Shown here in pieces: positions 1 to 64,000 of a DNA stretch of 64,000 nucleotides. Under the pieces are notes generated by a model that was not told where the DNA came from, searched no databases, and saw only the letters and a program-made list of their open reading frames with translations. The stretch's first letter is position 1. Every line of letters begins with the position of its first letter. The DNA is from Demequina activiva (GTDB lineage: Bacteria; Actinomycetota; Actinomycetes; Actinomycetales; Demequinaceae): positions 62,001-126,000 of the forward strand of contig NZ_BONR01000001.1 in NCBI RefSeq assembly GCF_016862815.1, read 5' to 3'. The position numbers were made by a program, and so were the translations under genes.

Positions 1-426
1 GCCGTCCTCGAGGTCGCGGCGCGCGCCGCACGCGAACATCGACGCGCGGACGTGGTGCTCGGCTTCTCGATGGGCACCGGGCCCGCGCAGCACCTCGCGC
101 AGCACCTGCGGCGCGTGCGCGGCTGCCTGCTCATGGGCGGCGCGTCCACCACCGAGATGCACGGCTCGTCGTGGCGGCGCAACGTCGCGCTGCAGGTGCA
201 CGTCGCGGACCCGGACGACTGGTGCTCGGCGGACGAGGTGGGAGCGCTCGAGCGCGAGGTCCCGGAGGCGGAGATCTACCGCTACCGCGACAAGGGGCAC
301 ATGTTCGTGGACCCCACGCTGCGCGACTACGACGCGGATGCCGCGGACCTCTTCGAGGACCGGCTCGACGACTGGCTCGCGAGGCTGGACGCCGGCCGTG
401 CGGAGCCCTCGCGCGTCGCGCTGTGA
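1..426 (+). CDS. Dienelactone-hydrolase-like alpha/beta hydrolase, 3' part
   Basis: The reading frame is open from the first base, so the 5' end lies outside the window. The visible 141 residues contain the nucleophile elbow G-F-S-M-G near the start. Further on come a D-P-D-D-W segment and a G-H-M-F-V stretch, in the places where dienelactone hydrolases carry the catalytic Asp and His. Together these give the C-terminal half of an alpha/beta hydrolase fold, and the short overall layout fits the dienelactone hydrolase family rather than a lipase. Such cytoplasmic enzymes hydrolyse cyclic esters or related small esters, but the substrate cannot be read from sequence. It ends 26 nt before the next gene, which has its own promoter, so the two are probably transcribed separately. 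Confidence 0.75.
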   Translation, partial: AVLEVAARAAREHRRADVVLGFSMGTGPAQHLAQHLRRVRGCLLMGGASTTEMHGSSWRRNVALQVHVADPDDWCSADEVGALEREVPEAEIYRYRDKGHMFVDPTLRDYDADAADLFEDRLDDWLARLDAGRAEPSRVAL

Positions 427-440
427 CGCACGCGGCGCGC

Positions 441-446
441 TAGGGT
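441..446 (+). promoter_or_regulatory. Leaderless -10 box for glsA
   Basis: TAGGGT lies six bases before the ATG at 453, so transcription would start at the start codon. No Shine-Dalgarno sequence is present, which agrees with leaderless translation. Confidence 0.55.
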
Positions 447-452
447 CCACAC

Positions 453-2249
453 ATGCGAAGCCCCGTGCAGCGGTACCTGGAGCACATCGTCGAGCAGTGC
501 GGGGATGCGGGCGGCGAGGTGGCCTCCTACATCCCCGAGCTGGCGGACGCGGATCCCGACCAGTTCGCCCTCGCGCTCGCCACGGTCGACGGCCACGTGT
601 ACACGGTGGGCGACCCCGAGGCGCGCTACTCGATCCAGTCGATCTCCAAGCCGTTCACCTATGCGCTCGCGCTGCAGGACCGGGGCATCGCGGCGGTGGA
701 CGAGTCCATCGACGTGGAGCCCTCCGGTGACGCGTTCAACGAGATCAGCCTCGCCTCCGACACGGGCCGTCCGCGCAACCCCATGATCAACGCGGGCGCG
801 ATCACCGCGGCGTCGCTGGTCGAGGGAGAGACGGCACCCGAGCGCTTCGAGCGCGTGCTCGACTGGTACGGCCAGTTCGCGGGGCGCGAGCTCGAGATCG
901 ACGAGTCCGTGTACCGGTCGGAGCTGGTCACCGCGCACCGCAATCGTGCGATCGCGCACATGCTGCGCGAGTTCGAGGTTCTCACCGGCGACCCCGAGGA
1001 CACCCTCGACCAGTACGTGCGCCAGTGCTCCGTGAGCATCGACACCAGGGATCTGGCGCTGATGGCCGCCACGCTGGCCAACGGTGGCGTGCAGCCCCGG
1101 ACGGGAGCGCGCGTGCTCGAGCCCCGCAACGTCGAGCGGGTGCTGAGCGTGATGGCGACGTGCGGCATGTACGACTCCGCCGGTGACTGGATCTCCGCGG
1201 TGGGGATGCCTGCCAAGAGCGGGGTGAGCGGCGGCATCATCGCGGTGCTGCCGGGGCAGGTGGGCCTGGCCGTGTTCTCCCCGCGCCTGGACGCTCATGG
1301 CAACAGCACGCGCGGGGTCACGGTGTGCGAGCGCATGTCCGAGGACATGGAGATGCACCTCATGCACGTGGGGCGCGCGTCGAGCACCACGGTGCGGGCC
1401 ACCTACCCGGTCTCCCGAGTGTCCTCGCGCCGCCGGCTGCGCGAGGCGGATCAGGCGGTGCTCGACGAGCACGGCACGCGATCCATCGTCTACGAGCTGC
1501 ACGGCGACCTGCTCTTCTCCGGCGCCGAGCACGTGGTCCGAGCCGTGGTCGAGGACGCGCCCGAGCTCGCGATCTTCGACCTGCGACGCGTGGACGACGT
1601 CGCTCAGGTCGCTCGGGTGACGCTGCAGGGACTGCGGAGCATGCTGCGCGAGGATGGCGGCGAGGTGGTGGTCGTGGACCCGGACGGCGTGCTGCCCGAC
1701 CCCGATGCCGGCACGGACGCCGCGAGCCCCGTGTTCGAGGACCTCGACGCGGCCGTGCGGTGGTCCGAGGACGAGGTGCTGCGCCGTCACGGCGTCGAGC
1801 CGCCGTCCGAGCAGGTGCTGGTCGACGAGCACCCGCTGCTGCGCGACCTGTCCGCGGGCGCGCGCGAGGTGATCGACGCCCAGATGGAGACGCTCGAGTT
1901 CGCCGCGGACGAGGTGGTGCTCGAGGCCGGCGGCGCCTTCGCGGGCGTCCATCTGATCGTGTCCGGCCGGGCGAAGGCGACGGTCGAGGGACCGGACGGG
2001 GAGCCCATCAGGCTCGTCACGATGGATCCGGGGACGTCCTTCGGCGAGCTCGCGCTCGGCACCGACGACGTGCAGGAGACGTGCATCCGGGCCGTGACCG
2101 ACCTCGCGGTGCTGCGACTGAGCGCCGCGTCGATCGACGCCATCACCGCCGACCACCCCGAGGTCGCCCTCGAGATGTGGCGAGCGATGACCCGGGACGG
2201 CTACCGCGTGGCCGACCGCGCGCTGCGCGCGGGCACCACGTTGGGCTAG
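453..2249 (+). CDS. glsA: Glutaminase A fused to STAS and cyclic-nucleotide-binding domains
   Basis: Hydrolyses L-glutamine to glutamate and ammonia. Residues 1-300 are a class A glutaminase of the beta-lactamase-like fold: S-I-S-K at 63-66 supplies the nucleophilic Ser and the Lys, and N-P-M-I-N-A-G-A-I follows near 109-117. Residues about 325-430 look like a STAS domain. Residues about 445-585 look like a cNMP-binding jelly roll, with F-G-E-L-A-L where the phosphate-binding cassette should be. At 598 residues it is about twice the length of a single-domain glutaminase. The extra domains suggest allosteric control by a nucleotide or a partner protein, which is inference. The start is fixed by the leaderless promoter. 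It is convergent with the YbaK-like gene. Confidence 0.93.
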   Translation: MRSPVQRYLEHIVEQCGDAGGEVASYIPELADADPDQFALALATVDGHVYTVGDPEARYSIQSISKPFTYALALQDRGIAAVDESIDVEPSGDAFNEISLASDTGRPRNPMINAGAITAASLVEGETAPERFERVLDWYGQFAGRELEIDESVYRSELVTAHRNRAIAHMLREFEVLTGDPEDTLDQYVRQCSVSIDTRDLALMAATLANGGVQPRTGARVLEPRNVERVLSVMATCGMYDSAGDWISAVGMPAKSGVSGGIIAVLPGQVGLAVFSPRLDAHGNSTRGVTVCERMSEDMEMHLMHVGRASSTTVRATYPVSRVSSRRRLREADQAVLDEHGTRSIVYELHGDLLFSGAEHVVRAVVEDAPELAIFDLRRVDDVAQVARVTLQGLRSMLREDGGEVVVVDPDGVLPDPDAGTDAASPVFEDLDAAVRWSEDEVLRRHGVEPPSEQVLVDEHPLLRDLSAGAREVIDAQMETLEFAADEVVLEAGGAFAGVHLIVSGRAKATVEGPDGEPIRLVTMDPGTSFGELALGTDDVQETCIRAVTDLAVLRLSAASIDAITADHPEVALEMWRAMTRDGYRVADRALRAGTTLG

Positions 2250-2300
2250 ACGGCCGATGCGATCGCCACGGGGGACGTGAGCGCGCGAGCTCAGGCCGGC

Positions 2301-2804
2301 TCAGGTGGGCTCGGTCACGTCCGCGACGGTCGCGTCGAGCTCCTCGACCAGCTGGGCGGGATGCACCGTCGCTGCCGCGCCGTGCGCGCCTGCACCGATC
2401 GAGACGGGACCCTCGCGGGAGACGATGAGCGCATCGGCGATCACGGGCCATGGCTGCCCCGCCGGCGAGGGCAGGGAGCCGAACGGCGTGATGGTGCCGC
2501 GCTCGTATCCGGTCACGTCCTTGGCGACGTCCTTGTCCGGCATGGACAGCCGCGACACTCCCAGGTGCTCCCGGAGCTTGGGCCAGGAGATCTGGCGGTC
2601 GCCGGGGACCAGGACGAACAGGTAGTCGTCCTCGCCGCGTCGCACGACGAGGGTCTTGAGGATCTGGCGCGGGTCGAGCCCGCGCGCGGCCGCTGCCTCC
2701 TCGAGGGATCGCACCGGTCCGTGCACGGTCACCTCGTGGTCGATGCCCGATGCTTCGAGCGCCCGGATCGCGGGCGTGTCGGGCGCCTCCGGCTGGTCGC
2801 TCAC
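2301..2804 (-). CDS. YbaK/EbsC-type aminoacyl-tRNA deacylase
   Basis: A 167-residue protein matching the YbaK/EbsC family, cytoplasmic editing enzymes that hydrolyse mischarged tRNA, typically Cys-tRNA(Pro). Supporting segments are L-K-T-L-V-V-R near residue 48, the Lys at the editing site; the D-x-x-F-V-L-V-P-G-D strand; and the C-terminal G-T-I-T-P-F-G and V-S-I-G-A-G-A-H-G segments typical of the family. The GTG start at 2804 overlaps the stop codon of the upstream gene by four bases (GTGA), so translation is coupled. The exact mischarged tRNA is not deducible. Confidence 0.88.
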   Translation of the reverse strand: MSDQPEAPDTPAIRALEASGIDHEVTVHGPVRSLEEAAAARGLDPRQILKTLVVRRGEDDYLFVLVPGDRQISWPKLREHLGVSRLSMPDKDVAKDVTGYERGTITPFGSLPSPAGQPWPVIADALIVSREGPVSIGAGAHGAAATVHPAQLVEELDATVADVTEPT

Positions 2805-3262
2805 AGGTAGGCGCCTGGGGCCTCGTCCGCGCCGCCGGGGCGCGAGAAGCGGTTGCGGCCCAGGGCGCGCAGCGCGGCGACCATCCACTCGCAGATCATC
2901 TCGTCGAACTCGCCCTGGACCCCGGAGAAGGACACGATGAGCCCCTCGCGAATGATGGCACCGGGATACTTGATGTCGCCCTCGCGGTACAGGTGCGGGA
3001 AGTCCTGGCGCACCCGCGAGGAGTCCATGCCGGTGCGGAGGGTGACGGCGACCTTGCCCTCGACGTTCGTGAGGAACTGGGGGTCGGGCTCCCCCACGTG
3101 TGCGGTGAAGAGGGGGGCCTGGGGGTCCGGGTTGACGGGGTCGAGCACGATGAGCGTGCCGACGTGTCCGTTGGTCACGCCTTCGTCGGCCGCCTTGCGG
3201 ATCGCGGGCTGGATGATCGACCAGGCCGTCTCGCACATCTCGGGTGTCAGGCCTGGGAACAT
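2801..3262 (-). CDS. GlcG/HbpS-like protein
   Basis: 153 residues. The helical N-terminus (L-T-P-E-M-C-E-T-A-W-S-I-I) is followed by strands, then K-V-A-V-T-L-R-T-G-M-D-S-S, the P-G-A-I-I-R-E-G turn, and I-V-S-F-S-G-V-Q-G-E-F-D-E-M-I. That order matches the GlcG/HbpS (heme-degrading-domain) fold. Characterised members bind heme or sense redox state, but others have unknown roles, and no obvious heme ligand can be assigned. The ATG at 3262 is preceded by an A/G-rich stretch. It is the first gene of a two-gene operon with the YbaK-like deacylase, with a 4-nt overlap. The functional link between the two is unclear. Confidence 0.65.
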   Translation of the reverse strand: MFPGLTPEMCETAWSIIQPAIRKAADEGVTNGHVGTLIVLDPVNPDPQAPLFTAHVGEPDPQFLTNVEGKVAVTLRTGMDSSRVRQDFPHLYREGDIKYPGAIIREGLIVSFSGVQGEFDEMICEWMVAALRALGRNRFSRPGGADEAPGAYL

Positions 3263-3330
3263 CGCTCTCTCCGCTCGCTCGTTTGCTTTCCGCACGCTAC
3301 CAGCGCGCGGCGTCCACGCGAAGGCGGACG

Positions 3331-3795
3331 TCAGCCCACGGGCTGGAGCATCTCCGGCACGCCGGCTGCGAAGCCGAACGGCGATCCGGCATCGCTCACG
3401 GAGGGCGTGAGGTCGACCGCCATGTACGGCGCGACGGTCGCGGCGTACCAGGAGGCGAAGGTCTCCCCTGCGATGCCGATAGCGCCGCTCGAGATGACCA
3501 GGTACATACCCACCACGAGGGCGACGGCCAGCGCCGTCCGCATCACCGTGGAGGTGGCGATGAGGCCGATGCGCGCCTGCGCCGCGTGCCGGGCGCGCAC
3601 CTCCGCGGACGGTGCGGCCTGTGGCGCGGTGGGGGCGATCGGCTGGAGGTTCCGTCCTCCGAACGCGATCGAATCGGTGAACGCGCCAAAGCGGTTCTGT
3701 CGTGCAGCGGAGACCGCAGCCTTGCCATGCGAGATGCGGGTGCGCTCTCGCGAAGGCGGTGCCAGCGTCGCCACAGAGGGGTGAGCGACCGTCAC
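3331..3795 (-). CDS. Single-pass membrane protein, function unknown
   Basis: 154 residues. Residues about 1-80 are polar, basic and Ala/Pro-rich. A hydrophobic helix at about 85-108 (T-A-L-A-V-A-L-V-V-G-M-Y-L-V-I) could cross the membrane, leaving a short external tail. I recognise no domain. It sits between the HbpS-like operon and the divergently oriented MFS gene, and reads as a real gene because the frame is clean and shows GC-rich third positions. Confidence 0.55.
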   Translation of the reverse strand: MTVAHPSVATLAPPSRERTRISHGKAAVSAARQNRFGAFTDSIAFGGRNLQPIAPTAPQAAPSAEVRARHAAQARIGLIATSTVMRTALAVALVVGMYLVISSGAIGIAGETFASWYAATVAPYMAVDLTPSVSDAGSPFGFAAGVPEMLQPVG

Positions 3796-4011
3796 AGTTC
3801 CTCCCAGGGGTGTCGGGACGTGAGTGCCATCTCACTCGTAACTTAACCCGGGTCGCGGGTATTCCGCTCGCCGGGATGCACAACCGTGATGTACCTGCGA
3901 TGCCCAGGCGCCGCGCCTGCGCCATCACGCCCGGATCGCCGCCGCCCAGCAGCACGCCGTCCCGTGGACAGCGGCCCCGCCGGGACGGAGGTCTGCCATC
4001 GCACGTTCGGC

Positions 4012-4035
4012 CAGGTGGGACACTGGTGCCACCTG
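4012..4035. promoter_or_regulatory. Inverted repeat, candidate operator of the MFS gene
   Basis: CAGGTGG (4012-4018) and CCACCTG (4029-4035) form perfect 7-bp arms around a 10-base spacer. They end 27 bases before the GTG start of the MFS transporter. Such dyads ahead of exporters are often bound by TetR- or MarR-type repressors, but no regulator gene is adjacent, so the regulator is unknown. Confidence 0.4.
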
Positions 4036-4062
4036 TTGGAACCTCTCGAGCAAGGCACCCCT

Positions 4063-5373
4063 GTGACCCACTCAGAAGACGATGTCCGCGCGCCCGAGGA
4101 CGTCCCCGTCTACCCCACGTCGACCGCTGCCGCGGCCGGAGAGGTGGGATGGGTTCCGTCCGAGGCGCCCGTCTCGACTCCGGTGTCCCCGCGCCGCGCG
4201 AACGCCGCCCTCGTCGCCCTTGGCGCATCGGCCTTCATCGTGGTGACCAACGAGATCGCGCCGCTGGGCCTCATCAACCGCATGGCGACGGATCTCGACG
4301 TGTCGCCGTCGACGATCGGCTACCTGACCACGGTGTTCGCGATCGTCGTGATGGTGTCCACCGTGCCGCTGACGCTGCTGACCACGCGACTTCCGCGCCG
4401 CGCCCTCATCAGCGCGACCATGGCGTTCTGGACGGTGGGCGTGGTCGTGGTCGCGACCGCCGGGTCCTTCGCGCAGCTGATGGGCGGGCGCGTCATCACG
4501 GCCATGGGACATGCCCTGTTCTGGGCGATCGTGACGCCGGCGGCCGCGGGGATGTTCGCGCCTGAGGTGCGCGGGCGCTCAGTCTCGCGCCTCATGCTGG
4601 GGGCGTCGGGTGCTGGAGTGATCGGCCTGCCGGCGGCGACGTGGATCGCGCAGAGCGCCGACTGGCGCGTGCCGTTCGTCGCCCTGGGAGTCGCGGGGGT
4701 GGTCCTCGCGGTAGCGATCGCGATCCTCATGCCCAGCGCGGGGTCCGAGTCGAGCGCGGCGGCACGCGGCGACTTCCCGTCGCTGCGGCGCTTCCTGCGG
4801 GTGCTGACGGTCGCGCTGCTGACCACGGGGGCGATGTCGCTTACCTGGACCTACATCACGCCGTACTTCGTGGACGTGTCCGGCTTCGCGGAGAGCTCGG
4901 TGCCGGCGCTGCTCGCGCTGGGAGGGGCGGTGGGAGTGATCGCGATGTGGCTCGTGGGTCGCTTCCTGGATCGATGGCCGGTGCGCTCGGTCGCGGTGGG
5001 CCAGGGTCTGCTGGCGGCCATGTGGCTGGGGCTGGCGCTGCTGGGCGGGTTCAAGGCGGGCGCGATCGCGATGATCGTGCTGCAGGGCTTCGCGTGGTCG
5101 ATCCTCGTGGCGGCGATGGTGAACTGGGCGATGCGGCACACGCCGTGGAAGTCGGACATCGGGGTGGGCGCCTACGCGTCCACGTTCAACGCTGGCAACG
5201 CCGTGGGCTCCGTGGTGGGCGCGTCCCTGCTCGCGTGGGTGGGTGCGCAGTGGCTTCCGGTGGCGTCGCTGGTGCTGACGCTCGCGGCGGCGGTGCTGGT
5301 GTGGCTCGTGGCGCCGGAGGCCTCGCGGGCCTTGGCACGGCGGCCGATGCGCGGGGCGCGTTCCGCGCGCTAG
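4063..5373 (+). CDS. MFS transporter (DHA1-like drug or metabolite exporter)
   Basis: A 12-helix major facilitator of about 436 residues. After a 45-residue polar N-terminus come regular hydrophobic helices. Features include R-M-A-T-D-L-D-V-S-P-S-T-I-G-Y-L-T-T after helix 1 and a T-T-R-L-P-R-R loop in the place of the MFS motif A. It resembles arabinose-efflux/Bcr-type permeases (substrate unknown). I chose GTG 4063 because of the A/G-rich stretch just upstream and because the frame before it, from about 3886, has no helix and crosses the inverted repeat. The dyad at 4012-4035 suggests regulated expression. It is convergent with the DUF6226 gene. Confidence 0.85.
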   Translation: MTHSEDDVRAPEDVPVYPTSTAAAAGEVGWVPSEAPVSTPVSPRRANAALVALGASAFIVVTNEIAPLGLINRMATDLDVSPSTIGYLTTVFAIVVMVSTVPLTLLTTRLPRRALISATMAFWTVGVVVVATAGSFAQLMGGRVITAMGHALFWAIVTPAAAGMFAPEVRGRSVSRLMLGASGAGVIGLPAATWIAQSADWRVPFVALGVAGVVLAVAIAILMPSAGSESSAAARGDFPSLRRFLRVLTVALLTTGAMSLTWTYITPYFVDVSGFAESSVPALLALGGAVGVIAMWLVGRFLDRWPVRSVAVGQGLLAAMWLGLALLGGFKAGAIAMIVLQGFAWSILVAAMVNWAMRHTPWKSDIGVGAYASTFNAGNAVGSVVGASLLAWVGAQWLPVASLVLTLAAAVLVWLVAPEASRALARRPMRGARSAR

Positions 5374-5393
5374 CCCGGGAGCGCGTACGGCCC

Positions 5394-6059
5394 TCAGTCG
5401 CGCGCAGTCGCGCGGCGAGGCCAGGGCTCGAAAGGCGGGTGGAGGGCCATCGCGGCGCGTGCCGCACGGCGCTCGGCGAGGCTGGCGCGCGACCACCCCT
5501 CAGACGAGCCCTCGGGGCCGGAGACGGTGGAGACCACTCCGCGTCGCTCGACGCCTTCTGACGCCGTTCCCGACGCGACTGCGAACGCGAGGTCCTCGAG
5601 GTCGCCGGCGAGCTCCTGCTCCGAGGGATCGCAGGCGTCGCAGCCGCAGTGCGGCGCCAGGGCCGCGAGGGTGGCGCCGGCGTACATGAAGACTCCGGGG
5701 TGGTCGGTCTCGATCACGGTGAGCGGGGCGCCATGTCCACGGGGGACGAGTCGCCGCACGGCTGCGGGCGCTCCTGGAGCGTGTGCTCGCACGCGCGGTT
5801 CGGGGCCGGGCACGCGACCCTCGCTCGGATCGACGCCGTCCTGTACCTCGACGTCGAAGGTGGCGGCGAGGTGATCGACGATCGCGCGCGCATGCGTCCA
5901 CGCGATCTCGAAGCGGTCCGGGTGGGTGAGGCGACTGTAGGAGTCGTCCGGAGGGCTGCCCCCTCCCCAGAGCTCTCCGTACGGGATCACGGCGCCGGAC
6001 TCGTCGCGGTACTCGGGGAACGCGACATCGGGCCTGGTGTACCCGGCACGCGCGTCCAT
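5394..6059 (-). CDS. DUF6226 family protein
   Basis: 221 residues with the start fixed by a leaderless promoter. The N-terminus has the family-like segment Y-x-R-P-D-V-A-F-P-E-Y and a Y-G-x-L-W-G-G-G-S-P-P-D-D-S-Y-S-R-L-T-H-P-x-R-F stretch. The middle has E-T-D-H-P-G-V, and a C-G-C-D-A-C-D cluster could bind metal. DUF6226 proteins occur in actinobacteria and have no assigned function. The protein appears soluble. It is divergent from the small membrane protein at 6109; the two -10 boxes lie 24 bases apart. Confidence 0.8.
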   Translation of the reverse strand: MDARAGYTRPDVAFPEYRDESGAVIPYGELWGGGSPPDDSYSRLTHPDRFEIAWTHARAIVDHLAATFDVEVQDGVDPSEGRVPGPEPRVRAHAPGAPAAVRRLVPRGHGAPLTVIETDHPGVFMYAGATLAALAPHCGCDACDPSEQELAGDLEDLAFAVASGTASEGVERRGVVSTVSGPEGSSEGWSRASLAERRAARAAMALHPPFEPWPRRATARD

Positions 6060-6065
6060 GGACCC

Positions 6066-6071
6066 ACTGTA
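6066..6071 (-). promoter_or_regulatory. Leaderless -10 box for the DUF6226 gene
   Basis: On the minus strand TACAGT is followed by six bases and the ATG at 6059. Confidence 0.5.
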
Positions 6072-6095
6072 CGAGCGGCCGGCCGTCGCGGGCGC

Positions 6096-6101
6096 TAGGT
6101 T
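6096..6101 (+). promoter_or_regulatory. Leaderless -10 box for the 62-residue membrane protein
   Basis: TAGGTT lies seven bases before the ATG at 6109. It is part of a compact divergent promoter pair with 6066-6071. Confidence 0.5.
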
Positions 6102-6108
6102 GTGCTCT

Positions 6109-6297
6109 ATGCAGTTCAATCCCATGATCCCGGCGAGCTACGACGTGTGGTGGACCGTCACCATGCTCGTGTTCGCCGTGGGGATCATCATCGGGATCGT
6201 CGCGATCGCCCGTGCGCTGTGGCGTTCGCGCAAGCGCGACCGGGAGATCGAGCAGCTCAAGCGCGACATGCGAGATCTGCGCGAGCGCAACGACTAG
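6109..6297 (+). CDS. Small single-pass membrane protein with basic coiled-coil tail
   Basis: 62 residues. After M-Q-F-N-P-M-I-P-A-S comes a membrane helix at about residues 14-36, then a highly charged, probably coiled-coil cytoplasmic tail (R-S-R-K-R-D-R-E-I-E-Q-L-K-R-D-M). Small proteins with this layout are common in actinobacteria and have no known function. The start is set by the leaderless promoter. An earlier in-frame ATG at 6037 would add residues that overlap the divergent gene and promoter. Confidence 0.7.
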   Translation: MQFNPMIPASYDVWWTVTMLVFAVGIIIGIVAIARALWRSRKRDREIEQLKRDMRDLRERND

Positions 6298-6330
6298 CTC
6301 GCTGGCGCCGCGCCGGCGAGGGGGGAAGGG

Positions 6331-6359
6331 TGTTTCTCCTGTTCCAAGGATTCCTGAAC
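6331..6359. repeat. TTCCTGGAAC hairpin repeat, copy 1 (degenerate)
   Basis: TTTCTCCTGTTCC, then AAGGATTCCTGAAC. This copy shares the TTTC-N-C-N-TGTTCCA...TTCCTG(G)AAC layout of three other intergenic copies near 44.2, 47.6 and 49.55 kb. It lies 34 bases after one stop codon and 31 bases before the next start. Confidence 0.5.
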
Positions 6360-6377
6360 TACGAGCGTGCCTGTCGA

Positions 6378-6383
6378 TAGGCT
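6378..6383 (+). promoter_or_regulatory. Leaderless -10 box for the gene at 6390
   Basis: TAGGCT is followed by six bases and the GTG start at 6390. Confidence 0.5.
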
Positions 6384-6389
6384 GCTGCG

Positions 6390-6725
6390 GTGACGCCCCG
6401 CCGTAGCAAGGATCTGAGCCACGAGCAGATCGACAAGCGCATCTCGAAGTCTCGCCGGGCATCGCGCGCGTCTACCGTGGCCACAGTGTCGTGGCCGGCT
6501 GCCATCGTCGCGATCGCAGTGGTCACGTTCGCCGCGATCTTCGAGTGGACGCAGGTGATGGCTGCGGCGGCGCTGGTGCTGGTGTCCGCGGTGGTCGCGG
6601 TGGCCGTCGGGACGCTTGTCGCGGCGCGGACGGTGGGGATCGGCCGGTGGCGCGCCGTGAGGTTCGCGCTGTCCAGCGCTCGCCGCGCGCTGTGCAATGT
6701 CGCGGAGTTCGCCTCCGGCACCTGA
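6390..6725 (+). CDS. Two-helix membrane protein, function unknown
   Basis: 111 residues. A basic N-terminus (about 28 residues, rich in Ser/Arg/Lys) precedes two adjacent hydrophobic helices at about 33-50 and 53-73, joined by a very short turn. A basic tail follows. No family is recognised. The GTG start is supported by the leaderless -10 box six bases upstream. It is convergent with the DUF2130 gene, with 34 bases between. Confidence 0.6.
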   Translation: MTPRRSKDLSHEQIDKRISKSRRASRASTVATVSWPAAIVAIAVVTFAAIFEWTQVMAAAALVLVSAVVAVAVGTLVAARTVGIGRWRAVRFALSSARRALCNVAEFASGT

Positions 6726-6759
6726 GGGCCGAGACCGTCGCTCGCAGGAGGGCCCGGCG

Positions 6760-8103
6760 CTAGGACTCGTCGCCGCTCGCCCCTGCCTCGAGCTCCGCGA
6801 ACTTGGCGGCCATGGTGGGATTGCCGCGCGTGAGCTTCTTGATGCTGAGGTCCTCCGCCTTGTCGTTCGCCAGGCGGAGGTTGTTCGCGGACTTGTAGAG
6901 CGCCTGCTTGGTCTTCTCGAGGTCCTTGATGGCCTCGTCGATGCGCTTGACCGCCTCGTCGAAGCCGTCGGATGCGAGACGCCAGTTGCGGCCGAACCGA
7001 TCCTTGAAGTCCTCCAGCTCGCTCTCGAAGTTGGTGATGTCGATGTTCTGCGCGCGCACCAGGGCGAGCTCCTGCCGGTACTGCAGGGAGTTCTGGGCGG
7101 CGTTGCGCAGCAGCGTGATGATGGGGATGAAGAACTGGGGGCGCACCACGTACATCTTGGGATAGCGGTGCGAGACGTCCACGATGCCCGAGTTGTAGAG
7201 CTCGCTGTCCGGCTCGAGCAGCGTGACCAGCACGGCGTACTCGCAGCCCTTCTCGCGGCGGTCCTTGTCGAGCTCCTTGAAGAAGTCCTCGTTGCGGTGC
7301 TTGGTGGCCGTGGTGTCGGACTCGTTCTTCATCTCGAACATGATCGAGACGATCTCCGTGCCCTCCGGGTCGAGGTCCCGAAAGATGTAGTCGCCCTTGG
7401 AGCCGGACGATGCGTCGTTGTCCTTCTCGAAGTACGCGTTCTGGAAGGCGGTGGCGCGCAGGCGGTTGAACTCGTACTCGCAGTGCTGCTCGAGCGTCTC
7501 GCCCACCATCTTGGTGGACAGCCGAGCCTTCATGTCCTTGAGCCGCTCGATCGCATCGTCACGATCCTTGATCTGGATCTCGCGGGACTTGATCTCGCCC
7601 TCGTACTTCTCCTTGAGCGCGGACTCGGCGTGGGACTTCTCCAGCGACGACTTCTCCAGTGAGTGCTGGAGCTCTGCGATCTGCTTCTCCTGGGCGGCGA
7701 CGGCCTGTTGGAGCTCGCTCTTGAGCCTGGCCTCGGCGAGCTCCGCCGCGGACTTGGAGCTCTCCTGCGCCTGCGCGAGCTGGTGCGCGAGGGCATCGCG
7801 CTCCTTCTCGATGGCCTTGAGCGCCTCCGCGACCGCGAGCTGCTGCTGCGCGCTGGTGGCGTCGAGCCTGGCCTTGAGGTCCTGGATCTCAGAGTCCTTG
7901 GCGGAGGCCGCCTTCTGAGCCTCTGCGTCGGCCTGCGACTTCGCGAGCTCGATCGCCGCCTTCTTCTCAGCGTCCGCCAGGTGGAGGCGCTTCTCGAGCT
8001 CCGCGTCGAACTCCTTGGTCCGCACCTGGTTCACGATGTCCGCGTAGCCGGCCTCGTCGACCGTGAACGCCTTGCCGCAGTGGGGGCAGGTGATCTCGTG
8101 CAT
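6760..8103 (-). CDS. DUF2130 coiled-coil protein
   Basis: 447 residues. The N-terminus begins [12 protein letters not shown], a half zinc-ribbon with one CxxC. Residues about 25-215 are a long charged coiled coil. The rest holds the conserved DUF2130 region, with G-E-x-L-E-Q-H-C-E, F[10 protein letters not shown] and [13 protein letters not shown]2130 shares features with restriction-endonuclease-like folds (a D/E-rich core and [11 protein letters not shown], where an E-x-K pair could be catalytic), but its role is not established. A GAGGAGG ribosome-binding site precedes the ATG at 8103. The start lies inside the 3' end of the upstream HNH gene. Confidence 0.85.
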
Positions 8104-9685
8104 GGATGGGGCCTCCTCGTCGCTCCCGAGTGTAGGTGTGACGCGCGAGGGCGCGAGCGAGGCACCGCTCGACCGGGGACGGATCGCGCCAGCGGCTACC
8201 GCCCGGACCGTGCTCGACAGGCTCCTCGACGACGTCCGCTGCTCCGACGGCGACGGGTTCGGGTGCGGTCATGGCGCATCGTTCCTGTGATGCCGACTCG
8301 CGGGGCGGGGGTGGTGGGAGGCTGTCGAAGAGCTTCCGTCCGCCGGGTCGCCGCCGCCGTTCGGGATCGATGGATGGTGGTGGGGTGAACCACACGTCGG
8401 TGGTGGTGGCGTCGATGATCCAGTGGTCGCGATGGATGTCGTGGTGGCATCTGACGCACAGCAGGACGCCGTTGTTCAGGTCCGATGGGCCGCCGTGGGA
8501 CCAGGGAACGATGTGGTGGGCGTCGCACCAGCTGGGCGGCGCGCCACACATCGCGCAGCCGCCGTCGCGGTGGGCCAGGGCGAGCTTCTGGGCGGGGGTG
8601 AATCCGCGCTTGGCTCGTCCCTGATCCAGCACGATCGACGTGCCGCCCAACACCTGCGGGATCACCCCGGCCGCGGCGGCAGCGCGGCGCAGCGCACCGG
8701 CATCCAGACCGGCACCAAGCCCGTCGACACTGCCGCCCAGTCCGGTGCGCAAGTCCTCCAGCGAGCACCGCACGATCATCGTGACGCCCGTGTTGGGAAG
8801 GACGTCCACGTCGCAGGAGGCCAGGTGGCGGGCGAAGTCTCCCATCGCGTCCGCGCGGACCTGCTCGGGGGTGCGCTCATCCACCACCACCGCATGGCCG
8901 GCCCTCTGAGCATCCTGGGCCTGCTTGCGGATGCGGAAGTGCTGGCCCACCATCGCCTGCATCACCGCCACCAGCGGGGCACCGTTGTCGGGGTCGAGCT
9001 GTCCGCGCAACCAGATCATCCCGTCCGCACTCTCCCCGATGCGCAGGAACCGTCGCTGCCGACGCTCTTCGGCACGCTGCTGGCGATGCTCAGCATCGAG
9101 GCGTTCCTCGGTGCGCAGGATCAGGGCTGCCAGGCGTTCGATCCTCATGAACCGTGCCGCCTCCACCAGATCGCGCTCCGCTCGTGACAGAGCCCCGGGC
9201 TCGACCCGGTCGCTGATGCGGCGCAGCATCCGCAGGATCATCGACGCCGCCTCCGCACTCAGCCCACCAGCATTGACCGCTGCCGCCACCACAGGAAACA
9301 CCGGACACTGCGGCTCTGCAGCGCCAGAGGGCTCTGTCGCTTGCTCCGCGTCCCGCAACGCCTCACCGACCTCGATCAGCCGTCCCGCCTCCGCGCTGGA
9401 GCCACCCGTCTGGGAGGCGACCATGCCCCGCTCATCCCCACCACCACGGCGCCGCGCCAATCCCACCTCACGGGCTTTGACGCGCGACCGTGCCGCCTGC
9501 TCGGCCGCGACCACCGCGAGCATCCGATCCACGTCCCGACGCACCGCCCCCACCGCGCCACCCATCGCGGCCAGATCATCATCCGACAGCGCCGCCACAC
9601 CCGCATGCGTCAACGCGCGCCGCCCCACCAGAGCAGCGCGCACCGCGCCGTCCCAGTCGGCACTCGCATCAGCTGTCGTCGCCAT
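7967..9685 (-). CDS. DUF222 / HNH endonuclease (13E12 repeat family)
   Basis: 572 residues. The N-terminal 300 residues are DUF222-like. Near the C-terminus is an HNH module: C-A-M-C-G, then [14 protein letters not shown][10 protein letters not shown] and a final H. 13E12-family genes are repeated in many actinobacterial genomes; nuclease activity is plausible but the biological role is unclear. The start is ATG 9685. The C-terminus is odd: the frame stays open for about 100 residues past the HNH core and runs 137 nt into the DUF2130 gene in another frame on the same strand, ending in a basic, low-complexity tail. A lost stop codon or a frameshift could explain this. Confidence 0.85.
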
Positions 9686-9808
9686 GAATCCATCCCACCA
9701 GAGGGGTCTGACACGGACGCCGCGGCGGCCCCCGTCATCCACATCACGCCAGGTACCGATGCGATCTCGGTTTGGTCACAGTCCATGGTGCCGGCACCGC
9801 CGCGCCGC

Positions 9809-9814
9809 TACGTT
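9809..9814 (+). promoter_or_regulatory. Leaderless -10 box for the gene at 9821
   Basis: TACGTT is followed by six bases and ATG 9821, which decides this start over the upstream in-frame ATG at 9785. Confidence 0.5.
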
Positions 9815-9820
9815 CGCCTC

Positions 9821-11446
9821 ATGACCACAGAGGACGGCCGCGGCGCTCGCCCCGCGACGCTGCGCTGGATCGCCCATCCCGCGAGCGTCGCGGGCATCGC
9901 CGTCCTGGTGCTCAACGATCACGTCCTCAAGGCCGAGTTCGGCTCCTGGTGGACGGGCAAGCTCTCCGACATCGCCGGCCTGATCTTCTTCCCCGCCCTG
10001 CTCGCCGCCGTCGCCTCTCTGGCCGTCCCGCGCGCCTCGGCGCGGCTGCTGATGCCCGCGGCGATCGCCGTCACCGGCATCGGCTTCACCGTGGTCAAGG
10101 CGACGGACATGGGCGCCGCCACCGCATCGGCCGTGCTCACGGCGATCACCTGGCCGTCCACGGTGCTGCGCGACCCCACCGACCTGGTCGCGCTCGCCGC
10201 GCTCGCGGTCGCCGCCTGGACGGCGCATGCGAGCCTCCGGGACGCGCAGGACACGCAGAACGCGCAGGACACGCAGGGTGCACGCACGGACGGCCACACG
10301 CGGTGGCGCGCGGCGGTGCTGGTCCCCATCGCGGTGCTCGCGAGCGTCGCGACATCCGCGCCCGAGCAGTCCGCCGTGACGGTCGTCGAGACGGTGGGCG
10401 ATCAGGTGTGGGCGGGAGTGGGCTCGGCGGGCCCGGTCGACGTCCACCGCGAGGCCGGCTCCTTCTCAGGCGCCTGGTACACGCTGCAGCCCGATGGAAC
10501 CTGGGAGGGATCCCGACAGGGTGACCCCGACCGCGAAGCGCTGCCGGAGCCCGAGGACGCACCGGCGGCAGGCACGCTCGTGCGCTGCTCGAGCGCGAAT
10601 GGCGACCTCTGCTTCCGCCCCGCGGAGGGCGCCCAGGGCGTCGAGATGTCGAGCGACGGCGGCGCGACCTGGGACGAGGACTACCGCGTGTCCGATGCGG
10701 CTCTCGAGGACCTCGCGCAACGGCTGGAGGCGGGCGCGTCGGAGATCATGACCATCGCCGTCGCCGTGGTCGACTCGGAGGACGGCATGCAGGTCTACGC
10801 CGCGAACGGGGTGGATGGCCTCGCGGTGCGGGCGACGGACGGCACGTGGGAGCGCATCGGCCTGCCGGGATACGACGGCATCTCCGCGCCGCTGCCGCTG
10901 CTGGGCGAGCGCCCCGGCCACCCCACGTACCTGGTCCCGTTGGGGCTGGTGGTGCTGCTCGCGTTCGCGGGACCGGTGGTGTTCGCGCTCGCAGCCGTGT
11001 GGTCGCGACAGCGGCGGCTCGGCACGGGCGCCTGGCTCACCGCGCTCCTGCTCGCGGGCGGGGGCACCGTGATGGCCGTGGTCGCCGTGCGTGCCACCGC
11101 GACCTCCACCGGCGATGACGCCCCTCCGCCCGACGCCTACGTCCTCACCCCCCTGCCGGTCCTCGGGTTCGCGCTGATGGGCCTGACCACGTGCGCGGTG
11201 GCCGCGGTGATCGTCACCACCTCGTGCGTGCGGGTGCTGGGCTACGCGAGCGTCACGGGCATCGCGCTCGCGGGGGCCGCCGCCACCGTGGCGCAGGTGC
11301 TGGACTTCAGCGTCGCGCTGGCTCTGGCCTGTGCCGCGGCGGTCGCTCTGGCCGGGACCATCGCCGCCGCTCGCCTGGTGCCGCGACGGTGGCCGCGCGC
11401 GCTCGCGGAGCCCGAGCAGCGCCCGGCCGATGCGCCGGTGACCTAG
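9821..11446 (+). CDS. Polytopic membrane protein with large extracellular domain
   Basis: 541 residues. Four hydrophobic helices fall within residues about 20-140, including L-N-D-H-V-L-K-x-E-F and W-W-T-G-K-L-S-D-I-A-G-L. A non-membrane region of about 210 residues follows (about 165-375) with S-S-D-G-G-A-T-W, a BNR-like Asp-box element. Five or so C-terminal helices come next. The extracellular part, with its sialidase-type S-x-D-x-G-x-T-W motif, suggests a beta-propeller-like or carbohydrate-facing module, but a single repeat is weak evidence. Function unknown. Confidence 0.7.
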   Translation: MTTEDGRGARPATLRWIAHPASVAGIAVLVLNDHVLKAEFGSWWTGKLSDIAGLIFFPALLAAVASLAVPRASARLLMPAAIAVTGIGFTVVKATDMGAATASAVLTAITWPSTVLRDPTDLVALAALAVAAWTAHASLRDAQDTQNAQDTQGARTDGHTRWRAAVLVPIAVLASVATSAPEQSAVTVVETVGDQVWAGVGSAGPVDVHREAGSFSGAWYTLQPDGTWEGSRQGDPDREALPEPEDAPAAGTLVRCSSANGDLCFRPAEGAQGVEMSSDGGATWDEDYRVSDAALEDLAQRLEAGASEIMTIAVAVVDSEDGMQVYAANGVDGLAVRATDGTWERIGLPGYDGISAPLPLLGERPGHPTYLVPLGLVVLLAFAGPVVFALAAVWSRQRRLGTGAWLTALLLAGGGTVMAVVAVRATATSTGDDAPPPDAYVLTPLPVLGFALMGLTTCAVAAVIVTTSCVRVLGYASVTGIALAGAAATVAQVLDFSVALALACAAAVALAGTIAAARLVPRRWPRALAEPEQRPADAPVT

Positions 11447-11510
11447 CGCTCGAACCATCGCGTGCGTGCGGCCCCGGACCGCAACCCCGGGCCGCTACCT
11501 CGGGCAGCTA

Positions 11511-12374
11511 CTACCCCGGGGCGCAGGCCCAGGCGGATCGGACCGGCACCGTCACCCGCAGCGTGGCGACGTTCATCGCCTCGTCGCGCGCCCACAGCTC
11601 CACCTCGACGTTCGTGGGCTGGAGCTGCTCAGCGACCGAGCCGGCCTCGATGGGTCCCACCGTCGCCGTGAACTCGTCGCCAACGCCGCGCACCAGCTGG
11701 CGCTGAGCCGGGGCAGCCGAGCCTGCGACGTAGCGGATGCCGGCGCTGGTGACGCCCACGTCGTCCACGATGGTCGCGCGGATCAGGAGCGTCTGGGGGT
11801 CGCACATGTCGTTGACCTCCCAGATGTCGTCGATGGTGGAGGTGAGCCGGATGCGCGGCGCGGACTCGTCCGCTGGCGGAGCAGGCTCGGGCTCCGGCGC
11901 GGGGTCCGGGGGCGCGGGGTCCGCCGGCGCGGGTGCATCCGGCTCCGGCGGCACCGGCTCGCTCTCCGGCGTGGAGGTCACGCTGGGGCTGGGCGTCGGG
12001 GTCGACACGGCCGATGCGCTCGGCGAGGGCGTCACGGACGGCGAGGGCGTCGCGCTTGGCGTGGCCGACGGGGTGGCGGTGGGGCTGGGCGAGACGAGCG
12101 GCAACGCCTCCTCGCGCGCGCCGCACGCGTACAGGGTGACGGCGAGAAGGATTGCCGCTACGACGCCCGCTCCGTACAGCCCCAGGATGCGCCACCGGGA
12201 AGCCGCCGGCGCATCGGCCGTCTCCGGCGCATCCGCCGTCTCCGGCGCATCGGCGCTTCCCGTGGCGGCGCTGATCCGTGCCATGAGGGAGTCCACCAGA
12301 GCGTCGGGGTCCGCGGGCTGCTGGGCAGGCTCGGCGTCCTGGAAGAGTCGCCGCAGCTCATCGTCGTCGGTCAT
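11511..12374 (-). CDS. Membrane-anchored surface protein, putative anti-sigma partner
   Basis: 287 residues. The acidic cytoplasmic N-terminus (M-T-D-D-D-E-L-R-R-L-F-Q-D-A-E-P) carries a near-perfect tandem A-D-A-P-E-T repeat at about 41-55, from an 18-bp DNA repeat. Then come one membrane helix (about 64-85), a long Ser/Thr/Pro linker, a Pro/Glu/Ala linker, and a C-terminal Ig-like domain with two Cys. The ATG overlaps the TGA of the upstream ECF sigma factor (ATGA). This order, sigma factor followed by a single-pass protein with a short cytoplasmic N-terminus, is typical of anti-sigma factors. No zinc-binding H-x3-C-x2-C motif is present, so the anti-sigma role is inferred from context. Confidence 0.65.
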   Translation of the reverse strand: MTDDDELRRLFQDAEPAQQPADPDALVDSLMARISAATGSADAPETADAPETADAPAASRWRILGLYGAGVVAAILLAVTLYACGAREEALPLVSPSPTATPSATPSATPSPSVTPSPSASAVSTPTPSPSVTSTPESEPVPPEPDAPAPADPAPPDPAPEPEPAPPADESAPRIRLTSTIDDIWEVNDMCDPQTLLIRATIVDDVGVTSAGIRYVAGSAAPAQRQLVRGVGDEFTATVGPIEAGSVAEQLQPTNVEVELWARDEAMNVATLRVTVPVRSAWACAPG

Positions 12375-12868
12375 GGCGCCTCCTTCCCTAGCGTGCTTCC
12401 CAAGGCGCTGCGCGCCCGGTGCAACTGCGTCTTGACGGTTCCTGTGGTGACCCCCAGGGCCTGTGCGATGTCCGCGACCGGGGTGTCGAGATAGTAGTAG
12501 AGCGTGACGATCTGCTGTTGTCCGTCCGGCAGCGCGGCGACCGCGTCGTGGACGGTCAGGGAGTCGACCACCTGGCCGGTCGCATCGTCCATCTGCTCGG
12601 GCTCCGGTGGGAGCTTCGCGTAGGCCCGGGCCTGCGCCCCGGAGCGCCGGTGCGCCATGCGCACGTGGTTGATCGCGGTGACGGTGACCCAGGCGGCGAC
12701 GTTGTCCGGCGGCGTGTCCGAGGAGAGCGCGGCAACGAGGGCGTCCTGCACGGCATCCTCGGCACGGTCGCGGTCCCGCGTGGCCAGCGTGACGGCGGCG
12801 ACGACCTTGCCGTACTCGTGCGCGACGAACGCAGCGACCCGCTCCCGCACGCCTGGCACTGGTGCCAT
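12371..12868 (-). CDS. ECF-type RNA polymerase sigma factor (SigE-like family)
   Basis: 165 residues with sigma region 2 (about 10-75: A-F-V-A-H-E-Y-G-K-V-V-A-A-V, R-A-E-D-A-V-Q-D-A-L-V, W-V-T-V-T-A-I-N-H) and region 4 (about 105-160: L-P-D-G-Q-Q-Q-I-V-T-L-Y-Y-Y, then D-I-A-Q-A-L-G-V-T-T-G-T-V-K-T-Q-L-H-R-A). It directs RNA polymerase to a small regulon, probably including its own locus. I chose ATG 12868 because a GAGGAG ribosome-binding site lies five bases upstream; a longer frame to 12952 lacks one. It is translationally coupled to the surface protein downstream, and a paralogous surface protein lies upstream. Confidence 0.88.
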   Translation of the reverse strand: MAPVPGVRERVAAFVAHEYGKVVAAVTLATRDRDRAEDAVQDALVAALSSDTPPDNVAAWVTVTAINHVRMAHRRSGAQARAYAKLPPEPEQMDDATGQVVDSLTVHDAVAALPDGQQQIVTLYYYLDTPVADIAQALGVTTGTVKTQLHRARSALGSTLGKEAP

Positions 12869-12916
12869 GGGTACTCCTCGCGTGATCGTTGACGACACCC
12901 TAGTCCGGCATGCCTG

Positions 12917-12946
12917 CTCCCGGCCCGGCGAGCGCCGGACCGGGAG
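12917..12946 (-). terminator. Hairpin between surface-protein gene and ECF sigma gene
   Basis: CTCCCGG-C-CCGGC and GCCGG-A-CCGGGAG pair around a GAGC loop: 12 of 13 positions match. It has no T-tract, so it is either a GC-rich terminator of the gene ending at 12959 or a transcript-processing element. Confidence 0.5.
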
Positions 12947-12958
12947 CGGCACGGCGGC

Positions 12959-13717
12959 TCAGCCAAAGCTCAGGCAGGAGTCGCCGGTGACGGTGATCGA
13001 GCCGTGATCCTCGGAGACGTTGCCGGCGGCGTCCTCGGCCACCACGCCCACGAAGAGCTGCTTGGAGTCCTGCCCGGCGGGAACGAAGCCCTGCGGGACC
13101 TTGCTGACCTCGGCGACGTAGTTGCCGAACGAGTTGAGCGTCATGGGCACCTGGATCACGCCGGTTCCGGGGATGAAGTAGACGAGGCGGGGGTTCACGA
13201 CGCCCACGTTGTCGCTGATCTGCGCGCGCACCTTGGCGGTGGTGGGCGAGCATGAGAGCGAGTGCTCGTAGATGGGGTCCTCAGGCGTCTTGACCCAGCC
13301 GATCACCGGCGAGGCATTGTCCGCGGGGCCCGGCTCGTCCTCGGCCGGCTCTGCGGGCTCCTCCGGCTCTGCCGGCTCCTCGGGCTCCGCGGGCTCGTCC
13401 TCCGCGGGGGCCGGGGGCTCCTCCGCCGCGGGGGCGGCGGGAGCGACGGACTCATCGGGCTCGGCGGGCTCGTCCAGCTCGGTGCCGCGGACGGACGATG
13501 CGGTGGGAGCCGGGGAGGCCGAGGCCTCCGCCACGGGCGCTGAGGCATCGAGGCCGGAGGCAAGGCGCTCGTCGGTGGTGGACGAGCCGTGCGGCCACAG
13601 CGCCAGGCCAAGGCCGGTGCCCATGATGGCGGCGCCGACGGCGGCGATCACCAGCCAGCGGCGGCGACGGGTGGGGGCGATGGTGGGGATCTCTTGGGTG
13701 TCGGTGCTCTCGTACAT
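12959..13717 (-). CDS. Membrane-anchored surface protein with Pro/Glu linker and Ig-like domain
   Basis: 252 residues. A short basic cytoplasmic N-terminus (P-T-R-R-R-R-W) is followed by a membrane helix at about 21-42. Then come a long Glu/Pro/Ala repeat linker (E-P-E-E-P-A-E-P repeats, about 80-140) and a C-terminal Ig-like domain of about 105 residues. The domain has two Cys and a D-N-V-G-V segment that matches the D-D-V-G-V of the protein at 11511. The two proteins therefore look like paralogues flanking the sigma factor. The ATG at 13717 has an AGAGGAG ribosome-binding site. It is probably exported and cell-envelope-bound, and may be a target or sensor of the sigma pathway (inference). 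Confidence 0.7.
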   Translation of the reverse strand: MYESTDTQEIPTIAPTRRRRWLVIAAVGAAIMGTGLGLALWPHGSSTTDERLASGLDASAPVAEASASPAPTASSVRGTELDEPAEPDESVAPAAPAAEEPPAPAEDEPAEPEEPAEPEEPAEPAEDEPGPADNASPVIGWVKTPEDPIYEHSLSCSPTTAKVRAQISDNVGVVNPRLVYFIPGTGVIQVPMTLNSFGNYVAEVSKVPQGFVPAGQDSKQLFVGVVAEDAAGNVSEDHGSITVTGDSCLSFG

Positions 13718-13848
13718 GATCTGCTCCTCTGTCGGGTGACGCGCTGTGGTGCGCGTCTGCCCCTCGTTGCACGGCGGGGGTGCGGAGGTTGACAGAGTTT
13801 CCGAAGTTTTTTCTGGGCCAGGCTGACCGCGGGCGGCCGATGCGCCGC

Positions 13849-14325
13849 TCAGCCGAGCTCGCCGAACGGATATCGCACGGTCTGGAAGGGCCACTCGCGC
13901 GCGAGCCAGGCCGGCACGTACTCCCTCACGGTGTCCCCCAGCCCCGCCGGCGCATCGGCCGTCACCCAGAACGAGACGTCCGCGACAGGACCGCCGGGAC
14001 CCACGGCCGGCTCCGCCGGATCGATGTAGATGCACCCGTAGAGCGCGCTCTCGTCCGCGGGCAGGATCGCGTAGTTGAACGATTCGTGGGTGACCATCTC
14101 GCGGGCGTGGCGGGCGAGGTCCTCGCGGTCCGCCTCGGCGGACATGTCCTCGGGCGGCCAGCCCCACGCGTCGCCGTACTTCGCCCAGAGCATCGGCTGG
14201 TTGCCCATGACGGCGGGCATGTCGATCGCCAGGTCATCGGGGCTGATGGGACGCAGGTGGATGCCCGCGACGACGTCGACGCGCAGGGGATGCTCGAAGT
14301 CGCCGGGGAGCCAGTGAGTGGTCAC
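13849..14325 (-). CDS. GNAT-like N-acetyltransferase
   Basis: 158 residues. The layout I-H-L-R-P-I-S-P-D-D-L near residue 22, F-N-Y-A-I-L near 85, and Y-G-C-I-Y-I-D-P with S-F-W-V-T near 95-122 matches a subgroup of actinobacterial GNAT-fold proteins. The usual R-x-x-G-x-G/A acetyl-CoA loop is not clear, so activity is uncertain. The GTG start is supported by a leaderless TAGATT box. It is divergent from a second GNAT gene only 36 bases away. Confidence 0.65.
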   Translation of the reverse strand: MTTHWLPGDFEHPLRVDVVAGIHLRPISPDDLAIDMPAVMGNQPMLWAKYGDAWGWPPEDMSAEADREDLARHAREMVTHESFNYAILPADESALYGCIYIDPAEPAVGPGGPVADVSFWVTADAPAGLGDTVREYVPAWLAREWPFQTVRYPFGELG

Positions 14326-14331
14326 AGCGCG

Positions 14332-14337
14332 AATCTA
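14332..14337 (-). promoter_or_regulatory. Leaderless -10 box for the GNAT gene at 14325
   Basis: On the minus strand TAGATT is followed by six bases and the GTG start. Confidence 0.5.
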
Positions 14338-14361
14338 GCGCCCGCCAGGGAGACTGAACAG

Positions 14362-14934
14362 ATGGGAATCGAGGTCAGGCCCGCGACCGTGTTCGAGGAC
14401 GTCGCGGCGGTGGTGGGCCCCAAGAAGCCCACCTCGAACGTGTGCTTCTGCCTCAGCTACCGCATCGGCTCCAAGGAGAACAACGCACTGCGCGGTCCCG
14501 AGCGCGCCGAGCGCGTCCGCGAGCTGTGCGCGCAGGAGCCGCCGCCCGGGGTGATCGCCTACGGCGACGGCGAGCCCGTGGGGTGGGCGGCGGTGCATCC
14601 GCGCGCGGAAACGAGCTTCGCGCGCAACCGGCTCATCCCGCATGTGGATGATTTGGACGTGTGGTCGCTGTGGTGCATCCGCGTGCGGCCCGGGCACCGG
14701 GGACAGGGGCTTACCCATGCGCTCATCGACGGCGCGGTCGCGCATGCACGTGCCAGCGGAGCGCCCGCGATCGAGGGCTACCCCGTGGACAACCAGGGCG
14801 AGAAGGTGGACCTGACCATGGCGTATGTGAGCACTCGGCGCGCTTTCGAGAAGGCCGGCTTTCGCAAGGCGGCGGACACGGGCTCGGTGCTGAACGGCTT
14901 CCCGAGGGTGCTGATGCGGCTGGACCTGCGCTGA
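14362..14934 (+). CDS. GNAT family N-acetyltransferase
   Basis: 190 residues. R-P-G-H-R-G-Q-G-L at about 112-120 is the acetyl-CoA pyrophosphate loop of the GNAT fold. It follows the strand W-S-L-W-C-I-R-V and precedes an A-L-I-D-G-A-V helix. C-x-C-L-S-Y at about 31-36 and F-E-K-A-G-F-R-K-A near the C-terminus match a subgroup that acetylates small molecules or antibiotics. The actual substrate is unknown. A weak AGGGAG ribosome-binding site lies about 11 bases before the ATG. Confidence 0.85.
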   Translation: MGIEVRPATVFEDVAAVVGPKKPTSNVCFCLSYRIGSKENNALRGPERAERVRELCAQEPPPGVIAYGDGEPVGWAAVHPRAETSFARNRLIPHVDDLDVWSLWCIRVRPGHRGQGLTHALIDGAVAHARASGAPAIEGYPVDNQGEKVDLTMAYVSTRRAFEKAGFRKAADTGSVLNGFPRVLMRLDLR

Positions 14935-14950
14935 GTGGAGGCGCCTGCTG

Positions 14951-14965
14951 CCGGCCGATGCGCGG
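14951..14965. repeat. Intergenic GGCCGATGCGCGGGC element
   Basis: An exact copy of a 15-bp sequence found just after stop codons at several places in the window. The identity to the copy near 37.45 kb continues through CTGGGTGGG on the right side. It may be half of a terminator or a small dispersed repeat. Confidence 0.45.
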
Positions 14966-14989
14966 GCTGGGTGGGCGCCCCGGCGTCGC

Positions 14990-16291
14990 CTAGGCGCGCT
15001 CGGCCTCGGGCAGGCCGCGACCCACCCACGCGCCGGCGATCCCCAGCAGCGCGAGCAGCAGCAGCGCGAAGCCGGAGCCCAGCAGCGCCAGCGCCGCCGT
15101 CACCGCACCCACGGCCAGCAGCAGAACGCCCATCATCGTGTTCGCGACGGCGACGTACTGTGTGCGCTGGTCGCCCTCGGCGATGTCGACGACGTAGGTC
15201 TTGCGGGCCAGGCGCGCACCCACGTGGGCGAGCGCGAGCAGCAGGTAGGTCCCGGTGGCGAGCCACGCGGTCTCCGCCAGCGACGGCACGCGCGCCAGCG
15301 CCAGGAACGCCAGGATCACGGCGGATGCGGCTATGGACGCGCCGATCATCAGCCGGCGCGAGGAGCGGTCCGCGAGCCGACCGAAGATGCGCCCGCCGAT
15401 CAGACCCGCGATGCCCTGCGCGATCACGAACAGGCCCAGCGAGGACAGGCTCCCCTCCCCCTGCGCCGTGCCGAACGTGACCACGAACGGCGGGCTCAGC
15501 GCGGACACCAGCAGCAGCGCACGGGCGGTCACGAAGCGCCGGAAGACGCTGTCTTCGCGCCACAGGTCGCGCGCTTGGACCGCCCAGTTGGGGCCGTCCT
15601 CTGCCTCCGGCTCTGGCTCCTCCGCGGGCTCGCGGATGGTCGCGAACACGAATGCGGCGGCGCCCCACGCGATCGCGGCAGCGGCCAGCAGGACGGCCAA
15701 CACCACGGTGTTGACGCTGTCCCCGCCCCAGATGCGCAACGCGAGACCGAGCGTGAGGGCCACGGCGGCCGACGCGACGGTGGTCACGCCCTTGATCTGG
15801 CCTCGCAGGCCCTTGGGGACCGTGCGGCCCAGCACGTCCTTGCTGGCGATGGACGTCAGCGAGCGCGACAGCGCGAACACGGCGAGCGCGGCGAGGATGC
15901 CGACTCCGGCGACCACGCCCGAGGCGGTCGTGGCGACCAGCGCCATGGCAGCGGTGGCGACGGCCTGGCCTGTCGCGCCCGCGACCCACACCCACTTGCG
16001 GCGCGGCCGCTGGCGGACCTTGGGAGCCCACGCGGCCTGCGGCAGCATCGAGCCGGACTCGCGGATGGGGACCAGGAACGCGACGAACGCGCCGGGTGCA
16101 CCCAGCGCGGTGACGAGCCACGGCAGCACGGTCTTCGCGTTGACCACCTGGTCGCCCATGGACTGCAGGGCCTGCGCGACCATCTGGCGCACGCCGTTGG
16201 CGGCGATGTGGGGCCGGGCGTCGGGCTTCAGGCTCTGGACGTCGGCATCGTCGTCATCGACCAGGAAGCTGAAGATCCGTTTCGAGGGCAT
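14990..16291 (-). CDS. MFS transporter
   Basis: 433 residues with about ten to twelve hydrophobic helices. An acidic cytoplasmic N-terminus (D-D-D-D-A-D-V) and an acidic central loop (E-E-P-E-P-E-A-E-D-G) separate the two six-helix halves. F-G-R-L-A-D-R-S-S-R-R after helix 8 is an MFS loop motif. The substrate is not predictable. The neighbours (a GNAT enzyme and an EcsC-like protein) give no pathway. Confidence 0.8.
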   Translation of the reverse strand: MPSKRIFSFLVDDDDADVQSLKPDARPHIAANGVRQMVAQALQSMGDQVVNAKTVLPWLVTALGAPGAFVAFLVPIRESGSMLPQAAWAPKVRQRPRRKWVWVAGATGQAVATAAMALVATTASGVVAGVGILAALAVFALSRSLTSIASKDVLGRTVPKGLRGQIKGVTTVASAAVALTLGLALRIWGGDSVNTVVLAVLLAAAAIAWGAAAFVFATIREPAEEPEPEAEDGPNWAVQARDLWREDSVFRRFVTARALLLVSALSPPFVVTFGTAQGEGSLSSLGLFVIAQGIAGLIGGRIFGRLADRSSRRLMIGASIAASAVILAFLALARVPSLAETAWLATGTYLLLALAHVGARLARKTYVVDIAEGDQRTQYVAVANTMMGVLLLAVGAVTAALALLGSGFALLLLALLGIAGAWVGRGLPEAERA

Positions 16292-16328
16292 GGGTCAATG
16301 ATGGCTGGTGCGCGCGGGGTGCCTCGAC

Positions 16329-17243
16329 CTACGCGTCGTCGCTCCGGCCGCTACGGAAAGCCGATGCGCGGTCCGCCACGCGCCGCCAGGACTTCGCGCC
16401 AAAGTCCTTGGCGCTCACGGACGCCGAGCGCATGGCGCGCGCCGCGCGGGTCTCGACGGGCGCATCGGCCGGGCTGCCGGGATCGATGGAGAGCCACTCG
16501 GGCCAGGCCTCCACCGGCGCGGAGAAGCCCTCGCGGCAGGCCTTCACCACGGAGGAGCCGAAGTAGTAGCTGGTCGCGCCGCCCGCGACCGCGCCGATGA
16601 CGGGGATGGCCTTGGAGCCGATCCGCACGCCGCCCATCACCGCGCCCTGCGCGAGGGCGTTCTTGGCGAGCACCATCGTGACGGGCACCAGCGCCGAGTC
16701 CGGCAGCTGCTGCGCGAGCAGGTCTCCCCACTGGGGGTTCGCGGCGCCGGCGACCTTGCCCGCGGTGGCGCGAGCCGTGTGGACGGTAGCGCCGGCGGGC
16801 AGGGCGCCCAGGACCAGCTCGGTGATGCGGCTCTTGCGCTTCTCGCTCAACATTGCGCCCAGCACCACGGCCTTGGCGCGCTCGGGATCGTCGATGGGGA
16901 TGCCGCGAAGCTCGGCCATCGACAGGGCGAACAAAGCGGTGGTCTCGTAGAAGAACAGCAGATCCGCGACGCCCAGGCCGATCGCGATGGGCACTCCCAC
17001 CGCAGGAATGGCGGCCGATGCGCCCACCGCCGCACTCGCCGAGGTAGTCGTGGCGACGTACTGCTTCTCGATGATGCGCATCACCTCGGCGGGCGTCGCC
17101 TCCGGGTGGCGGCGGCGAACCTCCTTGATGTACGCGGTCACGGCGGGCCGCTGCACGGCGATGGCCTTGAACACGCGCTCCCGGAAGTCGTCGGGCAGGG
17201 CGACGGCGTTGCCGGGCTTGCTGGAGGCCGATGCGGTAGGCAT
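16329..17243 (-). CDS. EcsC-like membrane-associated protein
   Basis: 304 residues. The segment I-P-A-V-G-V-P-I-A-I-G-L-G-V-A-D-L-L, F-Y-E-T-T-A-L-F, the D-D-P-E-R-A-K-A-V-V-L-G segment and the C-terminal I-P-V-I-G-A-V-A-G-G-A-T-S-Y-Y-F resemble EcsC, whose members are linked to ABC exporter function or membrane biology in Firmicutes. The match is by pattern only. The hydrophobic stretches could be membrane-inserted or amphipathic. I chose ATG 17243, downstream of the leaderless TACCCT box; a longer frame to 17603 enters the low-quality intergenic region. It is the last GC-rich chromosomal gene before the island. Confidence 0.6.
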   Translation of the reverse strand: MPTASASSKPGNAVALPDDFRERVFKAIAVQRPAVTAYIKEVRRRHPEATPAEVMRIIEKQYVATTTSASAAVGASAAIPAVGVPIAIGLGVADLLFFYETTALFALSMAELRGIPIDDPERAKAVVLGAMLSEKRKSRITELVLGALPAGATVHTARATAGKVAGAANPQWGDLLAQQLPDSALVPVTMVLAKNALAQGAVMGGVRIGSKAIPVIGAVAGGATSYYFGSSVVKACREGFSAPVEAWPEWLSIDPGSPADAPVETRAARAMRSASVSAKDFGAKSWRRVADRASAFRSGRSDDA

Positions 17244-17249
17244 GCGGTC

Positions 17250-17255
17250 AGGGTA
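17250..17255 (-). promoter_or_regulatory. Leaderless -10 box for the EcsC-like gene
   Basis: On the minus strand TACCCT is followed by six bases and the ATG at 17243. Confidence 0.5.
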
Positions 17256-17583
17256 TGTCACCCCAAGCTGCGGGAGAGGGGACGCGGGCGGACGCCTATA
17301 GGGGTCGCGCCGGCGCCAGCACCTCGAGGTCGCGCGCGTGCGCCGGGTGCGGGAAGCGCGGAGCGCGCTGCAGGCGCGCCATACGGCCGCCACACGCCAA
17401 CGCCATTTACGACGGCGGGCCCGATGCGACAGCGGTTGCAGCCCGCTCCCCGCGGCTTCTGAAGTGGCCAGGGTACAGGGCGATGCGGTCACTTTCACCC
17501 CCCGGAACTGCCGGAGCTGCGACCGCACGCACGTCGAGCGGCACCCTTGGTCGCCCAGCGGCCACGATAACCCCTCGGTAGCT

Positions 17584-17703
17584 CCCGCATGCCGTGAGAA
17601 CACCCACGACGCTGGTCCCCAGCAGATTCACGCCAGGCGCAGCTAAGCTTCCATCGCCCAGTAGCACCGCCTCGAACACCAGCACGCCCGTGATGGGCAG
17701 CAT
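17584..17703 (-). pseudogene. Possible CbiM/ECF-transporter remnant
   Basis: A 40-residue stretch on the minus strand contains E-A-V-L-L-G-D-G-S-L-A-A-P-G-V-N-L-L. This resembles the conserved L-L-x-G-D-G-G-L-x-A-L-G-x-N segment of CbiM-type cobalt/nickel permeases. The flanking residues in the frame do not continue the family, so if real it is a short relic. It may mark a gene destroyed when the island inserted. Chance similarity cannot be excluded. Confidence 0.22.
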
Positions 17704-18012
17704 CGCGAGCGCCGACACCCTGCCGCGCTCGCAGCCCGTTGGTCGCGGGCGACTCCCTTCTGCGGCTTCGCGCACGCTGTGCGGGCCATCGCACCGCACG
17801 CAGGCGTACAGCGGGCCGTGCAACCCGAAGCCGCGATGCAGCGAGTGATCGCGTTCGCCGACGCACTCCGCTCCGGTGATTGACCCGGGGCGGCGCTGTG
17901 TGAGGGTACGGAGCCTCCAGCCAAGGCACTCCCGCCCGTCCTGGGCGCGCGCAGTCCCCTCGACTGGAGCGCCTCGGTGTGAGCGAGCTCGCGGGTCGAT
18001 TCGCGCGAGTGC

Positions 18013-18042
18013 TTGGCGCCTGTCCGACCCCTCGACTAATGT
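18013..18042 (+). promoter_or_regulatory. Candidate promoter of the island operon
   Basis: TTGGCG (18013-18018) and TAATGT (18037-18042) with an 18-base spacer fit a housekeeping -35/-10 pair. The leader to the first gene would be about 120 bases. The operon carries its own sigma factor, so other promoters are possible. Confidence 0.35.
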
Positions 18043-18168
18043 CAGCTCGCGAGGTCTGCGGAGCTTGGTGTCGGGAAGCTTCTGCGGACGCGGCGCGAGA
18101 AATGCATAGCTCTCTGCCAGGTTCTGAGAGAATCACATCATCGCAAATCGAAGGGGTGGTGGGCATCG

Positions 18169-19023
18169 GTGATGAAAGTAAGCGAGGCAGTGACGCCTCT
18201 CGAATCGATGGATCGACCGACGCGAGATCACCACTCATTCCCAATCCGAGACGTACCGGTTGCTCGGATTCGCCCGGAGGAAGGACTCGGACGCAGGCGC
18301 GACCGAGACGGGCACAGGGATCTGCAACGGTCAATCGAGCGATTCGGGGTACTGACTCCCATTACGGTGCGCCCGGCACCCGACAAGAGCGGTGACTACC
18401 TGCTGATCAAGGGACAAGGTCGCACGCTGGCGTGTCGTCTCCTAGGCGTCAGGACAATTCCAGCTGTCGTGGTCGACGACACCTACGCTGAGACCGCAAA
18501 GGTCCAGCAGTTTCTGGTGGAGAATGTCGCCCGCCTGAAAATGCGTCCTGTAGACCGCGCACTCCTCATCCAGCGCGCCCGCGCGGAGGGAGAAGAGACC
18601 TCCGCAATCGCTGGCAGGTTCGGTGTCTCGGCGGCCACTGTTCGTCGCCTTCTCACCCAACTGGATGGCGCGACTCCCGGCGAAGTTGAAGCACTGAGGT
18701 CCGGGGACGTGAACCTTGCTATGCAAGCGGTGATCGCGCGGCATGTCGAGCCTTCCGAGCGTCAAGGCGTGCTGACGATCATCGCGGGTCTGTCAATCAA
18801 GCCCAAGGAACTTGAAGCGCTCTTCGTCGCGTTGGGCTGGCAGGAGCTGGAGTCGCTCGGACGTGCAGAACTCGGCGCACGGGTGGCCCTCCTGCACTGG
18901 GCCTGCAACGCACTCGTCGAGTCGCCACGAGGCTCCTTGAAAGATCGGCTCGCCCAAGTCGCACTGGCTTTCCCGACGGAGCTCGCACGTGCTGGCGCTT
19001 CATACGCGGTGGTCTCCCAGTGA
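18169..19023 (+). CDS. ParB/RepB-like protein 1 of the island operon
   Basis: 284 residues. Residues about 25-110 are a ParB N-terminal (ParB/Srx) domain: P-I-R-D-V-P-V-A-R-I-R-P, then L-Q-R-S-I-E-R-F-G-V-L-T-P-I-T-V-R and Y-L-L-I-K-G-Q-G-R-T-L-A-C-R-L-L-G, the CTP/phosphate-binding box. A helix-turn-helix follows (T-S-A-I-A-G-R-F-G-V-S-A-A-T-V-R-R-L-L, about 143-161). The C-terminal third resembles the helical RepB/plasmid-partition region. No ParA gene accompanies it, so simple plasmid partition is unlikely. A role in binding or loading on DNA is plausible. A GTG at 18169 or the adjacent ATG at 18172 could be the start, with AAGGGG upstream. First gene of the eight-gene island operon. Confidence 0.82.
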   Translation: MMKVSEAVTPLESMDRPTRDHHSFPIRDVPVARIRPEEGLGRRRDRDGHRDLQRSIERFGVLTPITVRPAPDKSGDYLLIKGQGRTLACRLLGVRTIPAVVVDDTYAETAKVQQFLVENVARLKMRPVDRALLIQRARAEGEETSAIAGRFGVSAATVRRLLTQLDGATPGEVEALRSGDVNLAMQAVIARHVEPSERQGVLTIIAGLSIKPKELEALFVALGWQELESLGRAELGARVALLHWACNALVESPRGSLKDRLAQVALAFPTELARAGASYAVVSQ

Positions 19024-19886
19024 AGCTCATCGAGGTGCCAATCGGACAGCTGAGGTTGAGTGCGGAACTAGCGCGGTCTGGTAGCGCCAAGGCCTTCGAG
19101 GAGCGCTTGCGCTCGTCGGTCGAAGAGATTGGGCTGGCGGAGCCGCTGAAGGTGGCCGCTCGACCCGACGGGGGATACCTCGTGATAGACGGCGCGCTGA
19201 GACTTAGGGCGGTCCGGTCGATCCGGCAAAAGGACCCTTCGCGGTTCAAGACGGTCACTGCCTACTCGCTCGACTACGACATGCGATACGAGATCCGGTT
19301 CCAGTCCGACATCTACCAGGACTTGTTGCCAAGCCAGCTTGCCACCCTTGTAGAGCATCTTCACGAGGCAGAGCACGTACGCAAGGCCGACATTGCTCGC
19401 TACATCGGGGTGTCGCCTGCAACTCTGCGCAACTACACCGGGCTCTGGCGTCTCATGGAGCGAGGAGGCTTGTTTACCCGCATTGTCGAGCTCATGGATG
19501 TGGGCGTGTTTCCATCATCCAATCCATACGCATGGCTACGGCTGACCGACGATGGGCTCGAGCGCGCTCTGCGCGAGAAGTTTACGAAGGGGTCAGACCC
19601 CGAGACTTGGAGCACAGCCGTGGCAGCCGACGCGCGCCTGGGCCGTGCTGAGCGGTATCCGCTGAAGTTCATCGAAATGGTCACGGCGGCCCTGCCGCCC
19701 GAGTGCTATCTCGCGGGTGAAGAGGTGAGGGCCGTCAAGCGAGAGCTTGGTCTGCGACGTGCCGGCGGTCAGGCGACGTATAGGGACTTCAGCCACGCGC
19801 GCGATCGACTTTCTACTGTCTCGAAGAAGTCGAGAGAACCAGTTCTTGTCGCCGCCGCAAAGTCCTTTGAGGAGTACTTGGCTTGA
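19020..19886 (+). CDS. ParB-like protein 2 of the island operon
   Basis: 288 residues, clearly different from its neighbour but with the same plan. The ParB-N domain has I-E-V-P-I-G-Q-L-R-L at the start, I-G-L-A-E-P-L-K-V and Y-L-V-I-D-G-A-L-R-L-R-A-V. A helix-turn-helix follows (V-R-K-A-D-I-A-R-Y-I-G-V-S-P-A-T-L-R-N-Y, about 120-139), then a helical C-terminus of about 145 residues. The GTG start overlaps the previous TGA (GTGA). The box II residues differ from canonical ParB, so CTPase activity is uncertain. Two tandem divergent ParB-like proteins suggest a heteromeric DNA-binding or nuclease-like unit (inference). Confidence 0.8.
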   Translation: MKLIEVPIGQLRLSAELARSGSAKAFEERLRSSVEEIGLAEPLKVAARPDGGYLVIDGALRLRAVRSIRQKDPSRFKTVTAYSLDYDMRYEIRFQSDIYQDLLPSQLATLVEHLHEAEHVRKADIARYIGVSPATLRNYTGLWRLMERGGLFTRIVELMDVGVFPSSNPYAWLRLTDDGLERALREKFTKGSDPETWSTAVAADARLGRAERYPLKFIEMVTAALPPECYLAGEEVRAVKRELGLRRAGGQATYRDFSHARDRLSTVSKKSREPVLVAAAKSFEEYLA

Positions 19887-21253
19887 GCGAGCCGATAGAC
19901 TGGTCCGAGGACGCCTACTTCGACGCACCCGAGCGGGGATCGATCGACGGCGGGACGACATCGTCGGGAGACCTTTGGCACAGCATCAGCGCTCGCTGGG
20001 GCCATTCGATGCATACGATGTGCTCATATCACGGAATGTTTCCCGCTAAGGTCGCGCATCAGTTCATTCAACAGTATTCGCGTCCTGGAGACGTCGTTCT
20101 GGACCCGTTCAGCGGGCGTGGCACTACTCCTTTACAGGCCCGCGTCGAGGGCCGAAAGGCAATCGCCAACGACCTAAACCCGCTCGCGTATGTATTGTCT
20201 CGCGCGAAGACTTCACCGCCAAGTTGGGACCAAGCTAATGGCTTTGTCGACCAGCTTGAGCAGTCATTCAAAAGGATCAGGCAAAGTCCGCTCGACGTCT
20301 CGCCTGATATTCGCATGCTCTACCACGACAATACCTTGGCACAACTTGTCTTTATCCGAGGTCGCCTTCTCGAAAAGGGTATCACGAGCTGGAGCCGAGA
20401 GGAGTTCATGCTCGCTGGGTCGCTCGCGGGCATCATGCACGGTGGCTGGCGACGCGACGGTACGAGTCAATACCTGAGTATTAGCATGCCCAATACTTTC
20501 AGCATGTCACCCACCTATGTCGAAAAGTACATCCGTGAGAAGGGTCTACAGAAGCTCGACCAAGACGTATTCGAGCGGCTGCGCGACAAGCTAGCGCGTC
20601 TGTATCTGGACGACATCGGCGACGAAGTGGGCGTAGCGCACCACGCCGACGCGGCCACCTTGCTGGAGGGTTCGAAGATTGCCGAACAGTCCGTTGATCT
20701 AGTCCTGACCTCGCCTCCATATTTGCAGGTCGTCAACTACGCCCAGTCGAACTGGATTCGACTATGGCTGCTCGGCACTGACGAAGTGGGTCGCGAGCAG
20801 GGTGCTGGACGGAAGCAGCTCGACGCTGTGCTCGATCATCGTCACACGTACGCCTCGTATTGCCGCTTCATGCAGAAGACGGCCCTCGGCATACAGCGCG
20901 TTCTCAAGCGTGACGGCGTCGCGGTGCTGGTGATCGGCGACGTGAAGGACCCAGGCAAGGAAAACGCTTTGCCGCTCGCCAAGCAAATGTGGGATGACAT
21001 TGGAGATCAGACTGGGCTGCGCTTGCTCGAGCTGGTCGAGGACGAGCTGCCCCAGCAAAGCAAGGTAAGCCGCATCTGGGGCGATACCAAGGGCCAGGCA
21101 ACGAGTCGGGATTGCGCGCTAGTCCTCACACACATGGATGGCAAACCTGACCTCGGCAACGCATCAGTTGACTGGGATGAGCCGTGGAAGGAAGGGGGCC
21201 CTGACGCTGCACACGAGCGCCTTCGCGCACTACGAGCGCCGACTGAGACCTGA
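19883..21253 (+). CDS. DNA methyltransferase (N6-adenine or N4-cytosine)
   Basis: 456 residues. The S-adenosylmethionine motif L-D-P-F-S-G-R-G-T-T is at 73-82, followed by the N-D-L-N-P motif at 96-100. The catalytic motif T-S-P-P-Y is at 276-280, preceded by V-D-L-V-L. The motif order (SAM site before catalytic site) and the insertion of about 175 residues between them, probably including target recognition, set the arrangement. The SPPY form is compatible with either N4-cytosine or N6-adenine methylation. The TTG start overlaps the previous TGA (TTGA). In this operon it could mark self DNA, with the helicase-nuclease and ATPase acting on unmarked DNA (inference from known methylation-based systems). 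The recognition sequence is unknown. Confidence 0.9.
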   Translation: MSEPIDWSEDAYFDAPERGSIDGGTTSSGDLWHSISARWGHSMHTMCSYHGMFPAKVAHQFIQQYSRPGDVVLDPFSGRGTTPLQARVEGRKAIANDLNPLAYVLSRAKTSPPSWDQANGFVDQLEQSFKRIRQSPLDVSPDIRMLYHDNTLAQLVFIRGRLLEKGITSWSREEFMLAGSLAGIMHGGWRRDGTSQYLSISMPNTFSMSPTYVEKYIREKGLQKLDQDVFERLRDKLARLYLDDIGDEVGVAHHADAATLLEGSKIAEQSVDLVLTSPPYLQVVNYAQSNWIRLWLLGTDEVGREQGAGRKQLDAVLDHRHTYASYCRFMQKTALGIQRVLKRDGVAVLVIGDVKDPGKENALPLAKQMWDDIGDQTGLRLLELVEDELPQQSKVSRIWGDTKGQATSRDCALVLTHMDGKPDLGNASVDWDEPWKEGGPDAAHERLRALRAPTET

Positions 21254-21366
21254 CTGGCGCGCTCGACACTGTGGCACAGATAAGCAGGCGAAGCCGCGCG
21301 TCCGACCGAGCCTGGCACTATCCGGCCAAGTAAGCTGTCTGCAGGCAACGTAGCGCTGGGAGAAGT

Positions 21367-23409
21367 GTGAGCAACACCGAGGTATGTCTCCGCGATGTGA
21401 CGTTTCAGGAGAACTACTCCACGAGCGGCGCTTCGATGCTCCATGAGTTTTATGCGCCCGCGCTCTCGCATGCCATTCAGTATGACCGCGCTGCCGGCTA
21501 CTTTTCCTCGGCGATTCTCGCGCTTGCTCCAGCAGTGTTCAGTGAGTTTGTCGAGCGCGGCGGCAAAATGCGTCTTCTCTGTTCGCCCAATCTGAGCGAG
21601 GCTGATGCTGAAGCCGTCCTAGCGCTTCCTGAATCGCATCGCCCGACGCCAGTAGAGGTAGCGGCGACATCGCTGGCCGCACTTGCCCACGGCACGCACG
21701 TCCAGTCCCGGGCAGTCGCATGCATGCGGGCCTTGATCGACTCTGGAGTTCTCGAAGTACAGTTCGTAACCGTTGGAGCCTCGGGGCTCTACCACGAGAA
21801 GATCGGTGTGTTCACGGACACTCAGGGCAATCGCCTCTCTTTCAGCGGAAGCGCAAACGAGACAGCCTCTGCTTGGTCTGGCCTGGCAAATCACGAAGGA
21901 ATCGAGGTCTTTCCCGAGTGGCTTGGCGAATCTGAAGAGCGACGGTGTTCAAGGCACTCCGATCAGTTCGATGAGACCTGGATGGGCTTGCGCCGGAATC
22001 TACGCGTGACAAGCGTCGATCAGGCCTCTCGCGTGATCCGTGAGTACGTGCCGGCAGAGCCCCTCGCGGAGATCGTAGAGTCTCTCCGAAGGGCCTTGAC
22101 CGACGCCGAGCTCCACCCGAAGACGATTTCTTTGAGGCCGTACCAGGCGCAGGTCCTCGACTCATGGGAGCGCGCCGGTCGCCGGGGGATCGTGGCGTTT
22201 GCAACTGGTGGGGGCAAGACACGCACAGCGCTTGAGGCCATTCGACGGTGGACGGCGGACGGCAAGCCTGCCCTCGTAATGGTCCCCTCCGAGCTGCTTC
22301 ACAGACAGTGGACTGCTGAGATCACCGAGATGCTGGGCGCCCCGGCAATGCTGCTAGCTGGGGCAGGCCACGGCCGAGACGGTTGGAGCTCCCGCCTTGC
22401 GGACTACACCCGTGATGATTCGTCCCTCGGACAGCGCGTCATCTTGTCGACCTATCAAACGGCGGCCACTTCCCGATTCCTCGAGTTGGCGCATGGCGGC
22501 GAACACTTGCTCGTTGTCGGTGATGAGGTGCACAGCGTGGGGGCGCCCGATACGAGGCGTGTGTTGGAGAGGATCGCATCGGGCGCGAGGCTTGGCTTGA
22601 GCGCGACGCCTCAGCGATATGGCGATCCGACTGGCACCGCGGCGATCTTCGAGTACTTCGGTGACATTCTCGTCCCTGAGTTCACCCTCCGGGATGCGCT
22701 CGATGCTGCGGTCCTCGTGCCCTACGACTACGACTTCGTCACATGCGCGTTGACTGAAGACGAGCAAGTGGCTTGGGATGAGTTGACGGAACGCGTTGCG
22801 AAGGAGATTGCACGCCACGATGGCGATCTGTCTGAGCACGCGCTCCACCTCCTTCGGCAGCGTGCCCGTATATCGAAGGGTGCGCATAACAAGGCAACTA
22901 TCGCCCGTGACCTTGTCGCAAAGAACTACCGCACAGGCGATCGCTGGCTGGTCTACTGCAGCGACGTGAACCACCTTCGCGAGGTTCGCGAGCAACTCGG
23001 GGGCCTTGGACTCGAGTTGCTTGAGTACCATTCTCAAGACGACGGAGACCACAAGGCGACTCTGGACTTCTTTTCGAATCGTGGGGGGATTCTACTAGCC
23101 ATCAAGTGTCTCGACGAGGGAATCGATATCCCGATGATCAACCGGGCGCTTATTCTGGCGTCATCGACGAACCCGCGCGAGTACGTACAGCGCCGCGGTC
23201 GAGTCCTGCGTCGCTCGCCCGGGAAGTACAGCTCGCATCTATTTGACGTGATCGTGATCGGTACCGACGGGAAGGCTATTGCCCCTAGCGAGGTGATCCG
23301 TGCGAAAGAATTCGCCCGAGACTCCCGTAACATCGGACCTGAACTCTATCTTGATGACTTGTTGCCGGCTGGCATGATATCCGGTGAACTCGATGTCGAG
23401 GAAGACTAG
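21367..23409 (+). CDS. PLD-family nuclease fused to SF2 helicase
   Basis: 680 residues. The N-terminal 200 residues are a phospholipase-D-type nuclease domain with H-E-K at 143-145 (from L-Y-H-E-K-I-G-V-F-T-D) and G-S-A-N-E-T at 161-166. Residues about 250-640 are a superfamily 2 helicase: Q-motif-like R-P-Y-Q, Walker A T-G-G-G-K-T at 280-285, D-E-V-H at 386-389, S-A-T at 412-414 and motif VI Q-R-R-G-R at 608-612. A single HKD motif means the nuclease probably works as a dimer. The GTG start has a GGGAG-like site. It is separated from the methyltransferase by 113 bases, the only sizeable gap in the operon, where TAAGCT at 21329 could serve an internal promoter. Confidence 0.9.
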   Translation: MSNTEVCLRDVTFQENYSTSGASMLHEFYAPALSHAIQYDRAAGYFSSAILALAPAVFSEFVERGGKMRLLCSPNLSEADAEAVLALPESHRPTPVEVAATSLAALAHGTHVQSRAVACMRALIDSGVLEVQFVTVGASGLYHEKIGVFTDTQGNRLSFSGSANETASAWSGLANHEGIEVFPEWLGESEERRCSRHSDQFDETWMGLRRNLRVTSVDQASRVIREYVPAEPLAEIVESLRRALTDAELHPKTISLRPYQAQVLDSWERAGRRGIVAFATGGGKTRTALEAIRRWTADGKPALVMVPSELLHRQWTAEITEMLGAPAMLLAGAGHGRDGWSSRLADYTRDDSSLGQRVILSTYQTAATSRFLELAHGGEHLLVVGDEVHSVGAPDTRRVLERIASGARLGLSATPQRYGDPTGTAAIFEYFGDILVPEFTLRDALDAAVLVPYDYDFVTCALTEDEQVAWDELTERVAKEIARHDGDLSEHALHLLRQRARISKGAHNKATIARDLVAKNYRTGDRWLVYCSDVNHLREVREQLGGLGLELLEYHSQDDGDHKATLDFFSNRGGILLAIKCLDEGIDIPMINRALILASSTNPREYVQRRGRVLRRSPGKYSSHLFDVIVIGTDGKAIAPSEVIRAKEFARDSRNIGPELYLDDLLPAGMISGELDVEED

Positions 23410-23431
23410 CAGACCAGACGAAGGGGGATTT

Positions 23432-23650
23432 GTGTCTCAACTCGAGAGGCCCTCACCGCGCGAAGAAGCGCTAGTGGCCATCCTTAAGACGCGTTCGGAT
23501 ACGGAGGGCGCGGAAATCAGTCCGGCCGCGTGGTCGAAGCTAGTCGCGCACGCTTGGGACCGGCGTAATCACCTGGGTGATCGGCGCGAGATTCAAAGAG
23601 AGATCAAGAGAGTGCTCCTTGAGGATGCACATAAGGTTGCGGACGACTGA
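23432..23650 (+). CDS. Small helical protein of the island operon
   Basis: 72 residues from a GTG preceded by AAGGGGG five bases away; the longer frame from 23384 would overlap the helicase gene. It is rich in charged residues and predicted helical (P-R-E-E-A-L-V-A-I-L-K, then E-I-Q-R-E-I-K-R-V-L-L). No family recognised. Its stop overlaps the ATG of the ATPase by one base (TGATG), so it is probably made with the ATPase and may be a subunit or adaptor of it. Confidence 0.7.
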   Translation: MSQLERPSPREEALVAILKTRSDTEGAEISPAAWSKLVAHAWDRRNHLGDRREIQREIKRVLLEDAHKVADD

Positions 23651-25626
23651 TGCAGATATCCGAGCTTGAACTGGTCAATTGGGGTCCTTACTACGGCAAG
23701 CACCGCATCCCGCTCGACGTCACACCACATGCGCCAGTGGTGCTCTTCCGCGGGGAGAATATGCGAGGCAAGACAAGTCTCCTTCGTGGAATCGTGTGGG
23801 CGTTGTACGGAGAGATCCGCGAACAGGATGGGCGCACGCCTCTCGACGTCGGACGCATGGTCAACACCGACGCACTCGAAACGGGTGAGACAGAGTTCGG
23901 CGTGCGTCTGAAGTTCGTACATGCCGGTGCCGAGTTCACGCTCTACCGCACCTCCATAGCAACGGAGGATAGGCCTGGAAAGGTCACAGTCCAGGTACCG
24001 AAGCTCGACCTGAAGCCGGGAGACGGGCTCCCCTATCCAGTTGCCCAAATCCCGGACGTCATAAATGGGATTCTGAGCCGCGACATTTCGGACTTCTTTC
24101 TATTCGACGGAGAGATGCTTAGTCGCTTCGAGGAGAGGCTCCGCGAAGAGCGCTCCTCAGCTCAAGGGTTCGTGCGGACTCAAGTCGAGCGCGCGCTGGG
24201 GCTCCCCTTTCTCGGAGATCTCTGGAGAGACATGGATGCGGTCCTCGACGACGTCACGAAGTCAATCGACCAGGTGGTACGAAAAGAGAAGGCACATCAC
24301 AAGGACAGCGAGGCCTACCGCGCGAAGGCAGATGAGCTGAAGGCCACCGAGAAGAACCTGCTCGAGCTCGAGAAGAGGGAGCGCGCCCTCACACAGGAGA
24401 TCGACGAAATCGAGGCGCAACTTGCAAAGCTTGACGAGGTCAAGGATGCGTACCACGAGCGCAAGGGATTGCAGCGCGAGCTCGATGCATCCCATGACAC
24501 CATCAAGGACTACCGCCAGTCGATCGCTGAGCGGGCAGAGCAGCAGTGGTGGCTGCCGATGGCTGACAAGCTGTTTGAGGATCTCCAGGATATCGAAGAC
24601 TGGATTGTCGCTGCGGAGAAGGTGGATCGCGAGCAGCTTCGTACACGGATAAAGATTGAGCAGCTCGAAGGCCAACTCGGAAGCGGCTATTGCTCTGCCT
24701 GCGGACAGCCTGTCGCCACTCACAACGAGGATGAGCTAAGCGCGGAGATAGCCCAGCTTGAAGCCACACTCCAGTACGACGCCGAAAGCACCAGCCTAGA
24801 TGAGCTTCGGGTGCGGCGTGATCGGCTAAGGAAGTTCTCGACGGCTCCTAGTTCGCTGCAGTGGCTGCACGATCAGGAGCGCGATCTCCGCCGAGAGAAG
24901 CTCAAGAACGATAGGCGCGCTCAGCAGATTCTCCACTTGACGGATCAGCTTCAGGGGACCACAGTCGAGATCGACGCCCTGGAACGCAATCTCTTGGAGG
25001 CAAAGGGCACCAAGCAAAGGCTCGCTTCCCTCAAGGGGCCGCTCGAGATCAAGAGGGGCCAGATCAAGGCCGAGGTAAACCGACTCGGAGTGAAGCTAGC
25101 GCAAAAGCCCGAGGTAGACCCCGACACGCGGCGCCTCCAAGCAATGGCGGAGGAAGGTAGCGAAATCGTCGCTCGGTCCTACGACGGATTCCGTTCGGCA
25201 ATGCGGGAGCGTGTTCAGACAGCTACGAGTCAGTTGTTCCGAACGCTGACAACTGAGAGCGACTATTCGGGAGTGTCTATCAGCGATGACTACCGGCTAG
25301 CGGTGCTCCATCGCGACGGCAGGGCGCAGGGCATGATCTCTGCCGGTGCGAATCAGATTCTGACGATGGCGTTTATCGGTGCGCTCGGTGAGTGCTCCGT
25401 GGACGAGGCCCCCATGGTGATGGACACCCCCTTCGGCCGACTCGATATCGGCCACCGGCGCGCGATTCTCGAATGGGTTGGCACCTTCGATCGTCAGGTG
25501 ATTCTCTTCGTGCAGTCAGGTGAATACGACCCCACCCGGGACGCTGCCATTCTGGCCGGCAAGATTGGGCGTGAGTATACGATCGATCGACTGAGTGCGA
25601 AGCGTTCGGAGGTGAACCCCGCATGA
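23650..25626 (+). CDS. DndD/Rad50-like SMC-type ATPase with zinc hook
   Basis: 658 residues. Walker A is G-E-N-M-R-G-K-T at 35-42. The DndD-like segment S-D-F-F-L-F-D-G-E lies at 147-155. Coiled coils flank a C-S-A-C-G-Q-P zinc hook at 348-354, as in Rad50. The second half ends in A-N-Q-I-L-T-M-A-F-I-G-A-L near the signature region and Walker B P-M-V-M-D-T-P-F with the D-loop F-G-R-L-D. This is the layout of DndD, the ATPase of phosphorothioation systems, and of Rad50/SbcC DNA-end sensors. No dndC-type sulfurtransferase or PAPS-reductase-like gene is present, so phosphorothioation itself is unlikely. It probably dimerises on DNA and powers the system. Confidence 0.88.
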   Translation: MQISELELVNWGPYYGKHRIPLDVTPHAPVVLFRGENMRGKTSLLRGIVWALYGEIREQDGRTPLDVGRMVNTDALETGETEFGVRLKFVHAGAEFTLYRTSIATEDRPGKVTVQVPKLDLKPGDGLPYPVAQIPDVINGILSRDISDFFLFDGEMLSRFEERLREERSSAQGFVRTQVERALGLPFLGDLWRDMDAVLDDVTKSIDQVVRKEKAHHKDSEAYRAKADELKATEKNLLELEKRERALTQEIDEIEAQLAKLDEVKDAYHERKGLQRELDASHDTIKDYRQSIAERAEQQWWLPMADKLFEDLQDIEDWIVAAEKVDREQLRTRIKIEQLEGQLGSGYCSACGQPVATHNEDELSAEIAQLEATLQYDAESTSLDELRVRRDRLRKFSTAPSSLQWLHDQERDLRREKLKNDRRAQQILHLTDQLQGTTVEIDALERNLLEAKGTKQRLASLKGPLEIKRGQIKAEVNRLGVKLAQKPEVDPDTRRLQAMAEEGSEIVARSYDGFRSAMRERVQTATSQLFRTLTTESDYSGVSISDDYRLAVLHRDGRAQGMISAGANQILTMAFIGALGECSVDEAPMVMDTPFGRLDIGHRRAILEWVGTFDRQVILFVQSGEYDPTRDAAILAGKIGREYTIDRLSAKRSEVNPA

Positions 25627-26012
25627 GCGACTCTGATCTCGTACCGTCGGATAGGGACGGAGACCAGCGGACCTTTGGTCCATCTGCCGCTAACAAGGAG
25701 GCGCTCGAGTCATTGGTCCGACAGGGCTACTTCAACACAAGCATTCGTGCCTTCGAGGCCGCCGCTATGCTTGCACTCAGGAAGGGCCTCGATCCGTCGA
25801 CTGCTCCGCCCTCAACCGGCACCATGTGGAACAGGGGAAGCGTGAACCTCGCGATCCTCGAGTTCCTGGGGTGGTACATGCCCACTGATGCTCCAGTCCG
25901 GCTATTCGCTCAGCTCGGGAATGCGGGGACGGCGTACATCTCGGAGAAGGTGCACACCGGCGGCTACGACCTTTCGGCCATCTTCGAACTCCCAGAGATC
26001 GAACTCGGGTAG
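25623..26012 (+). CDS. Small accessory protein of the island operon
   Basis: 129 residues, with its ATG overlapping the ATPase stop (ATGA). After an acidic N-terminus comes a helical segment (N-K-E-A-L-E-S-L-V-R-Q-G-Y-F-N-T-S-I-R-A-F-E-A-A-A-M-L-A-L-R-K-G-L), then a mixed region with the conserved-looking F-L-G-W-Y-M-P. In gene position, size and coupling to a DndD-like ATPase it resembles DndE, but I see no convincing DndE sequence match. The Y-F-N-T-x-I-x-A-F stretch could also be a ribbon-helix-helix-like element. Function unknown; a DNA-binding partner of the ATPase is the simplest guess. Confidence 0.7.
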   Translation: MSDSDLVPSDRDGDQRTFGPSAANKEALESLVRQGYFNTSIRAFEAAAMLALRKGLDPSTAPPSTGTMWNRGSVNLAILEFLGWYMPTDAPVRLFAQLGNAGTAYISEKVHTGGYDLSAIFELPEIELG

Positions 26013-26021
26013 ACGTGTGCC

Positions 26022-27110
26022 TTGACTGGAGCTCAAGGGATTGCAGACGACCAGGCTTTTCCTGTGCAATGGTCGAGCGCGACAGCGGACGCACGGGACT
26101 TCCTTGATTCGCTGAGCGCGGCCGACCCATCGCTCGCCGACGCGGCCCTCACACACGAAGTGGATTCTGTGCTTGGTCGCGAGCCGCCCTCAGCCAGCCT
26201 CCGAGAGAGGCGTCAGCCAGAACCACCGCCAGAAGACTCCAGCGCTTCACTGCCGCCAAGATTCGACTGGTTTGGGCGCCTGGTCGAGCAGCTACCGCCG
26301 CTTGATGACGAGGGTGCCAGTACGGCTGCGATTAGGGTAGAGGCAGGACTGCTCGCGCAGGAGCGCCTTGAGAGGCTAGATCTCTCAACGACGCCTCGGC
26401 AGGAACTCGCGGACCTCCACACGCTTATTGAGCAGGGCGAGGACGCCTGGCGCTGGTTGATCCTGGCCAATCTTCGCCTTGTGTTTCACTGGACCAAGGG
26501 CGTTGCCAGGTCAATCAGTCCCGTGTGGGCCGAAGACGCGTTCCAGGCCGGTTGTATCGGCCTCATGCGTGGCCTGGAGAGTTGGGACCACCAGAGGGGC
26601 TACAAGCTCAGTACGTATGTGTCCTGGCACATTCGCCAGTCCGTGCAAAGATGGCGCGCCAACGAGGTTCAGATAATCCGGCTTCCCGTTCATGTGTGGG
26701 AAGCACTTAACTCTGAGGACAACGGGCTTGCAAAGGAGGTTCGTGTGATGGCGGAACGTACACGAACACTCGCCTCGTTTGAGGCAATGCTTGATCGCGA
26801 AGAAGATGTGCCTTGGGACGGGTGCCTCGAGGACCTCGATGAGTCGTTGGACCGTGAGTTTATGGCGGTGTGGTTGCTCGACGGTTTGGACGAACGCAGT
26901 CGTGACATCATCGAGCGTCGCTTCGCTCTTCGCCCTGATATCGATGAGCCGATGACCCTCGACGAGATCGGCGCCCGTTGGGGTGTCACGAGAGAACGAA
27001 TTCGTCAGTTGGAGGGCAAGATCCTCAAAGCTCTCCGGGAAAAGGCGTCCGGCACAACATCGCCGTGGCTAGAGCTAAAGCGCAAGCGGCGTGAGAAGGC
27101 TGGGCGCTAG
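26022..27110 (+). CDS. Sigma-70-family factor encoded in the island operon
   Basis: 362 residues. Region 2 is at about 147-210: L-R-L-V-F-H-W-T-K-G-V-A, A-E-D-A-F-Q-A-G-C-I-G-L-M-R-G-L, then Y-K-L-S-T-Y-V-S-W-H-I-R-Q-S-V-Q-R. Region 4 is at about 285-345: L-D-E-R-S-R-D-I-I-E-R-R-F and L-D-E-I-G-A-R-W-G-V-T-R-E-R-I-R-Q-L-E-G-K-I-L-K-A-L. The order matches group 2/3 sigma factors (S-T-Y-x-x-W-x-I-R-Q and R-E-R-I-R-Q-I-E). The N-terminal 120 residues are unrelated, acidic and Ser/Pro-rich. The start is a TTG nine bases after the previous stop. It is the last gene of the operon, so expressing the operon would also make a factor able to redirect RNA polymerase. Confidence 0.88.
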   Translation: MTGAQGIADDQAFPVQWSSATADARDFLDSLSAADPSLADAALTHEVDSVLGREPPSASLRERRQPEPPPEDSSASLPPRFDWFGRLVEQLPPLDDEGASTAAIRVEAGLLAQERLERLDLSTTPRQELADLHTLIEQGEDAWRWLILANLRLVFHWTKGVARSISPVWAEDAFQAGCIGLMRGLESWDHQRGYKLSTYVSWHIRQSVQRWRANEVQIIRLPVHVWEALNSEDNGLAKEVRVMAERTRTLASFEAMLDREEDVPWDGCLEDLDESLDREFMAVWLLDGLDERSRDIIERRFALRPDIDEPMTLDEIGARWGVTRERIRQLEGKILKALREKASGTTSPWLELKRKRREKAGR

Positions 27111-27536
27111 CTGCTCTATCGATGCGCCGGGTTCGTGGCGATAGGTCACGCGTTGCCAGCGCGACGGGTGATAGGGCCTGTCTCCGAAGGTCCAAACACG
27201 CAGACTGTGTTGCCGAAGCACCTCCTTGAGCCAAGCGCGTTGTTGTAAGTAAAGGGAGCGGTGTGCACCAGACGGAGCCTGTACTCCATACGCGAGCAAT
27301 ACGTCCGTGGCGTCGGCACGATCCAACTCACGACGGACGTGAGCCCGCGCGCGCTGCCAACCGTCGTCGGCCGCATACGGTAGCGCATTTACGTTCGCAA
27401 GCGGGTTCGAGTAGATATTTGCGATTGAGACTGTTTCGCAATTAAGGGCATTGCGCGCAACGTTCACTCGCCCGAGCGTTAGCAACCCATCGCCTAGCGG
27501 CGGGCTGTGCAGGACGGCTACGAGGTGCCTGGGCAT
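27075..27536 (-). CDS. DUF1643-like protein
   Basis: 153 residues. The segments R-N-A-L-N-C-E-T-V-S-I-A-N-I-Y-S-N-P-L, D-V-L-L-A-Y-G and the C-terminal F-G-D-R-P-Y-H-P-S-R-W-Q follow the order of DUF1643, small proteins of unknown function common on mobile DNA (N-L-F, W-G, G-x-P-x-H-P). The match is partial. It is convergent with the sigma-factor gene, and their 3' ends overlap by 36 bases. Base composition is island-like. Confidence 0.5.
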   Translation of the reverse strand: MPRHLVAVLHSPPLGDGLLTLGRVNVARNALNCETVSIANIYSNPLANVNALPYAADDGWQRARAHVRRELDRADATDVLLAYGVQAPSGAHRSLYLQQRAWLKEVLRQHSLRVWTFGDRPYHPSRWQRVTYRHEPGASIEQLAPSLLTPLAL

Positions 27537-27673
27537 ACGAGTTGCGCTTCCTCTCAGGTCCGTCTTCCGCGAGGGTCGGCGACCGGGACTACCGGAGAGT
27601 CAGGGCCGCGCGGAGAGCCATGATTCGTCTTGACGCTCATTCGTAGCTGGTGGTGAGCGCTGACACCATCGAG

Positions 27674-28198
27674 CTACCAGCGTAGTAGGAAGCCTCGAAG
27701 GCTACCCGGGCGATGGCCTCCTGCCTCATAAAGCCGGTCGGTGTCGGAGTACTTGACCCGCTTGAGGGTCGCGAACTCGACCTGCCAGACGGTGGGCCAG
27801 GGTTTCCGGGGCTCTGACAACTCGATCTCGTGAGCGGCGTCTATCACTGCCTCTCCTCGCGCCCGCCGATTGCGGACAGTCCGCACTCGCGCGGCCTCGT
27901 CGTCTCCAACGATGACAGCAGGGACCTGCACCCTATCGACATGTAGGAAGGAGCACCGGCGACACTTTGCCAGAGCGAGCACTCGCCAACACATCGAAAT
28001 CAGGTTGCTCTGGCGTCGATTGTGATGGTGCAACATCGCATCGCCGTCGCTCACAGCCGTTGGCCCACCATTCGACCACAAGAGTCCGTGATCTACCTCG
28101 GTCCTCAGCATGGGACATCGACCACATGCCCATGCCATGCGAACGCACCCGCCCATCGGCCACGTGCAGGTTCGAGCACCGCCGCCCGAGATCCACAC
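27674..28198 (-). pseudogene. HNH-nuclease-like fragment
   Basis: The open frame contains T-E-V-D-H-G-L-L-W-S-N-G-G-P-T and then L-H-H-H-N-R-R-Q. This is the spacing of an HNH core (D-H, W-x-x-G-G-P-T, H-H-x-N), preceded by a Cys-containing stretch. Upstream the frame loses family character and has no ribosome-binding site, and the tail is unrelated. It is most likely a remnant of an HNH endonuclease or a hypothetical gene with a chance match. Position at the right edge of the island fits debris of mobile DNA. Confidence 0.35.
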
Positions 28199-28702
28199 CT
28201 ATAGCCGCGCCAGCGGCCTGGCTTCGACTAGCTCGGTCCGAGACCCGGCATGGGGAACGATCTGAAGATCGCAGAAACGCCCGCACCGACGACCCGCGGC
28301 AGCAAATGAGCCAGCACACACACGCGAGTGGACTAGCAAGCGGGGCGGCTAGATTCACATGCGTCGCGACACTCACCATTCGCTCAGCGGTATCCCGAAC
28401 CCATACACCGAAGCAAGCGCCGATGCATGGGGGCAGCACGCTACCTAGGCGGCAAGGAGTCGGTTCAAGGTCAACGCAACCAATCCCCGGCCGGCGCGCA
28501 CTTCCGCTGCCTCCGAAAGGCAACAGATACATCGTCCGAGAGCGCGACGCAGCACGGGAGCGTGCAGTCGGGCACATGATGAAGCATTTCTAGCCCGCTC
28601 CAACAGAAACCCTTGCCAACACCCCAGGTACAGGCGTACAGTCCCATGCTCGTGCGCCGGCAGCCGCCGGCGAACGCCAACACAGCACAGAAAGGACCCG
28701 CG
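28199..28702. other. Intergenic region at the right edge of the island
   Basis: No gene is supported. Open frames on both strands are short or have implausible composition (Cys/Arg-rich), and G+C rises to the chromosomal level toward 28.6 kb. I found no tRNA, integrase gene or direct repeat matching the left edge. Confidence 0.5.
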
Positions 28703-28831
28703 ATGAGCCTCGACGCCAAGAGCTCGGCCACCGCCGGCTTCCTTCTGCGCACCCAAGAACCTCTCCGCCTGCGCGGCCGCCTGAATGAGCGGCCGTCGGT
28801 GCGTCGAGAGGGCTACCAGCCCCAGCGCTGA
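28703..28831 (+). CDS. Possible small ORF upstream of rtcB
   Basis: 42 codons starting at an ATG with AAAGGA nine bases upstream. The predicted peptide is basic (R-L-R-G-R-L-N-E-R) with no recognised family. A nearly identical ribosome-binding site (AAAGGAAAG) precedes rtcB 180 bases downstream. A leader peptide or a real small protein are both possible. Confidence 0.35.
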   Translation: MSLDAKSSATAGFLLRTQEPLRLRGRLNERPSVRREGYQPQR

Positions 28832-29011
28832 CCCCTGCTGTGCCCGCACTCACGCGGGCTCACATGGCGGCGCTGCGATGAAGCTCCCACCCGGGACTCT
28901 CACGCCAGCCGTCATGCTCGTGCGCGCGCACGCCTGCTCGCCACGACGCCGGCCCTGCATCCGCAGGTCTCGCCGGCACCACCCATCACCACACCACCGA
29001 AAGGAAAGATC
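28832..29011 (+). promoter_or_regulatory. Leader region before rtcB
   Basis: This stretch ends in AAAGGAAAG seven bases before the rtcB ATG. CATGCTCGTGCGC occurs here at about 28914 and again at about 28647, ahead of the small ORF, suggesting duplicated upstream sequence. No -10 box is certain. Confidence 0.3.
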
Positions 29012-30202
29012 ATGGAGAAGCTGAACTCTCGGCTTCTGAACTGGGCATCCATCCTGGATCCCCAGACCAAGGAGCAGGCACTCACCACCTCGACCATGCC
29101 GTTCATTCACCCGCACCTGGCGCTCATGCCCGATGCCCACTTGGGGCTGGGCGCGACCGTCGGCTCAGTGATCCCCACCCTCGGCGCCATCATGCCGGCC
29201 GCCGTGGGCGTGGACATCGGCTGCGGGATGATCGCCGTGAGGACGCAGTTCACGCGGGAGGACCTCACCGGTCACGACCTCGCGGAGCTGCGGTCGCAGA
29301 TCGAGCGGTCCATCCCGCTGAGCGCGGGAGGGAAGAACCGGACCATGCGCGACTCGGCTCAGGTGCGGATCGACGCCCTCGAGGCGGCGGCCACCAGCGA
29401 GCAGATCGCGCGGTTCGACTCGATGGCCAAGGCGTGGAGGCTGCAGCTGGGCTCGCTCGGCTCCGGCAACCACTTCATCGAGGTGAGCGCGGACGAGGCC
29501 GATCGCATCTGGTTCTTCCTGCACTCGGGGTCCCGGGGCATCGGCAACAAGATCGCTCAGCACCACATCGCGGTCGCCCACACCGTGATGTCGCGGTACT
29601 GGATCTCGCTGCCGGACAGGGACCTCGCGTACCTCGTGGAGGGCACTGCGGAGTTCGACGACTACATCGCTGACCTGCTGTGGGCCCAGGCCTTCGCGCT
29701 GGCGAACAGGGAGGAGATGATGGACCGGGTGATCGACCAGTTCGAGCGGTGGATGTCCGCCGCCACGGGCTCGGCGGTCGCGGTCGACGAGGAGCAGCGG
29801 ATCAACTGCCACCACAACTTCTCCGCCAAGGAGAGACACTGGGGCAAGGAGGTCTGGGTGTCCCGGAAGGGCGCCATCTCCGCGCGCGACGGCGAGTGGG
29901 GCCTGATCCCGGGCTCGATGGGCACGGCCTCCTACGTCGTGACCGGCCTGGGCAACGCGGTGTCGATGCACTCCTCCCCGCACGGGGCGGGGCGGGTCTA
30001 CTCGCGGTCCAAGGCGCGGAGGCAGTTCGCGCAGGAGGACCTCCGGGCCTCGATGGTGGGCATCGAGTACCGGGACACGGACGCGTTCATCGATGAGATT
30101 CCCGCGGCGTACAAGGACATCGATCAGGTCATGGCGGACTCCGCTGACCTGGTGGAGATCCAGCACACGCTCCGGCAGCTCGTCAACGTGAAGGGCGACT
30201 GA
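29012..30202 (+). CDS. rtcB: RNA-splicing ligase RtcB
   Basis: 396 residues, a little shorter than E. coli RtcB. It joins 2',3'-cyclic-phosphate or 3'-phosphate RNA ends to 5'-OH ends using GTP and Mn2+. Metal and guanylation residues are recognisable: P-D-A-H-L-G-L-G (40-47), V-D-I-G-C-G-M, G-S-G-N-H-F-I-E, H-S-G-S-R-G-I-G, N-C-H-H-N, and the C-terminal S-P-H-G-A-G-R containing the guanylated His. No archease gene is adjacent. Codon use is chromosomal, so the gene lies outside the island. A strong hairpin follows the stop codon. Confidence 0.95.
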   Translation: MEKLNSRLLNWASILDPQTKEQALTTSTMPFIHPHLALMPDAHLGLGATVGSVIPTLGAIMPAAVGVDIGCGMIAVRTQFTREDLTGHDLAELRSQIERSIPLSAGGKNRTMRDSAQVRIDALEAAATSEQIARFDSMAKAWRLQLGSLGSGNHFIEVSADEADRIWFFLHSGSRGIGNKIAQHHIAVAHTVMSRYWISLPDRDLAYLVEGTAEFDDYIADLLWAQAFALANREEMMDRVIDQFERWMSAATGSAVAVDEEQRINCHHNFSAKERHWGKEVWVSRKGAISARDGEWGLIPGSMGTASYVVTGLGNAVSMHSSPHGAGRVYSRSKARRQFAQEDLRASMVGIEYRDTDAFIDEIPAAYKDIDQVMADSADLVEIQHTLRQLVNVKGD

Positions 30203-30209
30203 CACCAGC

Positions 30210-30251
30210 GGGCTCGCACCCTCAAGCACTCCAGCTCGAGGGTGCGAGCCC
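30210..30251. terminator. Convergent terminator after rtcB and the GH114-like gene
   Basis: GGGCTCGCACCCTC (30210-30223) and GAGGGTGCGAGCCC (30238-30251) are perfect 14-bp arms around a 14-base loop. They lie between two convergent stop codons. There is no strong T-tract on either strand, but the stem would be very stable. Confidence 0.8.
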
Positions 30252-30259
30252 AGTCGCTG

Positions 30260-31093
30260 TCAGCAGGCCTCGTACACGTACCCCGGCTCCCCGGCCGCGA
30301 CCAGGTCGCGGTCGCGCAGCACGGTGAGCGGCGACCGGTCCGGCATCGAGCACACGTCTCCGAACGCCATCCCCGTCTCAGCTAGCGCATCGGCGTACTC
30401 CACCTGGAGCACGTAGTCGCCGTAGACCTCCCGATACGCGCCGCACTCGTCCCACACGGCGCACTCCTCGACTACCGCGAAGTCGAAGCCCCACTCGTCG
30501 CGCGCCACCTGCGCGACCTCAACTGCGTTCTTCTGCGCGATCGCCAACCCGAGCTCGTGCGCGTGCTCCACATAGGCGCGGGCAAGCGCCTCCGCGCCCT
30601 CCTGCGAGAGCCCGTCGAACCGCGTCCACGTGTCGAGGTTGTCGATCTCCACCGCGTCGAACCCTGCCTCAGCGCACCCGGCGATCAGCGGAGCCACCAG
30701 CTGGAGGATCCCCTCGCGCTGGGCGGCGCTGGACGGATCCAGCACGTACTCGTCGGGCCAATCGGGGTCCACCACGGGCGAGCCGTCGCCATCGCGCAGC
30801 AGCAGCTCGTCGCGCGCGAGCCACGCATCGGCCTCCCCCGGCTGGGTCTGGAAGCCGTTGACGTAGCAGACGTTGTAGGCGCCCTCGAGAGGTGGCGCAG
30901 TCGCGTCTCGCACCACGACGTCGATACCGCCTGACCCTGCCCCCGCATCGGCCGGAAGCTCGTCGTACGCGCCGCCCAACTGATAGTCGAGCACGCCGTC
31001 AGTGGGCGGCAGCTCCACTCCCCCAGAGCACGCCGCGAGCGCGAGCACGGCACTCGCCGCCACTGAGAGACGAAGAGTTCCCACCTGCTGCAC
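30260..31093 (-). CDS. Lipoprotein, endo-alpha-1,4-polygalactosaminidase-like (GH114)
   Basis: 277 residues. The signal peptide ends in a lipobox, L-A-A-C (Cys at about 22), so the protein is probably anchored to the outer face of the membrane. The mature part begins D-Y-Q-L-G-G-A-Y and contains Y-N-V-C-Y-V-N-G-F-Q-T-Q, G-F-D-A-V-E-I-D-N-L-D-T-W and I-A-Q-K-N. This matches the TIM-barrel GH114/TM1410 family, where D and E residues in V-E-I-D-N act in catalysis. Known members cleave galactosaminogalactan, but the natural substrate here is unknown. The GTG start at 31093 is weakly supported. Confidence 0.88.
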   Translation of the reverse strand: MQQVGTLRLSVAASAVLALAACSGGVELPPTDGVLDYQLGGAYDELPADAGAGSGGIDVVVRDATAPPLEGAYNVCYVNGFQTQPGEADAWLARDELLLRDGDGSPVVDPDWPDEYVLDPSSAAQREGILQLVAPLIAGCAEAGFDAVEIDNLDTWTRFDGLSQEGAEALARAYVEHAHELGLAIAQKNAVEVAQVARDEWGFDFAVVEECAVWDECGAYREVYGDYVLQVEYADALAETGMAFGDVCSMPDRSPLTVLRDRDLVAAGEPGYVYEAC

Positions 31094-31241
31094 CCCTGAG
31101 AGACCTCGGACCGACCACGCATCACTGGCGATGTCCTGACGTACGAAGAACAGACACGACCTTGTCCTTACCAGCCGAGACTAGGCCGTTCGCCACCTGC
31201 ACCACACGCAGTTCGCAGCGCGAGGAATGCAGAGCGCCCTC

Positions 31242-31255
31242 AGGAAGTTCTTCCT
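31242..31255. promoter_or_regulatory. Inverted repeat in the divergent region before the BLUF operon
   Basis: AGGAA and TTCCT form a short palindrome around GTTC. The wider pair GCGAGGAA (31220-31227) and TTCCTCGC (31251-31258) overlaps it. It could be an operator of either divergent unit. Confidence 0.3.
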
Positions 31256-31321
31256 CGCAGAATGGGGCGCCCATGCTGTGAGGCAGGGCGCCTGGAACAC
31301 CACGATGTCGTTCTCGTCAGG

Positions 31322-31327
31322 TACCGT
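31322..31327 (+). promoter_or_regulatory. Candidate -10 box of the BLUF operon
   Basis: TACCGT lies 29 bases before the ATG at 31357. The leader contains AAAGGAG seven to thirteen bases before the start. Confidence 0.4.
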
Positions 31328-31356
31328 GACGAGACGTCGATAAAGGAGTCGATCTG

Positions 31357-31575
31357 ATGCAGTCGCCTGAGGACGCTGACCAGGTGATCTGGTCCCGCGT
31401 GGAGCAGGACTTCCATGTCGCCAGTACGCCCGGAGCCTTCCTCGGGTGCGTCGACAAGAACCACGAGGGCTACTCGGCTCACGATGCTCACACGCAGGTC
31501 ATCGGCTCGTACCCGACCCTCGACGCAGCGATGTCCGCCGTGATCGCCCACTCGACGGAGACCGTCGACGCATGA
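31357..31575 (+). CDS. Small protein encoded with the BLUF photoreceptor
   Basis: 72 residues, acidic and soluble, starting after a good AAAGGAG site. No family is recognised; Q-D-F-H-V-A-S-T-P-G-A-F-L-G-C-V and V-I-G-S-Y-P-T-L-D-A-A-M-S-A-V-I suggest an alpha/beta mini-domain. Its TGA overlaps the ATG of the BLUF gene (ATGA), so both are made from one transcript. It may be the BLUF output partner (inference). Confidence 0.75.
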   Translation: MQSPEDADQVIWSRVEQDFHVASTPGAFLGCVDKNHEGYSAHDAHTQVIGSYPTLDAAMSAVIAHSTETVDA

Positions 31576-32021
31576 GCGCTGAAGCCACGCCCGTCTACGC
31601 GGTGGTGTACTCCAGCACGGCCACGCGACAGATGGACGACGACGACCTCGCCGACATCCTCGCCACCGCGCGCGCGTTCAACGAGAGCCAAGGCATCACA
31701 GGCATGCTGCTGTACCGCGCGGGGCGGTTCGTGCAGTTCCTCGAAGGCGACAAGCAGCGCGTGCGCGCTCTGCTGGCGCGCATCGATAGAGACCCGCGCC
31801 ACGCCGACCTGCGAGTGCTCATCGACGGTGCGAGCACGTCGCGTCAGTTTGCCGAGTGGACCATGGGCTTCGAACCCATGCGCGACCCGTCGGGGCCGCT
31901 GCCAGAAGGCTTTCGCGACACCTTCGACGACCTTGACAACGCCACCGAACCGCACGAGGTCATGCACGCCGCGCAGGCCCTGAGCATGTGGTTCCGCGTG
32001 CGTTCCCACGCCCGTGTTTGA
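31572..32021 (+). CDS. BLUF-domain blue-light sensor
   Basis: 149 residues. The N-terminal 100 residues are a BLUF domain that binds FAD: Tyr13 (V-V-Y-S-S), Asn37 (A-R-x-x-N), G-I-T-G-M-L-L-Y at 41-48, Gln55 (F-V-Q-F-L-E-G) and Trp96/Met98 (E-W-T-M-G-F). These match the conserved Tyr, Asn, Gln and Trp/Met of AppA/YcgF-type sensors. The remaining 50 residues are a short helical tail with no catalytic domain, so it is a short BLUF protein that must act through a partner. That makes the coupled 72-residue protein a good candidate. Confidence 0.9.
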   Translation: MSAEATPVYAVVYSSTATRQMDDDDLADILATARAFNESQGITGMLLYRAGRFVQFLEGDKQRVRALLARIDRDPRHADLRVLIDGASTSRQFAEWTMGFEPMRDPSGPLPEGFRDTFDDLDNATEPHEVMHAAQALSMWFRVRSHARV

Positions 32022-32033
32022 CGGAGGCACCGC

Positions 32034-33467
32034 CTAGGCACCCTCAGCGATCTCCATCCGCCCGCTCTTCACGGCCTTCAGCAGCGCCTCGTGGTCGGCC
32101 TCGGTCTGGTCGGCGTACGCCCGCGCGAACGTCGCCATCGCCTTGTCCACGTTGCTGCCCTTGCCCAGGTAGCCAGCGATCATCGACGCGCCGCTGGTGC
32201 GGGCGTGACCCTTCGCCAGCAGCCGCCCCGCGATGCCCGCGTAGTTGGCCAGCGCCTTCGCGGAGACGCGATCGAGCGACACCGAGCCCTTCATGTTGCG
32301 GAACTGGCGCACGTAGAACTGCCGGTCGTCCACGGTGGTCCACCCCAGCAGCGGGTCGCTCACCGTCTGCAGCGCCTGCTGGTACTCGACCACGCGCTGG
32401 CCCTGGTGGTGGTGCCACGCATCGTCTCCATGCACGTACTGCGCGAGCACGGAACGTCGCGCCTGCTTGAGCTGCAGGAAGATCACGTCCTCCGCGCTCG
32501 ACCCCTCCAGCAGCGCCACATACGCGCGCAGGCCCACCGAGCCCACGCCCACCACCTTGTGCGCCACGTCCACCAGGGTGTAGCCGCCCAGCAGGCGCGC
32601 CCAGTGCGGGTCCAAGGTCCGCATGTACTCGTCGAGCCCCTCCGCGAGAGCCTCGGCCTCACCGTCCGGGAGACGAGTGATGAGCGGCGGCTCCTCGACG
32701 ATGCGGCGGTCGCCCTCGTCCTCGAACGTGAAGCGCGGCAGGGCGCGATCCGAAGTGCGCTTGCGGGCCCGCTTGGCAGCGCGCGCGAGTTCCGTGTCGA
32801 GTGATTTGCCGGTGTCGTGCTTCTCGATGCCGCGCATGTCGATGCGCTCGAAGGAACGCGCGAACAGCGGCTCGTCCGCCAGGCGTCGGATCTCCTCGCG
32901 GTAGGAGCGCGCGCAGGTGCGCACCGCCTCCTCGCACTTCTTCTCGGACGCGCCGTTCTCACGGCCCGCGACCCAGGTGCTCGCGGTCAGCCGGCGCAGG
33001 TCCCACTCCCACGCGCCCGGGTGAGCCTCGTCAAAGTCGTTCAGGTCCATCACGAGGTCGCGCTCAGGCGAGGCATAGAAGCCCACGTTGCCCAGGTGCG
33101 CGTCCCCGCACACCACCGGAGTGATGCCGGTGGACGGCAGCCGGGACACGTCATCGGCCATCACCACTGCGGAGCCGCGCAGGAACCCGTACGGCGACGC
33201 CGCCATGCGCGCCACCCGCACCGGCACGAGCTCAGGCACGCGGCCCTCGTGGTTGCGCTCGATGAGCCCGATGGGGTCGCGATCCTCGCGGTCCACGCTC
33301 CACTCGGCGAGCGCCCGGCGGGGCACGTCCTTGCGCAGCGAACGCCCCATGGCGTAGCGCTCGGCGCGCGCCTGGGGGCGCTTGCGCAGCGACTCGAACA
33401 CCTGGGGCTCGCTGTCCGCGTCGGTGCCGGCAAGGATGTGGTGGCTGCGCGGCCCGTCCTTGGCCAT
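32034..33467 (-). CDS. DUF2252 protein
   Basis: 477 residues. DUF2252 (kinase-like fold, function unknown) is shown by R-x-x-P-x-x-L-V-P-V-R, V-V-C-G-D-A-H-L-G-N-V-G-F near 122-134, V-M-D-L-N-D-F-D-E, W-E-W-D-L-R-R-L-T-A-S and F-Y-V-R-Q-F-R-N-M-K-G near the C-terminus. The G-D-x-H-x-x-N and D-x-N-D-F-D motifs resemble the catalytic and metal-binding loops of aminoglycoside-phosphotransferase-type kinases, so a phosphotransferase role is possible. The ATG at 33467 follows GAGGGGAAG; a frame to 33521 lacks a better site. Confidence 0.88.
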   Translation of the reverse strand: MAKDGPRSHHILAGTDADSEPQVFESLRKRPQARAERYAMGRSLRKDVPRRALAEWSVDREDRDPIGLIERNHEGRVPELVPVRVARMAASPYGFLRGSAVVMADDVSRLPSTGITPVVCGDAHLGNVGFYASPERDLVMDLNDFDEAHPGAWEWDLRRLTASTWVAGRENGASEKKCEEAVRTCARSYREEIRRLADEPLFARSFERIDMRGIEKHDTGKSLDTELARAAKRARKRTSDRALPRFTFEDEGDRRIVEEPPLITRLPDGEAEALAEGLDEYMRTLDPHWARLLGGYTLVDVAHKVVGVGSVGLRAYVALLEGSSAEDVIFLQLKQARRSVLAQYVHGDDAWHHHQGQRVVEYQQALQTVSDPLLGWTTVDDRQFYVRQFRNMKGSVSLDRVSAKALANYAGIAGRLLAKGHARTSGASMIAGYLGKGSNVDKAMATFARAYADQTEADHEALLKAVKSGRMEIAEGA

Positions 33468-33659
33468 GTGGTGCTTCCCCTCCGCCCCGCTCAGGCGGCG
33501 GGCACCACCCCATCGTTGCACGGGGGCTGCTGAAGGCTGGCGACGTCACGTCGTGCACCCGCGCGCAACGACCACAACTTCTCCCACCATTGCCCGTAGC
33601 AGGGGCCTTCGCTACGCTCGGAGGGCCATGCGCACGTCCGGCAACCGAAGGGGATTCCC

Positions 33660-35096
33660 GTGCGGCACATGTTCGTCGTCGCGGCTCTCGCCGTGAGTCT
33701 CACCGTCGCCGCCACGAGCGCCGCCGCGGCTCAGGACCAGATCGATGAGTTCATCGAGACCGCGATGCCCGAGTCCAAGGTTCCGGGCCTCGCGTACTCC
33801 GCGGTCGAAGAGGGCAGCCCCAGCCTCGCCGATGCGCGCGGCGTCACTCGCCAGGGCACCGACGTGGCGGTGACCGCGGACACTCCCTTCGTGATCGGCT
33901 CGATCTCGAAGAGCTTCACTGCGTTGGCCGTCATGCAATTGGTCGAGGAGGGCACCGTCGCCCTCGACACTACCCTCGCGACCTACCTGGACGGCTTCGC
34001 CGGGCAGCCGGCAGGAGCCATCACGGTGCGCCAACTGCTGAGCCACACCAGCGGGTACTCCACCCTGCAGGGCAACACCTCGCATGCGGATGTCAGCGGC
34101 GAACCAGACGATCTTGCTCGCGCGGTCGACGCGCTGACCGAGGTCGCACCGGCATACCCGCCGGGCGAGCGGTGGGAGTACTCCAACACCAACTACCAGA
34201 TCGCCGGCCGCCTGATCGAGGTGGTCAGCGGTGAGGACTTCGCCGGCTACGTCGAGTCCCACATCCTCATGCCGCTCGGAATGGAGAGCAGCTCCGTCGC
34301 GGACGGCGAGGTCCACCCGTCGATGGCCACCGGCCACACACCGTGGTTCCTCACCAAGCGCCCCGTGCCTGATGGTCCCACCCAGCGCCTGTACGCACCG
34401 CAGGGCGGAGTGATCGCGAGCGCGAACGACCTGTCGCTGTACATGAGCGCCATGATGAACGGTGAGGACGACATCCTCAGTGCTCAGGGCAAGGCCACCA
34501 TGATGCGTCCCGCCAGCGGCGCCTCGCCCTGGTACGGACTCGGATGGTTCATCGACGACGACGCCGGCACAGTGTGGCACTCCGGATCCACGCCGGGCAT
34601 CGAGACGCTGCTCACCATGGCTCCCGCAGACCAAGCGGGCGTCGCGGTGCTGACGAACGGCGGCAGCGGAATCGGGTTCGGCGAGACTACCGAGCTGCGC
34701 AACGGCATCACCGCACTGGCGCTGGGACTCGACTACGACGGCGAGGCCTCCCCTCTGTCTCGGCAGGCGCTCTTCGTTTCTCTCACGCTCCTTCCCGTGC
34801 TCTACCTCGGGGCGGTGGCATGGGCGTGGCGATACCGCACCGCGATCCGGGCAAAGCGGTCGAACGTCGGCGGTCTCTTCAGCCTCTGGTTCCCGCTCCT
34901 GACGACCATCGCCGCCGCCGTCGTCATCCTGTGGTTGGTACCTCGCCTCATGGGATCACCCTTGCCGACCCTCAGGGTTTTCCAGCCAGACATGGCGCTG
35001 GTGATGACAGCGACGGCTGTCATGGGCGTGGTGTGGTCGGTCACCCGGCTCGCCGTCGCGTACAGCCGGCCGCGTCGGAAAGAGGACGCGAGGTAG
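33660..35096 (+). CDS. Membrane-anchored beta-lactamase-family serine hydrolase
   Basis: 478 residues. A signal peptide of about 24 residues ends A-S-A-A-A-A. The class C beta-lactamase/DD-peptidase fold follows, with S-I-S-K at 81-84, Y-S-N at 174-176 and the late W-H-S-G-S motif in the K-T-G position. Three C-terminal membrane helices (about 370-470) hold it at the cell surface. Such proteins are usually peptidases or esterases rather than resistance enzymes. The GTG start is supported by AAGGGG six bases upstream; a TACGCT box near 33614 could be its promoter. Confidence 0.88.
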   Translation: MRHMFVVAALAVSLTVAATSAAAAQDQIDEFIETAMPESKVPGLAYSAVEEGSPSLADARGVTRQGTDVAVTADTPFVIGSISKSFTALAVMQLVEEGTVALDTTLATYLDGFAGQPAGAITVRQLLSHTSGYSTLQGNTSHADVSGEPDDLARAVDALTEVAPAYPPGERWEYSNTNYQIAGRLIEVVSGEDFAGYVESHILMPLGMESSSVADGEVHPSMATGHTPWFLTKRPVPDGPTQRLYAPQGGVIASANDLSLYMSAMMNGEDDILSAQGKATMMRPASGASPWYGLGWFIDDDAGTVWHSGSTPGIETLLTMAPADQAGVAVLTNGGSGIGFGETTELRNGITALALGLDYDGEASPLSRQALFVSLTLLPVLYLGAVAWAWRYRTAIRAKRSNVGGLFSLWFPLLTTIAAAVVILWLVPRLMGSPLPTLRVFQPDMALVMTATAVMGVVWSVTRLAVAYSRPRRKEDAR

Positions 35097-35144
35097 TGCC
35101 CAAAGACGTGGTCGGAGTTTCGGGCGCTGAGGAGAGCCTTGGGG

Positions 35145-35225
35145 CACAGCGGAAGGGGCTTCAGGGCCAGTGCTGGGGACCTGCCCGAGGGCTGGGGCGG
35201 CTGAAGCCGGAGCGCATCGGCCGTC
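35145..35225 (+). pseudogene. Decayed duplicate of the 3' end of the gene at 36007
   Basis: Bases 35177-35221 match 36348-36393 at nearly every position with one single-base gap: GGACCTGCCCGAG, GCTGGGGC and CCGGAGCGCATCGGC are shared. Weaker similarity extends upstream through GGGCTTCA. In the intact gene this encodes the P-E-C-W-G-L-L-T-P-E-R-I-G region; here the indel breaks the frame. Confidence 0.7.
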
Positions 35226-35295
35226 CCCATGGCGCGGACCTCGCTTCCGATATGCCTTAATCTGACCCCGAGGCCACCGATCCATAGGGGGAACA

Positions 35296-35979
35296 GTGCC
35301 GGCTCGACGCATGCTGCGTGTCACCTTCAGCGCTTTCGCCCTCGTCGCCCTGGCAGCCTGCTCCTCCTCCGCCGCTCCTGTCGAGCCCGAGCCCGGCGAG
35401 CTCGACTATGACATCGCGGTCACCCGCATGGCGATCGCGTACGACTCCACCGAGGGCGGCATGGTCTACAACCCGTGGACCAACGAGGTCACCGACCGTG
35501 AGGACCCGGGCATGGCCGCCGGCGTCTCCAGCGAGGTGATCGAGGGCGGCCTTGACATCCTGTGCGACCTCATCGACAGCGCGGACGATGAGAGCGTTCC
35601 CGAGCGCTGGTACTACGGCGCCGTGGCCCAGCGCGCGGTCAACGGCGCCGTGGTCGCGAGCGCGAGCGACGAGTTCCGCGAGGCCTACGGCATCTACTAC
35701 CTCGCCTCGACCGGCCGCCAGGCGACCGAGGACGCCGCAGCTCGTCAGGAGCAGGCGGCTGCGGCGCTGCGGGGTGACCTGAACGGCGAATGGGTCGAGC
35801 TGTTCGAGCTGCAGACCACCCTTGAGCGCCAAGCCATGACCGTGGAGGGCGCGCAGGCGGCGCAAGGCGCGATCTACGGGCGGTGCGAGCTGGACCTCCC
35901 GCAGGAGGACGTCGCCGGCGAGCCCGCGCAACCCGTGGACCCATGGGCGCTGAGCCCGCCCGCGCAGCCTGCCGGCTAG
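35296..35979 (+). CDS. Lipoprotein, function unknown
   Basis: 227 residues. The signal peptide has a lipobox, L-A-A-C-S (Cys at about 22), so it is probably lipid-anchored. The mature part is acidic and mainly helical, with two Cys (about 89 and 199) that may form a disulfide. The tail is Pro/Ala-rich. No family recognised. The GTG start is preceded by AGGGGGA. The upstream space holds only the gene relic at about 35145-35225. Confidence 0.75.
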   Translation: MPARRMLRVTFSAFALVALAACSSSAAPVEPEPGELDYDIAVTRMAIAYDSTEGGMVYNPWTNEVTDREDPGMAAGVSSEVIEGGLDILCDLIDSADDESVPERWYYGAVAQRAVNGAVVASASDEFREAYGIYYLASTGRQATEDAAARQEQAAAALRGDLNGEWVELFELQTTLERQAMTVEGAQAAQGAIYGRCELDLPQEDVAGEPAQPVDPWALSPPAQPAG

Positions 35980-36006
35980 GGCTCGACGCATGGCAAGGTG
36001 AGACCC

Positions 36007-36444
36007 ATGACCTCGCCGTTCGATGAATCATCGCCACGTGACCGCGCTCTCGCCGAGAAGCGTGGGGCGTCGTGGGGCTGGCAGATCGAGCACCACCCCG
36101 ATTGGCGAGTGGACCCTGCCTACTTGGGCGAAGTGACGCTGCGCGCCGCGAGCGGCGCCGAGTCCACCGTGCATCTGTGCGCCAGCCGCGACCAGGATGG
36201 CCGGCGCATCCTCGAGGCGTGCGTGGTCATCGTCAACCGCGACGAGCTCGAGCACATCCGCACGCACCCCGAGGAGCTCGCGGCCATCACCGAGCAGTGC
36301 CACTTCGCGTGGATCCTCGCACCCATGGGCTTCACGGGAACGGCTGAGGACCTGCCCGAGTGCTGGGGCCTGCTGACACCGGAGCGCATCGGCTTCCTCT
36401 GGGAGGCCGTCCCCGCCCAGCTCCTCAACTCTCCTACTCCCTGA
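36007..36444 (+). CDS. Conserved hypothetical protein
   Basis: 145 residues, soluble. Aromatic-rich stretches W-G-W-Q-I-E-H-H-P-D-W and L-P-E-C-W-G-L-L-T-P-E-R-I-G-F-L-W-E flank a central strand V-H-L-C-A-S-R-D-Q-D-G. No known domain recognised. An in-frame GTG at 35998 is an alternative start. A broken copy of its 3' end lies about 1.1 kb upstream, indicating an old tandem duplication. Confidence 0.7.
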   Translation: MTSPFDESSPRDRALAEKRGASWGWQIEHHPDWRVDPAYLGEVTLRAASGAESTVHLCASRDQDGRRILEACVVIVNRDELEHIRTHPEELAAITEQCHFAWILAPMGFTGTAEDLPECWGLLTPERIGFLWEAVPAQLLNSPTP

Positions 36445-36473
36445 GGCGCGCTCGAAGGAGCGGACGCGAAGGC

Positions 36474-37430
36474 CTAGAGCTCCACCCCTGCTGCCTCGAA
36501 CAGCGTCTCGTTCGCCACGCCGTACGGCACGTGGACGCCCGCCACGTGCTGGAGCGCGCCGGTGAGGTGGCCGTCCTGGTCGTCGAAGAACAGGTGCGGC
36601 CGGAGAACTTCGAGCACCTTGGCCTTCTCGATGCCGCCCATGAAGAACGCGTCGTTCACCGTGACGCCCCAGGACCGCAGCGACTGGACCGCGCGCTCGT
36701 GCGCCGGCGCCGCGCGGGCCGTGACCAGCGCGATGCGCAGTCGCGGCTCATAGTCCTGGTCCTCGGCCTGCAGACGCTCCTCGATGCGCTGGATGCGGTT
36801 GAGGTCCTCGACGAGCGGCTTGAGCAGCCCGGGCGCGTGGGCGACGTCGCGCTTGGCGACCTCGTTCTTGACGAACCCGGCCATGCCCTCGCTCTGGAAC
36901 ACTCGCTCGGACTCGTCCGTCGCCAGCACCGCGTCGAAGTCGAAGGCGATGCGCAGGCTCCGGTCGCCGTCGCCGTACGCGGCGGTGTTGGGCAGCACAT
37001 GACCCGCGGGGTGACCGGCCCTCACCGCCGTGAGCACGTCCTCGCGGTTCTGCGTGAGGAACAGGCTCATCCCCATGGCGCCGATGTACTCCAGCGGCGA
37101 CCGTCCCTGCGTGAAGAACGCCCGCGTCACCGGCAGCGCGTGACGCTCGATGGACCGCATCACCCGCAGGCCCGTGGTCGCGGTGTTGCGCGACAGCACG
37201 ATCACCTCGACCAGCGGGTCCCCCGGGCGCAGGTCGTTGAGCGACAGCAGGCGCTGGATGAACGGGAAGGCCGGGCCCGGCTGCAGCGGCTCGTCCATCC
37301 GCGCGTCCTGGTACTCGGTGTACGCGGCCACGCCGTGCTCGCGAAAGTACGCATCGGACTCGGTCAGGTCGAACAGCGCGCTCGACGCGACGCCCACCAC
37401 CAGCCGGTCGCTCAGGTCATACGCGGGCAA
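36474..37430 (-). CDS. Cytosolic 5'-nucleotidase (NT5C1-like)
   Basis: 318 residues. The arrangement fits the cytosolic 5'-nucleotidase 1 family (HAD-type), which dephosphorylates nucleoside monophosphates such as AMP or IMP: S-R-N-T-A-T-T-G near 80, R-A-F-F-T-Q-G-R-S-P near 103, I-A-F-D-F-D-A-V-L-A-T-D-E-S-E near 160 (the D-x-D nucleophile loop), L-V-T-A-R and H-L-F-F-D-D-Q-D-G-H. The TTG start is supported by GAGGAA five bases before it. The GGCCGATGCACGGGC element lies just upstream. Confidence 0.9.
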   Translation of the reverse strand: MPAYDLSDRLVVGVASSALFDLTESDAYFREHGVAAYTEYQDARMDEPLQPGPAFPFIQRLLSLNDLRPGDPLVEVIVLSRNTATTGLRVMRSIERHALPVTRAFFTQGRSPLEYIGAMGMSLFLTQNREDVLTAVRAGHPAGHVLPNTAAYGDGDRSLRIAFDFDAVLATDESERVFQSEGMAGFVKNEVAKRDVAHAPGLLKPLVEDLNRIQRIEERLQAEDQDYEPRLRIALVTARAAPAHERAVQSLRSWGVTVNDAFFMGGIEKAKVLEVLRPHLFFDDQDGHLTGALQHVAGVHVPYGVANETLFEAAGVEL

Positions 37431-37444
37431 TGGATTCCTCCGGA

Positions 37445-37459
37445 CGGCCGATGCACGGG
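37445..37459. repeat. Intergenic GGCCGATGCACGGGC element
   Basis: One mismatch from the 15-bp element at 14951. The identity continues into CTGGGTGGG. It lies between the stop of the MscS-type gene and the start of the nucleotidase gene. Confidence 0.45.
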
Positions 37460-37512
37460 CTGGGTGGGGACGGAGACACGAGCCTATCCGGGCTCGCCCT
37501 GGGCACGCACGC

Positions 37513-38730
37513 TCAGTCCCGGGTCCGCACCTCGGCCGGCGCCGCGAGCTCGACCGTCACCATCGGGACCTCCTCCGTCCGGCCCTCGCGCGGCGTGCCA
37601 TGCGTGAAGTGGCTGGCGCGCTGCTCGGCCTCGGCGGAGCCCGAGAACAGCCCGGACTCCCCCGCCGTCTCCGGCTCCTTGCGCCCACGCTTCGCGGGGG
37701 CCGCCGGCTCGGAGACCAGCACGCGCTGCGTGGGAGCGGCATCGGGCATCTCGCCCTGCACCCACAGCACCATCGCCTCGCGCACGAAGCAGCGCAGGTC
37801 GAACAGGGTGGGAGCATCGGCCGCCGTCACCAGGATGCGCACGCGCACCATGCCTCCCGTGGCCTCGGTGACCTGCAGCACGCTCGCGCGGCCGTCGTAC
37901 AGCGGCGTCTGCGTGAGCACCTGCTCGAGGTGCTCACGCATGCGCTGCGGCGAGACGCGCCAGTCCAGGTCGAACTCCACGGAGCCCAGCAGCTCGGAGC
38001 CCTGCCGGGTCCAGTTCTGGTACGGCGTGGACGTGAAGTACGTGCAGGGCAGGATGAGCCGGCGGTCGTCCCACAGATCGAGCACCACGTAGGACAGCGT
38101 GATCTCGCCCACCTTGCCCCACTCGCCCTCCGCCACGATCACGTCGTCCACGCGCAGCGCGTCGGAGAACACCAGCTGCAGCCCGGCGAACATGTTCGCG
38201 AGCACCGACTGCGCCGCGAGTCCCGCCACGATGGACGCGATGCCGGCGGAGGCCAGCACGCTCGCCCCGAGCGCGCGCACCGAGTCGAACGTGAGCAGCG
38301 CGGCGCCGATCGCGATCACGACGATGAGCGCGATCGCGAGACGTCTCATGATGAGCGCCTGGGTGTGCAGCTTGCGCGCCACCCTGTTGTCCGGCACGTC
38401 GATGCGGTTGAACGCGAGCGCGAGATCCGCCACGAACTGCACGGAGGCGATCAGCAGCCACGCCAGCGAGGCGATGGCCACGATGGTGAAGGCCCGCGAG
38501 ATCCCGCCCAGCCACATGCTCTCCGGGATCGCTGCGTGCGTGCCCACCCACGCACCCAGCACGGCCATGAGCAGCCAGAAGGGGCGGCGCAGGCGTGCCA
38601 TGAGGTCCCGCGCCCACTGCTGACGGCGCGCGACGAGCCTCACCACACCCTCGATCGCGAGAGCCACCACCAGCGAGGCACCCACAGCGATGGCGATGGT
38701 GCCAGCGGTTCCAAGCCAGTCCCCGAGCAT
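37513..38730 (-). CDS. MscS-family mechanosensitive channel
   Basis: 405 residues. Several N-terminal helices (about 8-150) precede the pore helix region, A-S-A-G-I-A-S-I-V-A-G-L-A-A-Q-S-V-L-A-N-M-F-A-G-L-Q-L, the Gly/Ala-rich TM3 of MscS channels. The beta domain follows with D-D-V-I-V-A-E-G-E-W-G-K-V-G-E-I-T-L and an R-x-x-x-L-P-x-x-Y-F stretch. A variable charged C-terminal tail of about 70 residues completes it. It is probably a tension-gated channel for osmotic downshift. It is divergent from the flavin monooxygenase gene. Confidence 0.93.
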   Translation of the reverse strand: MLGDWLGTAGTIAIAVGASLVVALAIEGVVRLVARRQQWARDLMARLRRPFWLLMAVLGAWVGTHAAIPESMWLGGISRAFTIVAIASLAWLLIASVQFVADLALAFNRIDVPDNRVARKLHTQALIMRRLAIALIVVIAIGAALLTFDSVRALGASVLASAGIASIVAGLAAQSVLANMFAGLQLVFSDALRVDDVIVAEGEWGKVGEITLSYVVLDLWDDRRLILPCTYFTSTPYQNWTRQGSELLGSVEFDLDWRVSPQRMREHLEQVLTQTPLYDGRASVLQVTEATGGMVRVRILVTAADAPTLFDLRCFVREAMVLWVQGEMPDAAPTQRVLVSEPAAPAKRGRKEPETAGESGLFSGSAEAEQRASHFTHGTPREGRTEEVPMVTVELAAPAEVRTRD

Positions 38731-38831
38731 GCGTGTCTCCGTCCATCACAGGTGAGTGGCGACTCTAGCCCGCGCACTTTTCGCCTGCGTTTCGTGCCCC
38801 GCACGACGCTGGCGCGCGGCCCCGGCTCCTC

Positions 38832-38837
38832 TACGAT
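38832..38837 (+). promoter_or_regulatory. Candidate -10 box of the monooxygenase gene
   Basis: TACGAT lies 32 bases before the ATG at 38870. The leader contains AAAGGGG about five bases before the start. Confidence 0.4.
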
Positions 38838-38869
38838 GGGGCCACTCTCACCGCTGAGAAAGGGGTCCG

Positions 38870-40183
38870 ATGACACCGCAGCCCTCCGCACCGGGCGACA
38901 CGCTCATCGTGGGCGCCGGGCCCGCCGGCCTGGCCGCCGCGCGCGCCCTGCGCGAGCACGACCTCCCCTTCACGCACGTCGAGCGGCACGGCGACGTCGG
39001 AGGCATCTGGGACATCGACAACCCGGGCTCCCCCATGTACGACTCGGCGCACTTCATCAGCTCGAAGACGCTGTCCGGGTTCTCCGGCTTCCCCATGCCG
39101 GAGCACTACCCCGACTACCCGAGCCACCGCCAGATTCTGAGCTACCTGCGGGACTTCGCCCAGCACTACGGCCTCACCGAGCGCATCCGCTTCCACCAGA
39201 CCGTCACCACCATCTCGCGCGACGCCGCCACCGGCGAGTACCTCGCGACCTACGCGGACGGCAGCCGCACCTCGCACCGCAATGTCGTCGCCGCATCGGG
39301 CGTCCAATGGGAGCCGAACGTCATCGATGTCCCCGGCTTCACCGGCGAGGTGCGCCACAGCGTCACGTACCGCTCAGCCGAGGAGCTGCGCGGGCGGCGC
39401 GTGCTGATCGTGGGCGCGGGCAACTCGGGCTGCGACATCGCGTGCGATGCGGCCCGCGCAGCGGACAGCGCCGCGATCTCGATGCGCCGCGGCTACTGGT
39501 TCATCCCCAAGCACATCTTCGGCATGCCCGTCGATGTGTTCGCCGCGTCCGGGCCGGCCCTGCCCATGCGCGTCGAGCAGGCCGTGTTCGGCCGCATGCT
39601 GCGCGTCATCAACGGCGACGTCACCCGGCTGGGGCTGCAGGCACCGGACCATCGCCTGTTCGAGACCCATCCCATCCTGAACTCGCAGCTGCTGCACCAC
39701 CTGCAGCATGGCGACATCACGGCGCGTCCGGCCATCGCGGCGGCGGACGGCGAGACGGTCACCTTCACGGATGGCACCCGCGAGGACGTCGACCTGATCC
39801 TGCTTGCGACCGGCTACCGCCACAGCGTCCCGTACGCGCAGCAGCTCTACGGCGAGGGCCAGCACCCGGACCTGTACCTGACGGCGTTCGGCCGCACGCC
39901 CGGCCTCTTCGGCCTGGGGTTCGTGGAGACCAACGCCGGCGCGTACCGCCACATGGAGGAGCTCGCGGAGATGATCGCGTCGCACCTGTGGGATCGCGAG
40001 CACAGGCCCGCGCAGTATGCGCGCTTCGAGCGCCACATCCGCGAGGACCGCCCGGACCTCAGCGGCGGGATCGAGTTCGTCGACTCCCCGCGCCATCAGG
40101 GCTACGTCGACTCGGCGACCCTGCACCGGTACTGCCGCGCGGTGGCGCGGCGTATGGGCTGGAGCCTGACGCCCGGCGCCTGA
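38870..40183 (+). CDS. Flavin-containing monooxygenase
   Basis: 437 residues. The FAD-binding motif G-A-G-P-A-G is at about 15-20 and the NADPH-binding motif G-A-G-N-S-G near 183. Between them are W-D-I-D-N-P-G-S-P-M-Y-D-S and L-L-A-T-G-Y, with F-x-G-x-x-x-H-S-V-T-Y (close to the FMO fingerprint F-x-G-x-x-x-H-x-x-x-Y) near 160. It probably oxygenates N- or S-containing small molecules or acts as a Baeyer-Villiger-type enzyme; the substrate is unknown. It is convergent with the racemase operon through a shared hairpin. Confidence 0.92.
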   Translation: MTPQPSAPGDTLIVGAGPAGLAAARALREHDLPFTHVERHGDVGGIWDIDNPGSPMYDSAHFISSKTLSGFSGFPMPEHYPDYPSHRQILSYLRDFAQHYGLTERIRFHQTVTTISRDAATGEYLATYADGSRTSHRNVVAASGVQWEPNVIDVPGFTGEVRHSVTYRSAEELRGRRVLIVGAGNSGCDIACDAARAADSAAISMRRGYWFIPKHIFGMPVDVFAASGPALPMRVEQAVFGRMLRVINGDVTRLGLQAPDHRLFETHPILNSQLLHHLQHGDITARPAIAAADGETVTFTDGTREDVDLILLATGYRHSVPYAQQLYGEGQHPDLYLTAFGRTPGLFGLGFVETNAGAYRHMEELAEMIASHLWDREHRPAQYARFERHIREDRPDLSGGIEFVDSPRHQGYVDSATLHRYCRAVARRMGWSLTPGA

Positions 40184-40189
40184 CCCCGG

Positions 40190-40209
40190 CCGCCTGACGA
40201 CTCAGGCGG
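40190..40209. terminator. Convergent terminator hairpin
   Basis: CCGCCTGA and TCAGGCGG are perfect 8-bp arms around CGAC. The hairpin includes the TGA stop of the minus-strand racemase gene. It would work on both strands, though T-tracts are absent. Confidence 0.6.
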
Positions 40210-41281
40210 GCACGGGCGCGGGCGTGGTGACCAGGCGCTCCACCACGAACGGCGAGGTCATGGCGCGCATCAGCGCCGAGTAGTCCAGCCCGAACCGCAC
40301 CTCCGCGCCCGCGACCAGCCGGCCCGGGGTCTCCATCACCAGGTGATCGCTGCTCGCGGCGAGCACGCGCATCCCCACCGGTGGCGTGAGTCCCGCGGCA
40401 TCCACGTCCTGACGCCCCAGCGCGACGATGGTCTGGATGATGGTTCCGCGCTCGCGCGCCGCCGGGGCCGAGCCGAACGCGCCCTGGCCCCGCAGGCCCC
40501 ACGGCGCGGACGGCTTGTCCAGCGACTCGATCACGGGCGCGACCAGGCAGAACGCGTCCGTGCGCAGCCCCTCGATGGGCTCACGGGTGAGGGGGTCGAT
40601 CCCCAGCAGGATCGCCTCACCCAGCCGAAGATCGTTGACGTTGCCCACGGGAGCCCGGCCCAGCGCCCACCCCAGGTTCGAGGAGTTGCCGCCCGTGACG
40701 AGCGGAGCGGGGACGCCGAACTTCGCGCTGATGGCGGTGGCGAGAGCGGAGAGCTCCTGCATCTGGTCCGAGCCGGGGATCACGCCGCTGCGGCACGCCA
40801 GGTTGGTGCCCAGCCCTGCCAGGGTGACGTGGCGCGTGCGGGAGATCGAGCGCGCCGCGTCGAGCACGTCCGCGACCATCACGCCCTCACGCAGGTCGCC
40901 GAGCTCGACCATCAGGATCACGCCGTGGGTGAGGGCGCGTCGCCCCGCCGCCACGGACAGCGCCTCGACCACGGCCGCGTCGCTCAGCAGCGTGATGGAC
41001 GCGCTCGCGACGGCGCGGTCCGCCCAGTCCGGCGCAGGGGCGCGCAGCAGCATCAACGGCACGCGGATGCCACCGTCGCGCAGCGCCTCGAGGTTCTCGA
41101 TGCGCGAGTCGCCGATGCGGGTGACGCCGCCGCGCAGCATCGCCTTCGCGATCTCCGGGGAGCCCAGGGTGGCCTTGGTGACGCCCGTGACGCCGATGCC
41201 GCGCTTGGCCAGTCGCGTCACCAGCGAGCGCGCGTTGTGCTCGATGGCCGCCAGGTCGATCTCGATGCGCGGGGAGATCAC
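40202..41281 (-). CDS. Alanine/ornithine-racemase-family PLP enzyme
   Basis: 359 residues. The start P-R-I-E-I-D-L-A-A-I-E-H-N-A-R and the PLP-lysine segment G-V-T-G-V-T-K-A-T-L-G-S-P-E-I-A (Lys at about 36) place it in the fold-type III group that includes ornithine racemases. R-I-G-D-S-R-I-E-N-L follows. G-G-N-S-S-N and R-L-G-E-A-I-L-L-G lie further on. It probably interconverts L and D forms of an amino acid, or acts on a similar compound. Its start overlaps the end of the DUF1611 gene (ATGA), so the two work together. Confidence 0.88.
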   Translation of the reverse strand: MISPRIEIDLAAIEHNARSLVTRLAKRGIGVTGVTKATLGSPEIAKAMLRGGVTRIGDSRIENLEALRDGGIRVPLMLLRAPAPDWADRAVASASITLLSDAAVVEALSVAAGRRALTHGVILMVELGDLREGVMVADVLDAARSISRTRHVTLAGLGTNLACRSGVIPGSDQMQELSALATAISAKFGVPAPLVTGGNSSNLGWALGRAPVGNVNDLRLGEAILLGIDPLTREPIEGLRTDAFCLVAPVIESLDKPSAPWGLRGQGAFGSAPAARERGTIIQTIVALGRQDVDAAGLTPPVGMRVLAASSDHLVMETPGRLVAGAEVRFGLDYSALMRAMTSPFVVERLVTTPAPVPA

Positions 41282-42408
41282 GCGGTCACCGCGACGGCGC
41301 CGCGCAGCAAGCGCGGGAACGCGTCCGTGACCATCGCGACCAGCGCGCGCGGGTCACGCCACAGCGCATCGGTGACGCCGACCCCCAGCTGCGCCTCGTA
41401 CAGCGCGATCGCCGCGGTGACCTGCGCATCGGTCATGCCCTCATGGTTGATGGTCACGCCCACCACGCGGGTGCGCCCGAACATCTCGATGAGCGCGATC
41501 TCGCTGGCCGCGGCCGGCATGGGCACCTCGGGATAGTCGGAGAGCATGCGGCGGCCGGGAGCGTGCTGCATGATGACGCCGTGCGGGCGCGATGCGCGCA
41601 GCACCACGGTCGAGCTCAGGTACGCGGGATGACTCAGCGCGCCCTGGCCCTCGACCACGATCACCTGCGGGCGCTGCTCCTCCCACGCCGCCACCACCGC
41701 GCCTTCGAGCTCGCCCACGCCAAACTGCGCGGGGATCGCGTCCAAAGCCACGCCGTACGCGGCGCCCTGCATGAGGCCGGTCTGCCCGGTTCCCACCATG
41801 ACGGTGCGGATCCCGGCGTCGTTGAGCGCCTGGGTGAGGATGGTGCAGGTGGTGCGCTTGCCGATCGCGCCGTCGGTGCCCAGGACGGCGATGCGCACGC
41901 AGTCCACGGTGTCGATCGCACCGTCGAACATGCGCAGGTCCTTGGTGGGGCGCGGGCGGCGCACGTCGTGCAGCTCCACCCCCACCAGCTGGGCCGCGAG
42001 CGCGATCTCGACGTCGTCGCTCAGGAACTCGTGGAGGCCCGACACCACGTCGATGCCCTGTTCGATGGCCTCGAGCACGGCGGATCGGTCCTGGAGCGAC
42101 ATGAGCCCGGACAGCGGCGCGAGCCCGAAGATGAACACGTCCGGCTGCTCCGCGAGCGCGGCGGCGAGGCTGGGGACCACGGGGATGCCCAGGGCCACCA
42201 TGCCGAGCGCGACGCCGGCGTCGGCCGCCTCGCACGTGCTGTCGATCACCGCGACGATGCGATACCGCTCGCTGCTGCGCACCAGGCCGTTCGCCGTCTT
42301 GCCGTCGATGCGGCCCAGGTGCCCCTCGCAGTAGATGACCGCGGTGGGACGGGTGTCCAGCGGGGCGGGCTCAGGCAGGTCAGCAACGGGAGAGGTGAAG
42401 CCGGTCAT
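41278..42408 (-). CDS. DUF1611 / DgcN-like acyltransferase
   Basis: 376 residues with the two DUF1611 domains. The N-terminal Rossmann-like part has Y-C-E-G-H-L-G-R-I-D-G-K-T-A-N-G-L. The C-terminal part has the P-loop G-T-D-G-A-I-G-K-R-T-T near 190-200, then V-V-E-G-Q-G-A-L-S-H-P-A-Y and G-V-T-I-N-H-E. DgcN, a characterised member, acetylates D-glutamate in D-amino-acid catabolism; there the partner is a dipeptide epimerase (DgcA), here a racemase. Substrate therefore differs or is a related D-amino acid. The GAGGACACC site precedes the ATG. A hairpin at 42455-42470 separates it from the upstream SDR gene. Confidence 0.88.
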   Translation of the reverse strand: MTGFTSPVADLPEPAPLDTRPTAVIYCEGHLGRIDGKTANGLVRSSERYRIVAVIDSTCEAADAGVALGMVALGIPVVPSLAAALAEQPDVFIFGLAPLSGLMSLQDRSAVLEAIEQGIDVVSGLHEFLSDDVEIALAAQLVGVELHDVRRPRPTKDLRMFDGAIDTVDCVRIAVLGTDGAIGKRTTCTILTQALNDAGIRTVMVGTGQTGLMQGAAYGVALDAIPAQFGVGELEGAVVAAWEEQRPQVIVVEGQGALSHPAYLSSTVVLRASRPHGVIMQHAPGRRMLSDYPEVPMPAAASEIALIEMFGRTRVVGVTINHEGMTDAQVTAAIALYEAQLGVGVTDALWRDPRALVAMVTDAFPRLLRGAVAVTA

Positions 42409-42454
42409 GGGTGGTGTCCTCGAGTCAGTGCTCAGAGGAGGCGCCGGGATCGTT

Positions 42455-42470
42455 CCGGCCAGGAGGCCGG
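42455..42470 (-). terminator. Hairpin between SDR gene and DUF1611 operon
   Basis: CCGGCC and GGCCGG flank AGGA. It lies 55 bases past the SDR stop and 47 bases before the DUF1611 start, and so could end the first transcript or act in the leader of the second. Confidence 0.4.
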
Positions 42471-42524
42471 TGTCAACGAGAGGTCCCCACTAAGAAGTGG
42501 TGGAGCCTCAGTGTACGCCTGCGA

Positions 42525-43199
42525 TCACTCCCGACCGTCCTCGAGGGGGATGAGCATGGTGCGGAAGTCGCCGGCCTCGCTGTGCATGTCCCAGATGCGG
42601 TCCGCGACGCCCACGACGCCGCCCTCGATCTGCAGCTTGGGGATCGCGCCGGGGATCACCAGCTGGGTGACGCGGATGCCCTCGTCTGCGAGCGCCTCGT
42701 GCAGCATCTCGCCGTACGCGCTCTCTGCGGGGAACGCCACGGACGTGCCCGAGAACCCTGCGCGGGCCTTCACGGAGGTGCCGCCGTTGATGAGGATGAT
42801 CGAGCCCTCGCCCGCCTCTCGCATGCCTGGCAGCACCGTGCGCACCGCGTGGATGAGGCCCAGCGCGCTGAACCGCAGCGACTCGAGCGCGAGCTCCGGC
42901 GTCAGGTCCAGGACGGGCTCCAGGTAGGAGCGCGACGGCAGAGGGCTGTACTGGAGCGCCGTGATGGGGCCCAACGCAGCGGCAGCCTGCTCGAGCGCCT
43001 GCTCGAGCGCGGCGCCATCGCGCACATCGGCCGCGAAGCCCTGCACCGTGACGCCGTCCTCGCCCAGCTCTGCGGCCAGCCCGTCCAGCTTGTCCTGGTC
43101 GCGGGAGATCAGCGCGACGGAGAAGCCCTCACGTCCAAAGCGGCGGGCGACCGCCGCTCCCAGGTTGGGTCCGGCGCCGATGATCGCGAGTGTGGGCAT
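42525..43199 (-). CDS. Short-chain dehydrogenase/reductase
   Basis: 224 residues. The cofactor loop is G-A-G-P-N-L-G-A-A-V (8-17), and S-R-D at about 32-34 favours NADP. The central D-V-R-D and a N-G-G-T-S-V strand are present. The usual Y-x-x-x-K has become S-A-Y-G-E-M, without the Lys, so it may be a non-classical or inactive SDR. The ATG at 43199 follows AAAGGA; a longer frame to 43634 crosses the divergent gene. Confidence 0.82.
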   Translation of the reverse strand: MPTLAIIGAGPNLGAAVARRFGREGFSVALISRDQDKLDGLAAELGEDGVTVQGFAADVRDGAALEQALEQAAAALGPITALQYSPLPSRSYLEPVLDLTPELALESLRFSALGLIHAVRTVLPGMREAGEGSIILINGGTSVKARAGFSGTSVAFPAESAYGEMLHEALADEGIRVTQLVIPGAIPKLQIEGGVVGVADRIWDMHSEAGDFRTMLIPLEDGRE

Positions 43200-43289
43200 G
43201 AGGGTGTCCTTTCGACAGGGTGTGGCTTCCTCGACCGTAACCCCGCCGCGCCCTAGCATCTTCCCTATCCGCTTCGCTGAGGAGGCTCC

Positions 43290-44159
43290 ATGACGTACCG
43301 CGCGCACGGCAGGGTGGTGGTGGTCACGGGTGGCGGTGGCGGCATCGGCAGCGCGTTCGCACGTGAGGTGGCCGCGCGCGGCGCGACGGTGGTGCTGGTG
43401 GACCTGCGCTCGGATGCGGCCGATGCCGTGGCGGCTTCGCTTCCTGGCACCGGTCACGGGGTGGTCACCGGAGACCTCACCTCGCGCACGGATGTCGAGC
43501 GAGTGCTGTCCGAGATCGAGGAGCGTCACGGGCGCATCGACGTGCTCGTCAATTCCATGGGCATGACCAGCGCTGAGCGGTTCGACGAGCGGTCGGTGGA
43601 CTCCATCGACCTCGAGCTCACCGTCAATCTCCACGCGCCCCTGATGCTCACCCGCCTGGCGATCCCGCTGCTGCGCGCGGCCCCGGACCCGCGGGTCATC
43701 ACGGTGGTGTCGCTGGGTGCGATCTTCCCGTTAGGCGAGACCCCCATCTACACGGCATCGAAGTTCGGGCTGCGCGGCGCGATGCTGTCGATCGCGCTGG
43801 ACCTGCGGGACAAGGGCATCACCCTGAGCTCGGTGCTGCCGAGCGCCACGGACACTCGGATGCTGCGCCAGGAGGCCCTCGATGGCGGCAACGCCTTCCA
43901 GTTCCAGGACCCGCCGCAGACGCCCGAGCGGGTGGCCCGCTGCATGATGTCTCTCCTGAACAGGCCGCGCCTCGAGGCCTACCCCAGGCCGTCGGAGTCG
44001 TGGCTGGTGCGCGCCGCGCTGCTGGCTCCGAACCTGCTGCCGCGCGCGATGCCGCTGTTCCGCGGCAAGGGCGAGCGCGGCCAGGCTCGTTACCTCGCCG
44101 AGCTCGAGCGCCGCGGCCTCGTGACGGAGGACGGGCGACTCGTCGACGGGCCTCAGTGA
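43290..44159 (+). CDS. Short-chain dehydrogenase/reductase
   Basis: 289 residues. The classical SDR pattern is complete: T-G-G-G-G-G-I-G at about 13-20, D-L-R for NAD binding, N-S-M-G, S-L-G-A, and the catalytic Y-T-A-S-K at about 153-157. The C-terminal 80 residues (A-R-C-M-M-S-L-L-N-R-P-R, then A-P-N-L-L-P-R-A-M) are of a membrane-associated SDR type. The substrate is unknown. GAGGAGG lies five bases before the start. It is divergent from the previous SDR gene. Confidence 0.92.
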   Translation: MTYRAHGRVVVVTGGGGGIGSAFAREVAARGATVVLVDLRSDAADAVAASLPGTGHGVVTGDLTSRTDVERVLSEIEERHGRIDVLVNSMGMTSAERFDERSVDSIDLELTVNLHAPLMLTRLAIPLLRAAPDPRVITVVSLGAIFPLGETPIYTASKFGLRGAMLSIALDLRDKGITLSSVLPSATDTRMLRQEALDGGNAFQFQDPPQTPERVARCMMSLLNRPRLEAYPRPSESWLVRAALLAPNLLPRAMPLFRGKGERGQARYLAELERRGLVTEDGRLVDGPQ

Positions 44160-44190
44160 GCGGTTGACGGGCTCGCCGATGTCGGAGGGT

Positions 44191-44225
44191 GCTGTTTCGC
44201 TTGCACCAGGTTTTCCTGGAACAGC
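44191..44225. repeat. TTCCTGGAAC hairpin repeat, copy 2
   Basis: CTGTTTCGCTTGCACC, then AGGTTTTCCTGGAACAGC. CCAGG and CCTGG pair around TTTT. It lies 31 bases after the SDR stop and 15 bases before the ArsR start. Confidence 0.55.
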
Positions 44226-44240
44226 CGGAACGAGGTCCCC

Positions 44241-44579
44241 ATGGCCCCCATCGAGCGCATCGACAGCGCCGACCCTCAGCTCGACCTGGTGCTGCACGCC
44301 CTCGCCCACCCCGTGCGCCGCCACCTCCTCGAGCTGCTCGTCGTGGGCGACGCGGCGGCAGGCGACCTTGCCGCATCGGCCGCCGTGAATCACGGCATCT
44401 CGCGCAGCCGCGCCTCTCAGCATCTGGCGGTGCTGGCGGAGGCGGGACTGGTCGACGTCGTCGTGGACGGCACCTGGCGGTGGCATCGGCTGAGCCGCCT
44501 CCCGGGCGCGATCGTCCACGCCTGGCTCACGCAGCTCGCCAGCCCCTACGCCCGGTGCGAGCGCCCCTCGCCGGAGTAG
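44241..44579 (+). CDS. ArsR-family transcriptional regulator
   Basis: 112 residues with a winged helix: L-H-A-L-A-H-P-V-R-R-H-L-L-E-L-L, then the recognition region I-S-R-S-R-A-S-Q-H-L-A-V-L-A-E-A-G-L-V-D-V and a wing V-D-G-T-W-R-W-H-R-L. It lacks the CxC metal site of arsenic sensors, so the signal is not an obvious metal. It probably represses a neighbouring gene such as an SDR. GAGG precedes the ATG. The stop codon TAG is part of the next gene's -10 box. Confidence 0.85.
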   Translation: MAPIERIDSADPQLDLVLHALAHPVRRHLLELLVVGDAAAGDLAASAAVNHGISRSRASQHLAVLAEAGLVDVVVDGTWRWHRLSRLPGAIVHAWLTQLASPYARCERPSPE

Positions 44580-44582
44580 AAT
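44577..44582 (+). promoter_or_regulatory. Leaderless -10 box for the gene at 44589
   Basis: TAGAAT is followed by six bases and ATG 44589. The first three bases are the stop codon of the ArsR gene. Confidence 0.55.
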
Positions 44583-44588
44583 CGGACC

Positions 44589-44804
44589 ATGACTCTGCAC
44601 ATCGAGAACGCCGCGACGGAGGCTGCCGTGCGCCTGCTCGCGGAGCGCATGGGCACCGACGAGGCGTCCGTGGTCAACGCGTTGGTGCTCGACGCCTACG
44701 AGACTCTCGAGAACGCCACCTCGTATGCGGATCGCCGCAACGCGCGGGTGCGACTGCGCCGCCTGCTGGACAACGTGGAGCGGCCGCGCGCCACCAGCGC
44801 CTGA
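44589..44804 (+). CDS. Small antitoxin-like protein
   Basis: 71 residues. L-H-I-E-N-A-A-T-E-A-A-V-R-L-L-A-E-R-M-G-T-D-E-A-S-V-V-N-A-L-V resembles the short helical DNA-binding part of VapB/PSK-type antitoxins. No toxin gene (for example a PIN domain) follows, so this would be a solitary antitoxin-like regulator. The start is supported by the leaderless promoter. Confidence 0.55.
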   Translation: MTLHIENAATEAAVRLLAERMGTDEASVVNALVLDAYETLENATSYADRRNARVRLRRLLDNVERPRATSA

Positions 44805-44870
44805 CGCAGGGAATGCCGGCAGCCGCCTGAGCGTCGAGTCAGTACGACCTTCGACCACCAGGAGACACTC

Positions 44871-45461
44871 ATGCGCGTCCTGATCATCGGCTCCTCCGGC
44901 ACGCTCGGCACCGCCGCCCGCACGGCACTGGAAGGCCACGAGATCGTGGGCGCCTCGCGCTCCACGGACCCCGCCGTCGACATCACGGACGCCGAGTCGA
45001 TCGCGGCGCTCTTCGACGCCGTGGGCGAGGTGGACTCCGTGGTGGTCGCGGCGGGAGCGGTTCCCTTCAAGCGCCTGCCGGCCCTGGCGGCCGCGGACTA
45101 CACCTCCGCGTTCACCGGCAAGGTGCTCTCCCAGCTGAACGTGGTCCGGCTCGGCACGGAGCACGTGCGCGACGGCGGCTCGTTCACGCTGACCTCCGGC
45201 ATCCTCTCCCGCGAGCCCATCGCCGCGAGCGCCGCCGCATCGATGGCCAACGGAGCCCTCGAGTCCTACGTGCTCGCCGCCGCGAGGGAGCTGCCCCGCG
45301 GCATTCGCATCAATGTGGTGAGCCCGTCCGTGCTGGCCTCCTCGACCGGTCATCACGCCGCGTTCCCGGGCTTCACGCCCGTGGAGGACGAGGCCGTGGG
45401 TCTCGCCTACCTCAAGGCTGTGGCGGGAAACTTCACCGGGCGCGTGCTGGCCCTCGACTGA
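44871..45461 (+). CDS. Short SDR-family oxidoreductase
   Basis: 196 residues. The N-terminal G-S-S-G-T-L-G-T-A-A is the nucleotide loop and A-S-R-S the second-strand segment favouring NADP. V-V-A-A-G-A-V-P-F near 62 replaces N-x-A-G. The catalytic Tyr/Lys pair is missing: A-S-M-A-N-G-A-L-E-S is in its place, as in a few compact SDR proteins. A CAGGAG site precedes the ATG. Third SDR-type gene within 3 kb; the substrates are unknown. Confidence 0.82.
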   Translation: MRVLIIGSSGTLGTAARTALEGHEIVGASRSTDPAVDITDAESIAALFDAVGEVDSVVVAAGAVPFKRLPALAAADYTSAFTGKVLSQLNVVRLGTEHVRDGGSFTLTSGILSREPIAASAAASMANGALESYVLAAARELPRGIRINVVSPSVLASSTGHHAAFPGFTPVEDEAVGLAYLKAVAGNFTGRVLALD

Positions 45462-45468
45462 GCTCTGG

Positions 45469-46092
45469 TCAGTCCGTGAGGCGGATCACCCAGTCGGCGC
45501 GCTCGCGGGTGCCCGCGATCAGCGCAGCATTGGCCTGATCGGAGCCTTCCGCGAACGCTCGCGCCTGCTCGGGCGTGCGCCCGTGCGCCTCGTGCCGTGC
45601 GATGAGCCGGTCGAGCCGCACGTGCTCGTCGAGCTCGACGAACCAGCACTCGTCGAGCAGGCGCGGCACCTGGTCCCACGGCGGCTCGTCCACCAGCAGG
45701 TAGTTGCCCTCGACGATCACGAGCGGAGCGTCCCGCGGCACCGCGATCGCTCCGGCGATGGGCTCCTCGATCTCTCGGCGGAACTCGGGTGCGTAGGTCA
45801 CCGGCGCATCGGCCGTCTGCAGTCGCCTCAGCAGTGCCACGAAGCCGGAGGCGTCGAAGGTGTCCGGTGCGCCCTTGCGGTCCGCGCGCCCCAGCCTCTC
45901 GAGCTCGCGCTGCGCGAGGTGGAAGCCGTCCATGGGCACCACCACCGCGTCGACGGCGTCTGCCAGGGCTGATGCGAGGGTGGACTTTCCCGCTCCCGGC
46001 GCACCGACGATGCCCAGCACCTGGCGCGTGCCTGTGTCCGCGAGGGCGCGTGCCCTCGCCACTGCCTGATCGAATCCGCTCACGGCCTCCAC
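45469..46092 (-). CDS. Nucleoside/nucleotide kinase-like P-loop protein
   Basis: 207 residues. Walker A is G-A-P-G-A-G-K-S-T (about 30-38). M-D-G-F-H-L near 54 and P-E-F-R-R-E-I-E-E-P near 102 match the uridine-kinase/pantothenate-kinase-like group often annotated as nucleoside or fructose-transport-linked kinases. V-I-V-E-G-N-Y-L-L is the Walker B region, and R-L-I-A-R-H-E the lid. It phosphorylates a small hydroxyl compound of unknown identity. GTG 46092 is used; GTG 46083 is an alternative. It is divergent from the DHA2 exporter. Confidence 0.85.
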   Translation of the reverse strand: MEAVSGFDQAVARARALADTGTRQVLGIVGAPGAGKSTLASALADAVDAVVVPMDGFHLAQRELERLGRADRKGAPDTFDASGFVALLRRLQTADAPVTYAPEFRREIEEPIAGAIAVPRDAPLVIVEGNYLLVDEPPWDQVPRLLDECWFVELDEHVRLDRLIARHEAHGRTPEQARAFAEGSDQANAALIAGTRERADWVIRLTD

Positions 46093-46119
46093 CTTCTCAC
46101 CTCACGCGACACCCGGCCG

Positions 46120-46125
46120 TACCCT
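46120..46125 (+). promoter_or_regulatory. Leaderless -10 box for the DHA2 exporter
   Basis: TACCCT is followed by six bases and the GTG start at 46132. Confidence 0.55.
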
Positions 46126-46131
46126 GAAGCG

Positions 46132-47541
46132 GTGTCCACCTCTGCATCGGCCGCTGCCAGCGGTCCACCCGGCGTCACGGACGTCCCGCGCGAGCAGAAG
46201 CTGATCCTGTGGATCGCGGTCCTCGCGAGCTTCGTGTCCTTCCTGGACGGCACCATCGTCAATGTCGCGCTGCCGGCGATCGTCGACGATCTCGGCGGCG
46301 GCATCACCACCCAGCAGTGGACGGTGGACGCGTACCTCATCACGCTGGGGGCGTTCATCCTGGTGGCGGGCTCGGTGTCCGACACCTACGGACGCATCCG
46401 GGTCATCCGGTGGGGGCTCGTCGGGTTCGCGGTCACGTCCGTGCTCATCGCGGTTGCGCCCAGTGCGACGGTGCTGATCGTCGCGCGCCTGCTGCAGGGC
46501 GTGGCGGGCGCGCTGCTGGTGCCGAGCTCGCTGGCGCTGATCACGTCGAACTTCCGAGGCGCTGCGCAGGCCAAGGCGATCGGCACCTGGACGGGCCTGA
46601 CGTCCGGCGCCCTCGTGGCGGGGCCGATCATCGGCGGGCTGTTCGTGGACCTCGCGTCGTGGCGCCTCGCGTTCTTCGTCAACGTCGTTCCCGTAGCCGT
46701 GACGCTGTGGTTGCTGGTGCGGCTGGAGCAGCGGGACGTGCGCCGGCCCGATGCGAGCGTGGACTACCTCGGGGCGCTGCTGTGCGTCGTGGGCCTGGGT
46801 GGAATGGTGTTCGCGTTGATCGAGGAGCCGAACCTGGGCTGGGGCGATCCTCTGGTGTGGCTGCCCGCGGTGATCGGCGTGGCCGCGTTCGCCGGCTTCC
46901 TGTGGCGGCAGGCGGTCATCGCCCAGCCGATGCTGCCGCTGAGCCTGTTCGCTGTCCGCAACTTCGCGTGGGGCAACCTCTCGACGGCGTTCGTGTATGG
47001 CGCGTTGTCGCTCAGTGGGTTCGTGATCGCGGTGTACCTGCAGGAGCAGGCGGGACTGTCGGCCACGGCTGCCGGGCTTGCGAGTCTGCCGATCACGGTG
47101 ATCATGATCCTGTTGTCCTCCCGCGTGGGTGCGCTCGCGGGGCGCCTGGGGCCGCGACTGTTCATGACGGCGGGACCGCTGATGATGGCGGCGGGTTCGC
47201 TGCTCATGCTCGCCGTCGACGAGGACTTCAACTACTGGTGGCAGATCTTCCCGGGAATCGTGCTGTTCGGGCTGGGGCTGACGGTGACCGTGTCGCCGCT
47301 GACGGCTGCGATCCTGGGGGCGATCGAGCCGGAGCGGTCCGGGATCGCGTCCGCGACCAACAACGCGATCTCGCGTGTGGCGGGGCTGGTGGCGGTGGCG
47401 CTGATCGGGGCGATCGTGGGCGGCACGCTGGATCTCGACGGGTTCCATCGCGCCATGTGGGCGACGGCTCTGCTGATGGCGGCGGGTGGCGCGGTGTCGT
47501 GGCTGGGGATCCGCAACCCGGTCGCACCCAAGGCCGAATGA
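46132..47541 (+). CDS. DHA2-family (EmrB/QacA-like) MFS exporter
   Basis: 469 residues with 14 predicted helices. Motif C-like and family segments are clear: F-L-D-G-T-I-V-N-V-A-L-P in helix 1, W-T-V-D-A-Y near 64, D-T-Y-G-R-I-R in loop 2-3, and A-R-L-L-Q-G-V-A-G-A in helix 4. Conserved G-x-x-x-G-P-x-x-G-G (V-A-G-P-I-I-G-G) follows in helix 5. It probably uses proton motive force to expel toxic or antibiotic compounds. The GTG start is set by its leaderless promoter. No TetR regulator is adjacent. Confidence 0.93.
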   Translation: MSTSASAAASGPPGVTDVPREQKLILWIAVLASFVSFLDGTIVNVALPAIVDDLGGGITTQQWTVDAYLITLGAFILVAGSVSDTYGRIRVIRWGLVGFAVTSVLIAVAPSATVLIVARLLQGVAGALLVPSSLALITSNFRGAAQAKAIGTWTGLTSGALVAGPIIGGLFVDLASWRLAFFVNVVPVAVTLWLLVRLEQRDVRRPDASVDYLGALLCVVGLGGMVFALIEEPNLGWGDPLVWLPAVIGVAAFAGFLWRQAVIAQPMLPLSLFAVRNFAWGNLSTAFVYGALSLSGFVIAVYLQEQAGLSATAAGLASLPITVIMILLSSRVGALAGRLGPRLFMTAGPLMMAAGSLLMLAVDEDFNYWWQIFPGIVLFGLGLTVTVSPLTAAILGAIEPERSGIASATNNAISRVAGLVAVALIGAIVGGTLDLDGFHRAMWATALLMAAGGAVSWLGIRNPVAPKAE

Positions 47542-47555
47542 GGGGGTCGGGGGAC

Positions 47556-47586
47556 TCTTTCGCTTGTTCCAGCTTTTCCTGGAACA
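47556..47586. repeat. TTCCTGGAAC hairpin repeat, copy 3
   Basis: TCTTTCGCT, then TGTTCCAG and CTGGAACA as perfect 8-bp arms around CTTTTC (47565-47586). It lies 15 bases after the exporter stop and could act as its terminator. Confidence 0.6.
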
Positions 47587-47658
47587 CGCCGATCCACCCC
47601 CGCCCCCACCTTCTCCACAGGTCGCGGGGCCGGTCTAGACCGCTCCCGGGATGCCCGA

Positions 47659-47664
47659 TATGGT
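47659..47664 (+). promoter_or_regulatory. Leaderless -10 box for the DUF6318 lipoprotein
   Basis: TATGGT is followed by six bases and the ATG at 47671. Confidence 0.55.
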
Positions 47665-47670
47665 CGCCGC

Positions 47671-48288
47671 ATGATTCGACGCGGGTGGGGCGTGGGAGCA
47701 GCGGCGCTGGCTGCTGCCGTGGTGATGGCCGGATGTAATGGCGATCCAGAGCCCGTGGTGACGCCGAGCCCGACGCCCACTGAGACCGCCTCTGAGACCC
47801 CCGCACCCACGCCAACACCCAGTCCCACGCCGACCGCACTGACGGAGGAAGAGATCCTCGCCGCCATCCCCGAGGCGGCACGGTCGCAAGACTTCCCAGG
47901 CGCTCAAGAGTTTGCGCGCTTCTTCCTGGTCGCGGCAAATGACGCAATGGCAGACGGTTCGAGCGTTGTTGTCGATGCACTCGCAACTTCGAGTTGCGTC
48001 TATTGCGCCAACTTGCGTGAACTAGTGTCACGGACCGTCGACGAGAACATCACAGTGCGCGGAGGCGACCTGGATCTTGGCGAGGGCCTACCCACAGGCG
48101 GTCTCCAGGAGAACGGTCTATGGCGAATCGAGTTTGAATCGGAGACAGCGCAACGCGAGTTTCTTGATGAGAACGGCGTGGTCGTGGCGACTGACGAAGC
48201 CCAGTCGGCAAACGTGACCGTCTTGTTGACTTGGGACTCTGGACACTGGGCTGTGGTCGATGTCGATGCCCAGGAGCTCACGGTGTAG
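47671..48288 (+). CDS. DUF6318 lipoprotein
   Basis: 205 residues. The signal peptide ends in M-A-G-C (lipobox Cys at about 22). A Pro/Thr linker follows, then the DUF6318-type domain with D-F-P-G-A-Q-E-F-A-R-F-F and a C-V-Y-C pair near 112-115. DUF6318 proteins are actinobacterial lipoproteins without a known function; they resemble the cell-wall-facing part of ABC or penicillin-binding proteins only loosely. The second half has visibly lower G+C than the first. The gene ends two bases before the next start. Confidence 0.85.
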   Translation: MIRRGWGVGAAALAAAVVMAGCNGDPEPVVTPSPTPTETASETPAPTPTPSPTPTALTEEEILAAIPEAARSQDFPGAQEFARFFLVAANDAMADGSSVVVDALATSSCVYCANLRELVSRTVDENITVRGGDLDLGEGLPTGGLQENGLWRIEFESETAQREFLDENGVVVATDEAQSANVTVLLTWDSGHWAVVDVDAQELTV

Positions 48289-48290
48289 CC

Positions 48291-49364
48291 ATGCATGCAA
48301 AGGCATTCGGGGTGGCGCTAGCAGTAGCGCTTGGCACGCTAGCGGCTTCCCCGCCGTCGACTGCCAGTCAGGGCTGCCCCGACGCGGACGGGTTCACCGG
48401 CGCATGGCAGTCCCTAACGTGTGGCAACACCGTCAGCGCAGGTTATGACGAATTGGTCCGGGGTCCGAGGACGGAGACTGGAGCTGTCTCGACCTCGTCA
48501 ACAGCCCGGGACCGCTACCAGCGGCATCCGCTGTGCATGGACTGGTACTCGGACCGGGCCGGCGGCATGCAGCGATACAGCCAGTGGGACGGCGCGATCC
48601 CCTCGTGCGACGAGGTCTACGTGCCTCCCACGGACCCGTGCCCCGGCCAGACGCCGCTCGACCCGCTCTGGGTGTCACGCGTGATCGACCCAGACATCCC
48701 CTTCTACGGCCCCTGGCAGCAGATCACCGGCTACGAATGCCCCGCTGACCCGCTTCTGCCAGCGATCATCGCCGCATGGCAGCAGATGGCCATCGCACCC
48801 CAACCCATCAGCATCACACCGGACTACGGATGGGCGATCGCGGGCCTCGGCGTCTCGACCGCCATCGACGACGCCCCGCAGACCGCCAGCGTCACGATCC
48901 TGGGCACCCCCGTCATGCTCCGCGCCACCCCCATCGACACGGCCTGGACCGTCACCGAGCTCGGCACCGGCCAGGCCACCGCCACCATCGAGACCAACGC
49001 GCAGACCGTCACGTTCGAGCGCCGCGAGCACCGCGTCCAGCTGGGCGTGACCACCACATGGGAGGGCCACTACAGCCTCGACGGCGGTGGCACCTGGCTC
49101 GCAGCGCCCGGCACCGCGACCACCACCACGCCGCCCCAGTCGCTCCACGTGTTCAACCCGCGCGCCCGCCTGGTCAACTGCGACACCACGGGCACGTGCC
49201 TCAGCGGCGGCTCCTCGGACAACCCGTTCACGTTGACGGACCCGGACGCGGACGGCATCGACAACCACCTCATCCCCGACCATCGCATCGGCGCATATCT
49301 GGACGCCCGCGCGAACGACCGCACGTGGACCGACAGCGAGCGAACCCAGCCGTCCAGCACCTGA
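48291..49364 (+). CDS. Secreted protein, function unknown
   Basis: 357 residues from ATG 48291, directly after the previous stop. A signal peptide (about 25 residues, L-A-V-A-L-G-T-L-A-A-S) is followed by a Cys-containing region (C-P-D-A-D, C-G-N, L-C-M-D-W-Y, P-S-C-D-E), a short Pro-rich stretch, and a Thr-rich beta-type C-terminal half. D-P-D-A-D-G-I-D-N near 315 looks like a calcium-binding loop. The six or so Cys suggest disulfides. It is probably co-transcribed with the DUF6318 lipoprotein, implying a shared envelope role. Confidence 0.7.
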   Translation: MHAKAFGVALAVALGTLAASPPSTASQGCPDADGFTGAWQSLTCGNTVSAGYDELVRGPRTETGAVSTSSTARDRYQRHPLCMDWYSDRAGGMQRYSQWDGAIPSCDEVYVPPTDPCPGQTPLDPLWVSRVIDPDIPFYGPWQQITGYECPADPLLPAIIAAWQQMAIAPQPISITPDYGWAIAGLGVSTAIDDAPQTASVTILGTPVMLRATPIDTAWTVTELGTGQATATIETNAQTVTFERREHRVQLGVTTTWEGHYSLDGGGTWLAAPGTATTTTPPQSLHVFNPRARLVNCDTTGTCLSGGSSDNPFTLTDPDADGIDNHLIPDHRIGAYLDARANDRTWTDSERTQPSST

Positions 49365-49375
49365 GCACGTGATGC

Positions 49376-49381
49376 CACAAT
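49376..49381 (+). promoter_or_regulatory. Possible leaderless -10 box for the Cys-rich small protein
   Basis: CACAAT is followed by seven bases and ATG 49389. The first base is not the usual T. Confidence 0.35.
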
Positions 49382-49388
49382 GGCTCCC

Positions 49389-49508
49389 ATGTGCTCTCCC
49401 ATCGCGTGTCGCGCCTGCGGCAAGGCCACCTGGACAGGCTGCGGCCTCCACATCGACGAGGCGCTCGCCGGCGTCGCCGAAGGCGACCGCTGCACCTGCG
49501 AGAACTGA
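49389..49508 (+). CDS. Small Cys-rich zinc-ribbon-like protein
   Basis: 39 residues. C-R-A-C-G-K-A-T-W-T-G-C-G-L-H, later R-C-T-C, gives CxxC, C and CxC pairs typical of small zinc-binding proteins. Very similar short proteins (CxxCGKxTWxGCG and a terminal RCxC) occur widely in bacteria with no assigned function. It is too short for many gene finders but has a plausible leaderless promoter and an intact frame. Confidence 0.7.
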   Translation: MCSPIACRACGKATWTGCGLHIDEALAGVAEGDRCTCEN

Positions 49509-49540
49509 CCGCACGGCGGGACCCGCGCATCGGCCATCCG

Positions 49541-49574
49541 CCTGTTCCAAGGAATCCTGGAACAGGTGAAACGG
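49541..49574. repeat. TTCCTGGAAC hairpin repeat, copy 4
   Basis: CCTGTTCCA (49541-49549) and TGGAACAGG (49558-49566) are perfect 9-bp arms; GG and CC within the loop can also pair. The TTTC flank is present as GAAA on the other side (inverted orientation). It lies 32 bases after the small Cys-rich gene. Confidence 0.6.
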
Positions 49575-49607
49575 CTCCCCCGCCCCCACCGCCCGCATGG
49601 CGGGGAG

Positions 49608-49613
49608 TAGCGT
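49608..49613 (+). promoter_or_regulatory. Leaderless -10 box for the TM2 gene
   Basis: TAGCGT is followed by seven bases and ATG 49621, which rules out the upstream in-frame ATG at 49597. Confidence 0.55.
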
Positions 49614-49620
49614 GAATGCC

Positions 49621-49866
49621 ATGACGACACCCGCACACCACGGCAACACCCTGGGATACCCTCCCAAGTCACTTCTGCTCGCCTACGTGCTCTGGCTCTT
49701 CCTCGGCGTCCTCGGGATCCACCAGTTCTACCTCGGCAAGACCGGGCGCGGGCTCCTGTACCTCTTCACGCTCGGCATCCTCGGCATCGGCGTGATCATC
49801 GACCTGTTCACCCTGCCCGCTCAGACGCGCGCCGTGAACGCCCAGCGCGCCGTCGGCATCCGCTAG
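49621..49866 (+). CDS. TM2-domain membrane protein
   Basis: 81 residues. The TM2 domain has two short helices with the conserved F-L-G-V-L-G-I-H-Q-F-Y-L-G-K-T-G-R-G loop and a D-L-F-T-L-P segment at its end. Function of bacterial TM2 proteins is unknown. It is convergent with the GNAT gene by three bases. Start chosen from the leaderless promoter. Confidence 0.9.
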   Translation: MTTPAHHGNTLGYPPKSLLLAYVLWLFLGVLGIHQFYLGKTGRGLLYLFTLGILGIGVIIDLFTLPAQTRAVNAQRAVGIR

Positions 49867-49869
49867 CCC

Positions 49870-50364
49870 CTACCGGCGCACCCACCAGTTCAGCGTCATC
49901 GTCTCGCCGCGAAAATCTGCGGACGACGTCTCCTCCAGCTCGAACCCGACCGCCTGGCACAAGGCGTTCGACGCGACGTTGTCGACGCTCGGGCACGCCA
50001 TCATGGGCACGCTCGCGCCACCCTCGCGCAAGAGTCGCCACAGCTCCCGCAGCGCGGCCGATGCGACCCCACGCCCCTGCGCCTGTGGCAGCACGGCCCA
50101 CCCGACCTCCTTCACCGGACCGTGGAACTCCGCGTCCCACCATCCGATCGACCCCAGACCCTCGCCGCGATCATCGACGATCGCGAACATGCGCGGATCC
50201 TCCACATCCCACCCGCGCAGGTACCGCTCGTGGCGACGGAGCACCTGCGCATCGGACTCCGGCGCGACCAGGAAGCGAGTCATGTCCACGGTGTTCGCGG
50301 CGTGGAGCAACGGCAGGTCGACATCCGCCCAGCGTCGCAGGCGCACCACCGCCCGGTCGCTCAA
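49870..50364 (-). CDS. GNAT family N-acetyltransferase (RimJ/RimL-like)
   Basis: 164 residues. Residues V-R-L-R-R-W-A-D-V-D-L-P start the fold. G-S-I-G-W-W near 64, V-G-W-A-V-L-P-Q-A-Q-G-R-G-V-A-S-A-A-L near 85-103 (acetyl-CoA loop Q-x-x-G-R-G-V-A) and N-A-L-C-Q-A-V-G-F-E complete the RimJ-type pattern. The start is a TTG at 50364 four bases after the upstream stop, with a GAGGA site within the previous gene. It is translated with the RraB-like gene. Confidence 0.85.
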   Translation of the reverse strand: MSDRAVVRLRRWADVDLPLLHAANTVDMTRFLVAPESDAQVLRRHERYLRGWDVEDPRMFAIVDDRGEGLGSIGWWDAEFHGPVKEVGWAVLPQAQGRGVASAALRELWRLLREGGASVPMMACPSVDNVASNALCQAVGFELEETSSADFRGETMTLNWWVRR

Positions 50365-50368
50365 GGCG

Positions 50369-50788
50369 TCAGTCCTCGAACAGAGGCTCGACGCCCCACT
50401 CGGCCTTCTCCTGCGCCGTGTACATGGCGACCCAGCCCTCGTACTCGCCGCCATGCTCGGCCGCGACGCGCTCCACCATGTCGACGGTCTCGCGCAGGAA
50501 GTCCGGCACCAGCGGCTGGTCGCGACCATAGATGAGGATCGACCACTCGTCCACGCCGTGGCTCGGAGCGACCAGCTCGCCACGCATGCGCTGCTCGGCG
50601 AGCGCCTTCCCCGCCTCGCGGGCCGCCTCTTCCTTGGAGAAGGACACCGAGAACTCCGAATCCCGAGGGACCTCGGCCGCTCCCCCGCGCTCCACGAAGC
50701 GCTCGAGCTGCTCCGCGTCGTCCGACCACAGCCCGTACGGCTCGACGCGCTTGCGGCGCCCGCCGGTCAACGAGGAGAACAGTCCCAT
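50369..50788 (-). CDS. RraB-like protein
   Basis: 139 residues. After a basic N-terminus come E-Q-L-E-R-F-V-E-R, an E-F-S-V-S-F-S-K-E-E-A-A-R-E-A-G-K-A-L-A-E stretch, W-S-I-L-I-Y and F-L-R-E-T-V-D-M-V-E-R-V-A-A-E-H-G-G-E-Y-E-G-W-V-A. This is the plan of the RraB/ribonuclease-E-inhibitor fold, found widely as a stand-alone domain. E. coli RraB binds RNase E, but the target here is unknown. A leaderless promoter sets the start. Confidence 0.65.
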   Translation of the reverse strand: MGLFSSLTGGRRKRVEPYGLWSDDAEQLERFVERGGAAEVPRDSEFSVSFSKEEAAREAGKALAEQRMRGELVAPSHGVDEWSILIYGRDQPLVPDFLRETVDMVERVAAEHGGEYEGWVAMYTAQEKAEWGVEPLFED

Positions 50789-50794
50789 GACGCA

Positions 50795-50800
50795 ACGCTA
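50795..50800 (-). promoter_or_regulatory. Leaderless -10 box for the RraB-like gene
   Basis: On the minus strand TAGCGT is followed by six bases and ATG 50788. Confidence 0.5.
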
Positions 50801-50816
50801 ACCCCGCTGGAGGCCG

Positions 50817-51227
50817 CTACCCGACACCGACCTCGCGCAGCACCGCACCATCCGAGGTGATCACCTCGCGGTCCCCCACGGGAGCGTCGAGCTCGAAGGA
50901 CGCGACCTTCTCCTCAGCGGCCGCGTTTCGAGGCGCGCCCGGAGGGAGCGTCGACACGACCATCACGTCGACGAGAACGCGCTCGCCGTCCTCGTCCGCA
51001 CGGGCCCACAGCAATCGCTCGCCCGCGCCCACGGAGTAGGTCACCTCGAGCTCGGCGCCGTCGGTCGTGTACCACTCCATGAACGGCCGATGCGTCGCGG
51101 CCGCAGCGACGAGGACCCCGACAGCGATGAGCACGGCGAGCGACACTCCCAACCCGACCGCCAGGTGGCGCCGGCGCGACGAGCGCTCTGCAGAGACGGA
51201 TGGCGGCGGCGTCTCCTCGATCGTCAT
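50817..51227 (-). CDS. Single-pass membrane protein, function unknown
   Basis: 136 residues. One helix at about 22-44 (V-G-L-G-V-S-L-A-V-L-I-A-V-G-V-L-V) follows a Ser/Arg-rich cytoplasmic segment. The external part (about 90 residues) is probably a small beta domain, beginning with W-Y-T-T-D-G-A-E-L-E-V-T-Y-S-V-G. No family recognised. The leaderless -10 box lies within the 3' end of the upstream decarboxylase gene. Confidence 0.65.
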   Translation of the reverse strand: MTIEETPPPSVSAERSSRRRHLAVGLGVSLAVLIAVGVLVAAAATHRPFMEWYTTDGAELEVTYSVGAGERLLWARADEDGERVLVDVMVVSTLPPGAPRNAAAEEKVASFELDAPVGDREVITSDGAVLREVGVG

Positions 51228-51233
51228 GGGCTG

Positions 51234-51239
51234 AACTTA
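51234..51239 (-). promoter_or_regulatory. Leaderless -10 box for the gene at 51227
   Basis: On the minus strand TAAGTT is followed by six bases and ATG 51227. It overlaps the stop codon of the Y4yA-like gene. Confidence 0.5.
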
Positions 51240-52667
51240 CGCCCGGGCGGGGGTCCCGACAAGCACATCGATGTCGTCGCGCACCCACCCCACTCCGTCC
51301 CTCACCACGGTGGCGGCCAGCGGCAGCTGATGCGAGGCGCTCTCGAGGATGTGCATCAGATAGCCGCCAGTGTTGATGAACGCCGCGATGTCGCCCCGCG
51401 CCACGCCCTCCGAGAATCGAAGCTTGCGCCGCAGGATCAGCTCGTCTTCGACGCAGTAGGCGCCCACGAGGAACCCGTCGAACGCATCGCTCGGAATGCC
51501 GGCTTCCGCCGGCCGCACCCACCGCGGATCCACCATGAAGTCCGCCGAGGTGGAACGCACCTGCGTTCGATTCATGTGCAGCCCGACCAGCGGCACGCCG
51601 TCGCTGGTCGCCTTGCGGAACGCGACGGACGCGAGCGTGATGCCGCATCCGTCGAGCACGGACCGCCCCGGCTCGCAGCGCAGCTCGAGGCCCCGTGCGG
51701 CGATCTGGGCTGCGACGCTCGAGCGGTCCCCGGCGGGGGCGCGCAGCACCTCCCGCAGCCAGGCGCCGCGCACGCTCTCCTGCCAGTACGGGTAGACCGC
51801 CGGAGACGGCCGGGCCGCACCGGGATCCACGAGTCCCAGCCGGTCTCCCCGCCACGTGAGCGACCCGGCGCCGTCGTCCGCGAGCCGCTCCCAGAAGGCC
51901 CGCCACTGCGAGCGCTGCTCGAGGTAGCTCATGGGGATCCCTCCGCCCATGTCCACGAACGCCACCGGATGGCCCGCGTCGCGCAGGCGATCCGACCACT
52001 CGAGCGCCTCACGCAGCGCGATCGCGCGCTCAGCGGCGCTGTACCCGTTGAGGTGGAAGTGGATCCCCTCGACGCGCACGCCATCGCGCCGCTCGGGTAG
52101 CAGCCCATCCCAGGTCTGGGCGGTGAGACCGAAGCGCGTGGGCGCGATCGCGGGATCGGATACCGCGAGGCGCAGAGCGACGCGCGGTTCGACACCCCGC
52201 AGGAGGCCGATGCGCCGCACGTCGTCGAGCTCGTCCGCATTGTCGAGGCTGAGCACCGCTCCCGCATCGACTGCCGTCTCGATCAGGGCCTGCGACTTCA
52301 CCGCGGCCGTGACGATGAGCTCCTCGCCGTCCGCTCCGTCCTCGAGGCACTGGCTCAGCTCCGCGTGGGAGGCGACGTCGATTCCCAGACCGGCTGCGCG
52401 CGCGGCGCGCACCAGGCCCATGGCCTTGTTGGCCTTGCGCGCCACGAAGACGCTCAGGCGCACCCCCTCGGCGGAGGCGGCGTCCACCAGCTCGCCGGCG
52501 TTGCGGGCAAGCGGCTCGAAGTCGAGCACGTTCACGGGCGACCCGTGCTCGCTCACGAGCGCCGCCACCTGCTCGGGATCGCCCAGCAGCTCCTCCATCC
52601 ACGGCTCCGTGCGGCCGGTCAGCGCAGAGACGCCCTCGCAGGGAACGGTCGCAGCCCGGTCAGCCAT
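51237..52667 (-). CDS. Y4yA-type PLP-dependent decarboxylase
   Basis: 476 residues. It belongs to the fold-type III group of diaminopimelate/ornithine decarboxylases. The PLP lysine lies in F-V-A-R-K-A-N-K-A-M (about 75). H-F-H-L-N-G-Y, F-V-D-M-G-G-G-I-P and C-E-P-G-R-S-V-L-D-G-C-G follow. G-A-Y-C-V-E-D-E-L-I near the end is the place of the conserved C-E-S/T-x-D. The closest named set is the Y4yA family; SbnH of staphyloferrin B synthesis has the same fold. It probably decarboxylates an amino-acid-type substrate made by the two upstream genes, which overlap it by 8 nt. Confidence 0.85.
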   Translation of the reverse strand: MADRAATVPCEGVSALTGRTEPWMEELLGDPEQVAALVSEHGSPVNVLDFEPLARNAGELVDAASAEGVRLSVFVARKANKAMGLVRAARAAGLGIDVASHAELSQCLEDGADGEELIVTAAVKSQALIETAVDAGAVLSLDNADELDDVRRIGLLRGVEPRVALRLAVSDPAIAPTRFGLTAQTWDGLLPERRDGVRVEGIHFHLNGYSAAERAIALREALEWSDRLRDAGHPVAFVDMGGGIPMSYLEQRSQWRAFWERLADDGAGSLTWRGDRLGLVDPGAARPSPAVYPYWQESVRGAWLREVLRAPAGDRSSVAAQIAARGLELRCEPGRSVLDGCGITLASVAFRKATSDGVPLVGLHMNRTQVRSTSADFMVDPRWVRPAEAGIPSDAFDGFLVGAYCVEDELILRRKLRFSEGVARGDIAAFINTGGYLMHILESASHQLPLAATVVRDGVGWVRDDIDVLVGTPARA

Positions 52668-54276
52668 GGACCGGCTCCCGTCCGAGCGCGCGGGCGTCCT
52701 GGGCCGCCTGCCACTCCTGCGCGAGCGCATGCGCCCAGCGCCGCGAGTCGCGGTGGAGCCGGCGCTGCAGCGAGTCGTGGCCAATCACCGCGTCCTCCGT
52801 GGGACGCCCCAGCGCGCTCAGACCCGGCGTGCGCGTCCCGTCCGCACCCACGCATGCGCCGTCGTGCGCGGTGAGCACGCCCCGCTCGCCTGCGCGCACC
52901 GTCACGGCTCCCGAGCGCAGCAGGCCATCCCAGGGAGCGCGGCCCGACTTCGCAGGCCCGTCGCCGTCCGACCACGCCCGGGGCGCGTCGAGCACGCCGG
53001 GTCCGCGGGTGAAGGCGTCGATCACCGTGGTCCCGTCGAGGTCCTCGAGCGCCGACGCCCCCGTCTCGACGCGGAGGATCCCCGCCTCCCGCAGCGCGAG
53101 CAGCCGCGTGTGGGTGACGAGCGGCGGACCGAACGCCCACCGCTCGAGCGCGGCGGCGCGGGCCCGCCATCGAGTCCAGGTGGCGCAGTCCCGTGGGGCG
53201 CGGTCCAGGGAGCGGACCACGTCCGCATACCCGGCGGACCATGCGCGCCCCAGCCACCAGGCGGGGTCGCCGTCCACGTCGCCCCGAGCGCGGCGGATGT
53301 CCCGCGCCCAGCGCTCGGGGCCCTCGCTCACAGGTGTGTCGAGGCGCTCGCGCAGCGCATCGACGGTGACCGCGATCCCCGAGGCACGCGCCGCCGCCAC
53401 GCCTGCGTCCAGCAGCACATCCCACCAGTCATCGTCCGGAACGGCGTCCGGCGCCCACGCTGCCGTTCGCTCGCGCACGGCGTCCGTCACTGCGGCCGAT
53501 GCGCGCGCGGGCTTGGGCAGCATCGGCTCCCCGGTCCGCGACACGAGGGTGATGCTCGAGGGCTCGTGACCTGACGCGACGTACTCGAGACCGGAGAGCG
53601 TCGCGGACGACTCGACCCATCGGCCCTCTCTGCCGGCCGTCAGGTCCATCACCACGTCGAAGGCGGTGAGCGCCGCGCCGCGCACCACCACGGGTGAGCC
53701 GGGCGCGGGACCGGAGCCGGCATCGGCGATGGCGCGGTGATCGACTCCGGCTCCCCCAGCGTGCCCCGTCGCCAGGAGCACGCGGGGTGCCCTCGCCGGG
53801 ACGGAGGGCTCCCCGCTCGCGTCGACCGTGTCGCAGCGCCACGCGTCCCCCTCGCGCGTGAGGGTCGTCGCTCGCACCGCGCGGTGACGCACCTCCAGCA
53901 CCGGGGACGTCGCGAGCCTGCGGAACGCCCACACCAGGTACCGGCCGGCCTCCGCCCGCGGCGGATACGGATCGCTCGCGGGGTGAGCGCGGCGCCACTG
54001 GTTCATCGTGAGATCCACGCTGGGGCACGTCGCGTCGACGATGCGCGCGTCCACGTTCATGAGCAGGTGCTCGGGCTGACGCGGGTCCCACACGGCGCCC
54101 GCACCAGGCTCGCCGGGCTCGAGCACCGTCACCCGCAACGGCTGGCGGCCGGAGCTCGGCCCGCGCAGCAGTGCGGTCTCCAGGTCCGCGAGCGCGTACA
54201 CGGCGCGCGGACCGCCGCCGACGATGACGAGGTCCGTGCCGTGATCGGGCGCGAACGCGCCCGTCGAGCCGGTCAT
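52660..54276 (-). CDS. FAD/NAD(P)-binding oxidoreductase of the PLP operon
   Basis: 538 residues. The N-terminus V-I-V-G-G-G-P-R-A-V-Y-A-L-A-D-L matches the FAD-NAD(P)-binding domain seen in HI0933-like proteins. T-V-L-E-P-G-E-P-G-A-G and H-L-L-M-N-V-D-A-R follow, with a second cluster L-L-A-T-G-H-A-G-G near 168. The C-terminal part gives G-L-S-A-L-G-R-P-T-E-D near 485. It is likely to oxidise or reduce the product of the SbnA-like enzyme, perhaps replacing the NAD-dependent SbnB. ATG 54276 overlaps the previous stop (ATGA), and its own stop overlaps the start of the Y4yA-like gene. Confidence 0.82.
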   Translation of the reverse strand: MTGSTGAFAPDHGTDLVIVGGGPRAVYALADLETALLRGPSSGRQPLRVTVLEPGEPGAGAVWDPRQPEHLLMNVDARIVDATCPSVDLTMNQWRRAHPASDPYPPRAEAGRYLVWAFRRLATSPVLEVRHRAVRATTLTREGDAWRCDTVDASGEPSVPARAPRVLLATGHAGGAGVDHRAIADAGSGPAPGSPVVVRGAALTAFDVVMDLTAGREGRWVESSATLSGLEYVASGHEPSSITLVSRTGEPMLPKPARASAAVTDAVRERTAAWAPDAVPDDDWWDVLLDAGVAAARASGIAVTVDALRERLDTPVSEGPERWARDIRRARGDVDGDPAWWLGRAWSAGYADVVRSLDRAPRDCATWTRWRARAAALERWAFGPPLVTHTRLLALREAGILRVETGASALEDLDGTTVIDAFTRGPGVLDAPRAWSDGDGPAKSGRAPWDGLLRSGAVTVRAGERGVLTAHDGACVGADGTRTPGLSALGRPTEDAVIGHDSLQRRLHRDSRRWAHALAQEWQAAQDARALGREPVHG

Positions 54277-55310
54277 GCGCGCCCTGCGAACGGGTTGTCG
54301 AGATCGACAGCGCTGAGAGCATCGGCCCCACCCGCGATCTCGCGCCTCACCCAGCCGTCGTCGTAGACCGTCGGCAGGTAGGCGCCGCCCCCGTCGTGCA
54401 CCAGCATCGCGACCGTCGCGCCCGGCGCGAGCGAGGGCAGGTCGCGGCCCACGGCGGCGACGATCGCGCCGGTCGAGGCTCCGGCGAGGATGCCCTCGCG
54501 CCTGGCCAGCAGGCGGCAGCCCAGCACCATGTGCGCCTCGCTCACGCGGTGGATCGCGTCAGGATGGGCGTGCTCGGACAGGGCGGTCGCGAACCCTGCT
54601 CCCAGTCCCGGCAGCTTGCGCTCGCCAGAGGCGCCGCCGAACAGCGCGGAGCCCTCCGCGTCGACTCCCACGAGGCGCGTGTGCCATCCCTCGCGCTCGA
54701 TGGCGCGCTGGCAGCCCAGCACGGTTCCCGTGGTGCTCATCGCGACATAGAGATGGTCCGGCGGAGCACCCATCGACGCGACCAGCTCCGGCAGGGTGGT
54801 GCGTGCGTGCGCGTCCGGGTTCGCGGCGCTGCCGTACTGATGGGTGGTGACGGCATCCGCGTCCTCTGCGAGCAGCTCGGCCACGCGCGCGATGCGTGCG
54901 CGCAGCCGGTTGCCGTCGGGCGGGGTGGGCACGTGCTCGACGCGCGCGCCGTAGGCCGCCATGGTCTGGCAGGCGGCGGCGTTCGCGCGGTCGTCCACCA
55001 CGGCGATGAACGTGTAGCCGCGCAGCGTGCACTGGCGTGCGAGCGCCATGCCCAGGTTGCCGGAGGTCGACTCGACCACGGTGCCGCTCGGTCGCAGGGA
55101 GCCGGTGCGCTCGAGGTCATCCAGCAGGAAGCTCGCGGTGCGCTCCTTGGTGCTCCCCGAGACCTGGAGCTGGTCGAGCTTGGCGAACACGCGCAGATCA
55201 CTGAGCGGGAACAGGCGGCGCAGCCGCGTCACCGGGGTGGGGAGGAACCCTCCGTGGCGGTCGAAGGCGGCATCGTCACGGATCTCCAGCGTTCCACTCG
55301 TCCTCATCAT
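54273..55310 (-). CDS. SbnA/cysteine-synthase-like PLP enzyme
   Basis: 345 residues. The fold-type II PLP pattern is clear: G-S-T-K-E-R-T-A-S near 52-60 (PLP lysine), E-S-T-S-G-N-L-G-M-A-L-A near 81-92 (phosphate/substrate loop), and G-I-L-A-G-A-S-T-G-A near 275. It resembles SbnA, which condenses O-phospho-L-serine with glutamate on the way to L-2,3-diaminopropionate. T-G-T-V-L-G-C and the T-S-G-N-L-G loop also fit cysteine synthase, so substrate cannot be fixed. GAGG lies before the double ATG at 55310. First gene of a three-gene overlapping operon. Confidence 0.83.
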   Translation of the reverse strand: MMRTSGTLEIRDDAAFDRHGGFLPTPVTRLRRLFPLSDLRVFAKLDQLQVSGSTKERTASFLLDDLERTGSLRPSGTVVESTSGNLGMALARQCTLRGYTFIAVVDDRANAAACQTMAAYGARVEHVPTPPDGNRLRARIARVAELLAEDADAVTTHQYGSAANPDAHARTTLPELVASMGAPPDHLYVAMSTTGTVLGCQRAIEREGWHTRLVGVDAEGSALFGGASGERKLPGLGAGFATALSEHAHPDAIHRVSEAHMVLGCRLLARREGILAGASTGAIVAAVGRDLPSLAPGATVAMLVHDGGGAYLPTVYDDGWVRREIAGGADALSAVDLDNPFAGRA

Positions 55311-55351
55311 CGCGGACCTCCACACCCTGGCCCCTCGCGGGGCATCCCGTG

Positions 55352-55377
55352 CACGGCGGGCCCACCGGCCTGCCGTG
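55352..55377. promoter_or_regulatory. Leader inverted repeat of the PLP operon
   Basis: CACGGCGGGCC (55352-55362) and GGCCTGCCGTG (55367-55377) pair at ten of eleven positions around CACC. It lies 42 bases before the operon start in the divergent region shared with arcA. It may be an operator or an RNA hairpin in the leader. Confidence 0.4.
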
Positions 55378-55479
55378 CGGTACGTCGAGATCAACCCAAG
55401 CCCGTCGCGTCACATTCCGGACAAAGGGGCGCGCCGCAGCGCAACGCTCGCCAGCACGTCCGATGCGCCCGGTGGTTGG

Positions 55480-55485
55480 TAGGTT
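55480..55485 (+). promoter_or_regulatory. -10 box of arcA
   Basis: TAGGTT lies 30 bases before the GTG start; the short leader carries GAGGAG about eight bases upstream of the start. Confidence 0.45.
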
Positions 55486-55515
55486 CGGCTCAGGACCAAT
55501 CGTGAGGAGCCGCCC

Positions 55516-56769
55516 GTGGACGAGACGCTCGTCGGCACCGTGCCTGAGCCGTACGGCGCGCACTCGGAGGTGGGCCGGCTGCGCAAGGTCCTGGTGTGCT
55601 CCCCTGACATCGCTCACAACCGCCTCACGCCGTCCAATGCGGAGGCGCTGCTGTTCGACGACGTGATGTGGGTCGAGAACGCCCGCCGGGATCACGCCGA
55701 GTTCGTCTCGCTCATGCGCGAGCGCGACATCGAGGTGCTCGAGCTGCACACGCTGCTGACCGAGACGCTCGCGATCCCCGCCGCCCGGGAGTGGCTGCTG
55801 GACCGCAAGATCACGGCCAACGAGGTGGGCCTGGGGCTGGTGGACGACGTCCGGGCCTTCCTGGACTCGCTGCCGGCCGATGCGCTGGCGCGGTACGTGC
55901 TGGGAGGGCTGTCGACGGCGGACCTTCCGCGCGACTTCGCGCCGCCGTCGATCGCGCTGGTGCGCGAGGAGTCCGGCATGCGCGACTACCTGATGCCGCC
56001 GCTGCCCAACACGCTCTACACCCGCGACACGACGAGCTGGATCTACGGGGGCGTGACGCTGAACCCGCTGTACTGGCCCGCGCGCCATGCCGAGACGCTG
56101 CTCATGAAGGCCGTGTACGACTTCCACCCCGAGTTCGCGGGCGCGGTGACCACGTGGTGGGGCGACCCGGAGCTCGACCATGGCCTCGCGACGCTCGAGG
56201 GCGGTGACGTGATGCCGCTCGGCAACGGCGTCGTGGTGATCGGCATGTCCGAGCGCTCCAGCCGCCAGGCGATCACCCAGGTGGCCACCGAGCTGTTCGT
56301 GGCCGATGCCGCCGAGCGGGTGATCGTCGCCAAGATGCCCAAGCTGCGCTCGGCGATGCACCTCGACACGGTGTTCACCATGGCTGACCGCGACGTCGCG
56401 ACGGTCTTCCCCGGCATCGTGGGTCAGATCGAGACCTTCAGCCTCTACCCGGAGCCCGCGCCGGTGACGTTGGACGTGCGGCGCGAGGACAAGCCGTTCA
56501 CCGAGGTGGTGGGCAAGGCGCTGGGCGTGGACCTGCGGGTGATCGAGACGGGCGGCGACCGCTACGCCTCCGAGCGCCAGCAATGGGACGACGCGAACAA
56601 CGTGCTGGCCCTCGAGCCCGGCGTCATCGTCGCGTACGACAGGAACACCCACACCAACGCGCTGCTGCGCGAGGCCGGGATCGAGGTGCTCGAGATCGTG
56701 GGCGCGGAGCTGGGGCGCGGCCGCGGCGGCGCGCACTGCATGACGCAGCCACTGCAACGGGACGCCTGA
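55516..56769 (+). CDS. arcA: Arginine deiminase
   Basis: 417 residues. It converts L-arginine to L-citrulline and ammonia in the cytoplasm. The N-terminus has [10 protein letters not shown], then L-F-D-D-V-M-W near 44. The guanidino-site Asp/Glu/His segments are [18 protein letters not shown] and M-H-L-D-T-V-F-T. The nucleophilic Cys is in G-G-A-H-C-M-T-Q-P near the C-terminus (Cys about 409). Length fits the family. No arcB, arcC or arcD gene is nearby, so it is not an ordinary arginine-fermentation operon. The GTG start has GAGGAG eight bases upstream. Confidence 0.95.
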
Positions 56770-56792
56770 GGGCGCGGGTCGACGGAGGCGCC

Positions 56793-58559
56793 GTGGCGAC
56801 CGGGGTCGAGGAGCGTGCGGGGATCAGGGAGCGCTTCCTGGCCCAGCTGAGCCAGCCGCGACCTCCCCGCAAGCGAGCTCCCGGCATCGTCGAGCCGTCG
56901 TTCTCCGCGGTGGGGCTGGTCGTGGGGCTGTACTTCTTCGCGATCTCGCTGACGCCGTCGCTGCTGCCTCGCGCGGGCTACGTCCAAGGCATCAACTCGG
57001 GCGTGGCCTTCATGGTGGGCTACGGGATCGGCACCAGCGCGTACGCGATCTATCGCTTCCTGGGAGTCCCGCGTGCGACCGGCCGAGTGCGGATGGCGCT
57101 GATCCTCGTGGCGCTCGCGCTCATCGGCGTGCAGGCAGGCGTCGCGATCTGGGCCTATGTGGGCTGGCAGAACCAGGTGCGGCTGAACTTCGGGATGGAT
57201 CCGCTGTCTCCCACCGTGTGGCCGGTGATCGTGGTCACCGCGGCGCTCGTGGCGGCTCCGCTGCTCGTCATCGCGCGGTCGCTGCGCGCCCTGTTCCGCT
57301 GGGCGGACGATCTCCTGGACCGCTGGCTGCCGCGGCGCCTGGCGGTGCTGACGGCGGCCGTGCTGCTGATCGCGGCGCTGTGGTGGGTCGCGTCGGGCGC
57401 GTTCACCAACGCGTTCTTCACCGCGTCCAACTGGGTGTTCTCCGGCCGCGACCTCGCGGACAAGCCCGGCGTGACGCAGCCGGCGTCCGCGACGAGGTCG
57501 GGCAGCCCGGACTCGCTCATCGGCTTCGACTCCCTGGGCCGCCAGGGACGGGCGTTCGTGTCCTCCGTCCCGAGCGCGGTAGACATCGACGCGTTCACGG
57601 GCGGCGGGGCCATGGAGCCCATCCGCGCGTACGTGGGACTGCGCTCCGCGGACACGCTCCAGGAGCGCGCGGAGCTGCTGCTCGCGGAGCTGGTGCGCAC
57701 GGGCGCATTCGAACGCGAGCTGCTGGTGGTGACCACCACCACCGGCACCGGATTCATCGACCCTCACGGCGTGGACCCGCTCGAGTACCTGTGGAACGGC
57801 GACACCGCGATCGCCGGCGCGCAGTACTCCTACCTGCCCTCGTGGATCTCGATGCTGGCGGATCAGGACGTGGTGCAGGACACCTCCCGCGTGGTGTTCC
57901 GCACCATCCACGACCACTGGTCGACCCTGCCCGCGAACGACCGGCCCGACCTCTACCTCTATGGGCTGTCGCTCGGGTCCTACGGCGTCGAGGCGGTGCT
58001 CTCGAGCGCTGACATCCTCAACGAGCCGATCGACGGCGCCCTGATGTCCGGGCCCACGTTCGTGAATGGGATGCACGACGAGATCACTGCCGCACGCGAC
58101 GCGGGATCGCCGTCGTGGCTGCCGGAGTTCAGCGACGGCCGCACGGTGCGCTTCATGAACGAGCAGGGCGGGCTCGAACGCGGCGCCGCCGCCTGGGGAC
58201 CCACCCGCCTGGTCTACCTGCAGCACGGCACGGACCCGGTCGTGTTCTTCAGCGGGGACCTCGCCTTCGACGAGCCCGAGTGGCTCCAGGGCGAGCGAGC
58301 ACCCGGCGTGGTCGACGACATGGAGTGGTACCCCATCGTCACCCTGTGGCAGGTGCTGCTGGACCTGCCCGCAGCAGGCTCGATCCCGGAGGGATACGGC
58401 CACCTCTACACGCATCGCTCGAACCTCGCCGCGTGGGTGGGCATCACGGATCCCGAGGACTGGACGGAGGCGGACACGGAGTCCCTCGCGGCCCTCCTCG
58501 ACGAGCTGCAGGCGCAGCGCGAGGCCGCGCTCGGATCCAACCCCTCGGAGACCGGCTGA
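56793..58559 (+). CDS. Membrane-bound alpha/beta-hydrolase family protein
   Basis: 588 residues. About four N-terminal helices (about 35-210) are followed by an outward or cytoplasmic hydrolase domain. The conserved D-S-L-G-R-Q-G-R-A-F and the nucleophile elbow Y-G-L-S-L-G-S-Y-G-V identify the actinobacterial alpha/beta-hydrolase group with N-terminal membrane part (sometimes called DUF2319-like). Its role is unknown. The chosen GTG at 56793 has GGAGG four bases upstream; a longer frame to 56583 overlaps arcA. It is 23 bases after arcA. Confidence 0.85.
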   Translation: MATGVEERAGIRERFLAQLSQPRPPRKRAPGIVEPSFSAVGLVVGLYFFAISLTPSLLPRAGYVQGINSGVAFMVGYGIGTSAYAIYRFLGVPRATGRVRMALILVALALIGVQAGVAIWAYVGWQNQVRLNFGMDPLSPTVWPVIVVTAALVAAPLLVIARSLRALFRWADDLLDRWLPRRLAVLTAAVLLIAALWWVASGAFTNAFFTASNWVFSGRDLADKPGVTQPASATRSGSPDSLIGFDSLGRQGRAFVSSVPSAVDIDAFTGGGAMEPIRAYVGLRSADTLQERAELLLAELVRTGAFERELLVVTTTTGTGFIDPHGVDPLEYLWNGDTAIAGAQYSYLPSWISMLADQDVVQDTSRVVFRTIHDHWSTLPANDRPDLYLYGLSLGSYGVEAVLSSADILNEPIDGALMSGPTFVNGMHDEITAARDAGSPSWLPEFSDGRTVRFMNEQGGLERGAAAWGPTRLVYLQHGTDPVVFFSGDLAFDEPEWLQGERAPGVVDDMEWYPIVTLWQVLLDLPAAGSIPEGYGHLYTHRSNLAAWVGITDPEDWTEADTESLAALLDELQAQREAALGSNPSETG

Positions 58560-58567
58560 ACGCTCCT

Positions 58568-58584
58568 GCGGGCGGCCGGCCCGC
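58568..58584. terminator. GC-rich hairpin before the antiporter gene
   Basis: GCGGGC and GCCCGC flank GGCCG. It is followed immediately by GCATCGGCC, so the 15-bp element GGCCGATGCGCGGGC lies here on the minus strand (58579-58593). It sits between the hydrolase stop and the leaderless promoter of the next gene. Confidence 0.5.
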
Positions 58585-58596
58585 GCATCGGCCCCG

Positions 58597-58602
58597 TAGA
58601 AT
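58597..58602 (+). promoter_or_regulatory. Leaderless -10 box for the Kef-type gene
   Basis: TAGAAT is followed by six bases and ATG 58609. Confidence 0.6.
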
Positions 58603-58608
58603 CTGGTC

Positions 58609-60246
58609 ATGCTGCACCACGCTCCCCTCCTCACGACGATGGCGGTGGGCCTGGTAGGCGCCTTCATCCTGGGGCTCGTCGCCCAGCGCCTACGAATGTC
58701 GCCCATCGTGGGATACCTCGCGGCCGGCCTGCTGATCGGTCCCTACACGCCGGGCTTCGTGGGCGACCAGGAGGTGGCGCTCGAGCTGTCCGAGATCGGC
58801 GTGATCCTGCTGATGTTCGGCGTGGGCCTGCACTTCTCGTTCAAGGACCTGCTGGCGGTCAAGCGTGTGGCGGTGCCCGGCGCGATCGCGCAGATGACCG
58901 CCGCGACGGTGCTCGGCACGGGTGTGGGACTGTGGCTCGACTGGAGCCTGGGAGCGTCCCTCCTGTTCGGCCTCGCCCTGTCCGTCGCCTCGACCGTGGT
59001 GATGCTGCGGGCGCTCGAGGACAAGCAGCTGCTCGACACCCGCGCCGGGCACATCGCCGTGGGCTGGCTCATCGTCGAGGACCTCGCGATGGTGATCGCC
59101 CTGGTCGTGATCCCGGTGCTGGCCGTCGACGGCTCCGGCCCGGGCGAGATCGCGGGCGAGCTGCTGTGGACCCTGGCGCGCGTGGCGCTGTTCGTGGCGC
59201 TCATGCTGGTGGTGGGCAAGAGGGTGATCCCGTGGCTCCTGGCGCGCGTGGCCAACACCGGCTCGCGCGAGCTGTTCACGCTCGCGGTGCTGGCGATCGG
59301 GATGGGCGTCGCGGTGGGTGCGGCGTGGCTGTTCGAGGTGTCCTTCGCGCTGGGCGCCTTCTTCGCCGGCATGATCATGCGCGAGTCCGACCTCTCGCAC
59401 CGCGCCGCCGACGACACCCTGCCGCTGCGGGACGCGTTCGCCGTCCTGTTCTTCGTATCCGTGGGCATGCTGGTGGACTGGCGCATCGTCATCGAGTCGC
59501 CGTTCGCGCTGCTGGTGACCACCCTCGTGATCGTGGTGGGCAAGTCCGCCGTCGCGTTCGGCCTGGTGCGCCTGCTCAAGTACTCGCGGCATATGTCGCT
59601 CGTGGTCGCGGCCGCTCTCGCGCAGATCGGCGAGTTCTCGTTCATCCTCGTGACCCTTGGCGGCGAGTACGACATCCTGCCGCAGGATGCCCAGGACCTG
59701 GTGCTGGGAGCGGCGATCCTCTCGATCGCACTCAACCCGCTGCTGTTCGCGTGGGCCGCGCGCGTCTATCGCGACGCGCCCGAGGATGCCGGCGACCCTG
59801 GCGACGACGCCCCGGTGACGTATCAGGGCCAGGAGCATGTCATCGTGATCGGCTTTGGCCGCGTGGGCACCCGCGTCGCGTCCACGCTGTGGAGCGAGGG
59901 CGTCCCCACCGTGGTGATCGACGACGACGAACGGCGGGTGAAGGCGCTGCGCGAGGACGACTGCGCCGCGATCCTCGGCAACGGCGTGCGCTCCAAGGTG
60001 CTCAAGGCCGCCGGGCTCGACGACGCCACGACCGTGCTCGTGGCGATCCCCGATCCCCTCAACGCCGGCGCGATCGTCTCCAAGGTCAAGCGGCTCGCCC
60101 CGCACGTGCGGGTGATCGCGCGCGGACACCAGGACGTGGACGTGGACTACCTGCGCGAGATGGGCGCGGACCGCGTCCTGGTGGGCGTGTACGAGGTCGC
60201 GGACATCATGGCCAAGGACGTCATGACGGACAGCGAGCCCGCCTGA
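58609..60246 (+). CDS. Kef/YbaL-type cation:proton antiporter with TrkA-N domain
   Basis: 545 residues. About twelve helices of the CPA2 family (residues 1-385) include G-Y-L-A-A-G-L-L-I-G-P-Y-T-P-G, L-L-M-F-G-V-G-L-H-F-S and V-A-S-T-V-V-M-L-R-A-L. The cytoplasmic TrkA-N/RCK domain begins V-I-V-I-G-F-G-R-V-G near 407 and binds nucleotide. Probably a K+/H+ exchange or efflux system responding to a nucleotide or redox signal. Its start is set by the leaderless promoter. Confidence 0.93.
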   Translation: MLHHAPLLTTMAVGLVGAFILGLVAQRLRMSPIVGYLAAGLLIGPYTPGFVGDQEVALELSEIGVILLMFGVGLHFSFKDLLAVKRVAVPGAIAQMTAATVLGTGVGLWLDWSLGASLLFGLALSVASTVVMLRALEDKQLLDTRAGHIAVGWLIVEDLAMVIALVVIPVLAVDGSGPGEIAGELLWTLARVALFVALMLVVGKRVIPWLLARVANTGSRELFTLAVLAIGMGVAVGAAWLFEVSFALGAFFAGMIMRESDLSHRAADDTLPLRDAFAVLFFVSVGMLVDWRIVIESPFALLVTTLVIVVGKSAVAFGLVRLLKYSRHMSLVVAAALAQIGEFSFILVTLGGEYDILPQDAQDLVLGAAILSIALNPLLFAWAARVYRDAPEDAGDPGDDAPVTYQGQEHVIVIGFGRVGTRVASTLWSEGVPTVVIDDDERRVKALREDDCAAILGNGVRSKVLKAAGLDDATTVLVAIPDPLNAGAIVSKVKRLAPHVRVIARGHQDVDVDYLREMGADRVLVGVYEVADIMAKDVMTDSEPA

Positions 60247-60264
60247 CGTCTGGCGAGGAGCTCG

Positions 60265-60660
60265 CTACCTGCCCTTGCGGTCGTCCAGCTTGTTCTTGAG
60301 GAACACCGCGGGAAGGATCCAGCCGGCGAGGGCGCTCAGCAGCCACACCAGCAGGGTGCCCAGGAGCCATCCGAGGGCGGTCTTGATCTCGAGGCCAGAG
60401 CTGAAGATGTTCGCGAGCAGCAGCGCGACGAACGTGGACACGAGCGCCACGCCGCCGGTCAGTGCGCTGGCGTAACGCACGGACATCTTGAGGATGAAGG
60501 GCGAAAGGATCGCCTGCGCCACCACGAAGATGATGAGCGCGACCAGGAAGCCGTCCGCATTCATCTCGAAGTCGTCATCGCCCAGGATCAGGGCGGTCAG
60601 CAGCAGGCCCACGGCCGCTGCCACGACGGTCACCAGCAGGTTCCAGAAGAATCGCACCAT
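60265..60660 (-). CDS. Four-helix membrane protein
   Basis: 131 residues with four hydrophobic helices (about 5-27, 38-60, 66-88 and 96-118) and a basic tail K-N-K-L-D-D-R-K. It has the size of small phage-holin-like or integral membrane proteins but no clear family. The start is supported by a leaderless TAGCGT box. Confidence 0.7.
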   Translation of the reverse strand: MVRFFWNLLVTVVAAAVGLLLTALILGDDDFEMNADGFLVALIIFVVAQAILSPFILKMSVRYASALTGGVALVSTFVALLLANIFSSGLEIKTALGWLLGTLLVWLLSALAGWILPAVFLKNKLDDRKGR

Positions 60661-60667
60661 AGCGCGA

Positions 60668-60673
60668 ACGCTA
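60668..60673 (-). promoter_or_regulatory. Leaderless -10 box for the gene at 60660
   Basis: On the minus strand TAGCGT is followed by seven bases and the ATG. Confidence 0.5.
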
Positions 60674-60711
60674 CTCCTGCCTGGTGGGACGCGCGCGGTG
60701 AACGCGTGCGG

Positions 60712-61128
60712 CTACTCCATCCCGCGTGTGACGCGGTTCCAGGCGTTGATGACGGCGACGGTCTCGACGATCGCGCCCAGCTGCTTCTGGGTGAAGAACT
60801 CCCCCGCGACGTCGCGCGCCTCGATCTCCAGACCACGCGGATAGTCCGTCAGGACCTCCGCGAAGCGCAGCGCGGCGGCGTCGCCCTCGCTGATCAGGTC
60901 CTCCCGCATCAGCTTCACGGGCCGCGCGAGTGCGCCGATGAGCTCCGGGCGCCCTCCCAGCGTCGCCAGCTGCTCCGAATGCAGCCGGATGCAGTACGAG
61001 CAGCCGTTGATGTGCGAACAGCGCAGCCGGATCATCTCCCGCAGGCGCGGCTTGAGAGCATCGCCCACATGCGCGTCGAAGTCCTCGAGGGCCTTGAGGA
61101 ACTCGGGACGAACCTTTGCTGCACTCAC
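60712..61128 (-). CDS. Carboxymuconolactone-decarboxylase-family (AhpD-like) protein
   Basis: 138 residues. C-S-Y-C-I-R-L-H-S near 43-51 is the C-x-x-C-x-x-x-H active-site motif of AhpD-like peroxidases, preceded by E-M-I-R-L-R-C-S-H-I-N-G. L-T-D-Y-P-R-G-L near 93 and N-A-W-N-R near the end complete the family pattern. It probably reduces peroxides or thiol intermediates. The GTG start at 61128 has a leaderless TACGCT box. It is divergent from sigK. Confidence 0.88.
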   Translation of the reverse strand: MSAAKVRPEFLKALEDFDAHVGDALKPRLREMIRLRCSHINGCSYCIRLHSEQLATLGGRPELIGALARPVKLMREDLISEGDAAALRFAEVLTDYPRGLEIEARDVAGEFFTQKQLGAIVETVAVINAWNRVTRGME

Positions 61129-61135
61129 GCGGGCG

Positions 61136-61141
61136 AGCGTA
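61136..61141 (-). promoter_or_regulatory. Leaderless -10 box for the AhpD-like gene
   Basis: On the minus strand TACGCT is followed by seven bases and GTG 61128. Confidence 0.45.
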
Positions 61142-61318
61142 TCAAGCGCCTCTCACAGGTGGGGCACGCCGCACCCATCCACGTGGGCGCGGCGCGCGAA
61201 CCGTCACTGGCAGGGCTCATGCCCTGCTGGCTCCGGCGCCGCCGCGGGCGTGCTGAGAGCGCGCGCGGCGCGCCGGACCGCACCAGCCGTCCGGTGTGAT
61301 TCGATGGAGGAGCTCAGC

Positions 61319-61984
61319 ATGCATGCAGCCGCCCGCGACGAACGGAGACAGCCTGTGGCCCGTCGCCACCTGCGCGCCGTCGACGCCGACGCGACCCCCG
61401 GCCAGGAGGCCGCCGCCGCCAGCCGCGACCGGCTCACGCGACTCCTCATCGAGGCCGGAACCGGCGACGCCGAGGCGTTCGCCCAGGTGTACGCCGAGGT
61501 CGTCGACCAGGTGCTGCGCGTCGCCGTCCGCGTGGTGCGCGACCCCGACATGGCCGAGGACATCGCCCAGGAGGCCTTGGTCGAGGCATGGCGCAAGGCG
61601 CCGGAGTTCGATGCGTCGCGCGGCGGCGCTCGCACCTGGATCCTGACGATCGCCCACCGCCGCGCCGTGGACCGCGTGCGTCGCGAGCAGCGCCAGCGCG
61701 ACCAGATCGAGGCCGAGGCCGCCGTGGTCGAGCGCGACGAGCGACCCGCAGACCAGGACGTGGTCATCGAGGTGGACTTCCGCGAATGGCAATCGGAGCG
61801 CATCCGCACGGCCCTCGCGTCGCTGTCCGACCTGCAGCGCGAGGCGATCGAGCTCGCCTACTACGGCGGGCAGACTCATACCGAGGTGTCCGAGCATCTC
61901 GGGATACCGCTCGGGACAGCGAAGACGCGAATACGCGACGGGCTCACACGCCTGCGAGAGACGTTGAAGGAGGTGCAGCGATGA
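61319..61984 (+). CDS. sigK: ECF sigma factor, SigK-like
   Basis: 221 residues. Region 2 (about 60-125) has F-A-Q-V-Y-A-E-V-V-D-Q-V-L-R-V-A, D-M-A-E-D-I-A-Q-E-A-L-V-E-A-W-R and R-T-W-I-L-T-I-A-H-R-R-A-V-D-R-V-R. Region 4 (about 160-215) has L-S-D-L-Q-R-E-A-I-E-L-A-Y-Y-G-G and L-G-I-P-L-G-T-A-K-T-R-I-R-D-G-L. This and the following anti-sigma gene match the SigK/RskA pair. I chose ATG 61319 because GGAGGAG lies six bases upstream; an earlier ATG at 61304 is the alternative. The anti-sigma gene overlaps by ATGA. Confidence 0.92.
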   Translation: MHAAARDERRQPVARRHLRAVDADATPGQEAAAASRDRLTRLLIEAGTGDAEAFAQVYAEVVDQVLRVAVRVVRDPDMAEDIAQEALVEAWRKAPEFDASRGGARTWILTIAHRRAVDRVRREQRQRDQIEAEAAVVERDERPADQDVVIEVDFREWQSERIRTALASLSDLQREAIELAYYGGQTHTEVSEHLGIPLGTAKTRIRDGLTRLRETLKEVQR

Positions 61985-62754
61985 ATCCGCACGAGATGGT
62001 GGGGGCCTACGCCCTCCACGCCCTCGACGAGGACGAGGCACGCGCCTTCGAACTCCACCTCGAGACCTGCGCCGAGTGCCGCGAGGAGCTCGCGAGCTTC
62101 GACGTGGTGCTCGACGAGCTCGCGGAGCCCGGCGCCGAGGAGCCGCCCAGCGCGGTCGACCCGGCGATCCTGGACGCGACCCTGTCGCCCGAGCGTCGCG
62201 CACGCCTCGACGCGGCCGTCTCGGCCGCGGTGGGCAGCACGGAGCAGGTGCCCGCCCCGCAGAAGGCAGCACACGCATCGGCCCCCGAGCCGATGCCCAC
62301 GACGCTCCACGCGCCGGCCCGCCGTCGCGGACCCGGCACCCGGCTGCTCGCTGCGGCCGCAGCCGTGGTCGCGGTGCTGGCCGTGGGCGTGGGCTTCATC
62401 CTGGGCACCGGCGGCGAGGAGAACACCCTCGCAGCGGACATCGAGCGCATCCAGGACGCGAGCGACGTGGTCGAGACATCGCTGGGCCTGGGCGAGGCGA
62501 CCGCCTACGTCTCCGCGACCGAGGGCGTCGCCGTCGTGGGCGACACCCCCGAGCTCGACGGCGACCGCACCTACCAGCTGTGGGTGGTCCCGGCGGACGG
62601 CTCCGCGCCCGTGCCCGGCCCGGTCATGGCCGGGGGCGACAGCGAGGCCGTGTGGGACGCGGACCTCGACGGCGCCGCCGCGATCGCGGTCAGCATCGAG
62701 CCGACCGGAGGATCGACGACCCCCACCGAGGTGGTCACGGCCGTCGAGGTGTGA
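61981..62754 (+). CDS. rskA: Anti-sigma-K factor
   Basis: 257 residues. The N-terminus G-A-Y-A-L-H-A-L-D-E-D-E, then H-L-E-T-C-A-E-C at about 26-33 is the zinc-binding H-x3-C-x2-C motif of ZAS anti-sigma domains. One membrane helix lies at about 121-142, followed by an extracellular RskA C-terminal domain with D-R-T-Y-Q-L-W-V-V-P near 188-197. It holds SigK at the membrane until an outside signal leads to its cleavage. The gene overlaps sigK by four bases and ends before a very strong hairpin. Confidence 0.93.
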   Translation: MNPHEMVGAYALHALDEDEARAFELHLETCAECREELASFDVVLDELAEPGAEEPPSAVDPAILDATLSPERRARLDAAVSAAVGSTEQVPAPQKAAHASAPEPMPTTLHAPARRRGPGTRLLAAAAAVVAVLAVGVGFILGTGGEENTLAADIERIQDASDVVETSLGLGEATAYVSATEGVAVVGDTPELDGDRTYQLWVVPADGSAPVPGPVMAGGDSEAVWDADLDGAAAIAVSIEPTGGSTTPTEVVTAVEV

Positions 62755-62766
62755 CCCAGCAGCGCA

Positions 62767-62803
62767 GCCGATGCGCGGGCACCACGCGTGCCCGCGCATC
62801 GGC
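62767..62803. terminator. Strong terminator hairpin after rskA
   Basis: GCCGATGCGCGGGCA (62767-62781) and TGCCCGCGCATCGGC (62789-62803) are perfect 15-bp arms around CCACGCG. Both arms carry the GCCGATGC octamer seen throughout the window. TGTTCT follows, a weak T-containing tail. Confidence 0.8.
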
Positions 62804-62826
62804 GCTGTTCTGAAAGAATGTCCCCC

Positions 62827-64000
62827 ATGACTTCCCGCATCCCGGACAAGGCCACCGTCGACGGACTCGAGGACCGCTGGAACGAGGTCTGGCAGAGCCA
62901 GGGCACCTACCGCTTCGACGAGTCCAAGGATCGCGAGCAGATCTACTCGATCGACACTCCCCCGCCCACCGTCTCGGGATCCCTTCACGTGGGACACGTG
63001 TTCTCGTACACCCACACGGACGTGGTGGCCCGCTACCAGCGCATGTGCGGCCGCGAGGTGTTCTACCCCATGGGCTGGGACGACAACGGCCTGCCCACCG
63101 AGCGTCGCGTGCAGAACTACTTTGGCGTCCGCTGCGACCCCACCCTGCCGTACGAGGAGGGGTTCGAGCCCCCGCACGTGGGCGGCGAGGGCAAGTCGAT
63201 CAAGGCCGCGGACCAGCAGCCCATCTCGCGACGCAACTTCGTCGAGCTGTGCGAGCGTCTCACCGAGGAGGACGAGAAGCAGTTCGAGGCGCTGTGGCGC
63301 CACCTGGGCCTGTCCGTCGACTGGTCCCGCACGTATCAGACCATCGCCCCGAACGCTCAGGCCGTCGCGCAGCAGGCGTTCCTGCGCTCGCTTGCGCGCG
63401 GCGAGGCCTACCAGGCCGAGGCTCCCACGCTGTGGGACGTCACCTTCCGCACCGCCGTGGCCCAGGCCGAGCTCGAGGACCGCGAGCGTCCCGGAGCGTA
63501 CCACCGCCTGGCCTTCGAGAAGGCGGCCGATGCGGAGGAGGCCACCGGCTCCTATGAGTCCGTGTGGATCGAGACCACCCGTCCCGAGCTGCTGCCCGCG
63601 TGCGTGGCCCTCGTGGCCCACCCGGACGACGAGCGCTACCAGCCGCTGTTCGGCAAGCACGTGCGCACGCCGCTGTTCGGGGTCGAGGTGCCCGTGGTGG
63701 CGCACCGCCTGGCGTCGCCCGACAAGGGCTCCGGCATCGCGATGATCTGCACGTTCGGCGACGTCACCGACGTGGTGTGGTGGCGAGAGCTGGGGCTGCC
63801 CATGCGCTCGGTGCTGGGCCGCGACGGCCGCTTCCGTACCGAGCCGCCGGCCGGACTGGAGTCCGACGAGGCCTCGACCGCGTACGCCGAGCTGGCCGGA
63901 AAGACGGTGTTCTCCGCGCAGCAGCGCATCGTCGAGATGCTCGTCGAGGCGGACGTGATGGACGGCGAGCCGCGCTCGATCTCCCACCCCGTGAAGTTCT
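62827..64000 (+). CDS. valS: Valine-tRNA ligase, 5' part
   Basis: The first 391 residues are visible; the gene runs off the window. It attaches valine to tRNA(Val). P-P-T-V-S-G-S-L-H-V-G-H-V-F-S-Y near 47-62 contains the class I H-x-G-H motif as H-V-G-H. F-Y-P-M-G-W-D-D-N-G-L-P-T-E-R-R-V follows, and the editing domain begins near 205 (E-T-T-R-P-E-L-L-P-A-C-V-A-L-V-A-H-P-D-D-E-R-Y). The N-G-L-P-T-E and R-V-Q-N-Y-F-G segments match the shorter actinobacterial/archaeal ValS type. The KMSKS loop and tRNA-binding end lie beyond the window. Confidence 0.95.
   Translation, partial: MTSRIPDKATVDGLEDRWNEVWQSQGTYRFDESKDREQIYSIDTPPPTVSGSLHVGHVFSYTHTDVVARYQRMCGREVFYPMGWDDNGLPTERRVQNYFGVRCDPTLPYEEGFEPPHVGGEGKSIKAADQQPISRRNFVELCERLTEEDEKQFEALWRHLGLSVDWSRTYQTIAPNAQAVAQQAFLRSLARGEAYQAEAPTLWDVTFRTAVAQAELEDRERPGAYHRLAFEKAADAEEATGSYESVWIETTRPELLPACVALVAHPDDERYQPLFGKHVRTPLFGVEVPVVAHRLASPDKGSGIAMICTFGDVTDVVWWRELGLPMRSVLGRDGRFRTEPPAGLESDEASTAYAELAGKTVFSAQQRIVEMLVEADVMDGEPRSISHPVKF

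What the first reader, a model, noticed from the sequence alone, without database searches (positions are those of the whole stretch)
18169..27110. Candidate new defence or DNA-integrity operon: two ParB-like proteins, methyltransferase, PLD-helicase, DndD-like ATPase and a sigma factor
Eight genes on one strand are almost all coupled by start/stop overlaps (GTGA, TTGA, TGATG, ATGA) or gaps of at most 22 nt; only the methyltransferase-helicase gap reaches 113 nt. They lie in a stretch of visibly lower G+C between gene remnants. Methyltransferase, helicase, nuclease and SMC-like ATPase are the parts of known methylation-guided anti-phage systems (BREX, DISARM, and from memory the helicase-methylase-ATPase group named Hma). 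I know of no described system that adds two ParB-like proteins and its own sigma factor.
Basis: partly seen in the sequence, partly recalled or inferred. Interest (0 to 1): 0.88.

Follow-up and report, generated by a model that had tools for sequence, protein, structure and literature searches.

The report
Methylation-linked PbeABCD defence operon with sigma factor
This eight-gene bacterial operon is a known kind of anti-virus system (PbeABCD, here paired with a DNA methylase) that carries its own transcription sigma factor, a partner kept in related bacteria, and two ParB-like proteins not seen in the related operons compared.

Summary
The eight genes are real, co-directional and tightly packed, with foreign composition. 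The core is not new. Genes 4-7 are PbeA (PLD nuclease-helicase), PbeB (small protein), PbeC (CxC ABC ATPase) and PbeD: PbeA and PbeC match PADLOC models at 4e-185 and 1e-269, and a predicted PbeD structure matches DndE best. Methylase-linked PbeAC loci are already in print. No DndC was found in this genome, so methylation is the likely self mark. What looks new is the sigma factor: PbeA-B-C-D-sigma recurs in the same order in five actinobacterial loci that form a supported clade, while what precedes PbeA changes; a sixth locus lacks it. More distant sigma-region-4 proteins lie by Pbe genes on three proteobacterial plasmids. The two ParB-like proteins were found beside Pbe genes only here and probably form a marking cassette with the methylase. 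Best reading: a methylation-marked PbeABCD restriction system that encodes its own sigma factor, by analogy with R-M controller proteins. Roles of sigma and ParBs are inferred. New variant of a known kind.

The parts
18169..19023 (+). ParB1: ParB N-terminal domain plus HTH, 284 aa; KorB/Noc-like; GERR motif changed to GQGR
   Evidence: PF02195 1.3e-10; TIGR00180 6e-20; PDB ParB 6t1f 6e-14 with alignment, KorB 8qa8 6e-8
19020..19886 (+). ParB2: diverged ParB-like protein with possible HTH, 288 aa
   Evidence: TIGR00180 4e-5 and PF02195 0.038, both under cut-off; phrog_1033 ParB 1.7e-7
19883..21253 (+). DNA methyltransferase, 456 aa, motif I (DPFSGRG, residue 74) before motif IV (TSPPY, residue 276); probably N4-cytosine type
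   Evidence: PF01555 8.6e-18, two stretches, the best (residues 42-99) matching the C-terminal part of the profile; motif positions
21254..21366 (+). 113-nt gap, the only large one: proposed seam between modification cassette and PbeABCD-sigma
   Evidence: the conserved block begins at PbeA in relatives; no consensus sigma-70 promoter found here
21367..23409 (+). PbeA: PLD (HxK...GSxN) nuclease fused to SF2 helicase (GGGKT, DEVH), 680 aa
   Evidence: PDLC02707 PbeA 4.4e-185; motifs
23432..23650 (+). PbeB: small protein, 72 aa
   Evidence: position between PbeA and PbeC; 56% identical over 62 residues to the L006 counterpart; no Pfam or PHROG match; not scanned against PADLOC
23650..25626 (+). 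PbeC: CxC-type ABC ATPase (Walker A, CSAC hook, MVMDTP Walker B), 658 aa
   Evidence: PDLC02746 PbeC 1.1e-269; motifs
25623..26012 (+). PbeD: DndE-fold protein, 129 aa
   Evidence: AlphaFold2 model pLDDT 81; DndE 7x4e Z 10.8, 4lrv Z 10.3, 5wtu Z 9.8, next entry Z 6.5; no sequence-profile match
26022..27110 (+). Sigma-70 family factor, regions 2 and 4 with a region 1.2-like stretch; region 3 shortened; 362 aa
   Evidence: PF04545 3.9e-16, PF04542 1.1e-11; aligned with four counterparts and a presumed housekeeping sigma

Best explanation
It is a PbeABCD (CxC ABC ATPase-DndE) anti-invader system of the methylation-coupled type, acquired as an island. The methylase, perhaps helped by the two ParB-like proteins, marks host DNA. 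PbeC with the DndE-like PbeD scans DNA, and PbeA (PLD nuclease plus SF2 helicase) blocks or cuts DNA without the mark; PbeB keeps the complex in check. The sigma factor is a fifth, conserved part that directs RNA polymerase to the system's own promoter(s), so that expression is self-reinforcing and can lag behind marking of the host, in the manner of R-M controller proteins, or can rise on infection. Shown: gene content, family membership of PbeA, PbeC and (by predicted fold) PbeD, conservation of the PbeA-sigma block, no DndC match in the genome. Inferred from published work on relatives: antiviral action, the scanning role of PbeCD, the restraining role of PbeB. Inferred here without direct test: base methylation as the mark, the sigma factor's target, and the ParB roles.
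For: PADLOC PbeA and PbeC matches. PbeD model matches DndE best in both structure comparisons. CxxC hook in PbeC of all six actinobacterial loci compared (window, L006, L057, L058, L059, L028). HxK...GSxN kept in 17 of 19 PbeA frames; the other two are short frames of 476 and 565 residues. PbeA-B-C-D-sigma in the same order in five actinobacterial loci (window, L006, L057, L058, L059), which form a supported clade in the PbeA tree (19 rows) and the PbeC tree (16 rows). A DNA methylase at all five: upstream on the same strand in three, on the other strand in two. No DndC match in the own genome or in the four related genomes, while two of the three plasmid records searched with them match over the cut-off. 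Published: DndCDEA-PbeABCD protects an archaeon against virus SNJ1, and deleting any one of the four pbe genes impairs this (PMC6459918, passages); methylase-linked CxC systems (PMC10853773 section 16). Sigma regions 2 and 4 stay close to a presumed housekeeping sigma (L017), including IRQ at the start of region 2.4 and TRERIRQ in region 4.2 (region names recalled). ParB1 and the methylase match two different parts of one phage methylase family, phrog_498. PbeC is absent at E 1e-10 from 36 of 36 other same-genus genomes searched.
Against: No consensus sigma-70 promoter before PbeA in the window and only weak, unshared candidates elsewhere; that scan had no shuffled control. Region 3 of the sigma factor is shortened, so it may not work as a normal sigma. 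A sixth actinobacterial Pbe locus (L028) shows no sigma match, and 11 of 19 Pbe loci in all show none. ParB-like genes occur near no other Pbe locus tested, so their part rests on operon overlap and the phrog_498 family only. NCBIfam's own models for relatives are matched only below cut-off (TIGR04095 301 bits against 600 for PbeA, TIGR03185 153 against 246 for PbeC), as expected of a distinct branch. Xiong et al. found PbeABCD dependent on phosphorothioation. Neither defence activity nor methylation could be tested here.
Confidence: 0.72

Rival explanations
1. The sigma-like protein is not a transcription factor but a structural DNA-binding part of the Pbe complex: its region 2 and region 4 folds read or open DNA for the nuclease-helicase.
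For: Sigma-4-like domains linked to defence proteins occur without region 2: three alphaproteobacterial plasmid loci (L013, L014, L021) have region 4 next to Pbe genes, with an alpha-CTD match in L013 and alpha-CTD or helix-hairpin-helix matches under cut-off in L014 and L021; DndH variants carry a sigma-related HTH (PMC10853773, passage) and BrxL a sigma-like HTH (PMC12839542, passage). Region 3 is shortened in the window protein.
Against: In the five actinobacterial loci region 2 is kept, and L058 and L059 look more like ordinary sigma factors, with a region 1.2 match (L059 over, L058 just under the cut-off).
Confidence: 0.2
2. The ParB pair is unrelated to the defence: remnants of a plasmid or integrative-element partition or regulation module that happens to sit upstream.
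For: ParB1 resembles plasmid ParB/KorB proteins; no other Pbe locus of those tested has them.
Against: They overlap each other and the methylase gene by 4 nt each and share composition with the rest; neither the operon nor nine flanking ORFs gave a ParA or relaxase match in Pfam (the rest of the window was not scanned); a phage methylase family matches both a ParB and a methylase part.
Confidence: 0.3
3. The operon is a solitary, non-functional leftover: PbeABCD without its phosphorothioate partner.
For: No DndC match in the genome; Xiong et al. raise the possibility that solitary PbeABCD are inactive (PMC6459918, passages).
Against: All eight frames are open and catalytic motifs are intact; four related loci keep the same block with a methylase at hand, despite clear divergence (41-66% identity to the window in PbeC).
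Confidence: 0.1

Closest known systems
DndCDEA-PbeABCD (Xiong et al. 2019, PMC6459918)
   Same: PbeA-PbeB-PbeC-PbeD in the same order, with the same domains and similar sizes (PbeB 66 and PbeD 152 aa there, 72 and 129 here)
   Different: No dnd phosphorothioation genes; a methylase instead; a sigma factor and two ParB-like proteins added
CxC ABC ATPase-DndE systems with cytosine-N4/C5 methylases (Rakesh et al. 2024, PMC10853773)
   Same: HKD-SF2 helicase, small protein, CxC ATPase, DndE partner and a circularly permuted N4-type methylase
   Different: The passages and section read mention no sigma factor gene and no ParB pair in these loci (DndB, a ParB-superfamily protein, belongs to the Dnd part)
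MZA system (MzaA sigma factor)
   Same: A sigma-70 protein in an anti-phage operon; the window sigma matches the MzaA model over parts of regions 2 and 4
   Different: 148 bits against a cut-off of 800; no other MZA part in the PADLOC rows shown for the operon; the rest is Pbe
R-M controller (C) protein systems (recalled)
   Same: A regulator encoded with a restriction system that would delay restriction behind marking
   Different: C proteins are small HTH activators, not sigma factors; regulation is not tested here

Membership tests
PbeABCD (CxC-DndE) system | PbeA: PLD/HKD domain fused to SF2 helicase | tested here: met
   PDLC02707 4.4e-185; HxK...GSxN and DEVH
PbeABCD (CxC-DndE) system | PbeC: ABC ATPase with CxxC hook, DndD-like | tested here: met
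   PDLC02746 1.1e-269; CSAC at residue 348
PbeABCD (CxC-DndE) system | PbeD: DndE-like tandem RHH protein next to PbeC | tested here: met
   Predicted structure matches DndE, Z 9.8-10.8, more than 3 above the next entry. Caution: the model is mostly helical, for which the tool calls Z under about 13 alone unsafe, and Foldseek's E is only 0.04; DndE ranks first in both. No sequence-profile match
PbeABCD (CxC-DndE) system | PbeB: small fast-evolving protein between PbeA and PbeC | tested here: met
   72-aa ORF in that place, 32-56% identical to counterparts in four actinobacterial loci
PbeABCD (CxC-DndE) system | Antiviral activity needing a DNA modification | not testable with these tools
   needs experiment
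DndCDEA phosphorothioate-dependent form | DndC sulfurtransferase in the genome | tested here: not met
   no TIGR03183 match at E 1e-5 in G000, 99.7% complete
Methylase-coupled CxC system | DNA methylase in or beside the operon | tested here: met
   PF01555 in gene 3; methylases at the four related loci
MZA system | Full-length MzaA equivalog | tested here: not met
   148 bits against cut-off 800
BREX/DISARM | Signature proteins matched in PADLOC (PglZ, BrxC, DrmABC) | tested here: not met
   seven of the eight operon proteins scanned; only weak, partial BrxH, DrmD and PglX matches through shared helicase or methylase folds (for two proteins only the best 25 rows are shown, which a full-length match would head)
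Group 2-like sigma factor | Regions 2 and 4 | tested here: met
Group 2-like sigma factor | Directs RNA polymerase to promoters | not testable with these tools
   a consensus scan gave no clear promoter

The most novel reading that the evidence does not exclude
PbeABCD-sigma is a distinct, transcriptionally self-contained immune system: a dedicated sigma factor senses infection or unmarked DNA and switches RNA polymerase to the defence operon, and in the window's version two ParB-like proteins act as nucleotide-gated clamps that read methylation state and load the PbeCD scanner.
Probability: 0.12. Interest if true: 0.82.

Novelty: new variant of a known kind. Interest (0 to 1): 0.52.

Why it matters
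Sigma factors that belong to a defence system seem little studied; in the searches made here only MzaA came up as a precedent. Here one is kept in the same place in five related loci while the marking enzyme upstream is exchanged, so it is tied to the restriction module rather than to the modification module. That makes a clear, testable claim about how a bacterium times or triggers a modification-dependent restriction system. Methylase-coupled PbeABCD has been noted by others but, in the passages read, not tested.

Tried and rejected
Wholly new system: rejected, since PbeA and PbeC match named PADLOC models over almost their whole length.

Phosphorothioation as the mark: rejected for this genome, no DndC match.

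ParB pair as a conserved part of Pbe systems: not supported. PF02195 was searched in 20 genomes or records holding Pbe or related genes; 15 of 20 have some match, but only the window has one within 8 kb of the Pbe genes; the next nearest lie 8.8, 9.8 and 12.5 kb away, and matches on other contigs were not counted as near. Phmmer at E 1e-3 with ParB1 and ParB2 over open segments above 100 residues of 18 other loci found none. L008, L009, L043, L049, L050 and L051 were not put into; L040 and L042 end near contig ends.

Trees: the PbeC tree leaves out L014 and L023 (two candidate ATPases each) and L042; several rows have long branches.

PbeC hook: my C..C pattern was found in 10 of 23 PbeC or DndD-like frames and not in the other 13, which are DndD or distant relatives.

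ParB2 relatives: 3 of 245 other genomes of the phylum, best E 3.7e-7, 28-29% over about half the protein; two plasmids at E 5e-3 and 7e-3, each beside an AAA family ATPase gene; none in phage records or, by a search for close relatives only, viral contigs.

Methylase relatives: 6 plasmid and 2 phage records. Of these I looked at 2 plasmids and 1 phage: L064 and L065 have DUF87 (HerA-like) genes and L064 a NurA gene, and no annotated ParB; L066 has no annotated ParB. L024 and L027 have HerA-like neighbours, read by eye; L025 does not. No relative in viral contigs.

Sigma relatives: 95 plasmid records at E 1e-18 or better; one neighbourhood, L067, was looked at and has no Pbe genes annotated. 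None in viral contigs. PbeC: none in viral contigs, 2 phage records with partial matches.

Promoter search before the first gene and before PbeA in five loci: nothing common or strong. Empty site: the one relative whose RtcB neighbourhood I compared (L063) shares only RtcB with window 10-40 kb by blastn. AlphaFold model of ParB2 alone: pLDDT 41, not used.

Comamonas L007/L044: the sigma matches in that genome are not beside Pbe; I misread them as adjacent in my first checkpoint note and corrected this on coordinates.

Literature: seven searches. PbeA with sigma factor gave 4 papers, of which I opened one in passages (PMC12707154) and saw three as listings. In the listings and passages seen, none describes a sigma gene in Pbe loci. 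The 2020 ABC ATPase paper of the Rakesh/Aravind group is not held and may do so.
Full report
Observation. The eight genes are present as described, all open, on one strand, with four overlaps, gaps of 22 and 9 nt and one of 113 nt. G+C falls to 57-63% from 70-76% upstream and recovers gradually downstream; GC3 is 0.63-0.74 against 0.89-0.95 in three neighbouring ORFs. PbeC is missing at E 1e-10 from all 36 other same-genus genomes searched. This looks like an acquired block.

What the genes are. Genes 4 and 6 match PADLOC PbeA and PbeC at 4.4e-185 and 1.1e-269. Gene 7 has no profile match, but its AlphaFold2 model (7 sequences, pLDDT 81) matches DndE crystal structures at Z 9.8-10.8, with the next entry at 6.5; in Foldseek DndE also ranks first, with a weak E of 0.04. 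The model is mostly helical, so the Z values alone would not be safe. Gene 5 is the small protein in PbeB's place. These are the four parts that Rakesh et al. (PMC10853773, section 16) define for CxC-DndE systems and Xiong et al. (PMC6459918, passages) named PbeABCD. PbeA keeps HxK...GSxN and helicase motifs; PbeC keeps its CxxC hook. Gene 3 is a methylase with motif I before motif IV (TSPPY), fitting the circularly permuted N4 type that Rakesh et al. report beside such systems; the base it methylates is inferred. Gene 8 is a sigma-70 protein. Genes 1 and 2 are ParB-like, the second only weakly so.

Comparison. PbeC relatives were found in 1 genome of 394 of the class by profile at E 1e-30 (the window's own), in 2 of 396 of the order at E 1e-40 (own included) and in 4 of 219 of the family of the Microbacterium MAG at E 1e-15 (MAG included). 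Five actinobacterial loci carry PbeA-B-C-D-sigma in that order: the window, L006 (78, 56, 66, 69 and 56% identity to the five window proteins), L057, L058 and L059. They form one supported clade in both trees. What precedes PbeA varies: ParB1-ParB2-methylase (456 aa) in the window; a different, 340-aa type methylase on the same strand in L006 and L057; no methylase in the operon but one of that type on the other strand in L058; methylase matches on the other strand upstream in L059. A sixth actinobacterial Pbe locus, L028, has a methylase but no sigma match. Among 19 Pbe loci, window included, phmmer with the window sigma found matches in 8: the five above and three alphaproteobacterial plasmids; 11 had none. 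In those three plasmids the protein has region 4 and no region 2 match, with an alpha-CTD match in one and weak alpha-CTD or helix-hairpin-helix matches in two; it lies after PbeD in L013 and before PbeA in L014 and L021. These are similar in kind but need not be orthologues.

ParB pair. None of the other 18 loci has a relative, and ParB_N matches in 20 genomes or records fall within 8 kb of Pbe genes only in the window. ParB1 and the methylase match different parts of phrog_498, a phage methylase family (4.4e-8 over profile 35-116 and 2.8e-13 over profile 355-492), so ParB and methylase parts appear to be joined in nature. Together with the 4-nt overlaps this suggests a ParB1-ParB2-methylase marking cassette, with the 113-nt gap as the seam. 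That is inference. ParB1 has GQGR in place of the GERR motif (alignment); that GERR is needed for CTP binding is recalled, not tested.

Mechanism. Methylase marks self; PbeCD scans; PbeA acts on unmarked DNA; PbeB restrains. Xiong et al. saw a replication block without cleavage, while Rakesh et al. argue for cleavage by the HKD domain; the sequence does not decide. There is no DndC match in this genome or in the four related ones, so base methylation is the likely mark. The sigma factor keeps region 2 and the region 4 helix close to a presumed housekeeping sigma while region 3 is shortened. It is the gene after PbeD in all five loci, which fits positive self-control, as with R-M controller proteins (recalled). 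A promoter scan neither supports nor refutes this.

Known or new. The core and its methylase coupling are known. A sigma factor in a defence operon has a precedent in MzaA. A conserved sigma factor as fifth gene of PbeABCD, and the ParB pair, were not found in the listings and passages seen; the 2020 paper from the same group could not be read. I rate it a new variant of a known kind.

Noticed in passing
window 29012-30202: RtcB RNA ligase gene downstream; patchy in relatives (3 of 19 genomes including own at E 1e-50).
   Followed up: partly
window 27075-27536 (-): Weak DUF1643-like ORF convergent with the sigma gene (E 0.0014, below cut-off).
   Followed up: no
L014 4636-7689 and L021 4611-7691: Proteins of 1017 and 1026 aa with sigma region 4 and weak alpha-CTD or helix-hairpin-helix matches sit between dnd genes and PbeA on two Rhodobacterales plasmids.
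   Followed up: partly
L024 5017-11052: Methylase related to the window's (about 40% identity) followed by proteins that look HerA-like, NurA-like and GIY-YIG-like by eye; L064 also has methylase, DUF87 and NurA genes: a possible methylase-HerA-NurA defence set.
   Followed up: no
L049 7747-12433: DndD/PbeC-like ATPase followed by an FtsK/SpoIIIE-domain protein and another AAA ATPase beside dnd genes on a Mesorhizobium plasmid.
   Followed up: no
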